Positions 1-42,896 of a stretch of DNA of 42,896 nucleotides are shown here, piece by piece. Numbering within the stretch: position 1 is the stretch's first letter; each line of letters opens with the position of its first letter. The DNA is taken from positions 1-42,896 of the forward strand of contig JAOUFG010000009.1 of NCBI GenBank assembly GCA_029858345.1, written 5' to 3'. Under the pieces are notes generated by a model. It saw nothing but the letters and a program-made list of their open reading frames with translations, was not told where the DNA came from and did not search any database. Source of the DNA: Phycisphaerae bacterium (GTDB lineage: Bacteria; Planctomycetota; Phycisphaerae; Sedimentisphaerales; Anaerohalosphaeraceae). The translations under genes and the position numbers were made by a program.

Positions 1-161
1 ACGACAATCGCAACGTGTAAAAAGCAGAACCAAAATGTCTTTGACTTTATTCATGAATCTGTTATTGCTCATTGGAGCGGTAAAAAATATCCGTTGTTAA
101 TCTGTTAAAAACTGTGAACGGTTACCTATATTAAAGGAGCCAAGAAAAAAAAACCCTTGTT
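1..161. other. intergenic, no gene seen
   Basis: AT-rich stretch at the left edge. A TTGACT-like hexamer lies at 41-46 and an AAGGAG-like string near 134-140, but no convincing start codon and coding frame follow. I see no RNA gene here. Confidence 0.4.
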
Positions 162-179
162 TGATCGTTTGTGTATTTT

Positions 180-258
180 TTTCATTTAGAAAATCCTTTT
201 CATTTCGTAAATCCTGTCTAAAAAATAATTCGTGTTTATTCGCGTCCATTCGCGGTTC
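180..258. repeat. composite intergenic repeat: 18-bp tandem pair plus ATTCGTG decamers
   Basis: An 18-bp unit occurs twice in tandem (180-197 and 198-215) with two mismatches. It is followed by a CCTGTC motif and then three near-identical decamers of form ATTCGYGTNN (228-237, 238-247, 248-258), the last ending in GGTTC. The element ends 3 bp before the stop codon of the minus-strand PQQ gene. The decamer block recurs at 1835-1865 and, inverted, at 23541-23571. The AAATCCTGT part recurs at 27599-27615. Confidence 0.75.
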
Positions 259-261
259 CCA

Positions 262-1671
262 TCACTGTGTTACATCCAAACACGCCATTGTTGTCAGGTC
301 GCGGACGAGGAGTTTGCCTTCTATCAGTACCGGCGGGCCCCAGGATTCGTGGCCGTCCAGTACTTTGACCTGTGCGGTTTTGTTAAACTTTTCCGGCGTT
401 GCCTCGATCAAACTTAAAACGCTGTCATCATCGAGTATATAGATCATTTCATTGACGATAATATAGGGCCCCAAACCGTATTTGTTTTCCGTGCCGCTGG
501 TCCAGAGGATATTGCCGTCAAGGTCCATGCAGACCATCTGTTTGTCCGGGCGGACGCCGTAGATGTGGCCGTTATAAAAGATCGGCGTCTGCTGGTCGGA
601 GCCGAATGTTTCCGGGAGCAGTTCATATAAGACCTTCGGGACAATCTTACCGTCTTTCTGTTCCAATTGCAGCATCATGCTGCCTTTGTTGTATCCGGCA
701 CATAGAAAAATTTTGCCGTCGCCGCAATCGACCGGCGTGGGAACATTGACCCGCAGGAACCACGCATCGGTTTGCCAAAGCAGCGTCCCGTCTTTTGCCG
801 ACACACCCGCCACGCCGCCGCTGCCGGGATAGACATAAAAATCGTGTCCGGCAAACTCCATCGGCAGGATCGAGCAGTGCGTCATCTCCCATTTTTTGGG
901 ATTGAGTGTTTTCCAGGCAACTTCGCCGGTCTCGCAATCAACCGCCATCATCAGCACTTCCGGTCCGGCCGGGGCAAGGATGGCTTTGCCCTCAACGATC
1001 AAGGGACACTGCCCCGCATACCACAGCGGCTCTTTCGTGCCGTACTCGGCGACCAGATCGATCATCCACTTAAATTCGCCGGTCGTAATATCCAGGCAGG
1101 TCACATGGCACTTAGGGCCGATGGTGACCATGTATTTACCGTCAATCGCGGGGATCGTGCGGCTCATGCCATGGTTGCGTTTGATCTTGACGGGGTAGGA
1201 ATACCGCCAGATTTCGGCTCCGTCAGCCAGAGACAAACAGCGGATCGCATCACGCTGATTTTCCATGTCATAATCAATAATATAGACGCGATCATCGTGC
1301 ACTACAGGAGCGGCATACCCCTGGCCCAGTTCAACCTGCCACAGTTTCGTCGGTCCTTCGGGCCCGAATTGTTTTGCTAATGGTACCTCTGACTGAACAA
1401 CTGCATTGTAATCGGGGCCGCGAAATCCCCGCCACGACGCCGGAGGTTTTGGACGCGGGGTCGGCGCGGCAAAGGCAACTTCCCGAAATGTTTGAAGCCG
1501 GCCTTCGGGTTTCTGTGTGGCGGCATCCTGCGGGTCGGGCAAAGGCCGGTTATCCTGACCGGCAACCCGCGGCTCGACGGTAAACTGTTTGTATTCATAG
1601 ATCCAGTACGCCACCGACGCCAACAGGACTACGGCAACAACACCGGGCAAAATGACAGATTTAATTTTCAT
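262..1671 (-). CDS. membrane-anchored PQQ-like beta-propeller protein
   Basis: A 469-residue protein with one N-terminal membrane segment (about residues 4-24), then a short linker and repeated blades of the PQQ/BamB propeller type. Recurrent blade patterns such as 'CLDITTGEFKW', 'CETGEVAWK' and 'DLDGNILW' are visible. The 'WRGFRGPDYNAV' opening before the propeller is typical of planctomycetal PQQ proteins. The family covers scaffolds like BamB and quinoprotein dehydrogenases; I see no heme site, so a scaffold or binding role outside the membrane is more likely than an enzyme. The ATG at 1671 was preferred to an upstream in-frame TTG at 1680. It is the last gene of the leftward ABC/glycosyltransferase cluster, separated from it by a repeat-filled 200 bp gap. 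The 3' end abuts a decamer repeat. Confidence 0.8.
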   Translation of the reverse strand: MKIKSVILPGVVAVVLLASVAYWIYEYKQFTVEPRVAGQDNRPLPDPQDAATQKPEGRLQTFREVAFAAPTPRPKPPASWRGFRGPDYNAVVQSEVPLAKQFGPEGPTKLWQVELGQGYAAPVVHDDRVYIIDYDMENQRDAIRCLSLADGAEIWRYSYPVKIKRNHGMSRTIPAIDGKYMVTIGPKCHVTCLDITTGEFKWMIDLVAEYGTKEPLWYAGQCPLIVEGKAILAPAGPEVLMMAVDCETGEVAWKTLNPKKWEMTHCSILPMEFAGHDFYVYPGSGGVAGVSAKDGTLLWQTDAWFLRVNVPTPVDCGDGKIFLCAGYNKGSMMLQLEQKDGKIVPKVLYELLPETFGSDQQTPIFYNGHIYGVRPDKQMVCMDLDGNILWTSGTENKYGLGPYIIVNEMIYILDDDSVLSLIEATPEKFNKTAQVKVLDGHESWGPPVLIEGKLLVRDLTTMACLDVTQ

Positions 1672-1705
1672 ATCCAACAAAGACCCACGAATAAATTTGG
1701 TTACC

Positions 1706-1785
1706 TGTCATTCCGGCCAAGGCGAAGCCGCGAGCCGGAATCCAGAGCGTCGGCGGCTGGATGCCGGATCAAGTCCGGCATGACA
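1706..1785. repeat. REP/MITE-like palindromic element
   Basis: Outer inverted arms TGTCATTCCGG (1706-1716) and CCGGCATGACA (1775-1785) match over 10 of 11 positions. A nested pair, CCGGAATCCAG (1735-1745) and CTGGATGCCGG (1757-1767), also matches 10 of 11. The element can fold as a cruciform. Similar GTCATTCCGG...CCGGCATGAC elements are known as dispersed intergenic repeats in many bacteria. Confidence 0.7.
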
Positions 1786-1834
1786 TTTTCGCAGACATTT
1801 CGGTTGTTCTTCATCACGTTGAAAAAAATCATTA

Positions 1835-1865
1835 ATTTGTGTTCATTTGTGTTGATTCGTGGTTC
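1835..1865. repeat. ATTTGTG decamer repeat, second copy
   Basis: Three decamers (1835-1844, 1845-1854, 1855-1865) of form ATTYGTGTTN end in GGTTC, as in the copy at 228-258. It lies 7 bp from the stop codon of the minus-strand ABC permease gene. Confidence 0.75.
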
Positions 1866-1872
1866 TTCCACC

Positions 1873-4800
1873 CTATTCATTTCTTAGTACATTCAAATAG
1901 TCGCTCTTGAGCACCCCTGCCACTGCGATGCGAATCCAGAGCCAGCCGCTGAGGATGATCCCAAAGATAATCAGGATGATCTTGCCGTACGGAAACGCAC
2001 CGCCCTGCATGAGAACCGAGGGGAAAACCGCCCATATCGCCGGAACGACTCCGCAGAAAAGCCCTGCCAACAGCAGCAGTCCGTGTTCCAGAAAAAGCAT
2101 CCGCTTTAAGGACGCCCTGCGGAACCCCAGCGCCTGCATCATCGCAAGTTCGCCCTTGCGGTCTATCACGTTCAGCACCAGAACCAATCCCAGCCCGGCG
2201 GCCCCCAAAACAAGACCCAGTCCACCCAGAATAAGAAAAATTGCCAAATACGTGTTTTCAACCTCGTGAAACTGTGCCAGTTTCTGCGAGGACGCAACAA
2301 CCTCCATGCCGTAATCGCGATATTTTTTCATTAACTCCTTTTTCTGCAAGTCTTTATCATTCCAATCCGAATCGATCAAAAACCGCTGATATCCATCCAC
2401 AGAGGGGAACATGCTGACAAAGTTGTCCTCTGCGATGAATAAACGTCCCTGAAGCAGCGAATCTTTCAGGATTCCAACAATTTTCAGGTTAACCGTATCG
2501 CCGTTTTCGGCTGTGTATGGAATGGTATCATTAAGACCCTTTCCCAAGCCCCAATAAACGGTTGCATAATCGCCTATCGCCGGAATGGCCCCTTCATCCA
2601 GCGGCATTTCTAAAAGTTCCCAAGCAGACGTGTTATCGTCATGATCAACAGTTTTTTGGAATGCAAACGCATCCCGACTCGCGAAATCATCCGGCCGAAC
2701 GCCAAGCATGCTCGGCTGCCGGGCTTTATTCAGGTTCAGGCAACTGGCGTCGTCCTGCTGATAAAACCGCATCGGGATAAAATCATACTCTTCAATTCCA
2801 GGTATATTTGTTTCTGAATCGGGCTCCAGCCGCAACGGTTCAGTTGTCGGCAATGTCGTTTCTGCAAACAGCGGAAATCCCCCGGTACCGGAGTCCCGCT
2901 GCTGGGCATCGGCGGTAACATCCTTATAATTGGAACCAACCCCGATGACCATGAACACGCCGCAAGCTAACGCGATCAGCACCGTCAAGCTGCGTCCGGT
3001 TCGGCGGGGAACATTTTTAACCGCCAGCGATTTTAATGAATCCACAAACGAGCCGCTCTTGAGCCGCAGCCATTTCAGCAGGCCCGCGGCAATCAGAATA
3101 AACCCCGCCAGAGACAGTGTTCCGGCGGCAAAAAACATCGAAACCTGACTCTGTCCGACCCCGGATTTTGCAGAAAGATAAATGCCCGTCAACAGACACA
3201 CCAAGCCAAGCCATGGCAAAAATGAACGCCTGCTTTTGTCGGATTTGCCGTACCACTCCTGAATCCCGGTCAACAATTGATGGGCCGGTTTGCGAGTTCG
3301 ATGAAACAGGGATGTTTGAATCGCAAATACACAAATCAGGAAGCTGATAATTATACCCTCAACCAGTGTGAATGAACTCATATAAAAAGATAATTGCAAG
3401 CTGGCGAGTGCCTTGGCCCAGAACGTCGCATTCAAAACAAGAATCAACACGGCCGTATAAATTACCGAAACAATCGCCCCCAGAACGCAGCCAGCCAGTG
3501 CCAGACACGCACCTTCAGCCATAAACAGACCAAAAACCCGCCACCGGTTCCACCCCACTGCTATCAGCAGACCGGTTTGCTCTGTGCGTGATTCGATATA
3601 AAACACAAACATCAGCGCCAGCAGGATCGCCGCCGAAAAGATTAGAAACATGCTCAGACCCGCAAACAGCCCGGCAAAATCCGTCGAACCGGATGCCTTG
3701 CTTTGGGCCGCCTGCCGGACATCTTCAAATACGAATCCTACCTTTTCCGGATCGAGATTCTTCGTCAGATTAGCGGCAATTGTTTCGGCATCGTTTTCGA
3801 TTCCCGGCCAGCGAACGGCTGTTAAAGTTCCAAACCGATTCTGCCAAATGCTTTGCGCCGCTTCCATCGAAATGAACGCTTTGGGCGTACCCCCGTATTT
3901 GTCCCAGTAATCCTCGTCCCGCTGTTTGACGCGGCCCAGGTCGATGGGGATTCCCGAATCCCACTGACTGCAGTTGTCCGCCTCGGCCAGGCCCGGGAAA
4001 TCGGGCATCAGTGTCGAGTCCACGAATGAACCCATCATCGGGACAACCTGTTTGATGGTAAATGCGGCGGTTTTTTCAATCAATTTCCGTGTCGGGGTCA
4101 ATTCAAAATAGGTAAGCTGGATTTTGTCGCCGGAGTCGGCACCCAGTTCATCCGCCAGCCATTCATTAATCACGATTTCATCGGCTTCCAAGCCCGACAA
4201 AAGTCCCTGTCCCGTACCGGACCCCATTGCGGACACCATCGAATAAGGAATGGTTTTATCGCCGCATCGGATTTCATTGACAAAATAGGTAAACACACCG
4301 TAAGCCCCCTGCCCTGTCTGCAAAGCCGCATCGGAAATGGCTTCATCCAAAAAAATTCGTGAAGTGCGAAGTTCATAGACGTTTTCAGACTCGATTTTTC
4401 GAAGTTCAAGATCGTAATCCGCAAGCGTCGCACTGTCTTTCAATCGACCTTCAAGATCATTCTGTGATGACCAGCCATCGGCTACTAACAAAAGATTGGC
4501 CTTTTTCGGCTGACCAATCTTTTCGGCCAGCCACTCAATCGGCACAAACACATTCAACGGCGGCTCCTGCGAGGCCTGTAAACTAAATCGCCCCATCTCA
4601 TCGTCAGGAATAGCCCCGGCAATCTTAATGTTCCACGCCTGCGACGATGCTTCATCTGTTGAAAAAATCAAGTCCTGTGACAACATCGACGGCACTTGAA
4701 GCCGCAGCAAAAGCGGTGCATCCAAATCTTTAAGACGGAAAGCCAGAGATTCACTCAAATTAACTCCTTCGACAGGTTTAAATGAAATTGCATAGGAAGG

Positions 4801-5163
4801 AGGACAAACTAATTGCCAGAATGAATCCGTAACACCATAGATATTGACATTGTTCACCCGCAGAGTTCCATCCGGCGTTTCAAGAATGCCTTTCATAGCC
4901 AGAACAGGCGTCACCAGCGAGTCGGAGTTTGTCTCCAAATGACCGGCCAACTCCTGCCGAAAGAATCGATCCCCGGTCGAACAGGCGAATCGGATATGCC
5001 CCAGACGCATTTGGGCAATGTGCCCCAGGGTATGCCGGACCGAGTCGCCCACGAGCATTGCCCCGGTTAACACGGCGCAGCAGACCGCCGCCAGCAGGAG
5101 TGTTGCCAGATTGGTCCGCCGGTAAAACCACAGATCGCGTTTGAGTATCTGAAAAAAGTCCAT
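1873..5163 (-). CDS. ABC transporter permease, FtsX/MacB type
   Basis: A 1096-residue inner membrane protein. A membrane helix near residues 15-40 is followed by a long periplasmic region, then a first FtsX-like set of helices around residues 515-690. A further helix pair and a second extracytoplasmic region follow, then a C-terminal FtsX block with the typical 'LILGGLGLVLGAAGLGLVLVLNV' segment split across about 975-1000. This two-block arrangement is that of the large LolC/FtsX-superfamily permeases, which couple ATP hydrolysis to mechanical work on lipoproteins, lipids or envelope enzymes rather than to classic import. A GAGG ribosome site precedes the ATG. It starts 5 bp after the stop of the ATPase gene, so the two surely form one transporter. 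The substrate is unknown. Confidence 0.85.
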   Translation of the reverse strand: MDFFQILKRDLWFYRRTNLATLLLAAVCCAVLTGAMLVGDSVRHTLGHIAQMRLGHIRFACSTGDRFFRQELAGHLETNSDSLVTPVLAMKGILETPDGTLRVNNVNIYGVTDSFWQLVCPPSYAISFKPVEGVNLSESLAFRLKDLDAPLLLRLQVPSMLSQDLIFSTDEASSQAWNIKIAGAIPDDEMGRFSLQASQEPPLNVFVPIEWLAEKIGQPKKANLLLVADGWSSQNDLEGRLKDSATLADYDLELRKIESENVYELRTSRIFLDEAISDAALQTGQGAYGVFTYFVNEIRCGDKTIPYSMVSAMGSGTGQGLLSGLEADEIVINEWLADELGADSGDKIQLTYFELTPTRKLIEKTAAFTIKQVVPMMGSFVDSTLMPDFPGLAEADNCSQWDSGIPIDLGRVKQRDEDYWDKYGGTPKAFISMEAAQSIWQNRFGTLTAVRWPGIENDAETIAANLTKNLDPEKVGFVFEDVRQAAQSKASGSTDFAGLFAGLSMFLIFSAAILLALMFVFYIESRTEQTGLLIAVGWNRWRVFGLFMAEGACLALAGCVLGAIVSVIYTAVLILVLNATFWAKALASLQLSFYMSSFTLVEGIIISFLICVFAIQTSLFHRTRKPAHQLLTGIQEWYGKSDKSRRSFLPWLGLVCLLTGIYLSAKSGVGQSQVSMFFAAGTLSLAGFILIAAGLLKWLRLKSGSFVDSLKSLAVKNVPRRTGRSLTVLIALACGVFMVIGVGSNYKDVTADAQQRDSGTGGFPLFAETTLPTTEPLRLEPDSETNIPGIEEYDFIPMRFYQQDDASCLNLNKARQPSMLGVRPDDFASRDAFAFQKTVDHDDNTSAWELLEMPLDEGAIPAIGDYATVYWGLGKGLNDTIPYTAENGDTVNLKIVGILKDSLLQGRLFIAEDNFVSMFPSVDGYQRFLIDSDWNDKDLQKKELMKKYRDYGMEVVASSQKLAQFHEVENTYLAIFLILGGLGLVLGAAGLGLVLVLNVIDRKGELAMMQALGFRRASLKRMLFLEHGLLLLAGLFCGVVPAIWAVFPSVLMQGGAFPYGKIILIIFGIILSGWLWIRIAVAGVLKSDYLNVLRNE

Positions 5164-5168
5164 TTTCT

Positions 5169-5846
5169 CTATACCTCGGTCAGGGTTTGATGATCCAGCC
5201 GAAACTGACGCTGCGCCCGATTAGCCAGCTTTTTCGAGTGTGTCGCAATCACCAGCGCCACCGACTGGCTTTGGTTCAGTTCCAACAGCAGTTCCGTTAA
5301 TTGATCCGCGGTATCCGCATCCAGCGAGCCGGTCGGCTCGTCCGCCAGCAATATATCGGGCTTATTAATCAAAGCACGCACCACCGCTACACGCTGCCGC
5401 TGACCTCCGCTTAATTGCCCCGGATGGGATTGGCAATACGCCTTCATCCCCGTTTTTTCAAGTAATTCGATTGCGCGTTTTTTGTCGCTGTGTTTCTCAA
5501 TCTTGGATTTTCGCATCGCCAACGTCGGCAGCAGGACATTTTCCAGCACGGTACACTGCGGCAGCAGATAATGAAGCTGAAAGACAAACCCAATGCTACC
5601 GTTGCGGATACGAGCCAGTTCGGCGTCTCGTAAAGAGCCAAGATTCGTCCGGTTCAGCAGTATCTTGCCGGATGTCGGCCTGTCCAACCCGCCAATCAGA
5701 TTCAGCAGCGTTGTTTTGCCGCTGCCGGAGGGACCCATGACCGAGATGCTCTGACCGGACCCAATTTGAAGGTTCACCTGACGCAGAATCCGAACATTCT
5801 CCGGAACCGCTGGATAACTTTTATTAACATCGATCAGTTCAAGCAT
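5169..5846 (-). CDS. ABC transporter ATP-binding protein, LolD/MacB-like
   Basis: A 225-residue ATPase of the usual length for LolD-type subunits. Walker A GPSGSGKT is at residues 38-45, the Q-loop Gln at 90, the signature LSGGQ at 145-149, and Walker B 'ILLADE' at 165-170 followed by the D-loop. It powers the FtsX-type permease encoded just downstream. An AGGGG sequence sits 8 bases before the ATG. It follows the glycosyltransferase gene by about 23 bp, so glycosyltransferase, ATPase and permease are probably cotranscribed. The family handles lipoprotein release, macrolide efflux or envelope remodelling; which applies here cannot be read from the sequence. Confidence 0.92.
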   Translation of the reverse strand: MLELIDVNKSYPAVPENVRILRQVNLQIGSGQSISVMGPSGSGKTTLLNLIGGLDRPTSGKILLNRTNLGSLRDAELARIRNGSIGFVFQLHYLLPQCTVLENVLLPTLAMRKSKIEKHSDKKRAIELLEKTGMKAYCQSHPGQLSGGQRQRVAVVRALINKPDILLADEPTGSLDADTADQLTELLLELNQSQSVALVIATHSKKLANRAQRQFRLDHQTLTEV

Positions 5847-5869
5847 AGCCAGTGCCCCTTAACAATTAT

Positions 5870-7162
5870 TTAGTATTGAAGCTGTTTGAACAATTCCGCC
5901 ATCTGCTCAACCGTTCTATCAATGGAATAGACCTGCTCAACGGCGCGGCGACCCTTTTGGCCCAGTTGCCAAATAGTTTTCGGTTCGATCAGCAATGGCC
6001 CGAGCGTTTCAGACAGCCGAACCGGATTGTTGGGTTCATATAAAACACCTGCCTGGGTTTTCTCGGCCAACTCCGGAAAAACGCCCAACGCCGGCACCAC
6101 AAACGGGACACCGCTGGCACAGGCCTCCATCGCAAAAAGGCCGTATGCCTGAGGTTTACGGGTCGGCAACACGATTACCGACAAACTCTGCAGAAATGCT
6201 TTTCGCGACGGACCGTCATAATCCGCCACAACCTCCACAGACCCGGCCAACCTCAACGCTTTAAGTCGGTTCTGCATCTTTTTCAGAAAGACCGTATCGG
6301 CCGGGCTTTTTCCGCCTGTGATCCTCAACCGGATAAATTTCAGCCGGTCATCCCGCTTTAACAAGTGCAGCGTATTAATCAGGATGTCCAACCCATTGTC
6401 ATAGCACATCCTGGCAAGATAGCCAATGGTCGGAACCGCCGGCGGTTCGGATGCCGGCTCGTAAGCCGTCGAATCGACGCCGATTGGAATCACCGGCATT
6501 TTTCCGGTCTCAAACCCAATCCGGTCCCGCATCACCTGCTGATAATATTGGCTCACACAAATTAATGCATCGAATGCCGCGGCATCCTGACCCACCAACT
6601 GCCATCCCTGCCGGGCATACGGCTCAGGCAGAGAATCCAGAAAACCCTCTTCGTCCTGAAGCAGGCAGACAATGGGAATTTGGAGTTTTTCTTTGAGTGT
6701 TCCGGCCAGTCCCGCCAGAAGGATATTGGACACAATGATGACATCGGGTTTGGGGTCCATCGCCGCCAGCCAATCGGCCAGCCGCAGCAATTCCTTCTCC
6801 TGCCTGCCGTCACGGCCCTGCAGCATGGAAACTGTCGTTTGCCCCAAGTCCTTGGCCGATGTCATTCCGGCCAACTTGCCTACGCCTTTCAAAAGAAATT
6901 TACTGTCGAAGCACCGGTCCAGCCAGCGGGGAGTTTTTCGAAAAAAGCCGAGTTTCTGCTGAAGATAGACATTGACACCGCCAAAAAAAATGGGGGCCGG
7001 GGCCGGAAACGGCTGGGGCCCTGTATCAATCGGCAAATACATCGGCACCATCGTAATCTCATGGCCGGCCCGCTGAAAGGCCCGAACCAGCGCAAGATCA
7101 CGCAGACAGTTTTCGCAATAAAAATTGTCTCCGGAACCGGGGGTTAGTTGTATTATCCGCAT
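5870..7162 (-). CDS. glycosyltransferase family 4 (GT-B fold)
   Basis: A 430-residue cytoplasmic enzyme beginning 'MRIIQLTPGSGDNFYCEN', a first beta strand and nucleotide-sugar-family start. A Rossmann N-terminal half is followed by a GT4-type C-terminal half with 'PIGVDSTAY', 'IGYLARM' and the donor-site region 'EACASGVPFVVPALG', which contains the conserved Glu. It should transfer a sugar from an activated donor to a glycan, lipid or glycoprotein; donor and acceptor are unknown. GAGG lies 9 bases upstream of the ATG. It is the first gene of the cluster glycosyltransferase-ATPase-permease, and a sigma70-type promoter is visible upstream. The pairing suggests a role in making an envelope glycoconjugate, which is inference. 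Confidence 0.85.
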   Translation of the reverse strand: MRIIQLTPGSGDNFYCENCLRDLALVRAFQRAGHEITMVPMYLPIDTGPQPFPAPAPIFFGGVNVYLQQKLGFFRKTPRWLDRCFDSKFLLKGVGKLAGMTSAKDLGQTTVSMLQGRDGRQEKELLRLADWLAAMDPKPDVIIVSNILLAGLAGTLKEKLQIPIVCLLQDEEGFLDSLPEPYARQGWQLVGQDAAAFDALICVSQYYQQVMRDRIGFETGKMPVIPIGVDSTAYEPASEPPAVPTIGYLARMCYDNGLDILINTLHLLKRDDRLKFIRLRITGGKSPADTVFLKKMQNRLKALRLAGSVEVVADYDGPSRKAFLQSLSVIVLPTRKPQAYGLFAMEACASGVPFVVPALGVFPELAEKTQAGVLYEPNNPVRLSETLGPLLIEPKTIWQLGQKGRRAVEQVYSIDRTVEQMAELFKQLQY

Positions 7163-7197
7163 CCAAACTTTCCTCTGTGAGTTTTCCTAGCACCCAC

Positions 7198-7226
7198 AGG
7201 ATAACCGAAATGCAGAGATGTTTCAA
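7198..7226 (-). promoter_or_regulatory. sigma70-type promoter for the glycosyltransferase-ABC operon
   Basis: On the minus strand, TTGAAA (7221-7226) and TATCCT (7198-7203) are separated by exactly 17 bp. This matches the -35 element in 5 of 6 positions and the -10 in 4 of 6. The predicted start lies about 30 bp before the glycosyltransferase ATG. Confidence 0.5.
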
Positions 7227-7265
7227 CTGTCACTCTGAAAAGGGTTTCTGATACACGGCTCAACA

Positions 7266-10200
7266 TCATTCATGATGATGCACAAGCTTTTCTTCGATAC
7301 TCTTTTCGACCTCCTGGGCTTTTTCCTTGGTCCGCTGAACCACAACATAGAAGATCGGAATCATTAACACACCCAAAGCCGTCGCCACAATCATCCCTCC
7401 GAATACCGACGTTCCCAGTGCCCTTCGAGCAGCCGCTCCCGCACCGGTCGCAAGCACCAGCGGCAGCGTTCCCAGTGCCGTCGTCAACGCCGTCATTAAA
7501 ATAGGACGAAACCGCAGTCGGGCGGCTTCCAGCGCCGAAGCCACAATGGAATGTCCCTGTTCATGATGCTGTTTGGCAAACTCCACCAGCAAAATTGACG
7601 TCTTGCAGACAATCCCGATCAGCAGCACGATACCCATTTGCGTATAGATGTTATTATCAAAATGCCGCAGCCAGGTAAAGCCTACCGCCCCCAGCAGTCC
7701 CAGCGGTACTGCCAGGATAATTGCCACCGGGATCGTCCAGCTCTCGTATTGCGCCGCCAAAAACAGATACGCAAACAACGCTCCCAGCACAAACAGAAAA
7801 ACCGTTTTGCCGCCGGACTCAATCTCCTGCAAACTGATACCGGACCACTCGTATCCCATTGACGGAGGCAGCGTTTCCTTGAGCAGTACTTCGATGTGCT
7901 CAATCGCCTGTCCCGAACTGTAACCCGGCTTGGCATTGCCGGTGACCGTGGTGGATGGATACAAATTGTAATGCGTCACCGACTGCGGACCGGCGGTGTC
8001 ACGAACTTCGGCCAACGTTCGGATCGGCAGCATCTGGCCGCTGCGGTTGCGAACCTCCAGTTGGCTGATATCGTCAGCGGAGGCGCGAAACTCCGGCTCG
8101 GCCTGCGCAATCACCTTAAAGGTTCGCCCGAACAGATTGAAGTCATTCACATACGAACTGCCCAAATAGGTTTGCAGCGTGTTAAACACCGTTTCGAGCG
8201 GTATATCCAGTGTCTGGGCCTTCACCCGGTCGATATCCACATACAACTGGGGCACCGTTGTCCGAAGTGTATTGTTAAGTTGCGTAACCACCGGGTCATT
8301 GACAGTTTGATAAATCAGGTTGTTGCCCGCCTGCGACAACGCATCCAGTCCGGCCGCGCCGCGATCCTGAATTTTCACCTCAAATCCACCCGTTCGTCCA
8401 AGCCCCAAAATGACCGGCGGCTGCAGCGCCAAACACAGCGCATCCGGAATCATAAATAACTGTCCCTGCAGGCGTTCGATAATTTTTGATACATGCATGT
8501 CGGGGTCCTGCCGCTTCGACCACGGTTCGAGGTTGACAAAACATGTCGCTCCGTTCGGCATAATCGCCGCGTCCAGCAGGGAAAACCCGCCGACCGTCAC
8601 ATGTTCCTTGACCCCGGGCGTGTTGTTCAGCATCGTGTCGATCCGGTTCATTACCTCTTCGGTGCGACGCAGCGTGGCTCCATCCGGCAAACGAACACCG
8701 ATAAAAATCGTCCCCTCATCCTCGTTCGGCAAAAACCCGGTCGGCAAATGCTTAAACCCTGCCATCCCAAAAACGGCAATCACTGCAAACAACAGCAGCA
8801 CAATCCCCGTTCGGCGAACCAATCCTTTCACAATCGTGACATAGGTCGAAGTCGTCCCCTTCATCAAACGGTCAAATAAGCGGAACATCCCGCCTTGCTT
8901 ATGTTCGTGGCCGCGCAGCAGCAGAGCACACAGTGCAGGACTGAGAGTCAGTGCGTTCAGTGTTGAAAACATCGTGGCAATCGAAATCGTAAACGCAAAT
9001 TGCTGATAGAGCCGGCCCGTAATCCCGGCGACCAGTACCGTCGGCACAAACACCGACAGCAATACCAGCGTCGTCGCGATAACCGGCCCGGTCACCTGCT
9101 GCATCGCCTTGGTCGCCGCCGCCTTGGGGGTGAGGTTTTCCTCGGCAATCAGCCGTGACGAGTTTTCCACCACGACAATCGCATCGTCCACCACAATCCC
9201 AATCACCAGCACCAGCCCGAACAGCGACAACGTATTGATTGTCATCCCCATGGCCGCCATCACCCCAAACGTCCCGATCAGCGAAACCGGAATGACGACC
9301 GCCGGAACCAGCGTCGCCCGCCAGTCCGCCAGAAAAACAAACACCGTCAGAATCACCAGTCCAATCACGGTCACCAGAGTCCAGGTCACCTCTTTGAGGG
9401 CTTCTTCAATAAACAAGGTTGGATTATACGGAACCTCATAGATAATTCCTTCCGGAAACGTTTTGGACATTTCCGACAGTGCTTGGCGAACCCCTCGCAC
9501 CACATTCAGCGAATTGGCCTGCGGTGTCGGATAAATACCTACGGCCACCGCCGGTATCCCGTTGTGTTTAACATACCAGAAATAGTTCTGGGCACCCAGT
9601 TCCACCCGCGCGACATCTTTGATCCGCAGCAGCCGGCCGCCCGGCTCTGTGCGAACAATAATATTCTCAAACTCCTGAACGGTACTAAGCCGTCCAAGCG
9701 TTTTGACGGTATACTGAAATTGCTGGTCAGGCGGGCTGGGCATGCCCCCGATCTGTCCGGCAGCCACCTGGATATTCTGTTGGCGGATTGCGCCAAGCAC
9801 ATCATCCGTGGTCAAATCGCGTGCCTTCAAACGCGCCGGGGCCAGCCAGATGCGCATCCCGAAATCCTTGGCCCCGAACACCTGCACATTACCGACGCCC
9901 GACACGCGAGACAGGGTATCCTTGACCCGCAGTGTGATAAAGTTACTTAAATAAATCCCGTCATATTGACCGCCTGGAGACAAAAAGCTGACAATCATCG
10001 CAAAATTGGTCGATTGCTTCTGCGTTTTGATACCGTAGCGTTTGACCTCTTCAGGCAGCAGCGGTTCGGCCGTCGCCACACGGTTCTGCACCAGTATTGT
10101 CGCCATGTCTACATCCGTGCCGACCTCAAACGTAACTGTCAACTGCATGATCCCGTTATCGCTGCTGCTGGAGGTCATATACAGCATTCCGTCAACGCCG

Positions 10201-10412
10201 TTAATGGCCTCTTCCAGCGGTGTTGCGACCGTCTGGGCCAGCACCTCGGCATTGGCGCCGGGATAGGACGCCTCTACCAACACCGTCGGCGGCGTAATGT
10301 CCGGCGTTTTTTCCACCGGCAGCAGCGGCAGACAAATCAGCCCGATCAGAACAATCACAATCGAAATGACAGCAGCAAAAATCGGCCTGTCGATAAAAAA
10401 CTTACTGAACAT
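7266..10412 (-). CDS. RND multidrug efflux pump, HAE1 (AcrB/MexB) family
   Basis: A 1048-residue inner membrane proton-driven exporter with the length and layout of AcrB: TM1 at residues 10-28, a large periplasmic loop, TM2-6, and a duplicated second half. The proton-relay aspartates are at 409-410 in 'IGIVVDDAIVVVEN', and the relay lysine is in 'GIVCKTSILLVEFAK'. It should form a trimer that takes substrates from the periplasm or outer leaflet and passes them to the adaptor and outer-membrane channel encoded next door. A GGAGG ribosome site lies at the end of the adaptor gene, 6 bp upstream, so translation is probably coupled. The substrate range cannot be deduced. Confidence 0.95.
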   Translation of the reverse strand: MFSKFFIDRPIFAAVISIVIVLIGLICLPLLPVEKTPDITPPTVLVEASYPGANAEVLAQTVATPLEEAINGVDGMLYMTSSSSDNGIMQLTVTFEVGTDVDMATILVQNRVATAEPLLPEEVKRYGIKTQKQSTNFAMIVSFLSPGGQYDGIYLSNFITLRVKDTLSRVSGVGNVQVFGAKDFGMRIWLAPARLKARDLTTDDVLGAIRQQNIQVAAGQIGGMPSPPDQQFQYTVKTLGRLSTVQEFENIIVRTEPGGRLLRIKDVARVELGAQNYFWYVKHNGIPAVAVGIYPTPQANSLNVVRGVRQALSEMSKTFPEGIIYEVPYNPTLFIEEALKEVTWTLVTVIGLVILTVFVFLADWRATLVPAVVIPVSLIGTFGVMAAMGMTINTLSLFGLVLVIGIVVDDAIVVVENSSRLIAEENLTPKAAATKAMQQVTGPVIATTLVLLSVFVPTVLVAGITGRLYQQFAFTISIATMFSTLNALTLSPALCALLLRGHEHKQGGMFRLFDRLMKGTTSTYVTIVKGLVRRTGIVLLLFAVIAVFGMAGFKHLPTGFLPNEDEGTIFIGVRLPDGATLRRTEEVMNRIDTMLNNTPGVKEHVTVGGFSLLDAAIMPNGATCFVNLEPWSKRQDPDMHVSKIIERLQGQLFMIPDALCLALQPPVILGLGRTGGFEVKIQDRGAAGLDALSQAGNNLIYQTVNDPVVTQLNNTLRTTVPQLYVDIDRVKAQTLDIPLETVFNTLQTYLGSSYVNDFNLFGRTFKVIAQAEPEFRASADDISQLEVRNRSGQMLPIRTLAEVRDTAGPQSVTHYNLYPSTTVTGNAKPGYSSGQAIEHIEVLLKETLPPSMGYEWSGISLQEIESGGKTVFLFVLGALFAYLFLAAQYESWTIPVAIILAVPLGLLGAVGFTWLRHFDNNIYTQMGIVLLIGIVCKTSILLVEFAKQHHEQGHSIVASALEAARLRFRPILMTALTTALGTLPLVLATGAGAAARRALGTSVFGGMIVATALGVLMIPIFYVVVQRTKEKAQEVEKSIEEKLVHHHE

Positions 10413-10418
10413 AATCGC

Positions 10419-11663
10419 TTATTCTCCTCCCTCTCGCGACGCTTCGGCCGGGCTCTGCTTCTCAGAGGGTTGCGACGGCATGCCCTGTCCGCCGGAACCC
10501 GGCATCATACCGGACGGCGGCCCGTCGGCCGGCATCGGCGTTATCGGCATCCCCGGACGGGCCATCGCAAAACCGCCGACAATAAATATCTCATCGCCGT
10601 TCAGGCCTTCGGTAACAACCCGTAATTTATCGAGAGGTCCTCCGAGTTTGATGTCACGCCGCTGAAGTACATTATTTTCGCCCACCACCAGTACATATTT
10701 ACCGCCCAAGTCCGTCATGATCGCCTTTTCCGGTATCAGCAAAGCACTCGGAACTGCTTTAACAGGCACCCTTACTTTTACAAACATTCCCGGATAAAGC
10801 CGATCTTGCGGATTAGGAATCTGGCCGCGAATCTGAATGGTACCGGTCCCCGGGTCTACCCGATTATCCATATAATCCAGCCGCCCCTGATGGTCATACG
10901 CTTCATCATTAGCCAAGCTGATATAAACCGGCAGGTTGTTGGGCTCTTCGGCCATATTTTTACGTAAATTTTGCTGATAATTGAGGTATTCACTTTCACT
11001 GACATAAAAATACACATAGAGTGGGTCAATCTGAACGATAGTAGCCAGCAACGTCTTGTCCGAAGCCCCCACCAGGTTGCCGACATCGACATACCGCCGA
11101 CTGATTTTCCCGTCAATCGGCGAGTAGATTTGGGTGTAGCCCAGATTCAGTTCCGCCTGAGCCAGGGCTGCTTTGGCAGATAATACTGACGCTTCGGCCA
11201 TCGCATACTGGGCTTTGGCTCTGCTGGCATCCTGCTGGCTGACGGCGTTGGTTTGAACTGCTTCCATAATGCGATCATAGTCCTGCTGGGCCCGGACCAA
11301 ATCCGATTCCGCGGATTTGAGATTTGCAAAAGCCCGGTCGCGGTCGGCCTGATAAGTTTCCGGCTCGATCTCAAAAAGCAAGTCACCCTTTTTGACAAAT
11401 GCCCCGTCTTTAAAAGCAATGCGTCTGAGAAAGCCCTGAACCCGCGCGCGAATATCGACGGATTCGACAGCATCCAGATTACCTGTAAACTCATTATAAT
11501 TGACCACCTCCTGCGTGAGACAGCGAGCAACGGGCATTGGCATCGGCCCTTGTCCCCCTAGAGCCCCGGCCTGTTGAGAACGTCCTTTATTGAAGTAAAA
11601 ATGGACTCCGATTGCAAGTAAGACGGCAATCAAAATAACGATAATAAATTGTTTTCCCTTCAT
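10419..11663 (-). CDS. RND efflux periplasmic adaptor (AcrA/MexA family)
   Basis: A 414-residue membrane fusion protein. An N-terminal membrane anchor (about residues 5-24) is followed by the first half of a lipoyl domain ('VESVDIRARVQGFLRRIAF'), a coiled-coil hairpin at about 100-170, the second lipoyl half ('TQIYSPIDGKISRRYVDVG'), a beta-barrel and a membrane-proximal domain. The C-terminus is a low-complexity Gly/Pro/Met/Ser tail. It bridges the RND pump and the outer-membrane factor. AGGAAG precedes the start. It lies between the two partner genes with 6 and 17 bp gaps. Confidence 0.93.
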   Translation of the reverse strand: MKGKQFIIVILIAVLLAIGVHFYFNKGRSQQAGALGGQGPMPMPVARCLTQEVVNYNEFTGNLDAVESVDIRARVQGFLRRIAFKDGAFVKKGDLLFEIEPETYQADRDRAFANLKSAESDLVRAQQDYDRIMEAVQTNAVSQQDASRAKAQYAMAEASVLSAKAALAQAELNLGYTQIYSPIDGKISRRYVDVGNLVGASDKTLLATIVQIDPLYVYFYVSESEYLNYQQNLRKNMAEEPNNLPVYISLANDEAYDHQGRLDYMDNRVDPGTGTIQIRGQIPNPQDRLYPGMFVKVRVPVKAVPSALLIPEKAIMTDLGGKYVLVVGENNVLQRRDIKLGGPLDKLRVVTEGLNGDEIFIVGGFAMARPGMPITPMPADGPPSGMMPGSGGQGMPSQPSEKQSPAEASREGGE

Positions 11664-11680
11664 AGGGAACGCTTCCTTTC

Positions 11681-13186
11681 TTATTCGTTTTGGGATTGTT
11701 GTTCGTTTGAGCTATTTTCCGACTCACCGGCGTCGATGGGCAGTTGCTCGGCTTCAATCGCGTCAGGATCCCATCCGCCGCCAAACGCCTTATAAATCCG
11801 AATCAAATCGAGCACCACCGCCCCTTGGCTGACTGCCAGCGTATCCTGCTGGCTCGACAGGGTCCGTTGGGCATCCAGAACATTCTGAAAATCCGTCAGG
11901 CCACTACGATACAGCGACTGAACCAGCCGAACCGTATTTTCTGAGGCCTGAACCGACCGCTGCAGGGCTTCTTGCCGCTGCGATTCCTGTGTGTAGGCCG
12001 CCAGTGCATTTTCGACCTCTTCAACAGCCGTCAGAATGGTGCGCTCATAGCTTGCCAGCAATTGCTCTGTGCGTGCTTCTTCCGCCCGAACAAGGTTGCG
12101 AAGGCGACCGCCTTCAAACACTCTCCAACGCAGACCCGGCCCGTAATTGTAACTGCGGCTCGACCATTTGCCGAGGTCGGAGAACTGCTCTGCCTCCAGG
12201 TAAAATGACCCTGACAGCGAGAATGAAGGGTAGATCTCCGCCGTAGCAATGCCAATTCGGGCACTCTGGGCCGCCAGTTGCCGTTCAGCCAGACGAATGT
12301 CCGGCCGCTGACGCAGAAGGTCCGCCGGAAGGACCGCCGGAAGATTTTCCATGGCTGGCACCGGAATCGTTCCCGACATTTTCAAATCACTGTCAAAATC
12401 CTGAGGATACCGCCCAAGCAGAACCGCCAGACGATTGAACGCTTGAATTTCCGCCAGACGCAAAAAAGGAACCTGCGCCTCGGTATTGGCAAGATTCTGA
12501 CGGGCCTGGGAAACATCCAACTCCGGAGCAATGCCTGCCTTGAAGCGATTTTCAGTTAGCATGAGTGTTTCCTGCTGTATACGGATATTCTCTAACGCAT
12601 ACTGAATCCGCATCTGAACGGTCCGAAGTTCAATATAGTTGCCCGCCACCTCGGCGTACAAACTCGTCTGAACACTGCGAAAGCTTTCAACCGACGCCTC
12701 CAGCGACGCCTGAGCGTATTGAACCGAACGTTTGATGCCGCCAAATAAATCCAGTTCCCACGCCGCATCAAACCCGGTTGAATACCTGCCCAGTTCTTCC
12801 TGTAATGCGGGGAAGGAAAACGCTGTGTTGGCGCTTTCACGGCTTCGTGTATAGGACGCGGAAATGTTCGCTCCGGGATAATATTCTCCCGTTGCATAAT
12901 CCCGCAGGGCGCGGGACTCTTCGATGCGGTAATAGGCCTCCTGAATGTTCGGATTGTCCGACGAAACGCTCTCCACCAACCCACTCAGCATAGGGTCATT
13001 CAGAACGGTCCACCATGTTTTGAGGACCTCATCTGAAACAGTGGTCATCTGCTCCTGCTCCGTCCACCCTTCGGGCATCTCCAGTGCCGGCTTTTGGTAA
13101 TCCAGACCGACGGTACAACCGGCATAGAAACCGCACACACAACACAGTACTGTCAGATAATGGGGTTTTGTAAACATATTCATCAT
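11681..13186 (-). CDS. outer-membrane efflux lipoprotein (OprM/NodT family)
   Basis: A 501-residue protein starting with a lipoprotein signal whose lipobox ends at 'FYAGC', then 'TVGLDYQKPALEMPEGW', the usual opening of NodT-family outer-membrane factors. Two homologous halves of long helices follow, with the typical 'QRPDIRLAERQLAAQSARIGIATAEIYP' stretch in the middle (split here only for citation). It should form the trimeric outer-membrane and periplasmic exit tunnel of the RND pump. It starts 5 bp after the tetR stop, so both are on one transcript. The C-terminal tail is acidic and Gln/Asn-rich. Confidence 0.92.
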   Translation of the reverse strand: MMNMFTKPHYLTVLCCVCGFYAGCTVGLDYQKPALEMPEGWTEQEQMTTVSDEVLKTWWTVLNDPMLSGLVESVSSDNPNIQEAYYRIEESRALRDYATGEYYPGANISASYTRSRESANTAFSFPALQEELGRYSTGFDAAWELDLFGGIKRSVQYAQASLEASVESFRSVQTSLYAEVAGNYIELRTVQMRIQYALENIRIQQETLMLTENRFKAGIAPELDVSQARQNLANTEAQVPFLRLAEIQAFNRLAVLLGRYPQDFDSDLKMSGTIPVPAMENLPAVLPADLLRQRPDIRLAERQLAAQSARIGIATAEIYPSFSLSGSFYLEAEQFSDLGKWSSRSYNYGPGLRWRVFEGGRLRNLVRAEEARTEQLLASYERTILTAVEEVENALAAYTQESQRQEALQRSVQASENTVRLVQSLYRSGLTDFQNVLDAQRTLSSQQDTLAVSQGAVVLDLIRIYKAFGGGWDPDAIEAEQLPIDAGESENSSNEQQSQNE

Positions 13187-13191
13187 TATTC

Positions 13192-13839
13192 CTATGATTT
13201 AGCATATCCCCGAATCGCTGACGCAACAAATTTCACCATATGTTCAATGAGTTGTTCAACTGTTAATCCCGGAATGGTTTTCTGATAAAATTCCATAAAT
13301 AAAAACGGATGCAATATGACGCCGTCAAATGACATCACGATCAGGGTGATCTTTTCTTCAGGCAACCCCGACACCAACTCCATAAAAACTTGCCCAAGCC
13401 GATCAAACAATTTCTCTTTTATATCTCTGGCAATGTATTCAGAGTCAATCTTCTGATCTAAAACCTCACGTACAAGAAGACGAAGTATTTTTCCACCGGT
13501 TTCATTGTTCATGACCCGTCGTATAGGCGGTTCCATGACAGCCCACAGCAATTTCTCCAAAGATGGATTCGGTTCGCTCATTACTCGGTCAATGGCCTCA
13601 AGGTGCCCCTGAATCATCGTCTCAAACTGTCGGCGAAACATTTCAGTGTAAAGCTTTTCCTTACCGCCGAAGTGATAATTCACCGCTGCGATATTGCACC
13701 CGGCCCCTGTTGTCAATTCCCGCACCGAAACCGCGTGAAACCCCTTTTTGCAAAACAGTTTTTCCGCCGCATCTAATAAACGATTACACGCATCTTCCGG
13801 TACCGGCTGTTCGCTCGAATTGTGGTCTTTATTGCTCAT
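13192..13839 (-). CDS. TetR/AcrR-family regulator of the RND operon
   Basis: About 215 residues. The N-terminal TetR DNA-binding domain is clear: 'LLDAAEKLFCKKGFHAVSVREL' followed by the recognition helix region 'GCNIAAVNYHFGGKEKLY'. The ligand-binding C-terminal half has 'LRLLVREVLDQ', like the CerR/DUF1956-type regulators that control RND pumps. I chose the ATG at 13839; an upstream in-frame TTG at 13863 would extend into the operator region. As the first gene of a tetR-OMF-adaptor-pump operon it probably represses its own operon until an effector binds. Confidence 0.9.
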   Translation of the reverse strand: MSNKDHNSSEQPVPEDACNRLLDAAEKLFCKKGFHAVSVRELTTGAGCNIAAVNYHFGGKEKLYTEMFRRQFETMIQGHLEAIDRVMSEPNPSLEKLLWAVMEPPIRRVMNNETGGKILRLLVREVLDQKIDSEYIARDIKEKLFDRLGQVFMELVSGLPEEKITLIVMSFDGVILHPFLFMEFYQKTIPGLTVEQLIEHMVKFVASAIRGYAKS

Positions 13840-13857
13840 TTTTAACTCAAAAATGCA

Positions 13858-13880
13858 TTTCAAACGACTGTTTCAAACAA
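13858..13880. promoter_or_regulatory. candidate TetR operator
   Basis: The perfect palindrome TGTTTCAAACA (13869-13879) overlaps the predicted transcription start of tetR. TTTCAAAC occurs twice in direct orientation, 13 bp apart (13858 and 13871), and two further TTTCAAA copies lie at 13918 and 13929. A repressor bound here would block RNA polymerase. Confidence 0.45.
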
Positions 13881-13881
13881 T

Positions 13882-13910
13882 AGCATAAAACAAGCATTTT
13901 GTACAGTCAA
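13882..13910 (-). promoter_or_regulatory. promoter of the tetR-RND operon
   Basis: On the minus strand, TTGACT (13905-13910) and TATGCT (13882-13887) are separated by 17 bp, giving 5/6 and 4/6 matches to the sigma70 consensus. The start would fall inside the palindrome at 13869-13879. Confidence 0.6.
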
Positions 13911-14124
13911 CTTAAAATTTCAAATATATTTCAAAATCATCGGATTTCAGGCAGAATCTGTAAATGTATCCTATTTGTATCCTAAAAACATCCCTTTTTG
14001 TGTGTTTCTGTGAGCGAGTTTTTTTCAATCTTTATTGCTTGAAATCTAAACTTTTTTGACTATAGTGACTAAATTCGTAAGTGGTTTATAGAACAGAGAT
14101 TTGGTTTAATCAGCAGGTGAGGAT

Positions 14125-16371
14125 ATGCATTTAGTAAAGTGGATTCGCAAAAACACCAGTAAAATTATGGTTTTTGTTATTATTTTTGCCATGCTGGCCT
14201 TTGTCATCGGTCAGTTCGGCCTGAAAATGATTGTCGATTTGATGGGCGGCAACAACCAGTTGATCGGCACCTACGATGACAAACATAAAATCAAATCTCC
14301 CGATTTTATTCAGGCACAGAATGAATTAACCGTTCTGAAAATGTTGATGGCAGATCGCCTGTTGCTGGCTCAGTCCGGCAGCGGGTATACAGGCCCCCTG
14401 CTGGCATCCCTTCTATTCCCGGATTCACAGTTTTCCGGCGAAATCGCTTCACAGATGAAGCGGGCCGTTCAACAGGGTCAGCTTCAAATGACACAAAGCG
14501 AACTGGAAGATTTTTTCCAGCAAAAACCGGAGAGGCCTGAAATTCTGTGGATCCTCCTGAATGCGGAGGCCAAACGAGCCGGTTGTGTCATGCCGAAAGA
14601 AAACGCCCTGCAAACACTCCGCTACGCAATCCCCCAGATGACAGGCAACCAGATGGATGCGGCGATGCTTGTCAGCGGGGTTATTAGTAAAAATAATATA
14701 TCTGAAGAACAGATTCTCCGTATCTTTTCGGATTTGCTGGCTGTTTTATCGTATGCCAATGACGTCATGAACAGCCAGGCCGTTACGATCAATCAGATCA
14801 AAGCCGAATTGGGCCGCAGTAAAGAACGCATCGACGCCGAATTTGTAAAAATCGACGCCAATCCCTTTATTGATGAAACCGCTGAAATCACAGACGAACA
14901 ACTCCGGCAGCAGTTTGAAAAATACAACGCCGCCGTTGCGGGCAACCCAACCCAAGACAACCCATTCGGGTTTGGCTATCGGCTGCCCGAACGAGTACAA
15001 CTGGAATATATGATCGTCCTGATGGATGACGTCGAAAAACAGATCGAAAAACCGACCGCCGAAGCCCTCGAAGAATACTACAGCCGGAATATCGACCAAT
15101 TCACAAAGTCCGAACCATCCGATCCCAACAACCCGGATTCAGAAAAAATACAAAAAAACCTCTCGTTTGCTGAAGCCCAAGCGTCCATACGAAGAAACCT
15201 TGAAAGCGAAAAAACAAACACACTGGCAAACATCATCTTTAATGAAATTAAGGACAAAACCGAGACCGGCTTTGAAACGGTCAACTTCGATGAAGCTTCC
15301 GCCGAGCAACTCCAGAAAGCCGCGGGAGATTATGTCGCAGTCAGTAAGGAAATGGTGGAAAAGTACCAGGTTCCCATTGTAACAGGCCAAACCGGGTGGA
15401 TCAGCAGGGACGGGTTTAGTCAGGACAAAGTCTTAAATACCCTAGGTATTCGGCGGGGACAGCAATATCTGCGGCTTTCGGATTTGGCATTTGCGGCCAC
15501 AATGGAAAAACAGCAGTCTCAGCGTATCGGGGTGCCATCCATTCGGGTATGGGAGAATATCGGCCCCGCCAGTGGCGGCTTTTACTCACTGGAAGAACAA
15601 AAATATTCCCGTCTCATGGCACTGGTTCGTGTGATCGGAATCCGTGACGCACAAATCCCCGACAGCATTGACGTTGCCTTTGACACGCAAGGGGTCACAC
15701 TCAACCGGCAGCAGCCCGCGGAAGAAGCATCGTTTTCCTTAAAGGAGCAGGTCAAACAGGACGTCCTGACTGTTCGAGCTATGGAAACGGCCAAGACCCG
15801 TGCTCAGGAACTGGCGGCCATGGCTGCCGACACAAGCTGGGATGATGCGATTGCAGCCTATAACAAAAAATACGCGACCGTCGAAGACAGCAACGATCTA
15901 ACCGCAAAAGCAGCCGCTGATGAACAAATAATAGATGTCGAAACGACCAAAGGCCAGCTTCGAATGTCACAGACAGATGCCGAAATGGCCAGACGTTACA
16001 TGCTCGACAACCCCGGTATGGCCCAACGTATCAAGGATATGATTGTCCGTAATATGCTGAACAATCAACTGTATGCGATGCTGCCGGAAAACACCGAGTC
16101 TACCGGAACCATTGAAAAACCGCTCGTTTTTGATCCTCAGGCGGCGTGTTATGTCGTCAAGGAAGTCATCCGGAAACCCGCAACGATGAAAGACTATCTG
16201 GACAATAAGGCACAAACCGCCTTTCAGTTAAACGGGGCAGAATCCGCCGGGATGGCATTAATTCAGTTCAGTCCTGAAAAGATTCTGGAACGGATGAATT
16301 ATCAGTCTAAACTGAAACAGGAACCTGTTGACCAACAGCAGTCCACCGTACCAAGCGACGAAGAACTCTAA
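14125..16371 (+). CDS. SurA/PpiD-like membrane-anchored periplasmic protein
   Basis: A 748-residue protein with a short basic N-terminus, one membrane helix (residues 14-36) and a long hydrophilic periplasmic part. The start 'MHLVKWIRKNTSKIMVFVI' and the following helical region resemble the N-terminal domain of PpiD/SurA folding factors. I cannot find a clear parvulin isomerase core, so chaperone or holdase activity is more likely than prolyl isomerization. An AGGTGAGG ribosome site precedes the ATG. The stop codon is immediately followed by the ATG of the next small membrane gene, so the three plus-strand genes form one operon. Family assignment is moderate, function weak. Confidence 0.6.
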   Translation: MHLVKWIRKNTSKIMVFVIIFAMLAFVIGQFGLKMIVDLMGGNNQLIGTYDDKHKIKSPDFIQAQNELTVLKMLMADRLLLAQSGSGYTGPLLASLLFPDSQFSGEIASQMKRAVQQGQLQMTQSELEDFFQQKPERPEILWILLNAEAKRAGCVMPKENALQTLRYAIPQMTGNQMDAAMLVSGVISKNNISEEQILRIFSDLLAVLSYANDVMNSQAVTINQIKAELGRSKERIDAEFVKIDANPFIDETAEITDEQLRQQFEKYNAAVAGNPTQDNPFGFGYRLPERVQLEYMIVLMDDVEKQIEKPTAEALEEYYSRNIDQFTKSEPSDPNNPDSEKIQKNLSFAEAQASIRRNLESEKTNTLANIIFNEIKDKTETGFETVNFDEASAEQLQKAAGDYVAVSKEMVEKYQVPIVTGQTGWISRDGFSQDKVLNTLGIRRGQQYLRLSDLAFAATMEKQQSQRIGVPSIRVWENIGPASGGFYSLEEQKYSRLMALVRVIGIRDAQIPDSIDVAFDTQGVTLNRQQPAEEASFSLKEQVKQDVLTVRAMETAKTRAQELAAMAADTSWDDAIAAYNKKYATVEDSNDLTAKAAADEQIIDVETTKGQLRMSQTDAEMARRYMLDNPGMAQRIKDMIVRNMLNNQLYAMLPENTESTGTIEKPLVFDPQAACYVVKEVIRKPATMKDYLDNKAQTAFQLNGAESAGMALIQFSPEKILERMNYQSKLKQEPVDQQQSTVPSDEEL

Positions 16372-16803
16372 ATGACCCAAAGTCCAAACAATCGATCTCA
16401 GGCAGAACAGGCCCTGTGGCTGATTATTGTTGGCCTGGCCGCATGGATAATCCCCGGTGCGGGTCATTATCTGCTGCGTGAACGAAAACGAGGCATTATC
16501 ATCTTCATCGTCATCACCGCCCTGTTTGTGACAGGCCTGTATATCGGCTCCATCGGCACGGTGAATTGGGTCACCGGACGAATCTGGTTCTACGCTCAGA
16601 TACTCTACTCTCCCGCCGTCGGCATGATCGCCAATGTCACAAAGCATGGCGGCTATCCCGTTTACGGCCGGCCCTGTGATATCGGCCAGATTTATACCGG
16701 CATCGCCGGACTGTTGAACCTGCTGTGTGTATTAAGCGCTGTCTATATGGCCTATTGCGGACGCGGCGAAATCATCGGACAGGAGGAAGAACCCAATGCC
16801 TGA
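16372..16803 (+). CDS. small multi-spanning membrane protein, unknown function
   Basis: A 143-residue protein with about four hydrophobic segments ('ALWLIIVGLAAWIIPGAGHYLL', 'GIIIFIVITALFVTGLYIG', one near 80-90, and 'IYTGIAGLLNLLCVLSAVYMAY'). The 'PGAGHYLLRERKRGIIIF' motif resembles the small TM2-like and uncharacterised planctomycetal membrane families. Its ATG directly follows the stop of the PpiD-like gene and its end overlaps the next gene by 8 bp, so expression is coupled. I do not recognise a specific function. Confidence 0.75.
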   Translation: MTQSPNNRSQAEQALWLIIVGLAAWIIPGAGHYLLRERKRGIIIFIVITALFVTGLYIGSIGTVNWVTGRIWFYAQILYSPAVGMIANVTKHGGYPVYGRPCDIGQIYTGIAGLLNLLCVLSAVYMAYCGRGEIIGQEEEPNA

Positions 16804-17044
16804 TTCGTTTTCCATCCTGGCTTCATTTACCGCACCCATCGAAATCGGAACGACCCCGGCATCCATGCTGTGGATGTTTCCCCTGCTGGCAGCCGTCTCA
16901 CTGGTTTACAAAGCCACCAAAATGCGGGTCCTGCTGACCCGGAAATATCTGCTGGAATCGTTGCTGCTGTTCTTATCGGTCAGCGGCTTTATGATCATGG
17001 CGATCATCGTCCTGAATTTGCTGAGTTGGCTCATTACCAGTTAA
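16796..17044 (+). CDS. small membrane protein, unknown function
   Basis: An 82-residue protein with two or three hydrophobic segments ('MLWMFPLLAAVSLVYKA' and a C-terminal pair around residues 50-80). GGAGG lies 9 bases upstream of its ATG, inside the preceding gene, which it overlaps by 8 bp. The arrangement suggests that it works with the preceding membrane protein. No family recognised. Confidence 0.7.
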   Translation: MPDSFSILASFTAPIEIGTTPASMLWMFPLLAAVSLVYKATKMRVLLTRKYLLESLLLFLSVSGFMIMAIIVLNLLSWLITS

Positions 17045-17060
17045 GGGTGTCCTTAACTTT
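17040..17060. terminator. hairpin between convergent genes
   Basis: GTTAAGG (17040-17046) and CCTTAAC (17051-17057) form a perfect 7-bp stem with a 4-base loop. It includes the stop codon of the small membrane gene and is followed by TTTCT. It lies between that gene and the 3' end of rnc and could stop transcription from either side, although the T tract is short. Confidence 0.4.
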
Positions 17061-17765
17061 CTAATCACTCCCGGAGTTCTGCGGGAGCAAACCGATTTCC
17101 TGCAGCGCATTGAAAGCGGCCCTTTGCTCCGCCTCTTTCTTGGTGACACCCCAGGCGCCCGGATACCGATGGTGCCGAACGACCACCGCAATCTCAAAAC
17201 ATTTATTGTGATCGGGACCTTTCTCATCCAGCAGTTCATAAAACGGCGTACAGTTGTACTGCCGTTGACAGTATTGCTGCAGGAGCGATTTGAAGTTCTC
17301 CTGGTGCTGTTCAGCATCGACTTCGAGAATGATCGGATCAAAGACACGAAGAATGAATGACGCTGCCGCATCCATGCCTCCATCCAGATAAATCGCGGCA
17401 ATCACGGACTCCAGACTGGCCGCCGCCACGGATCCGGACATAGCCCGTGTCCGTTCCATCCCTTTACCCACTTCCATATAATCCGGCAGTTTCAGTTGGT
17501 TCGCAATATCAGCGCAGGTTTTGCGCGAAACCAATCGGCTTTTAATTTTTGTCAAATCCCCTTCAAGATAATCGGAAAACCGCCTGAACAATGCCTCACA
17601 GATCACCAGCGACAAAACCGAGTCACCGAGAAACTCCAATCGCTCATTGCTGCGCAATCGATCGTCCGCTGCCGAGGAATGCAAAAATGCTTCCTGGAGG
17701 ATGTGGGGGTCATTGAACTGATATTCCAGTACCTGCTGGATCCGCTGCACCGCATCTGCGTCCAT
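17061..17765 (-). CDS. rnc: ribonuclease III
   Basis: A 234-residue double-strand-specific endoribonuclease that processes rRNA and structured mRNAs. The catalytic domain carries the signature 'NERLEFLGDSVL' (residues 40-51), with Glu41, Glu44 and Asp48, and Glu68 in 'LEGDL'. The second metal-binding helix reads 'SVAAASLESVIAAIYLDGG'. Its Glu119 is kept, but the Asp that normally sits three residues before it is Ala116. A normal C-terminal dsRNA-binding domain follows ('NFKSLLQQYCQ' to the 'KKEAEQRAAFNALQ' helix). The ATG at 17765 was chosen because AGGAG lies 6-8 bases upstream; a longer frame to 17870 would run through the leader. A promoter and a leader stem-loop are visible upstream. Confidence 0.92.
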   Translation of the reverse strand: MDADAVQRIQQVLEYQFNDPHILQEAFLHSSAADDRLRSNERLEFLGDSVLSLVICEALFRRFSDYLEGDLTKIKSRLVSRKTCADIANQLKLPDYMEVGKGMERTRAMSGSVAAASLESVIAAIYLDGGMDAAASFILRVFDPIILEVDAEQHQENFKSLLQQYCQRQYNCTPFYELLDEKGPDHNKCFEIAVVVRHHRYPGAWGVTKKEAEQRAAFNALQEIGLLPQNSGSD

Positions 17766-17788
17766 AAAAACTCCTGATTTTTCTTCGT

Positions 17789-17839
17789 GCAAGCAGATTG
17801 CGAAAACCGCTCTCGCGGCGATGTTCGAAATGCGCTTGC
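17789..17839 (-). promoter_or_regulatory. stem-loop in the rnc leader
   Basis: In the predicted 5' leader, GCAAGC pairs with GCTTGC at the base (17789-17794 with 17834-17839). CGAA/TTCG and CCGC-GAGA-GCGG helices lie inside, separated by internal loops. In E. coli the rnc leader folds into a hairpin that RNase III cleaves to limit its own expression. A similar role here is inference. Confidence 0.4.
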
Positions 17840-17860
17840 TTTTATCGGTTAGTATGCCAC

Positions 17861-17889
17861 AGTGTACCAATAAAAAAGCAGACCGTCAA
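17861..17889 (-). promoter_or_regulatory. rnc promoter
   Basis: On the minus strand, TTGACG (17884-17889) and TACACT (17861-17866) are spaced by 17 bp. The -35 lies inside the terminator hairpin of the upstream STAS gene. The same TACACT -10 is seen before the tRNA cluster. Confidence 0.55.
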
Positions 17890-17902
17890 GAATCGGCCTG
17901 CT
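17871..17902 (-). terminator. intrinsic terminator of the STAS gene
   Basis: On the minus strand AGCAGGCCG and CGGTCTGCT form a 9-bp stem with one G-U pair and an 8-base loop (17877-17902), followed by a run of six T residues (17872-17877). It lies 30 bp downstream of the STAS stop codon. Confidence 0.75.
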
Positions 17903-17931
17903 GAATTTCGTTTAAATTTGAAAGTCGGATC

Positions 17932-18267
17932 TTAATTGACTAATTGCAGAGAGGCCAAAGCGACAAACTGGTCGTCCATAAAATCGAACACGCTATCCAG
18001 ACCGGTCACATTGAAAATCGACCGTGTTTTCGGATGAACGGAACAAAAGACAAGCGTCTGGTCATTGTCATGCAGGACTTTGCGAAGTTTCAGCAATTTG
18101 GCGATGCTGGAAGATGTAATGATATCTGCATCCGAAAAATCGACAACCACGCTCTGTGCCCTGTTCTCCGTAATCACATCAATCACCGTTTGCAGTTCCT
18201 CGCCCATATCCGGCTCTTTGGCGATGTTGACGAGAATCACATTTTCCGACCAGTTTTGAATACCCAT
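17932..18267 (-). CDS. STAS-domain protein (anti-sigma factor antagonist-like)
   Basis: A 111-residue single-domain protein of SpoIIAA/RsbV length. The core strand 'SVVVDFSDADIITSSSIAKLLKL' (cited as the region near residues 39-61) has the conserved Asp and the Ser cluster where partner kinases phosphorylate SpoIIAA-type proteins. A C-terminal 'VTGLDSVFDFMDD' matches the usual end of the fold. Such proteins release a sigma factor or other partner by binding an anti-sigma kinase. No kinase, phosphatase or matching sigma gene is adjacent, so its partner must lie elsewhere. AGGAG is 8 bases before the ATG and an intrinsic terminator follows. Confidence 0.88.
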   Translation of the reverse strand: MGIQNWSENVILVNIAKEPDMGEELQTVIDVITENRAQSVVVDFSDADIITSSSIAKLLKLRKVLHDNDQTLVFCSVHPKTRSIFNVTGLDSVFDFMDDQFVALASLQLVN

Positions 18268-18619
18268 AATTTTATCTCCTGAATTTCAAGTCCGTTTCAG
18301 TTGAGATATCGGCACAGAGGCAGCGCCGGTTAATGAAAATTCGGGCGGATTTTGATTTTTCACAGGCTGGATATTGCTTTTGAAGGAAACTTAAATAATT
18401 ACAGGGGCATAATTGCCTGAATGGTGAAATTACAAAAAAGAATGCTTTTATCGGACATTTTTTCTAAGATAGACCGTCACGACTTGTTTTTTCAGGGCAT
18501 TTCTACTATAATATCAATAATTCAATGCATTTTAGCATCTGTCGATTCTATGGGGGCTTGATTTAGCCGAAACAACAAATGTCCTTATTTTAATAATTTA
18601 TCCGAGAAAGGCCAACGTC
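18268..18619. other. 352-bp divergent intergenic region
   Basis: AT-rich region between the leftward STAS gene and the rightward secreted protease-like gene. It holds the promoter at 18484-18512. No open frame, tRNA or obvious repeat is visible, and I could not identify a STAS promoter with confidence. Confidence 0.5.
18484..18512 (+). promoter_or_regulatory. promoter of the aspartyl-protease-like gene
   Basis: A perfect TATAAT (18507-18512) is preceded, after a 17-bp spacer, by TTGTTT (18484-18489). The leader to the ATG at 18620 would be about 100 bases. Confidence 0.5.
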
Positions 18620-20251
18620 ATGAAGTTTCGCAAAGCACATTTAAGTTCGACCGGTTTATTTGTGAGGGGTATCCTTATTCTGTTCCTTGGTTTGCAGGTT
18701 CGGGGCACCGCCAAGACTGTTGACTGGCAGGGACCATCGGGTTCAAAAATCAAGGGAATCCGCTATTTCCCGAAAGAAACACCGCAAGAGGAACCTTCTG
18801 CGGCTCCGCTGAAATCAACAGCCACCACTGCTGCACCTGCAATACTTTCCAATGTCATCGACTCACCGCCGACAGACGGCTTCGTGCCATGGATTGTCCT
18901 GACCGCAACCGATGCAAGCGAGGACGCGGAATCGACAGGAGTCTATGAAGCAACTCCGTTGGAATTCTATTTCGGCAATCCGCCCGCCGGAACTGATCCG
19001 AGAACAGACTATTTCATCGGTCTTTACGATACCGGCGCCAGTGCACATGTAATTGGGTATGAAAATGCGGTACGAGCAGGTTTGTATAATGCAACACCAT
19101 CTCTTTTGACCGGAAATATTATCCCGGTCTCCGGCGTTACCGGTTCGGTTGATACTAAAGTAACACAAGCCTATTCGCTTTTCATGGATGGTTTAGACGC
19201 CCTTGAACCCAATGGCCTGGAAGAAGCTGAAATGGTTTTGCCTACAACTTCCGGCATGGTTGGTGAATATAATGTCTCCACGCTGGTCGGACTCAATCCG
19301 GGCAGCAAACCGGATCTGGCTACCGCCATCGGTGCGCCAATGAGTGTCTTTTATGCTGCGCATATTGAAGTCGACAAAATGGTAACGGTTACACACAACG
19401 GAACTGAATATACCGCTCCGACAATATCTTTTCACGACCCGAATTTAAACGAGCCAAACTATCCGAACTATGTTCCGCTGGAACTGAAACCGCTGGGGGC
19501 CACCAATGTGCAGTATATTACCTATGGCTTTGACATGGAAGATTTTCTCGCAAATTTCCCCAACATAGAGTTAGATTATTCTCCAGTGAGCCCCTCGATA
19601 GTCATAGGAACTGGCTCACAAAGCTTATTCTTTATTCACGGTGTTGATATGGCAGAAGGGAGCCAGAAAGTTCAGGATGAAAGCCGGTTCATGCTGGACA
19701 CGGGGGCTCAGGTTACCGTTATCGGAGATCGCATCGCCGCCCGATTGAAACTGCATCCTGACAATAAAGACTTTGAAGTGGACATTGAAGGTGTTGACGG
19801 AAAGAGCAAAACATTTCCGGGATTTTATATTGATTCTCTGACAATCCCGGCTGTTGGCGACTGGCTGGAGTTTACTAATGTTCCGGTCGTTTGGCTGGAA
19901 ATCTCCAGCCCGGAAGGCGGTAAACTGGACGGCATTGTCGGGATGAATCTTTTCACTCAGTATAATCTCATTCTTCGCGCGGGTGGATTTATGCTGCAAG
20001 ACGACCCGCGTTTGGAATTCGAGCGGATCCAAACCGGCCCTGTAACCGGCGATATCGCACCTGAAATCAGAGACGGCAAGGTTGACTTGGTGGATTTTTC
20101 AGTTTTCAGCCGGACGTGGATGGCCGCAGATACCGATGGCAACTGGAACGCTGACGCGGATTTTGTTCCCTCCGGTTCATCCGAAGGCATTATTGATCTC
20201 GAAGATCTTTCCGTCCTTGCACAAAACTGGCTTGCAGGAACTTCCCTCTAA
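18620..20251 (+). CDS. secreted two-domain aspartyl-protease-like protein with dockerin-like C-terminus
   Basis: A 543-residue exported protein with an N-terminal signal (about residues 1-30) and a Ser/Thr/Pro/Ala-rich linker (55-75). Two retropepsin/pepsin-like motifs are visible: 'LYDTGASAHVIG' (Asp137) and 'MLDTGAQVTVIGD' (Asp360). Each has the Asp-Thr-Gly triad and the hydrophobic-hydrophobic-Gly segment, so the pair could form one bilobed active site in a single chain. The last 60 residues, 'DGKVDLVDFSVFSRTW' and 'IIDLEDLSVLAQNWL', are two dockerin-like Ca-binding segments common in Phycisphaerae secreted proteins. It ends 12 bp from the convergent pyruvate kinase gene. Substrate unknown; a peptidase or a peptide- or cell-surface-binding role both fit. 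Confidence 0.75.
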   Translation: MKFRKAHLSSTGLFVRGILILFLGLQVRGTAKTVDWQGPSGSKIKGIRYFPKETPQEEPSAAPLKSTATTAAPAILSNVIDSPPTDGFVPWIVLTATDASEDAESTGVYEATPLEFYFGNPPAGTDPRTDYFIGLYDTGASAHVIGYENAVRAGLYNATPSLLTGNIIPVSGVTGSVDTKVTQAYSLFMDGLDALEPNGLEEAEMVLPTTSGMVGEYNVSTLVGLNPGSKPDLATAIGAPMSVFYAAHIEVDKMVTVTHNGTEYTAPTISFHDPNLNEPNYPNYVPLELKPLGATNVQYITYGFDMEDFLANFPNIELDYSPVSPSIVIGTGSQSLFFIHGVDMAEGSQKVQDESRFMLDTGAQVTVIGDRIAARLKLHPDNKDFEVDIEGVDGKSKTFPGFYIDSLTIPAVGDWLEFTNVPVVWLEISSPEGGKLDGIVGMNLFTQYNLILRAGGFMLQDDPRLEFERIQTGPVTGDIAPEIRDGKVDLVDFSVFSRTWMAADTDGNWNADADFVPSGSSEGIIDLEDLSVLAQNWLAGTSL

Positions 20252-20263
20252 GCAGGAATAAGT

Positions 20264-21682
20264 TCACGCAATTGTGTGCATAATGATCGCTCCGGCGGTA
20301 TTTTTTGACAAAACCGAAAGCGGCGGAATCAGCAGCAGTTTTTCGCCTTCCGATGCCCAGTTATTTTCCTTTACGATCTTTTCCACCACGTCTACCCACT
20401 GTTCATAGGAAGACATTTCGGGTTGATGTCGGCTGATAACACCATAACAAAGACTGAGCTGCTGTGCGGCCTTTTCATCGGGGCACAGCAACAAAATTGG
20501 AATATCAATCCGGGCCTTGCTGAGCAACCGGCCGAGCCCCTTATCTTCGGCCCACACAACCACGAAAGCGGCTTTAATCTCATCAAGCATGTGGGCCACC
20601 GAGCGGGCAACCGCTTCGGTCCCACGCAAATCCGCAGCGATATTCATCCGTGGACGAGGTTCGTTTGAACGGTCAATATAGGCCTCCGTCGTTTGACAGA
20701 TATGCGCCAGCGTTTTGACCGCCGCTGCCGGATGCTTGCCAATTGCCGTTTCGCCGCTCAGCATCACCGCATCAGCGAATTCCATGACCGCATTGGAAAT
20801 ATCCGTCGCTTCGGCGCGGGTGGGCGAGGCATTCTCGATCATGGACTGAAGCACCTGCGTGGCGACAATCACCGGCTTGGCAAACCGCCGGCACAACGCC
20901 GTAATCTTCTTTTGCACCAGCGGCACCTCGGCCAGATCCATCTCGACCCCCAAATCTCCCCGCGCAATCATAATCGCATCCGCCGCATGGATGATTGATT
21001 CGATATTGTCAACCGCCAGCGGTTTTTCAATCTTGGCAATCACCTGAATTTTCGAATCTTTATCCTTTATATAGTCTTTTAATGAAATAATCTCTTCGGC
21101 CCGCTGGACAAAACTCAGCGACAAATAATCCAGTTCGTTCGCTATCGCCCAATCCACGCACCGCCAATCCTTTTCCGTAATCGCCGGAACCGACAATTGC
21201 GTATCCGGCAGGTTCATGCCCTTATGACTGGACAGCGCCCCGCCGACAACCACCTTGCAGATCAGACGATCCGCCTTTTTTTCAACGACACTAAAAACAA
21301 GCTGGCCGTCATCGATCAGAATGCGTTCGCCAACCTGCACTTCGGTGATTAAATCCGCAAAGCCGGTTGAAAATGCTTCGCCGTTGCCAATCGCATCACC
21401 CACGGTAATCGAAACGGTGGAATTTTCCGCAAGCACCGTTCCCGTTTCAATCAGCCCGGTACGGATCTTCGGCCCGCACAGGTCCCCCATCACAGAAATC
21501 GTATAAGGGAGCGTACCGCGAATCTCGTTAATATGTCTCAATATCGCTCGATGGTCGTCAAACGTCCCATGCGAAAAATTCAGCCGAAACGTCGAAACCC
21601 CCGCCGCAATGAGCTGCGAAATCACATCCCGCGAAGCCGAAGCCGGCCCCAGCGTTGAAACAATAGTTGTTTTGTTTATCAT
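20264..21682 (-). CDS. pyk: pyruvate kinase
   Basis: A 472-residue glycolytic enzyme converting phosphoenolpyruvate and ADP to pyruvate and ATP. It opens with 'TTIVSTLGPAS' and 'FRLNFSHG', has the active-site Lys region 'VIAKIEKP', the metal-binding 'IMIARGDLGVEMD' and the following 'ATQVLQSMI', then the C-terminal allosteric domain. The ATG at 21682 was chosen over an upstream frame start at 21733 because GGAG lies 8 bases upstream and the N-terminus then matches the family. It lies 28 bp downstream of the KDPG aldolase gene on the same strand: aldolase releases pyruvate and glyceraldehyde-3-phosphate, and this enzyme completes the lower branch. Confidence 0.95.
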   Translation of the reverse strand: MINKTTIVSTLGPASASRDVISQLIAAGVSTFRLNFSHGTFDDHRAILRHINEIRGTLPYTISVMGDLCGPKIRTGLIETGTVLAENSTVSITVGDAIGNGEAFSTGFADLITEVQVGERILIDDGQLVFSVVEKKADRLICKVVVGGALSSHKGMNLPDTQLSVPAITEKDWRCVDWAIANELDYLSLSFVQRAEEIISLKDYIKDKDSKIQVIAKIEKPLAVDNIESIIHAADAIMIARGDLGVEMDLAEVPLVQKKITALCRRFAKPVIVATQVLQSMIENASPTRAEATDISNAVMEFADAVMLSGETAIGKHPAAAVKTLAHICQTTEAYIDRSNEPRPRMNIAADLRGTEAVARSVAHMLDEIKAAFVVVWAEDKGLGRLLSKARIDIPILLLCPDEKAAQQLSLCYGVISRHQPEMSSYEQWVDVVEKIVKENNWASEGEKLLLIPPLSVLSKNTAGAIIMHTIA

Positions 21683-21710
21683 TGTAACATCTCCACAGGT
21701 CCTATACACG

Positions 21711-22385
21711 CTAAGCAGATCGAACCTTTGCAATAATATCTAACGTTTGTCTAATGATTCCACGAATCTGCTCGAAGTCTCCGATTTCCAGCAGTGTTTT
21801 GGGAAACAGCTTGGAGCTCATGCCCACGCAGGCGGCGCCGGCTTTGAACCATTCGCCGAGGGATTCTTCCGTCGGGGCGATGCCGCCCATGGCGATGATT
21901 TCCGTCCACGGCATCGGGCCTTTGATTGACTTGATAAAGCCGGGCCCATCCAGGCAGTCGCCGGGGAACAGTTTGCAGAACTCCACTCCCAGCACATGCG
22001 CCTGATGGATCTCCGTGACCGTGGCGCAGCCGGGCATGAAGGGTATTTTTCGCTTGTTGCAAACCAACGCAACTTCTTCATCCACCACGGGGCTGACAAT
22101 AAAATCGGCTCCCGCGTTGATATACACCGCGGCAGTCGGCCCATCCATGATCGAACCGGCGCCCAGAATCAATTCCGGCAATTGCCCATCCCGAAAAACG
22201 GCTAATTCCTTAAAGACATCAATCGCCCGGTCGCCGCGATTGGTAAACTCCACAACACTCGCCCCGCCCTCATAGCAGACCCTGACAATCGACTTTGCCC
22301 GGTCCATATCGTGCGTGTTGAAAATCGGAACCAAGCCCAGCTGCCTGATCCGTGTGAGTGTTTCCATGCGTGAGTGTTTTGACAT
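21711..22385 (-). CDS. eda: KDPG/KHG aldolase family enzyme
   Basis: A 224-residue class I aldolase, the usual length of Eda. Visible key residues are Glu46 and Arg50 in 'VVEFTNR', the phosphate-binding 'GAGS' at 75-78, the 'FIVSP' strand, 'MPGCATVTE' at about 117-125 and the Schiff-base Lys138 in 'CKLFPGD'. It cleaves 2-keto-3-deoxy-6-phosphogluconate (or 4-hydroxy-2-oxoglutarate) to pyruvate plus an aldehyde. GGGAG precedes the ATG. It is cotranscribed with pyk. No edd gene is in the window, so it may serve uronate breakdown as well as the Entner-Doudoroff path. GAGS and PGCAT differ from the GAGT and PGVAT common in gammaproteobacterial enzymes. Confidence 0.9.
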   Translation of the reverse strand: MSKHSRMETLTRIRQLGLVPIFNTHDMDRAKSIVRVCYEGGASVVEFTNRGDRAIDVFKELAVFRDGQLPELILGAGSIMDGPTAAVYINAGADFIVSPVVDEEVALVCNKRKIPFMPGCATVTEIHQAHVLGVEFCKLFPGDCLDGPGFIKSIKGPMPWTEIIAMGGIAPTEESLGEWFKAGAACVGMSSKLFPKTLLEIGDFEQIRGIIRQTLDIIAKVRSA

Positions 22386-22440
22386 TTTAATCTCCCGAAA
22401 GGCCTCTCAGTAAATCAGCATTCACGTTCATAGAGACTTT

Positions 22441-22446
22441 ATTATA
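22441..22446 (-). promoter_or_regulatory. candidate -10 element for eda-pyk
   Basis: A perfect TATAAT on the minus strand lies about 55 bp upstream of the eda ATG. No good -35 element is found at the expected distance, so this is tentative. Confidence 0.35.
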
Positions 22447-22516
22447 TCAATCATCGAATCTTTTCCCATAAAAATCATTTTGGATTACCTCGACCGTGAG
22501 CGAATAAACGTTCACT

Positions 22517-23521
22517 CTACTTATCTTTCTTTTTGATCCTGATGGCGGGGTTGTTGAGCTTTAGTTTTCGGGATTTTTTCCAGTTTTTTTCGCCGGATTC
22601 GAGCGAGCGGGCGAATCCGTAGTCGATCTCGCCGGAATGGGTATAGATGGGTTCCTTTTTTTCGTCCCAGCGGCTATATGTCCCGGTGGCGGTCGCGGCG
22701 TACCAGCGGTAGGGAAACTCATGTTCACTAAATAAGGGATCGATTGCGGAAATGTCGACATTGTGGGCGTATTTTAGATCGTGTTCGGTGAGTTTCCAGG
22801 TGATGTCTTTGGTGTAATACTGCTCGGCCCACACCTGCGATTTTTGTTTCTTAGCATCATCGAAAATTCGTCCGAGAACGTCGGGGTCCCATCTTTCGGG
22901 CACATAGGCGTCCAAAAAGGTCAGGTGGAACTGGGTCTCGGAGCGGGCGGCGGCAATCGTTTTGGCAGTCCCGTTGATGGCCCACGAACCGGCGGAGTGG
23001 CCGATGAGGTGGACGTGCTTGAAGTCGGTGCCGAGGGCGAGGATCGCCTTGGCCAGTCGCGGCCCGGCGATGTCGCGGGCGTATTCGGCGGCCTGAACCG
23101 AGATAAACACGACCGAACCGCCTTTCCAGTCATACGATCCGCAGACCCATTCGTTGGGATCGACGCGGTGGGCAATCGCCGCGGCCATCTCGCTGGGCCA
23201 GGAATTTTGGCCCTTGTCCATCCAGCCGTGGACCACCACGACCAATTTGTCAGCTTTTGCAGGAATTTTGACATTTTCGTCAACAGCCACATTCGGGTCC
23301 GCAGACACTTCCGCCGACAATAACTCATGTTGAAAGGCGAAAATGCCCTCGTCTTTGATCGACAGACAACCGGTATCGGTATGCATCACGGTCACCGGCG
23401 CAGTAAGATATTTTTCAAGTCCGGGGTTGCCTTCCATGAATTTGATGATCTCTTTGCGTGCATCAAACTCGGCAAAGCAGATCGATGTTATGAGTAGCAA
23501 TGTTAAAATCAATTTTTTCAT
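22517..23521 (-). CDS. secreted alpha/beta hydrolase, lipase-like
   Basis: 334 residues from the ATG at 23521, with a classic signal peptide ('MKKLILTLLLITSICFAE'). The lipase fold is indicated by 'VVVHGWMD' (oxyanion-hole region, about residues 95-102), the nucleophile elbow GHSAG at 174-178 (Ser176) and a following 'TFLDAYVP' with the probable acid Asp204, an order seen in pancreatic-lipase-like enzymes. The catalytic His is not assigned. It should act outside the cytoplasm on an ester, lipid or similar substrate. A start 16 codons further upstream would remove the signal peptide from the N-terminus and was rejected. A decamer repeat lies directly upstream. Confidence 0.75.
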   Translation of the reverse strand: MKKLILTLLLITSICFAEFDARKEIIKFMEGNPGLEKYLTAPVTVMHTDTGCLSIKDEGIFAFQHELLSAEVSADPNVAVDENVKIPAKADKLVVVVHGWMDKGQNSWPSEMAAAIAHRVDPNEWVCGSYDWKGGSVVFISVQAAEYARDIAGPRLAKAILALGTDFKHVHLIGHSAGSWAINGTAKTIAAARSETQFHLTFLDAYVPERWDPDVLGRIFDDAKKQKSQVWAEQYYTKDITWKLTEHDLKYAHNVDISAIDPLFSEHEFPYRWYAATATGTYSRWDEKKEPIYTHSGEIDYGFARSLESGEKNWKKSRKLKLNNPAIRIKKKDK

Positions 23522-23540
23522 TTTTTGTCCATTGATTATT

Positions 23541-23571
23541 GAACCACAAATACACACGAATAAACACAAAT
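23541..23571. repeat. inverted copy of the ATTTGTG decamer repeat
   Basis: Read on the minus strand, three decamers of the ATTYGTGTNN form end in GGTTC, as at 228-258 and 1835-1865. It lies between the stop of the AT-rich gene (15 bp away) and the start of the lipase-like gene (20 bp away). Confidence 0.75.
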
Positions 23572-23586
23572 GCTAAATTTCTGTTT

Positions 23587-24318
23587 TTATATCCATTTTA
23601 CATAAAGTTCTTGCAATTGTTTTCTGTGTGATGCATCTAAACAGAAAACTCGTTTAAATTTAGACTCGTATCTGTGAGTTAGGTTTGGTACCAATGACTG
23701 AGAATTCTTGAAAACATCTACCACAATTAAAAGCCAACACTCGTTACATCTTTCCAAATACTTTTCATACCGAGCGTTTTTTTCATCAATACACTTTTGT
23801 AATTTTTCAATCGAACATTTTTGTTCTACAGCACACCCCTCCATACTCCAATAATGCTTGGGTGATCTTGCGATAAACATCTGAAATATTTCTGATACTT
23901 CTAAATGTGGCTTCAAATTTTCATATTCCTTCGAAGGATTCTCTTTATTCCATCTTCGTACTAACTCTGCAATATTCCCACCAATTCTCTCTATTTCGGA
24001 TTTTCTATTCTTAGGGACTTTTTGGTTGAAAGTAAACCATACATTTACCAATAATGGTGAGACATCTTTTTCACACAGCTCTTTCGCATGTCTAACTATT
24101 TCTCTTCTAAATCCTTCTATGGTTTGTAGAGCATTTGGATGACCATCTTCTTTGAACAGTCGTGTATGCTCAACTCCAAGTTTGCCTTCTTTATATTCAA
24201 TGATGAAAACAGGACTTTCCCCGTCCCTATCTATTTTACCTGAAGGAAACCCCTCACAACGTTCTTTAAAATATTCAAAATGAATTTTTTCTATAATCTT
24301 TTTACTCTGGTTGCTCAT
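23587..24318 (-). CDS. AT-rich hypothetical protein, possibly PD-(D/E)XK nuclease-like
   Basis: A 243-residue cytoplasmic protein rich in Lys, Glu and Cys, with no signal or membrane segment. Its base composition is visibly more AT-rich than both neighbours, which suggests recent acquisition. 'SPVFIIEYKEGKLGVEHTRLF' near residues 35-55 resembles the strand-Glu-X-Thr core of nuclease-like proteins. The C-terminal pattern of Lys/Tyr-rich helix followed by 'CNECWLLIVVDVF' recurs in uncharacterised proteins I associate loosely with that fold. Its ATG lies inside the 3' end of the DUF2339 gene (17-bp overlap), so translation may be coupled. No function can be assigned safely. Confidence 0.6.
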   Translation of the reverse strand: MSNQSKKIIEKIHFEYFKERCEGFPSGKIDRDGESPVFIIEYKEGKLGVEHTRLFKEDGHPNALQTIEGFRREIVRHAKELCEKDVSPLLVNVWFTFNQKVPKNRKSEIERIGGNIAELVRRWNKENPSKEYENLKPHLEVSEIFQMFIARSPKHYWSMEGCAVEQKCSIEKLQKCIDEKNARYEKYLERCNECWLLIVVDVFKNSQSLVPNLTHRYESKFKRVFCLDASHRKQLQELYVKWI

Positions 24319-27300
24319 TACTCATCTCTGTATTTGATATCTGTTTTTCCATTGTGTCGAAGAAGCCCTTGTTTTTGAGGTATTGGTAGAGCAGGGAGAC
24401 GCCAACCAATATCAGGCCCGTTGTCATGAAGGTGGCGATTTGAGCAACACGATAATCGGCACCAAGACCCCAGACATCAAAGTTAATCTTGCCCAAGAGG
24501 ACCGCGAAGATCAGCAGGGACAAATAGCGGATGCCCGCGGCACGGAAGATAAAGCCCAGCACAATCAGCACCGCCGCATAGACGGCCCATGAGACAGACA
24601 TGTACATCTGGGAGAGGCTTTCCCAATTGCCCAGAGTTTCTCGTTGGCACCAGAAGTACTGGTAGATCTGCTCGCTCAGCAGCACCCACACCAGCACCAA
24701 TCCACCAAGAACCAGTGCCGACGATAGCGGAAACCGACTTTCTTTTTCATGGTCGGCCCGCTTGACGAACCATGCCGCCAACAGAATCGATGCAACAAAT
24801 GCCACCGCGATCATAAACGGAACATTGGCGAAAATCGTAAAGCCGTTGTGATAGACCTCGGTCATCACCAACGCCGTCCAGACCGCCCCGCCAAGGACCG
24901 TCAGTACGCCAAGGGCCTTGGCTAACAGTCCCTGCGGCGGCAAGGGCCGGGCCAAGAACGACAGGACCAGCAGGCCGGCCAGCACGACCATGCCCAGCAA
25001 GAAGTTACTGCTGCCGACCGCGTCGTCAATAATCTGATATTCGCAATGGGCAAACCATTCCATCGCACAGCCAATCGCCAGCAGGACAAGGCCCGCGGCG
25101 TAATAGATTTGAGAACCGGCGGAAGTTTCATTCTCTTTGGATGACGCGAAGAACCGCCACAGGCCGTGGCCGATCAGCAGCAATACCGATACGCAGGCCC
25201 ACGTCATGAACGGCTGATTGAAGACGAACCGGAAGGCGCCCTTGAAATGCAGCGGCAGGAATAAGAACAACCCGAACGCTGACAGAGCCGATGTGAGCAC
25301 CGACAAGGTCTTGAGGACCGGCTTATTGAACCGGATGCCGGTTGCGAGCATGACTACGCCGGAAACCGCCCACAGGATGAAGATGTACAGAAACGCAATG
25401 TTCTGCCAATTAGAAACGGTGGTCGGGCCGTATTCATTCCGGCAGTACCAGTACATATAGATCTGTTCGCTAAAGAGAGCCAGTATGAGCACAAGCCCCA
25501 TGGTTATGAGTGCCCCGGGCAATTGACGTTGCGCTGAATCTTCACCGACTGACTGTTTGGTCTGCCATGCCCCGTAGAAAACGCTCGCCACAAAAACAGC
25601 CGCAATGCCCGCCGGAGCATTTAATAGCAATTTGAACTCGCTATAGTAAACGCCCATCATGGCCAGTGCGGTGAAGGCAGAGCCGAAGACGGTCACTATG
25701 ATGCCGACCGTGCGGACGAGATCGCCTTTGGGACAGACCGGCCGCGTTAAAAACGCCACGACTAACGCCACGGCAATAACTATCAGGCCCATCAGGAACC
25801 ATGCCTGATCCTGCCGCAAATATTCGATGTGCCAGCCACAGTGTGAATGCCACTCCAGTGCACACCCAACCGCCAGCAGGAGCAGGCCCGCAACATAATA
25901 AACCTGAGCCATGAGCCGGCTTTCTTCATCGCGATTTTTGACGAAACGCCAGAGCCCATGGCAAATAAGAATCGCCGCAGACACCCAGGCCCACGTACCG
26001 AAGGGACTGTTGAAGATCAGCCGGAAATCTTCGGTCGTATGCAGGGGCAGGTGGTAAAACAGCCCCGCCGCCGCGATGGCGGATACGAGCGTGGCCATGG
26101 CCTTGGTCCACAGGCTTTTGTAGCGGGTGCCGATAAAGGTCAGAACGACCGCCTCGATGGACCAGCCGACGAGTGTGGGCTGCAAGGTATTGAAATACAT
26201 CGGGATCGCGGCGGTGATAAAGGCCGTACCCAGAACGCCGAGCGAGGCCTGCAGTTTTTTATCGTCGCGGCATCGCCCCAGGACGACGAAGACCATCACG
26301 ATATGGGCAAGTCCCAAGATGACACTGGCGATGGCCAGGTCCTGCCGGGAATCGGTATAGAGCATCCGCCAGAGGTAGTAATAGACGGCAATGCTGTTGA
26401 CGACGACCAGCGTAACATCTTCGCTGCGGGCGACGAGCTTTTTGACCAGGCCGTTGAGGATCGGCAAAACGAGGTACATGCCCCCGAAAACGCCCAGCCA
26501 GAACAAGGCCATTTGCATCTGATCCGCCGTGTAGAACTTTTCGAACCAGCCGGTGTAGAGCAGGTAGGTGCCGACCATCGCGATCCAGTTAACGGCCCGC
26601 CAGCGGCGAAACATCGCGCAGCCGATCGCACCGGCACTGAGAACGAACACGTAGCTAAACAGCGGAACGGGCAGGTTCTGCCCCGTGGAGATAATCACCG
26701 GCGACAGGTAGCCGCCGAGCAAGGCGAGAAAGGCAATCAGCATTTCGTCTAAGGCAACGGCATAGGCCATGGCCGCGGCGGTGACGACAATTGACAGGCC
26801 GAACGCCCATTCAGTGCTGAACAGCGCATAGACGCGACTGCCGCTGAAGACGGCGGTATACAACAGGGCAAAACCCAATGCGGCGATGCCTTTGGCAACG
26901 ATCTCGAAGTTTTTCCGCCGGAGGATTTCTCCAGCTACCAATGCGACAAGACCACCGACTGCTACCATGCTGATGCGTTCCACGGGAACAAAGGTCATTT
27001 TTTTGTAAATATGTTGGAGGAAGAACGCTACGCCAATGATAACCGTGATGACACCGACGATCAATGCAACCGTGGTGCCGATCTTCAGTTCCAGCCCGCC
27101 TTTGGCGGCGGGTTTGGGTTTGAGCGGAACAAATTCTTTGATCGCCGCGGCGACTTCGGTTACCGGGGCCGGTTTGGCCGGAGGTTTCGGCTTGGGCGGT
27201 GTATAGGACGGTTTCGGCGGCGTGCTCGGCGTTTGGGGCGGCCTTGAAACCACGGTGGGCTTTGGCTGTATAATCGGCTGGGCAGGTTTTGGTCGCTCGA

Positions 27301-27535
27301 CAGGCGGTTTCGGCGCAGGAGTTACCGGCGCAACCGCGGGCTTGGGAGCGGGTGCCATCGGCTTGGCCGGCGTAACGCCATAGGGGCCGACCTCGGTCTT
27401 GCCCTCCAGCTTGTTCAGGCGGCGATTAAAACTGCCGAGCTTATTAAACAGAACAATCGCCATAATCACCGCAATCGGACCGGAGATAAACAAACCGATC
27501 CCCAGCAGAATCATTATCGCCGCAAATTCTTCCAT
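24302..27535 (-). CDS. large DUF2339-type polytopic membrane protein with internal duplication
   Basis: A 1077-residue protein with an N-terminal membrane helix (residues 5-30) and a Pro/Lys-rich cytoplasmic linker (about 52-127). A very long run of more than twenty hydrophobic helices from 150 to the end follows, the layout of the DUF2339 family. Residues about 487-733 and 752-1002 are homologous at a constant offset of 264-265. Matching pairs are 'FNSPFGTWAWVS' and 'FNQPFMTWACVS', 'GLLLLAVGCALEW' and 'GLVLLAIGCAMEW', and 'LFSEQIYMYWYC' and 'LLSEQIYQYFWC'. GGGAG lies 8 bases before the ATG. The molecular function of the family is unknown. Confidence 0.85.
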   Translation of the reverse strand: MEEFAAIMILLGIGLFISGPIAVIMAIVLFNKLGSFNRRLNKLEGKTEVGPYGVTPAKPMAPAPKPAVAPVTPAPKPPVERPKPAQPIIQPKPTVVSRPPQTPSTPPKPSYTPPKPKPPAKPAPVTEVAAAIKEFVPLKPKPAAKGGLELKIGTTVALIVGVITVIIGVAFFLQHIYKKMTFVPVERISMVAVGGLVALVAGEILRRKNFEIVAKGIAALGFALLYTAVFSGSRVYALFSTEWAFGLSIVVTAAAMAYAVALDEMLIAFLALLGGYLSPVIISTGQNLPVPLFSYVFVLSAGAIGCAMFRRWRAVNWIAMVGTYLLYTGWFEKFYTADQMQMALFWLGVFGGMYLVLPILNGLVKKLVARSEDVTLVVVNSIAVYYYLWRMLYTDSRQDLAIASVILGLAHIVMVFVVLGRCRDDKKLQASLGVLGTAFITAAIPMYFNTLQPTLVGWSIEAVVLTFIGTRYKSLWTKAMATLVSAIAAAGLFYHLPLHTTEDFRLIFNSPFGTWAWVSAAILICHGLWRFVKNRDEESRLMAQVYYVAGLLLLAVGCALEWHSHCGWHIEYLRQDQAWFLMGLIVIAVALVVAFLTRPVCPKGDLVRTVGIIVTVFGSAFTALAMMGVYYSEFKLLLNAPAGIAAVFVASVFYGAWQTKQSVGEDSAQRQLPGALITMGLVLILALFSEQIYMYWYCRNEYGPTTVSNWQNIAFLYIFILWAVSGVVMLATGIRFNKPVLKTLSVLTSALSAFGLFLFLPLHFKGAFRFVFNQPFMTWACVSVLLLIGHGLWRFFASSKENETSAGSQIYYAAGLVLLAIGCAMEWFAHCEYQIIDDAVGSSNFLLGMVVLAGLLVLSFLARPLPPQGLLAKALGVLTVLGGAVWTALVMTEVYHNGFTIFANVPFMIAVAFVASILLAAWFVKRADHEKESRFPLSSALVLGGLVLVWVLLSEQIYQYFWCQRETLGNWESLSQMYMSVSWAVYAAVLIVLGFIFRAAGIRYLSLLIFAVLLGKINFDVWGLGADYRVAQIATFMTTGLILVGVSLLYQYLKNKGFFDTMEKQISNTEMSNEQPE

Positions 27536-27557
27536 TTTCTAACTCCCTTCATAAGGT

Positions 27558-27580
27558 CCACAGATTTCACAGATTTTTTT
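27558..27580. repeat. CCACAGATTTCACAGATT repeat
   Basis: A tandem-like CACAGATTT motif sits about 22 bp upstream of the DUF2339 start. Related sequences of form CCNCNGATTTCNCNGA(A)TT occur at 31110-31128 and 32301-32320, each between two minus-strand genes. The variable bases change together in both halves, which keeps the internal repetition. Confidence 0.6.
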
Positions 27581-27598
27581 GAATTTGTTATCATGTAA

Positions 27599-27655
27599 AT
27601 CCTGTTTATCCTGTCAAAAAATTTTCCATGTCATTCCGTGTTTTCCGTGGTTTGT
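27599..27655. repeat. composite repeat overlapping the aas-like stop codon
   Basis: AATCCTGTTTATCCTGTC (27599-27615) is followed by an A/T spacer and two TTCCGTG-type units ending in GTGGTTTG (27632-27654). It resembles the composite at 198-258. The stop codon of the MFS-acyltransferase fusion (27631-27633) and its last eight or so codons lie inside it. Confidence 0.55.
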
Positions 27656-30600
27656 TTTTTGTCCATCGCTTCTTTGGCTATTTGTTTGAGTTTCATCATG
27701 TCGAGTTTGCCGGAGCCGAGGTGGGGGATTTTGTCCACGGCGATCAGGTTGTCCTTTTTTGGGATATACAGCTTCGGCAGGTCACACTCGGCCAGGACAA
27801 ACTGCAGGGCATCGAGATCGACTTTTTCCTTATCATACAGGATGACCAACTGCTCGCCCTTTTTAGCATCCGAGACACTGGTAACAGCGATAACCGATTC
27901 AGCAGTTCCCAGTCCCTTGAGAACGGTTTCCTCGATGGTCATGTGCGGAACCATCTCGCCGCCGATCTTGCTGAAGCGGCTGAGCCGGTCGCGGATCGTC
28001 ACAAAGCCGTCGGCATCAATGCTGACAATGTCACCGGTGTTATACCAGCCGTCGGCCAACACCTCAGCGGTCTTTTCGGGCAGTTTCAGATAGCCGCTCA
28101 TGACATTGGGCCCCTTGACATACAGCAACCCCTGCTCGCCCGTCTGTACCGGCTCGCCGGTCTGCGTATCGAGCACCTTGACCGCCAGACCGGGGACATT
28201 GTGACCCACGGTGCCCTCTTTGCAGCCAACCTGCTGACGAACCCGCATCTGCCGGTTCGGCACGTTCAGGGCGATCAGCGGGGCGCACTCGGTTGCACCA
28301 TAGCCCTCATAGGGACGCAGGCCGAATTTTTCCTCGAAAGCGTCCACCAGTTCGATTTTGAGCTTTTCGGCCCCAGCGATAATAAACCGCATCCTGGCGA
28401 AATCTTCCGGCTTGCAGCGGCGGAGATAGTTCTGCAGGAATGTCGGTGTGGCGAACAGCAACGAGCATTTGTCCTTACCGCACTGCCGCCCGACAGCCTT
28501 GGCATCCAGCGGATTGGGGCAGTAGCTCACGCCCACCCCCGCCATCAGCGGCAGCCACAGCGTACACGACAGGCCGAACGCATGAAACAGCGGCAGCACG
28601 CCGCAGAGGCGGTCGTCCTTGAAGACCTGAAAGATTGCCAGCGCCCCCTCCAGATTAGATTGGATGTTGTGGTGCGACAGTTCGACACCCTTGGGCCGTC
28701 CGGAGCTGCCAGACGAAAACAGGATCACCGCGGTGTCGTCGGCACTGAAATCTTTGGCCCGGCAGGCGAGCCGTTTTTTCGGCATGAGCAACGACTTCAG
28801 CACCGCCCGGCGTTTATCGGCGGGCGTGACCTGCGGGAGTATGTCTTCCACCAACACCACGCCGGGCAGGGTTGAGGCATCGATATCGAGTTTTTCGAGG
28901 AATTTGCGGCTGGTCAGTACCGTTTTAATCTCGGCGGTCTCGACCATATAGGTCCGATCCTCAACCAAGGCAGTATAGGACAGATTGACAGCGGTTTTGC
29001 CCAGCAGCGACGTCGCCAGATTCGCCAAGGCCCCCGCTACTGATGAGGGCAGGAAAATGCCGACGGCTTTCTGATCGGCAGTTTGTGCTTGCAATTTATC
29101 CGCCAGAGCAACCGCCGCAATCAGGGTTTTGCCGAAACTGAGGCGTTGGCCCGTGGTGTCAGACATACAGGGCTTAAACCAATGCCGGCGGGCGGACTTA
29201 ACGAATCGCTCTCCCAGCGAAAGTCGTTTGGGCTTTTTCGCATTGTAAAAATCCACGGATAATTCTTCGATGCGGCCTCGCAAGGCCTGCGCAGAGGCAT
29301 CCGCAGGCATCGGTTTGCCGAAATGGATCCCCACCGGATACGGCAGCTTTCGCGGCAAAACGCCCAGAATTTTGCCATGGTAGTGGCTGAGGATGCTTCC
29401 CCACAAGCCGCCGATATAGGTCGGGACGATCTGGTAGTCCGTACCCTTGGTGATCTTCTCAAAACCGCCACGGAACTTGTTGAGCATACCGGTACGGGTC
29501 AGCGTTCCTTCGGCGAAGATGCAGACTAGATAGCCGTCATCCATCGCCTGCCGAGCCTCTTTCAGTGCGGCAACAATCTTTTTCGGCGAGTCAGTGCCAC
29601 TGATCGGGATCACCTGCCCCAGCCGAAACACCCAGCCGATCCAGAGGTTTTGCGAGATTGCCCGGTCCATCACAAACCGGATTCGCCGCTGCTGTGTCGC
29701 CATCAGCACCACCGCATCGGCCCATGAGACATGATTGGACACGATCAGTGCCGGGCCTTCGACAGGCACGTTCTCCTCGCCTTGTACACGAATCCGGTAG
29801 ATCGTCCGCGTCAGCAGCACCAGAATCAACCGCACCAGAAAGTCCGGCAGAACAATAATAGTAACCACTGCCAGCGTCAGCGTCAGGAAGCCCGCTGTCA
29901 GAAATAAGGTGCTAAGAGAGACACCTAAATTTTTGCATACGATGCAAATCCCCGCCGCCGATGCAATTCCAATCCAGCCGATAAAGCTGGAGGATGCCAG
30001 CACCCGTCCGCGAATCTCATCCGGAGCGCGAAGCTGGATGAACGCATTGATCGGAACGATAAATAAACCGGCACTTAATCCGAAAAGAAATATCAGCACA
30101 TATGTTGCGGCTCTGATAAAGTCGCCGCCGGGTTCGGCCAAAGCCCCGGCCAAACCCAAACCAATGGCAGTCACAGCCAATCCCACCGCTCCAATCGGAA
30201 CAATGCCGACTTCCACATTTCGGCCGGACAGGCGCCCTGCCAGATAAGATCCCAGTCCAATTCCCAACGCCGCGACCACAAATAGGTATCCGCTTTGGAT
30301 ATCGCTGAATTGACAGTACTCCATTCCATACGGAATCAGGACGAAATTGGCAAAACCGCCAACCAACAGGAAGTAGGCACTGGCCAGAACCGCCAGAATT
30401 AAAAAGCGGTCGTGCCGGATTTGATATAATGCGGACCCGATATTTTTCAGAAAAAATAAAGAAATTTTCGAATCCGCACTGGCTGCAGGGATTCGGGGGA
30501 TTCGGGTACTGGTGAAGACCCCCGCCGCGGCGATCAGAATGCACAGCAAACCCGCAATGGCCCAATTCCTCTCGGTAATCCAGCCGGCAAACGGCGCAAT

Positions 30601-31089
30601 GGCAGCCCCGCATACAATGGCCATGTAGGTCATCCCCTGAAGAAAACTGTTGGCCTTGGAAAGTTTTTCTCTTTCGACCAGTTCGGGAATGATGCCGTAT
30701 TTGCAGGGGCCGAAAAAGGAGCTTTGTGAGCACATTAAAAACAGCACTGCGTAGATCAGGACAACGGCTGTTTTGCCAAAGTACCCGCCGAAAGCAAACA
30801 CGCACCAACCGAAGATCATCACGATCAATTCGGCGGTCTTTGTGATGACAATAATGGTTCGCTTGCTGAAACGGTCGGCTAACACGCCGGCAAAAGGAAT
30901 AAACAGCAAAAACGGAATCACAAAAACAATCGCCGCGATGTAATTAATCTCTTCCTTTCGGTTATCCCCCAACAGCCCGGTCAGAAAGAACACCAAAAAC
31001 AGCTTAAAGATGTTATCGTTCATCGCGCCCAAAAATTGAGTGGCGTTGTGCCAGATGAACGAACGGGGCATTTTGTCTTCAATGTTCAA
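27631..31089 (-). CDS. MFS lysophospholipid transporter / acyltransferase / acyl-ACP synthetase fusion (LplT-Aas type)
   Basis: 1152 residues in three parts. Residues about 10-425 form a 12-helix MFS transporter resembling LplT. Residues 430-620 form a PlsC-type acyltransferase with NHVSWAD (HX4D, His453-Asp458) and FAEGT (525-529). Residues 640-1145 form an AMP-forming acyl-ACP/acyl-CoA synthetase with 'ILFSSGSSGRPKG' (789-801) and a C-terminal 'GSGKLDMMKL' lid. In E. coli LplT flips lysophospholipid inward and the separate Aas protein activates a fatty acid and re-acylates it; here one chain can do both, as in other fused homologues. The TTG start has a good AAGGAAAG site; an ATG at 31071 is the alternative. 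The C-terminus lies in a repeat. Confidence 0.92.
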   Translation of the reverse strand: MNIEDKMPRSFIWHNATQFLGAMNDNIFKLFLVFFLTGLLGDNRKEEINYIAAIVFVIPFLLFIPFAGVLADRFSKRTIIVITKTAELIVMIFGWCVFAFGGYFGKTAVVLIYAVLFLMCSQSSFFGPCKYGIIPELVEREKLSKANSFLQGMTYMAIVCGAAIAPFAGWITERNWAIAGLLCILIAAAGVFTSTRIPRIPAASADSKISLFFLKNIGSALYQIRHDRFLILAVLASAYFLLVGGFANFVLIPYGMEYCQFSDIQSGYLFVVAALGIGLGSYLAGRLSGRNVEVGIVPIGAVGLAVTAIGLGLAGALAEPGGDFIRAATYVLIFLFGLSAGLFIVPINAFIQLRAPDEIRGRVLASSSFIGWIGIASAAGICIVCKNLGVSLSTLFLTAGFLTLTLAVVTIIVLPDFLVRLILVLLTRTIYRIRVQGEENVPVEGPALIVSNHVSWADAVVLMATQQRRIRFVMDRAISQNLWIGWVFRLGQVIPISGTDSPKKIVAALKEARQAMDDGYLVCIFAEGTLTRTGMLNKFRGGFEKITKGTDYQIVPTYIGGLWGSILSHYHGKILGVLPRKLPYPVGIHFGKPMPADASAQALRGRIEELSVDFYNAKKPKRLSLGERFVKSARRHWFKPCMSDTTGQRLSFGKTLIAAVALADKLQAQTADQKAVGIFLPSSVAGALANLATSLLGKTAVNLSYTALVEDRTYMVETAEIKTVLTSRKFLEKLDIDASTLPGVVLVEDILPQVTPADKRRAVLKSLLMPKKRLACRAKDFSADDTAVILFSSGSSGRPKGVELSHHNIQSNLEGALAIFQVFKDDRLCGVLPLFHAFGLSCTLWLPLMAGVGVSYCPNPLDAKAVGRQCGKDKCSLLFATPTFLQNYLRRCKPEDFARMRFIIAGAEKLKIELVDAFEEKFGLRPYEGYGATECAPLIALNVPNRQMRVRQQVGCKEGTVGHNVPGLAVKVLDTQTGEPVQTGEQGLLYVKGPNVMSGYLKLPEKTAEVLADGWYNTGDIVSIDADGFVTIRDRLSRFSKIGGEMVPHMTIEETVLKGLGTAESVIAVTSVSDAKKGEQLVILYDKEKVDLDALQFVLAECDLPKLYIPKKDNLIAVDKIPHLGSGKLDMMKLKQIAKEAMDKKQTTENTE

Positions 31090-31109
31090 TTTTCTTTCCT
31101 TTTTTCAGT

Positions 31110-31128
31110 CCACTGATTTCACTGATTA
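31110..31128. repeat. CCACTGATTTCACTGATT repeat
   Basis: Second member of the CCNCNGATTTCNCNGATT family, about 20 bp upstream of the start of the MFS-acyltransferase fusion. Confidence 0.6.
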
Positions 31129-31133
31129 CTTAG

Positions 31134-31196
31134 ACCATGAAGAACATGTAGAGCTTGAAGAAAAAATATATCTTAAAACTTCATGTCCTTCATGGT
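31134..31196. repeat. 18-bp inverted repeat (stem-loop)
   Basis: An 18-base arm at 31134-31151 and its reverse complement at 31179-31196 match in 16 of 18 positions, with a 27-base AT-rich loop. The right arm is CTTCATGTCCTTCATGGT. It ends 4 bp from the stop codon of the zinc-ribbon protein gene and may act as a 3' stem-loop for that message. Confidence 0.7.
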
Positions 31197-31200
31197 AAAA

Positions 31201-32280
31201 CTATTCCGTTTTTTCAGTGCCGCAGTGCTCACAGTACGGCAACAGGGCATGACGGATATTACCACATTTTTCGCATTTGTCATAGAGATTCGTTCCGCAG
31301 GCCGGACAGGTATAGGGCTGCTGCTTGTCAATTTCTGTTCCCTGCGGTGCAACCACGGTCGTTTTTTCCTTCCAACCCGCATAGCGCAGCGGGCCGGCCT
31401 TGATCGGTTTGGTGCAGACCGGGCACCGGTGCTTATCATAAAACTGCTGGTACTGCTTGATCAGCAAGTCTTTTTTCGGAGCCGCGATCAGCTTGATCAA
31501 ATACACCAGTATCCGCAAGACGATACCAATAATCACCAGCAGCGCAATATATTTAAAATACTCCGTCGGGAAATAGTGATGTGCTACAAATGCCACTTTG
31601 ACAAACGCAGCAATAAAGCCGGCCCACACCAGCGGCCAATAGGCACTTGTCCGGTATTTCATGAACAAGAAAGACACCACCAGGAACACAGGCACCAGAA
31701 ATGATAGCTTCATTACGGCAACTCTGAATTTGAATTTTTTATAGCGTTCCTTTTGGTCCTCACGTGCATCCTCTTCGAGTGATTTGATCTGTTCGGACGT
31801 GGTGGTCAATTCTTCATTCTTTTGCTGACGCTGCTCGACCAAAAAAGATATCCGCTCAATATATTCCAAGTCTTTTTGCTGGCTTTTCAGAAATGTCGCT
31901 TCTTTTTCGTCCAGCGTTTGTTTGCTTTCAGCAGGGACTTCCTCTTCTTTATCAATGTATTGTTGGTGAATAGCAAGCAGTTGATTCATCGTGGTTCTGA
32001 GGCTGCTAATCGTGCTTCCCAGTGTTCGTTGCTGTTCTTTGAGAGCCTCGATCTGCCTGTTCAACCGGGCAACTTCTGACTTAAGGTATTCCTGGTTGTC
32101 ATCCATCTGCTCTGTGATGTATTCCCGGCGAATATCCTCCCAGTTGGGTCGCTTAATGGTTCCGATATCCTGCTCAATAAAACTGAGCAGCCAGTAAAAC
32201 AGGAATCCAAGAACAATCCCCATGACCACAATAAAGAACCGTACGCCCCATGAGCCCTTTGCTTTTTGTTTTATTTCCAT
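31201..32280 (-). CDS. membrane protein with coiled coil and C-terminal zinc ribbons
   Basis: A 359-residue protein with a membrane helix near residues 14-33, a long Gln/Glu/Lys-rich coiled coil (about 55-175), three hydrophobic helices (about 187-275) and a cytoplasmic C-terminus. The C-terminus carries Cys pairs CPVC (around 292), CPAC, CEKC and CEHC, forming two zinc ribbons. It looks like a membrane-bound scaffold or stress sensor; I do not recognise a named family. AAGGAG precedes the ATG. It sits in a series of minus-strand genes separated by short repeats rather than tight junctions. Confidence 0.75.
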   Translation of the reverse strand: MEIKQKAKGSWGVRFFIVVMGIVLGFLFYWLLSFIEQDIGTIKRPNWEDIRREYITEQMDDNQEYLKSEVARLNRQIEALKEQQRTLGSTISSLRTTMNQLLAIHQQYIDKEEEVPAESKQTLDEKEATFLKSQQKDLEYIERISFLVEQRQQKNEELTTTSEQIKSLEEDAREDQKERYKKFKFRVAVMKLSFLVPVFLVVSFLFMKYRTSAYWPLVWAGFIAAFVKVAFVAHHYFPTEYFKYIALLVIIGIVLRILVYLIKLIAAPKKDLLIKQYQQFYDKHRCPVCTKPIKAGPLRYAGWKEKTTVVAPQGTEIDKQQPYTCPACGTNLYDKCEKCGNIRHALLPYCEHCGTEKTE

Positions 32281-32300
32281 TTCACTAACTCCTTTCTCAA

Positions 32301-32320
32301 CCGCGGATTTCGCGGAATTA
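32301..32320. repeat. CCGCGGATTTCGCGGAATTA repeat
   Basis: Third member of the CCNCNGATTTCNCNGATT family. It overlaps the TAA stop codon (32318-32320) of the downstream alpha/beta hydrolase and lies about 20 bp upstream of the zinc-ribbon protein start. Confidence 0.6.
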
Positions 32321-33286
32321 CCTAATTTTCAAATAATCACTAATTAAGTTTAATGCCTGTTGTTTGTATTCCGGGGCTTCATTGAAGAGTTCGTGGTTGG
32401 CGCCGGGGACCATTTCGATTTTAGCGTTCGGAAATTTTTGTTTTACCAAATCCATGTTGTATTTCCAGTCCACGGTGCCGTCTTTGTCGCCCTGGATCAC
32501 GAGGACTTCCCTGTCACAGGGGCCCATCGGGTCAATCTTGTCGTTCCAATCGAACAGGGCCTTGACCCATCGCAGGGACAGGTGTTTGGAATGCAGATAG
32601 TCCTGTGTCTTGTTAAAAACCAGGTACTCTTTATCGGAGGAGTTTTTGCGATGGAAGCGGGCGATCTTATCCGTGAATTGTTTGTAAACCTTATATGTGC
32701 CTTTGGACTGTTCGTAGGCGGTCCAGTGGATCAAGGGTGCGGCAAGAGCTATTTTTTCAAAATCGCCTGCGATGTTTTCCAGCAGCATCTCGATCAGGAT
32801 TGTCGCGCCGGTGCTGAAACCGATCGCATGACAGGGCCCCTTAAGACGATCTTTAACAACCCGCATAAAATCCTGCGTCACCGTGATATATTTTTCAAAT
32901 GAATCAATCGCCCCCTTCTCGCCGCTGGAAAGCCCATGGCCGGGCAGATCAAACACCGCAACGGCGTAGTTGTTTTCGAGTAAAAACCGTATGAGATTTT
33001 TGAACTGGCCGGTATGGTTCAGATAGCCGTGCAGCAGGACCACTGTCGCGGTGTATTGGGCTGGCTGATATAAATGAGCCGCCAATGTGAAATCGCCCGA
33101 TTCAAATGAGCCGAACATATGCTCTGTATGCATACCCTCACAATCCAGACCGTAATGCGCAAAGTACCCCTTTGCTTCATCTGAATACGCCACAGGATCA
33201 ACTGTAGCCAGCGGTTCTAATTCGAGTCGTTCCTTCAACTTCCTTTGCTCCTGATTATCCGTTATTTTGTCCATTATTTGTAACAT
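32318..33286 (-). CDS. alpha/beta hydrolase, monoacylglycerol-lipase-like
   Basis: About 322 residues from the ATG at 33286, which has GGAG 8 bases upstream; a start 20 codons earlier is possible. Order of motifs: 'VVLLHGYLNH' (oxyanion strand), 'VFDLPGHGLSSG', the nucleophile elbow GFSTG (156-160, Ser158), the acid region 'IQGDKDGTVDW' and 'GANHELFNE' with the catalytic His near 298. This is the serine-aminopeptidase S33/monoglyceride-lipase pattern. No signal peptide, so cytoplasmic. Together with the nearby LplT-Aas fusion it may take part in lipid turnover, which is inference. The stop codon lies in a repeat. Confidence 0.85.
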   Translation of the reverse strand: MLQIMDKITDNQEQRKLKERLELEPLATVDPVAYSDEAKGYFAHYGLDCEGMHTEHMFGSFESGDFTLAAHLYQPAQYTATVVLLHGYLNHTGQFKNLIRFLLENNYAVAVFDLPGHGLSSGEKGAIDSFEKYITVTQDFMRVVKDRLKGPCHAIGFSTGATILIEMLLENIAGDFEKIALAAPLIHWTAYEQSKGTYKVYKQFTDKIARFHRKNSSDKEYLVFNKTQDYLHSKHLSLRWVKALFDWNDKIDPMGPCDREVLVIQGDKDGTVDWKYNMDLVKQKFPNAKIEMVPGANHELFNEAPEYKQQALNLISDYLKIR

Positions 33287-33375
33287 ACCAACTCCGAAAA
33301 CACAACTATAGAATCTCCCCTTAACTCCTTCCGCCGCCTTTATCATTAAGTAATGACCTTTTACTCCGCGTTTGC

Positions 33376-33774
33376 TTACTGCTTATGCTCTTTCTTCATC
33401 TCAAACGCACGAACGATCACATAAGCGATCAGGGCAAAGACGAAAAACACCCGCAACATCCATGCGATACCCTGGAGGGTTCCGATCACCGTTCGGTAAA
33501 CCTCAAAAACCCACCGTTCACTTGTCAAGCTGACTATTTCGGCACCCTTGAGCATCGGTTTCGTGATGTATTTTTCCAAATCCCATATCCGTACGCCGCT
33601 GCTGATGCCGGTGATGTAGATGGCGAATTTCAAATATTTTACCCACGCTTTGCAGATATCGTCAGAGATAATCCGCTTCATGATATTGTTTACGGGCTTA
33701 CTGAAAAAGAGCACAACCAGTGTCGAAACCGCAAACGAAATACAGAACGTTGCGATCAGTAATGACATAAACAT
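33376..33774 (-). CDS. small membrane protein, unknown function
   Basis: A 132-residue protein with an N-terminal helix (about residues 3-25), a middle amphipathic or weakly hydrophobic part and a C-terminal membrane helix ('IAWMLRVFFVFALIAYVIVRAF'). The GTG at 33783 is part of an AAGGAGGTG ribosome site, so the ATG at 33774 with 8-base spacing is taken as the start. No family recognised. The MITE-like element starts about 26 bp upstream. Confidence 0.7.
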   Translation of the reverse strand: MFMSLLIATFCISFAVSTLVVLFFSKPVNNIMKRIISDDICKAWVKYLKFAIYITGISSGVRIWDLEKYITKPMLKGAEIVSLTSERWVFEVYRTVIGTLQGIAWMLRVFFVFALIAYVIVRAFEMKKEHKQ

Positions 33775-33800
33775 GTTAATCACCTCCTTTCTTTAATTCT

Positions 33801-33982
33801 CTAATAGTTAGCTTTCGCACTTTTGAAAAGTACAAAATCGGCTTTTACGGCACCAAAAAGGGGGTTTTGAATTAATGCCACTTTCGGAAAAAGCCCCGAA
33901 AGTGCTAAAAAATCATAAAAGTAACCTATAGGCCAGTTTGCCTATCTTTACATTTTAAAAAAGTGCGAAACTTAACTAATAG
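33801..33982. mobile_element. MITE-like element with 24-bp terminal inverted repeats
   Basis: The left end (33801-33824, starting CTAATAGTTA) and the reverse complement of the right end (33959-33982, starting CTATTAGTTA) match in 21 of 24 positions. Both contain TTTCGCACTTTT. Inside is a perfect 9-bp hairpin CACTTTCGG/CCGAAAGTG (33879-33887 and 33896-33904) and a palindrome ACTTTTGAAAAGT (33819-33831). At 182 bp it has no coding capacity. The right end runs into the 3' end of the TPR gene and supplies its last residues and stop codon. No clear target-site duplication seen. Confidence 0.65.
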
Positions 33983-34981
33983 TAACGGTTCAAATAACAT
34001 CTCCGGCGGAGCCATCATTGTTTGCCAGCCATTCGGATCGACTTGCCTGCTTTGCTGCAGTGTTTTCTCGGCATCGGGACTGCCACTCAGTTGCTCAATC
34101 TTTGCAAGATAAAACAGGGCAAATGCTCGCATCGCGGCAGGTTCTTCTGTTGCCATGTCCAAATATCGCTGCACCATTGCTTTGGCGGGCTCATAATCTT
34201 TCTTCATTGCGAGTTGAAAGGCAATCTTCAATAAAATATCCTTTTGCTGCTCGTCCAGTTCGAGTGCCTTATCAATATGCTCCTGTAACTTCTCCATTTG
34301 ATCCGACTCGGCATACAGCAATGCGATTTTGGCATGCAAGCCGGCATTGTCCGGTTCTTTGGTCAGTGCGGCCTGATACTGCTGGATCTTCCAGTCCATC
34401 GGCCGGTTCTCTTCCACAACCATCTTCGCCTGCAATCCATAATCCAAATCCATCTCCATCAGGCGTTCGGCATGCTGCCGTGCCTTTTGCTGATCCCCGC
34501 CTTGATCGGGCTCGTTGTTATTCAGCAGGTTCACCAGTAAGTAACGCGCCTCGTAATAGTCCGGCTTCAATTCGACCGCCTTTTGCAATGCAGCGATCGA
34601 CCGTTTGAGGATCAACGGGTCAAGATTGCCTTTATGATGGGCTTGGTCGATATAAAGATACGTCTCGCACAGACCCTGCCAGTAATGGTATCGCGGATTA
34701 TCCTCATCCAGTTGCACCGCCAGAACCGCATGCTTTTCTGCCGATTCAAGATCAAACAGGTAACAAAGCACTCTCGAATATTCAAACTGCGATACTGCGT
34801 CATTCGGGTCATCTTTCAAATACTCCGACAGCATCTCTTTGGCTTGCTGGCTTTTGCCGTCTATTCTCAGTTGAAAAGCTTTTCGGGAAACCGACATTTC
34901 TTCTGTCTTCTCGCTGCCGCAAACAACGGAAATCGGTAACAGAAACGCCACTAATCCAATTATTAACATTTTTCGTTTCAT
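33926..34981 (-). CDS. exported TPR-repeat protein
   Basis: A 351-residue protein with an N-terminal signal sequence ('MLIIGLVAFLLPISVVCG'; the Cys may be a lipid site but the lipobox is atypical). TPR-like helical pairs follow at about 30-110, 125-170 and 205-330, for example 'AVSQFEYSRVLCYLFDLESAEKHA', 'AIAALQKAVELKPDYYEARY'-like and 'AGLHAKIALLYAESDQMEKLQEHI'-type units (cited approximately). It probably mediates protein contacts in the periplasm. It lies 54 bp downstream of the activase gene with no visible terminator, so it may be the last gene of the sigma54-controlled operon. The final 19 residues, 'LLVKFRTFLK' onward, are encoded by the right end of the MITE-like element. Confidence 0.75.
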   Translation of the reverse strand: MKRKMLIIGLVAFLLPISVVCGSEKTEEMSVSRKAFQLRIDGKSQQAKEMLSEYLKDDPNDAVSQFEYSRVLCYLFDLESAEKHAVLAVQLDEDNPRYHYWQGLCETYLYIDQAHHKGNLDPLILKRSIAALQKAVELKPDYYEARYLLVNLLNNNEPDQGGDQQKARQHAERLMEMDLDYGLQAKMVVEENRPMDWKIQQYQAALTKEPDNAGLHAKIALLYAESDQMEKLQEHIDKALELDEQQKDILLKIAFQLAMKKDYEPAKAMVQRYLDMATEEPAAMRAFALFYLAKIEQLSGSPDAEKTLQQSRQVDPNGWQTMMAPPEMLFEPLLLVKFRTFLKCKDRQTGL

Positions 34982-35035
34982 TTTACATCGTTCCTTTCTT
35001 TGGTTGGTTCACACTATCAACATTAAAGACATTTA

Positions 35036-36001
35036 TCAAGCACACAGACTCAGTTCTTGCTTTTTCCGTCCGACACCGGATGCGCATTTTCCGCATTTGT
35101 TGCCGATGCATCCAACATAATAATCGCCCTCATACAGCATCGTCAGTTCGCAATGGTTCTCGCAGCCATCAGCAATGACTGTTTGTGTCTGATATTCTTT
35201 GTCCAGCAAGCTATAGCCCTTGAAATTCGTCTGTTCCGGATTGGCCCGTTTGACCATAATCCCAACACCGATGGCGCCCATGACGTCGCAGTGTTCAGGC
35301 ACAATCACGGCGTGACCGAGTTCCTCTTCAAAAGCCGAAACGATGGCTTTGTTTTTGGCCGTGGCCCCCTGGTAGACAAACGGTGGCTTGAGTTGAACGC
35401 CTTTAGCCATGGTCAGGTAATTGGACACCAACGACCGGCACACCCCCATGAGAATGTCTTCTTTGGCGGCACCGGCGTTCTTTCTGGACACGACCGCCGA
35501 CTGGGTAAACACGCCGCACTTGGAGGGAAAGTCAATCCGCTGACGGCTGCTGAGGGCAATGTCGCCGACGTCCTCAATGCCGATGCCCATGCGGCCGGCG
35601 ATGGATTCGAGAAAACTGCCGGTTCCCGCCGAACAGATCGAATTGAGCCGGAAATTTTCCAAAACACCGCCGTTGAGTGTCATCAACTTAGAATCTTCGC
35701 CGCCAATGTCCATCAGTGTGCAAACATCGGGATAAAAGGACAAGGTGCCGACCGTATGCGCCAACACTTCCGACTTGACCAGGTCGGCACCCACAAACAT
35801 CCCGACAAACCTTCTGCCGCTGCCGGTAACGCCCACGCCGGCGACTTCATACCCACTAACCATCGTCTCCATCGCCTCTTTGACGGTCTCCACCAGACCG
35901 TGATTTCTCAGATAGATCGAGTTAATAAGATTTTCATTTTCGTCGATCTGTGCCAGCTTGACCGACACGCTTCCCACATCTAATCCGATATATGTTTTCA
36001 T
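35036..36001 (-). CDS. 2-hydroxyacyl-CoA dehydratase-type activase (HgdC/BadFG-BcrAD family)
   Basis: A 321-residue ASKHA-fold ATPase starting 'MKTYIGLDVGSVSVKL'. Family activases are homodimers with one [4Fe-4S] cluster held by two Cys from each chain. Both are present, Cys123 in 'SICSAGTGSF' and Cys162 in 'KCGVFTQS', spaced 39 residues as in HgdC. 'DIGGEDSKL' and 'YQGATAKNKA' are the nucleotide sites. A C-terminal Cys-rich tail ('DGCENHCEL', 'GCIGNKCGKC') could hold a further cluster. Such proteins inject a high-energy electron into a partner at the cost of ATP and are oxygen-sensitive. Its ATG overlaps the stop of the partner gene by 4 bp (ATGA). Confidence 0.88.
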   Translation of the reverse strand: MKTYIGLDVGSVSVKLAQIDENENLINSIYLRNHGLVETVKEAMETMVSGYEVAGVGVTGSGRRFVGMFVGADLVKSEVLAHTVGTLSFYPDVCTLMDIGGEDSKLMTLNGGVLENFRLNSICSAGTGSFLESIAGRMGIGIEDVGDIALSSRQRIDFPSKCGVFTQSAVVSRKNAGAAKEDILMGVCRSLVSNYLTMAKGVQLKPPFVYQGATAKNKAIVSAFEEELGHAVIVPEHCDVMGAIGVGIMVKRANPEQTNFKGYSLLDKEYQTQTVIADGCENHCELTMLYEGDYYVGCIGNKCGKCASGVGRKKQELSLCA

Positions 36002-36933
36002 TTTTCACCTCGCATTTTGATCAGTTCCACAAATGTTTCCAGCCGGGTCTCCAGGTTGGCCTCGGCCGTGTTCTCGTCAATCGGAATGCGCAGCAGCGGC
36101 GTATTGCTGTCGCGGCAGATTGCATTGACATACGGCTCGATGGATGTTTCCGGCATACAGCTCATGGGTAACAGATGAATTACCCCACCAATGTTGTTGT
36201 CGACCAGTTCGAGAAGGTTGGAGATATTCTCCTTGCCATGGCCGCCGAGTCCGCCGTTAAAATATTTTTCCGCCTCTTTGTCGAAGCGCCGCTTTTTCGT
36301 GGGCCAGTGAATCTTCTTGAGGAAATCGCTCTTGATAAACGAGGACAGCGTCACAGTATTAACCGGCTTGGCACCGAGCCTGGTGATCTTATTTTCGATC
36401 TCGTAATTGATCTTTTCATCACAGCAGGTGAACATCTCACCGATGATACCGATATTCGGTCGGTCGGTGGCCCACTGCTGTTTGACTTTGTCGATCTCTC
36501 TGACCCGCCTGTAAAAATGAACCGTCTCTTTCAATATCTTGAAATAGGACGCACCACTGAGTTTTTTGAGGATTCCCAGAATATTGCCGAAATTAACATT
36601 GTACATCTTGAACGTGTAGCCCATGTTTTTCAGGATGAACTCCTGAATCTTCCAATAGTGCCGCAACCGACACTGCCCCTTGGAATCGAACATCAGCAGC
36701 GTATCGGCTCCGTTGTCCAGCGCCTCAACAAAATTTCCAAGCGTCGGCTTCAGCGGAAAACACACCATCTCCGCGGTATTCCGTACCCCAATCTGGATCG
36801 TTTTACCTGTCGTCCGCGGAGGTAATTGAACATTAACTCCGATCCGGGTCAACGCTTCGCCAAGATATTCGATATATTCTTTTCCCATCCAGGGCAATGA
36901 AACGATAGGTTTATTTTCTGTTTGCAGTGTCAT
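35998..36933 (-). CDS. DUF2229/HgdB-like iron-sulfur partner of the activase
   Basis: 311 residues resembling the COG3581/DUF2229 group related to 2-hydroxyacyl-CoA dehydratase subunits and double-cubane-cluster proteins. Conserved-looking cysteines are Cys58 in 'AEMVCFPLKPTLGNF', Cys88 in 'SKGQCRLRHYW', Cys170-171 in 'EMFTCCDE' and Cys259 in 'LPMSCMPE', suitable for an Fe-S cluster at the domain interface. It is shorter than HgdB, and no second dehydratase subunit is encoded nearby, so it may be a one-subunit reductase-type enzyme driven by the activase. The substrate is unknown. GGAG precedes the ATG. It lies between a 31-residue membrane peptide and the activase. Confidence 0.75.
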   Translation of the reverse strand: MTLQTENKPIVSLPWMGKEYIEYLGEALTRIGVNVQLPPRTTGKTIQIGVRNTAEMVCFPLKPTLGNFVEALDNGADTLLMFDSKGQCRLRHYWKIQEFILKNMGYTFKMYNVNFGNILGILKKLSGASYFKILKETVHFYRRVREIDKVKQQWATDRPNIGIIGEMFTCCDEKINYEIENKITRLGAKPVNTVTLSSFIKSDFLKKIHWPTKKRRFDKEAEKYFNGGLGGHGKENISNLLELVDNNIGGVIHLLPMSCMPETSIEPYVNAICRDSNTPLLRIPIDENTAEANLETRLETFVELIKMRGEK

Positions 36934-36964
36934 TTTTCCTTTCTCCTGTGATCTGCGCCATTCG

Positions 36965-37060
36965 TTACCATATGTTTGAGATTAAGATGAACGCCAGCAG
37001 AATTCCGGCGATGATGTAACCGACGATTTCGTGTGTTTTTTGGCTGACGAGTTCTTCCAT
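36965..37060 (-). CDS. 31-residue single-pass membrane peptide
   Basis: A short ORF: ATG at 37060, TAA at 36965-36967. It encodes a hydrophilic start 'MEELVSQKTHEIVG' and one hydrophobic helix 'YIIAGILLAFILI', ending 'SNIW'. GGAG lies 8 bases upstream. It is the first ORF after the sigma54-type promoter and 31 bp upstream of the DUF2229-like gene. Its position, ribosome site and clear helix argue for a real gene, possibly a membrane tether or regulator of the Fe-S pair. No homologue is known to me. Confidence 0.6.
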   Translation of the reverse strand: MEELVSQKTHEIVGYIIAGILLAFILISNIW

Positions 37061-37115
37061 TGTTCTATCTCCGCTATGTTTTAATTTTCAAATTCACAAC
37101 CACAGTTTACATATA

Positions 37116-37131
37116 AACAAATCTCGTGCCA
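37116..37131 (-). promoter_or_regulatory. sigma54 (-24/-12) promoter
   Basis: On the minus strand TGGCACGAGATTTGTT matches the sigma54 consensus TGGCACG-N4-TTGCA/T, with GG and GT separated by 10 bp. Only the C of the -12 GC is replaced by T. The start would fall about 45 bases before the 31-residue ORF. The gene for a sigma54-dependent activator is divergent from it. Confidence 0.7.
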
Positions 37132-37217
37132 GACACATAAACGAACCCGCAAGTCTTTTTAAATAAAACACTTAACAAGAATTCCCCAAAATACTCTGAA
37201 CAAACAAAAAAACACTG

Positions 37218-37247
37218 TTGACATGAAATGCCTACTCAATGTACAAT
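37218..37247 (+). promoter_or_regulatory. sigma70-type promoter of the sigma54 activator gene
   Basis: A perfect TTGACA (37218-37223) and TACAAT (37242-37247) are separated by 18 bp. The ATG follows at 37281. Inverted octamers TCTGAACA (37195-37202) and TGTTCAGA (37261-37268) flank the promoter and could be activator sites. Confidence 0.65.
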
Positions 37248-37280
37248 ATTTGAATATCTATGTTCAGAAAGAGGTGAACA

Positions 37281-38753
37281 ATGGCGAAAATACAGCTCAC
37301 AAGCAATGACCGAGAATTTTTCCAACTTGTATCCGATGCGGCGGCGATTAATCCGTTCAGCGAGGAACGGGCCAGCATTGACCGGAAGATCAGCGGGATT
37401 TCCGGCGCGGACACCCGGCAACAGCGGGTGCTGTATGCGGTTGAGGCGATTCGGCAGCGACTCAAAAAACTGGACGCAAACCAACTCTGTCAATTTAACG
37501 ATTTCTGCGACAAAGATAGGGACCTGATGCGATACACATTTTTGTTCGATGTATACCACACCTACGTCGAGCAGTTCGACGCATTTATCGTCCGGCAGGA
37601 ATTGCACGGCCCCGCCCCGCTGAAAATACCGTTCGGCCCGGAAGCAATCAACGCCCTTCTGCTACGCGGGTTTTCACAAAAACAGGCGGTGCAATACTTT
37701 GCCATGTTCTATCAGATCCGGCGGGCGTTCCACTTTATCAACAAGGGGCTCATCGGCAAGAGCAACTGTATGCAGGCACTGCGGATGGCGCTTTGGAACA
37801 ATATTTTCACCTATGACATCCGGGACTACGAGCGTTTCATGTGGAACAAAATGGAGGACTTTTCGACCCTGCTGACCGGCCCGACCGGCAGCGGCAAAGG
37901 CGCCGCCGCCGCCGCCATCGGCAAAAGCGGCTTTCTCCCCTACGATGCCAACAAGCAGCAGTTCAAGACCGGCTTTGCCGCCCTGTTTATCCCGGTCAAC
38001 CTCTCGCAGTTTGCCGAATCCCTGCTGGAATCGGAGTTGTTCGGCCACACCAAAGGCGCCTTTACCGGCGCCGTCGGCGAGCACCAGGGCGTGCTGGGCC
38101 TGTGCGGACCGCACGGATCGATTTTTCTCGATGAGATCGGAGAGGTCAGCATCCCGGTACAGGTCAAACTGCTAAAGGTGCTGGAAGAACGCATCTTTTA
38201 CCCCGTCGGCAGCCACAAACCCCAACGGTTTGGCGGCCGGGTCATCGCCGCCACGAACCAACCAATCGAACAGCTTCGCGAAGAAGGCGTATTCCGGGAT
38301 GATTTTTATTACCGTCTGTGTTCGGACTGTATTTGCGTCCCCTCACTGGCCGAACGCATCCGGCAGAATCCCAACGAACTGACCGACATGGTCCGGCACT
38401 TCTGCGCGCAGATCTCGGATGGTGAAAACACGGAATTAACAGATCGGGTCATGGATGTGATTACCACGCAATTAGGCGGGATTGCTTATGCCTGGCCCGG
38501 CAATGTCCGCGAACTGGCCCAGTGCATCCGCCGGGTCATTCTCAAACACAGCTATGAGGGACACACCCCAAAAGCCCGCAGCCGACTGGATGACCTCATC
38601 GGCGGAATCGAATCCGGCACCCTGACCGCGGATGAAGTACTGGACAGCTACTGTAAAATACTCTATGATCGTCACGGCACCTACGAACAGGTCGCCAAAC
38701 TGACAGCTCTGGACCGCCGTACAGTGAAAAAACGAATTCAAAACCAAGGATGA
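37281..38753 (+). CDS. sigma54-dependent transcriptional activator (AAA+)
   Basis: A 490-residue bacterial enhancer-binding protein. The N-terminal 190 residues are a helical region that is not a receiver, PAS or GAF domain I recognise. The AAA+ domain has Walker A GPTGSGKG (200-207), the sigma54-contacting GAFTGA loop (259-264) and Walker B 'IFLDEIGEV' (281-289). The C-terminus 'TYEQVAKLTALDRRTVKKRI' is a Fis-type helix-turn-helix. It should remodel RNA polymerase-sigma54 closed complexes. AGAGGTG precedes the ATG. It is divergent from a -24/-12 promoter and overlaps the next gene by 4 bp. The unusual sensor half suggests a signal other than phosphorylation by a histidine kinase. Confidence 0.9.
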   Translation: MAKIQLTSNDREFFQLVSDAAAINPFSEERASIDRKISGISGADTRQQRVLYAVEAIRQRLKKLDANQLCQFNDFCDKDRDLMRYTFLFDVYHTYVEQFDAFIVRQELHGPAPLKIPFGPEAINALLLRGFSQKQAVQYFAMFYQIRRAFHFINKGLIGKSNCMQALRMALWNNIFTYDIRDYERFMWNKMEDFSTLLTGPTGSGKGAAAAAIGKSGFLPYDANKQQFKTGFAALFIPVNLSQFAESLLESELFGHTKGAFTGAVGEHQGVLGLCGPHGSIFLDEIGEVSIPVQVKLLKVLEERIFYPVGSHKPQRFGGRVIAATNQPIEQLREEGVFRDDFYYRLCSDCICVPSLAERIRQNPNELTDMVRHFCAQISDGENTELTDRVMDVITTQLGGIAYAWPGNVRELAQCIRRVILKHSYEGHTPKARSRLDDLIGGIESGTLTADEVLDSYCKILYDRHGTYEQVAKLTALDRRTVKKRIQNQG

Positions 38754-39595
38754 ATAATCCCATGGAGGGTATTCCTATTGCAATCGGAGTGGGTGGAGTT
38801 GTTGCTTTTCTGATTGTGTGGAGGTTGACCACGATCAGCAGGCGAAATAAACGGCGTGCGCGATTGATGGGTAAATCGATTTCCAGTGACTGGCAGACGA
38901 TGCTTATAAAAAATATCCCTCTGTATCATCGGCTCCCGGATGAGTTGAAACAGCAGTTGCACGGATTGGTCAATGTGTTTTTAGCCGAAAAGAACTTTGT
39001 CGGCTGCGGCGGACAGGAGATTTCCGATGAGGTCAAAGTGACCATCGCCGCACAGGCGTGTATGCTGCTGCTGAATCGAAAGCCCCGCTTTTTTCCCAAA
39101 CTCAAAACCATTTACGTCTACCCGCATACCTATGTCGCCAAAAGTATCCAACAGGACAACGGACTGATCGTCGAGGGCAATAGCGTCCGTCTGGGCGAAT
39201 CGTGGCAAAACGGCCCGGTCGTCTTGGCCTGGGACAGCATTACCGGCGGTGCCCGCAATGTTGAGGACGGGCAAAACGTCGTCCTGCATGAGTTCGCCCA
39301 TCAACTGGATCAGGAAGACGGCAGCGCCGACGGGGCCCCCATCCTCGAAAATCATTCGTCCTATCGAACGTGGGCGGCCGTACTGAGTGAAGAATATGAA
39401 AATCTGCAGGAAAAAACCGATCACCGTCGGCGGTCGGTGATTCGCAAGTACGGAGCGACCAATCCGGCGGAGTTTTTCGCCGTGGCGACCGAGGCGTTCT
39501 TCGAAAAACCCAAACAAATGCATAAACGATGTCCGGACCTCTACGACGAACTGAAAAAGTATTACCACCTGGATCCGCTTCAATGGAGCCAGTAG
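38750..39595 (+). CDS. mtfA: MtfA-family zinc metallopeptidase, membrane-anchored
   Basis: 281 residues with an N-terminal membrane helix (9-25), then the MtfA/DUF980 domain. The zinc motif HEFAH (180-184) in 'VVLHEFAHQLDQEDG' and the downstream 'EFFAVATEAFFE' (third ligand region, about 241-252) are intact. E. coli MtfA binds the Mlc repressor and has peptidase activity. Here the ATG overlaps the stop of the sigma54 activator gene by 4 bp, so it may modulate that regulator or its target, which is inference. No separate promoter is seen. Confidence 0.85.
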   Translation: MNNPMEGIPIAIGVGGVVAFLIVWRLTTISRRNKRRARLMGKSISSDWQTMLIKNIPLYHRLPDELKQQLHGLVNVFLAEKNFVGCGGQEISDEVKVTIAAQACMLLLNRKPRFFPKLKTIYVYPHTYVAKSIQQDNGLIVEGNSVRLGESWQNGPVVLAWDSITGGARNVEDGQNVVLHEFAHQLDQEDGSADGAPILENHSSYRTWAAVLSEEYENLQEKTDHRRRSVIRKYGATNPAEFFAVATEAFFEKPKQMHKRCPDLYDELKKYYHLDPLQWSQ

Positions 39596-39633
39596 GGCTA
39601 AAAAACAACATTTTGCATCCGTAAACAACTGCT

Positions 39634-39708
39634 GAGACCGCCGGAAATATCCGATATAATAGGTATTGTGGCTCGGTACGACAAAGGTCCCATAACAGCG
39701 GCGGTCTC
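39634..39708. promoter_or_regulatory. 10-bp inverted repeat around a TATAAT element before the sigma fusion gene
   Basis: GAGACCGCCG (39634-39643) and its exact complement CGGCGGTCTC (39699-39708) flank a perfect TATAAT (39655-39660). The right arm ends just before the ATG at 39710. No good -35 hexamer is seen, which fits a promoter needing an alternative sigma factor or an activator, perhaps the encoded factor itself. Confidence 0.4.
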
Positions 39709-39709
39709 G

Positions 39710-42295
39710 ATGGAAAAAGATTGGAACAAAAACCAAATTGGTGTCCTTCTCGGCGGTGACGCCGAAACATTGGAGGCATTTATCCATGATTTCGGGCCGG
39801 TCATCTATACCTGGATGTATTTTCAGGTGGGTGCCGATGAACAGACCGCTGCGGAATTGACCGGCCGCACCTTCGGGCAGGCCGTACGGAACATAAGCGA
39901 TTTCAACCCCGACGAGCAAACACTCTTCGGGTGGCTCAAAGAACATGCACGGCAAGTACGTGACGAGGGACTGCAGCAGAGACAAATGAAACCCCAACGG
40001 CCCTGGGCCTGGTCACAACTGCCCGATGATATCATGTGCGGATTAGCCCGTCTCCGTAGCGAATCGCTTCAGGAAAAAACGGTTGATAATCCGTTTGTCC
40101 ACGAGATTATTCAGACGACACTGGCTGAACTGGAACAGGCGGATCGTGACCTGCTGATCCACCGCTACAACCACTTGGACACCATTGAGAATATTGCCGA
40201 AGAAATGAACTGTTCAGTCGAAGAGATCCAAAGTCGGTTGTATCGGTGCCGGCATTCGTTCCGAAGAGTTTTTTTTCAGCTTATTTCAAAAGCGAATTCG
40301 GGCTTTTCGGAGTCCAATGCGGCGGGAGAAATCGATACGCTGGATACGAATCTGGAAAGGCTGCTCAGTACCACCGCATCCTATCAGATACTGGATGACA
40401 CGAAAATCGATATGATTCGCCGAAACGTACTTGAGGCCGTGCAGGGGACGGGGCCGCTGCATTCAGAACGTCCCGCCAAAAAACCATATCTCCCTGCTGC
40501 TATCGGGGCGGTGGTAGTCATTTTGATCGCGGGATTGTATATAGCAACACGCAACCAAAGCGATGAGCCGCCTGCTGTCAAAACGCCGGCAGAAACGACA
40601 ACCGCAAAAGAAATCCCGACAAAAAAAATGGGCTCTGAAGCCCCCAAAACGTCGAAATCTAATCTTGACGAAGAAGAGCTGAAACTGGTATTTGCTTTAG
40701 GGCAGGAAGGAAACCTGGAAGCGCTGCTTGAGATTCTCAAGTCCGGGGAGTTTATGAGCCAGGCGACGGCGGCCTACTTTATCGGCAAACTTGGGGACCC
40801 CTCGGCGATTCCTTTGCTGGAACAGGCCGAAGAACAATGGTATGCCGAACCGTCGGATGACAATCCCTTTGCCGTTGCCATTACAGAAATCCTGAACCGA
40901 TTCCCGGAGGCGGCCCCCGTTGCGCCCCCTCACGTTTCCGAACCCAAAGAGACCCCGTTGCCCGCAACGATCCCCATTGTCACAGGGACCGTCAATGATT
41001 TATTAAACCAGCCGATTGCGAATGTCGTCTTGGAGCTGTCAGAAAACACCTTGTTTTCCAGCCAAAAAACCGGTAGAAAAATTGCCTCCGTCAAAACAAG
41101 CCCGGAGGGCCAATACGAATTTACCGCCGCGTATGAAGGCCCCGCTTATTTGACCGCAAAGATACAGGCCGGAGATACCCGGTCAATGACACGGGCTGTC
41201 TGGTGCAAGAAAGATTCCGTGTGTATCGCAAATTTCGGCGGCAAACCCGTCTTGACAGGAACGGTTTTCATTGACGGCATCGCCCTTTCCAGTCAAACCG
41301 TGTATTTGAGTGATACGCTTGACATTGATTACGCGTCTTTCGGTCAGGAGATTATGACTGACCCGGCGGGCCGCTTTTCTTTCTCGGGGGTGCCCGCAGG
41401 CCTGTATTATCTCCTGAACAAGGGGTTTGACAATCAGATCCGTCGATTGGCCATGATCGAAATGCCTGAGCAGGAAATGTATAATGCCAATATCAATCTC
41501 GAAACGGCCTTTGTATCAACAGCATATCAATCTGATCCAAATACTGCCGTCGCGACCGAGGCGGTGCTCGCTTACGGAATGGATATATCCGACAATCTGA
41601 GCCAGGTTCAGGCCGTTATGGACACGGACGGCTCTGTGCGGTTCGAAAAGGTCATTCCCGGTGCCTATGTTCTGAAGGTGGGATTGGACAGCGGCGTTTG
41701 GATTCAGCAAAACGTGGACGTTACAGACGGACCAGACGAACAATTTATTCAACTCGACCCCGTCCCGAGTGAAACGGCGGTATTGACAGGACGCTTTCTT
41801 GAGGCCAGCCCGGTGAATCTGTTCCTGACCAATGCCAATCAACAACTGCATATTGATATCGCACCCAGTGCCGACGGCTCCTACGAACTCGTAAACATCC
41901 CTGCCGATGTCTATAGTCTGGCGACTTTTGTCAGGGGTCAGCTCTTTGAATTTACCCAGGTTGACCTACAGTATGAGCCGGAAATGGTGCTGGATATTGA
42001 TCCGACTGTAATTCTCGAATCCCTTAGTCCTCTTTATGTAGTGGTAGCGGACGAAACGGGGCTTATCCTGTCCGAATCACAAATCTGGCTAAACCAGGAA
42101 AGTGACATCATCACCGCTTCATCAACCGGACGCGGGGCGTTCCTGGCAGCCCCACCAGGAGATTACACCCTTTCAGCCGCCCATCCGGGGTTCCCGACCC
42201 AAAACCTGGAAGTTAATCTGAAATCCTCTTCGCTTTTGGCTGAACCGAATGCCGACAACACGATTCTGTTTCAACCGGGCACAGATGGCCCTTAA
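39710..42295 (+). CDS. membrane-tethered ECF sigma factor with HEAT-like and carboxypeptidase-regulatory-like extracytoplasmic domains
   Basis: 861 residues from the ATG (a GTG 42 bp upstream is in frame). Residues about 12-90 resemble sigma region 2 and 130-190 region 4, with 'LEQADRDLLIHRYNHLDTIENIAEEMNCS' read as helix-turn-helix (cited in part). A linker leads to one membrane helix (259-280, 'AAIGAVVVILIAGLYIA'). Beyond it come a Thr/Lys/Pro linker, a HEAT-like repeat pair (320-398, 'ATAAYFIGKLGDPSAIPLLEQA') and several carboxypeptidase-regulatory-like beta domains (from 422; for example 'VTGTVNDLLNQPIANVVLEL', 'LTGTVFIDGIALSSQTVYLS', 'DPAGRFSFSGVPAGLYYLL'). The sigma half would be cytoplasmic and the beta domains outside. 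Release by proteolysis or signalling while tethered are both possible. Planctomycete ECF factors with large C-terminal extensions are known, but not this combination to my knowledge. Confidence 0.8.
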   Translation: MEKDWNKNQIGVLLGGDAETLEAFIHDFGPVIYTWMYFQVGADEQTAAELTGRTFGQAVRNISDFNPDEQTLFGWLKEHARQVRDEGLQQRQMKPQRPWAWSQLPDDIMCGLARLRSESLQEKTVDNPFVHEIIQTTLAELEQADRDLLIHRYNHLDTIENIAEEMNCSVEEIQSRLYRCRHSFRRVFFQLISKANSGFSESNAAGEIDTLDTNLERLLSTTASYQILDDTKIDMIRRNVLEAVQGTGPLHSERPAKKPYLPAAIGAVVVILIAGLYIATRNQSDEPPAVKTPAETTTAKEIPTKKMGSEAPKTSKSNLDEEELKLVFALGQEGNLEALLEILKSGEFMSQATAAYFIGKLGDPSAIPLLEQAEEQWYAEPSDDNPFAVAITEILNRFPEAAPVAPPHVSEPKETPLPATIPIVTGTVNDLLNQPIANVVLELSENTLFSSQKTGRKIASVKTSPEGQYEFTAAYEGPAYLTAKIQAGDTRSMTRAVWCKKDSVCIANFGGKPVLTGTVFIDGIALSSQTVYLSDTLDIDYASFGQEIMTDPAGRFSFSGVPAGLYYLLNKGFDNQIRRLAMIEMPEQEMYNANINLETAFVSTAYQSDPNTAVATEAVLAYGMDISDNLSQVQAVMDTDGSVRFEKVIPGAYVLKVGLDSGVWIQQNVDVTDGPDEQFIQLDPVPSETAVLTGRFLEASPVNLFLTNANQQLHIDIAPSADGSYELVNIPADVYSLATFVRGQLFEFTQVDLQYEPEMVLDIDPTVILESLSPLYVVVADETGLILSESQIWLNQESDIITASSTGRGAFLAAPPGDYTLSAAHPGFPTQNLEVNLKSSSLLAEPNADNTILFQPGTDGP

Positions 42296-42403
42296 ATCAC
42301 ATAATAACCGTTTCCTTTTCAAATATTTGTCAAAAGACCAAGAGTCTATCCTAATAAGAAAACCACGTTGAAACGAAAAATTTTTCTTGTCAAGACGCAA
42401 TTT

Positions 42404-42432
42404 TTGGATAAACTGCTTGGCTTTGGTACACT
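42404..42432 (+). promoter_or_regulatory. candidate tRNA promoter
   Basis: TTGGAT (42404-42409) and TACACT (42427-42432) are spaced by 17 bp. The start would be just a few bases before the tRNA-Met 5' end. TACACT is also the -10 proposed for rnc. Confidence 0.4.
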
Positions 42433-42441
42433 CAGACTTTA

Positions 42442-42515
42442 GGCGGCGTAGCTCAGTTGGTTAGAGCATGGGATTCATAAGCCCAGGGTCGGTGGTTCGA
42501 ATCCACCCGCCGCTA
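42442..42515 (+). tRNA. tRNA-Met (CAT anticodon)
   Basis: A 74-base cloverleaf. The acceptor arm is GGCGGCG/CGCCGCT with a G-U first pair; the D arm is GCTC/GAGC; the anticodon CAT is at 42476-42478; the T arm is GGTGG-TTCGAAT-CCACC; the discriminator is A and no CCA is encoded. The anticodon stem has an A-G mismatch at 31-39. The sequence looks like elongator tRNA-Met; an Ile (lysidine-modified CAT) identity is less likely but not excluded. Confidence 0.93.
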
Positions 42516-42517
42516 TT

Positions 42518-42552
42518 GCCGAAAACAAGCTCTCGATGAGCTTGTTTTCGGC
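42518..42552. repeat. perfect 15-bp inverted repeat between the tRNAs
   Basis: GCCGAAAACAAGCTC (42518-42532) and GAGCTTGTTTTCGGC (42538-42552) form a perfect stem with a 5-base loop, starting 2 bases after the tRNA-Met. No T tract follows on the plus strand, so it may be a processing or attenuating hairpin rather than a full terminator. Confidence 0.7.
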
Positions 42553-42593
42553 TTATTAGACAATCGGCAATAATCAATAGTCAATTGATATAC

Positions 42594-42666
42594 GCCCCCA
42601 TCGTCTAGCGGCCTAGGACGCCGGGTTCTCATCCCGGTAACAGGGGTTCGAGTCCCCTTGGGGGTA
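42594..42666 (+). tRNA. tRNA-Glu (CTC anticodon)
   Basis: A 73-base cloverleaf. The acceptor is GCCCCCA/TGGGGGT, with 'TCGTCTAGCGGCCTAGGAC' giving the D region typical of tRNA-Glu. The anticodon stem is CCGGG/CCCGG around TTCTCAT, with CTC at 42628-42630. The T arm is AGGGG-TTCGAGT-CCCCT; the discriminator is A; CCA is not encoded. A small hairpin CTGCC-TTTA-GGCAG follows at once (42667-42680). Confidence 0.94.
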
Positions 42667-42852
42667 CTGCCTTTAGGCAGATAAGATCGAGGAATCATTT
42701 GCGTGTATCGACCCGCTCCCGTTGGTCGCTCGTCTATGGCAAGATTGTTGCCGCGGTTCGGTGGCTGTCCACCCAACCGTATTTCAACAGGACGGGGGCG
42801 TTTGGGGCGGATATCTACAGTCTGTGTGAATACGTATCTACTATGACAAAGA

Positions 42853-42872
42853 GGGGGGGGGGGGGGGGGGGG
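42853..42872. other. 20-base poly-G run
   Basis: An uninterrupted run of 20 G residues lies 24 bases from the window end. Such runs at contig ends often come from two-colour sequencing chemistry or a mis-assembled edge, so the last bases should be treated with caution. The preceding 170 bp show no convincing gene. Confidence 0.8.
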
Positions 42873-42896
42873 CACTTCTTTTGGAGGTTCAGAGGG

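Follow-up and report, generated by a model that had tools for sequence, protein, structure and literature searches.

An ECF-type sigma domain fused to its own putative membrane anti-sigma partner in Phycisphaerae

The 42,896-nt window (the whole stretch of DNA that was analysed) contains on its forward strand a gene at 39710–42295, coding for 861 amino acids and a stop, in which an ECF-type sigma domain, a membrane helix and a long extracytoplasmic part seem to be joined in one chain. Is this gene genuine, where does its C-terminal part come from, and what can a sigma domain do when it is tied to the membrane? The initial annotation took it for a one-protein signal system, in which sensing outside controls a tethered sigma factor and a separate anti-sigma factor is bypassed. 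The features located below are all on the + strand unless another is given.

The gene is defined by its open frame and by alignment of homologues. It sits close to the end of contig C78, in a 3.0 Mb genome that is 99% complete, and falls within a stop-free frame of 897 codons (39602–42292). The ATG at 39710 gives the 861-residue product, and its Met-Glu start lines up with that of most homologues whose N-terminus is preserved; a GTG at 39668 is a possible alternative start upstream. Mis-assembly, which the initial annotation had named as one of two findings that would undo its reading, or a sequencing error could have joined two genes here, and the two halves are indeed separate genes in other genera, so that a lost stop could fuse them. 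However, full-length single-frame homologues with 44–55% identity are present in independent MAGs from several projects, such homologues also occur at ~33% identity in another genus, and both halves of the protein are conserved across these homologues. Because intact homologues occur in independent MAGs, the frame is taken as genuine, and there is next to no chance that it is an artefact. The named relatives of the protein come from Phycisphaerae and other Planctomycetota MAGs.

The N-terminal part of the protein, residues ~1–190, is an ECF-type sigma domain, which in the model proposed below would be cytoplasmic. The sigma70-ECF profile TIGR02937 matches residues 20–183 with an E-value of 2.9e-9 and 36.8 bits (41.0 bits in the genome-wide search), below the curated cut-off of 42.9. 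Sigma70_r4_2 matches residues 132–179 (E 4.1e-5), slightly below its cut-off, and Pfam Sigma70_r2 gives no match in the protein. The predicted model of residues 1–257 has pLDDT 85.7 and pTM 0.82, and its top matches are the ECF sigma factors AlgU, SigW and E. coli sigma-E. The best solved structures are AlgU-MucA, SigW-RsiW and sigma-E-RseA, which are anti-sigma-bound ECFs. The model has the sigma2 and sigma4 fold without region 3 (AlgU, Z 11.7, 158 aligned residues); taken by region, it matches region 2 of sigma-E with Z 11.0 and rmsd 2.6, and region 4 of SigL with Z 8.5. The whole-domain rmsd is ~10–14 Å to anti-sigma-bound ECFs and ~22–27 Å to RNA-polymerase-bound ECFs. This difference hints that the modelled sigma domain is in a closed state, or else comes from a habit of structure prediction. 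Region 2, assigned from profile and model, covers residues 16–90 (39755–39979), and its conserved region 2.2 Q and acidic residues are replaced. The sigma2-sigma4 linker, residues 91–127 (39980–40090), is defined by alignment and conservation and includes the motif QRPWAWS, conserved in the window's genus and in one homologue of genus g14. Region 4, residues 128–190 (40091–40279), retains its helix-turn-helix by Sigma70_r4_2, conservation and structure. Together with the HEAT-like unit described below, it is among the best-conserved segments in the window's genus, with a mean identity of 63%.

A single transmembrane helix is formed by residues 260–283 (40487–40558), as seen from hydrophobicity and as a helix in the model, with the N-terminus predicted to be inside. 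On the cytoplasmic side it is preceded by a juxtamembrane two-helix segment with an NLExLL motif, residues 205–248 (40322–40453), which is defined by alignment and model; the helices are 208–220 and 230–246, and the stretch 249–259 leading to the membrane helix is flexible. This segment corresponds to the N-terminal end of the separate partner proteins described below, and N214-L215-E216 are invariant among all fused proteins aligned. The motif [DE]xN[ILV]xx[LF][LIVMYF] is found in 9 of 10 membrane-protein N-termini following the ECF genes nearest to the fused sigma, and in 0 of 107 control genes. Five of the ten partners were found partly because the profile read through the stop into the next gene; among the five chosen by sigma match alone, four have the motif. 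It is present in only 3/23 of a wider partner set with more distant sigma factors. For the anti-sigma contact, this segment is the strongest candidate. The listed structure alignments end near residue 206, one FixJ chain reaching 224, and give no match for the two helices, which does not speak for a new fold.

On the other side of the membrane helix, a HEAT-like unit is recognized at residues 319–402 (40664–40915) from a weak profile match, conservation and the model. It is presumed extracytoplasmic and is the hallmark of the partner family, as well as its best-conserved segment. HEAT_2 scores 18.8 bits against a gathering cut-off of 27.7, and the model has one unit of five short helices. The ectodomain that follows, residues 422–861 (40973–42292), is a tandem array of CarboxypepD_reg/transthyretin-like beta-sandwiches, assigned by PF13620 and the model. 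CarboxypepD_reg scores 76.2 bits in three stretches, above its gathering cut-off of 32.3, and the beta domains match carboxypeptidase D domain II with Z 10.0 and transthyretin with Z 9.5 in a full-length model that is poorer (pLDDT 69.2, pTM 0.47) than that of residues 1–257. The initial annotation had assigned sigma regions 2 and 4, one membrane helix, and HEAT-like and carboxypeptidase-regulatory-like domains to this frame, and had proposed structure prediction for both ends. Profiles and structure matches bear out the sigma regions, the helix and the CarboxypepD_reg domains, while the HEAT part comes down to one weak unit and not an array.

The origin of the C-terminal part is suggested by genes of related organisms. 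A profile of the first 430 residues was searched against 161 genomes of the order. It showed the one-frame fusion in four genera of the window's family; elsewhere, the half with the membrane helix and HEAT unit occurs alone, mostly in frames of ~430–1290 aa. For a survey of these partners we combined 20 places picked by partner match with the loci of the family search, and applied an ECF profile upstream. In 23 of 26 unfused partner frames, the gene immediately before on the same strand is an ECF gene, which overlaps the frame or is at most 50 nt away; one of the remaining three sits at a contig edge. Since ECF genes presumably make up only about one gene in a hundred here, this adjacency is far beyond chance. 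Some partners show signs of a zinc anti-sigma domain: 8 of 27 match an NCBIfam anti-sigma model, four match zf-HC2, and HX3CX2C is visible in five. The window's own genome has a split pair on contig C147, where the genes for a 197-aa ECF and a 213-aa partner containing a HEAT-like unit overlap by 8 nt. Among 392 sampled genomes of the phylum, the HEAT module of the partner is nearly confined to the window's order.

The C-terminal two thirds of the fusion protein are homologous to stand-alone membrane proteins encoded downstream of ECF genes. Because this family sits there, some members with a zinc anti-sigma domain, we read the C-terminal part as a fused-in anti-sigma/sensor, and the whole protein as a sigma factor joined to its own putative membrane anti-sigma/sensor. 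The HX3CX2C motif is absent from the window's fusion protein, and no stand-alone anti-sigma gene was found next to the fused gene in the genus. The one-protein system of the initial annotation survives as a tethered sigma with an outside sensor in one chain; its bypass of an anti-sigma factor does not, as the homologues indicate that this factor is built in. An unnamed HEAT-marked family of putative membrane anti-sigma proteins is thereby defined in Phycisphaerae, where regulation is little studied.

A survey of this architecture in Phycisphaerae, also proposed with the initial annotation, places the single-frame fusion in 18 genomes from four genera of the window's family; a search of 397 genomes of the class yielded no further one-frame fusions of this kind. 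When 55 sigma domains are placed in a tree, the 18 fused proteins group together in a single clade with support of 100/99, next to split genes from the same subfamily, and two fused proteins from another family of the order (G144 and G145) branch apart from this clade. Two fusion events are the simplest reading of this tree. The second sigma/partner fusion in the other family is seen at L096:2670–5042 and L104:1904–4270, with 791 and 789 aa. A series is thus available within one order, from a separate gene pair to a single-chain hybrid and to a decayed sigma domain, with at least two fusion events. It makes testable whether fusion to an inhibitor substitutes for binding affinity, and for what purpose a sigma domain is retained after its polymerase contacts erode.

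Sigma/anti-sigma hybrids have already been described, namely IutY, ECF48, ECF52 and ECF53 (PMC8999054, PMC5411451, PMC5826349). In Pseudomonas putida IutY (ECF243), a precedent that has been tested, the sigma domain becomes active only after cleavage of the chain by a site-1 protease and RseP (PMC5411451, PMC8999054). Our preferred reading, to which we give a probability of about 0.6, is a sigma/anti-sigma hybrid with its sigma domain held inactive at the membrane and freed by regulated proteolysis as in IutY. At rest, the tether and probably also the two-helix segment would keep the sigma domain inactive at the membrane. A signal received by the ectodomain would then cause the chain to be cut, the likeliest enzymes being a site-1 protease and, after it, an RseP-like site-2 protease, and the freed sigma domain would direct RNA polymerase. 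The fusion, its origin from a gene pair, the sigma fold, the single membrane helix and the spread are read from the genomes and models, whereas we infer the juxtamembrane inhibition, the IutY-like release and the activity of the freed sigma domain. Proteolysis near residues 255–285 is plausible. The window genome encodes RseP-like and Prc-like proteases, which are near-universal and hence nothing specific to this system. Several points weigh against this reading: the fused sigma domains are strongly diverged and altered in region 2.2 (see below), the window protein lacks a zinc anti-sigma motif, and the order-wide link is to the membrane/HEAT half, which is only a putative inhibitor.

The chief rival of the hybrid reading takes the domain as a pseudo-sigma, which keeps the sigma fold, does no RNA polymerase work and serves as a membrane-held decoy or scaffold, for example by binding the anti-sigma of a paralogous pair or some other regulator. 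PhyR, with a sigma-like domain that binds NepR, is a parallel. Such a role comes into question because conserved residues expected to contact RNA polymerase have been lost and one sister genus is without DNA-binding helices. At the positions of region 2.2 equivalent to D403, Q406 and E407 of sigma-70, the window protein has E, G and R. Among 35 split sigmas, 22 have Q at the Q406 position and 23 an acidic residue at the E407 position, and none of the 18 fused sigmas has either; being clade-wide, these counts reflect one or few evolutionary events, not 18 independent ones. Leave-one-out scores place the fused sigma domains as more diverged than almost all unfused ones: sigma2 of split genes scores 35–81 bits (median 65.6), and that of fused genes 32–44.5 bits in g1, the window's genus, and 10–31 bits in g12, g14 and g2. 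In g12 the sigma4 score falls to 2–13 bits and the region 4 helix-turn-helix is gone, though the protein otherwise persists. The g12 fused proteins (L047, L048 and L039) are ~490–525 aa long and, besides this loss, have an ectodomain of which only the HEAT unit and a tail that is acidic and rich in Asn and Pro remain. On the other hand, the window's genus retains the region 4 helix-turn-helix with the high identity given above, region 2 still folds as sigma2 with a conserved W75, and all seven g1 members keep D or E at the D403 position. The missing region 2.2 contacts lower confidence in an active sigma, and not in sigma descent. We regard the pseudo-sigma role as possible but unlikely. It is doubtful, too, that fusion itself made the sigma domain a membrane-bound pseudo-sigma with a non-transcriptional role, losing polymerase contacts first (in all fused proteins) and DNA-binding helices later (in g12). 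If true, it would be a sigma-shaped signalling module, for example one titrating other anti-sigma factors.

The sigma domain could also work uncleaved, if binding at the ectodomain shifted the conformation across the helix and the membrane-bound sigma engaged RNA polymerase while still attached. The presence of everything in a single chain, the lack of a regulator encoded separately close by in the genus, and the flexible juxtamembrane stretch are in keeping with this. However, IutY, the closest studied hybrid, requires proteolysis (PMC5411451), and the behaviour of ECF52 is consistent with a proteolysis model (PMC5826349). A lone membrane helix without dimerisation would moreover be a poor route for a conformational signal, and we consider this mode quite improbable.

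The window protein is probably a one-protein signalling system of a known class, with new parts and an unusually altered sigma domain. As in IutY, a cytosolic ECF sigma, a single membrane segment and an extracytoplasmic part are found in one chain, and the chain is a hybrid of two normally separate proteins (PMC5411451). IutY, with 374 aa, is part of TonB-receptor cell-surface signalling, whereas the window protein has 861 aa, no matching receptor gene adjoining it, and, unlike IutY, a HEAT-like unit, tandem CarboxypepD_reg domains and an altered region 2.2. With ECF52, ECF48 and ECF53 of Actinobacteria, for example SCO4117, it shares the C-terminal fusion, a membrane helix and an extracytoplasmic sensor, and proteolysis is assumed to free these sigma factors too (PMC8999054, PMC5826349). 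Their anti-sigma domain is of the zinc-finger type, and SCO4117 has a carbohydrate-binding module; the window protein is without both of these; ECF52 has been reported only from Actinobacteria. Neither the domains of the protein nor the neighbouring genes include a TonB-type receptor system, or a zinc finger with a carbohydrate-binding module. The stand-alone partners resemble RseA, RskA and RsiW in lying directly downstream of an ECF gene and having a single membrane helix, their role being suggested by position and some zinc motifs; unlike those proteins, the window's partner part is fused to the sigma, and its cytoplasmic portion is only ~45 residues long and without zinc ligands. C-terminal extensions of WD40 or CarboxypepD_reg type have been reported for planctomycetal ECF sigma factors, and ECF sigma factors of Tuwongella were found in detergent-soluble fractions (PMC8567305). 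These share the phylum and the long C-terminal extension with the window protein. At L051:8615–12700 on the − strand there is a 1362-aa ECF that keeps regions 2 and 4 intact and is fused to five stretches of CarboxypepD_reg. It has full Sigma70_r2 and Sigma70_r4 matches and no match to the membrane-helix and HEAT partner profile, an architecture unlike that of the window protein, which comes from another, HEAT-marked family of putative anti-sigma proteins. New here are the HEAT-marked partner family, the split state seen directly in relatives, two separate fusions and sigma erosion after fusion.

Upstream of the fused gene, 59 nt before its ATG, is a promoter-like decamer resembling a −10 element, CCGATATAAT (39651–39660). 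An identical copy precedes the fused gene in five genomes of the same genus, the window's included, and in one g14 genome, with near matches in another g14 genome (9/10) and in L065 (8/10). The decamer stands 42–89 nt before the start codon in 6 of 8 genomes of two genera, where the flanking DNA does not align, and its chance expectation in the window is 0.04. No −35 element common to these upstream regions is visible. As a regulon marker the decamer was rejected, with 16 genome sites against 10 for the reversed control and no clear enrichment.

Further upstream, a sigma-54-type AAA+ activator with a GAFTGA motif (37281–38753; Sigma54_activat, E 7.4e-40) precedes the fused gene in four genomes of the genus, the synteny including L061, L064 and L065, once at a distance of ~7 kb. 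It is ~65–78% identical across the genus, and its N-terminal ~190 residues have no Pfam match. Sigma-54 control of the fused gene was considered and dropped, as TGGC[AC]C-N5-TTGC occurs neither in 36800–42896 on both strands nor on the + strand of L061, L064, L065 and L067. Between activator and fused gene the window has an MtfA-like M90 metallopeptidase (38750–39595; PF06167, E 4.8e-91), which adjoins the fused gene in L067 and lies near it, upstream, in L061. In the sister genera, neither the activator nor the peptidase was found to adjoin the fused gene. Elsewhere in the same genome, ECF-type matches lie within frames of 502 and 551 codons (C56:4521–4988 and C146:13763–14266), possibly extended or fused sigmas. 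Just downstream of the fused gene, a proline-rich ORF on the opposite strand (42513–42896) is probably spurious, and genes for tRNA-Met (42442–42515) and tRNA-Glu (42594–42667) are present.
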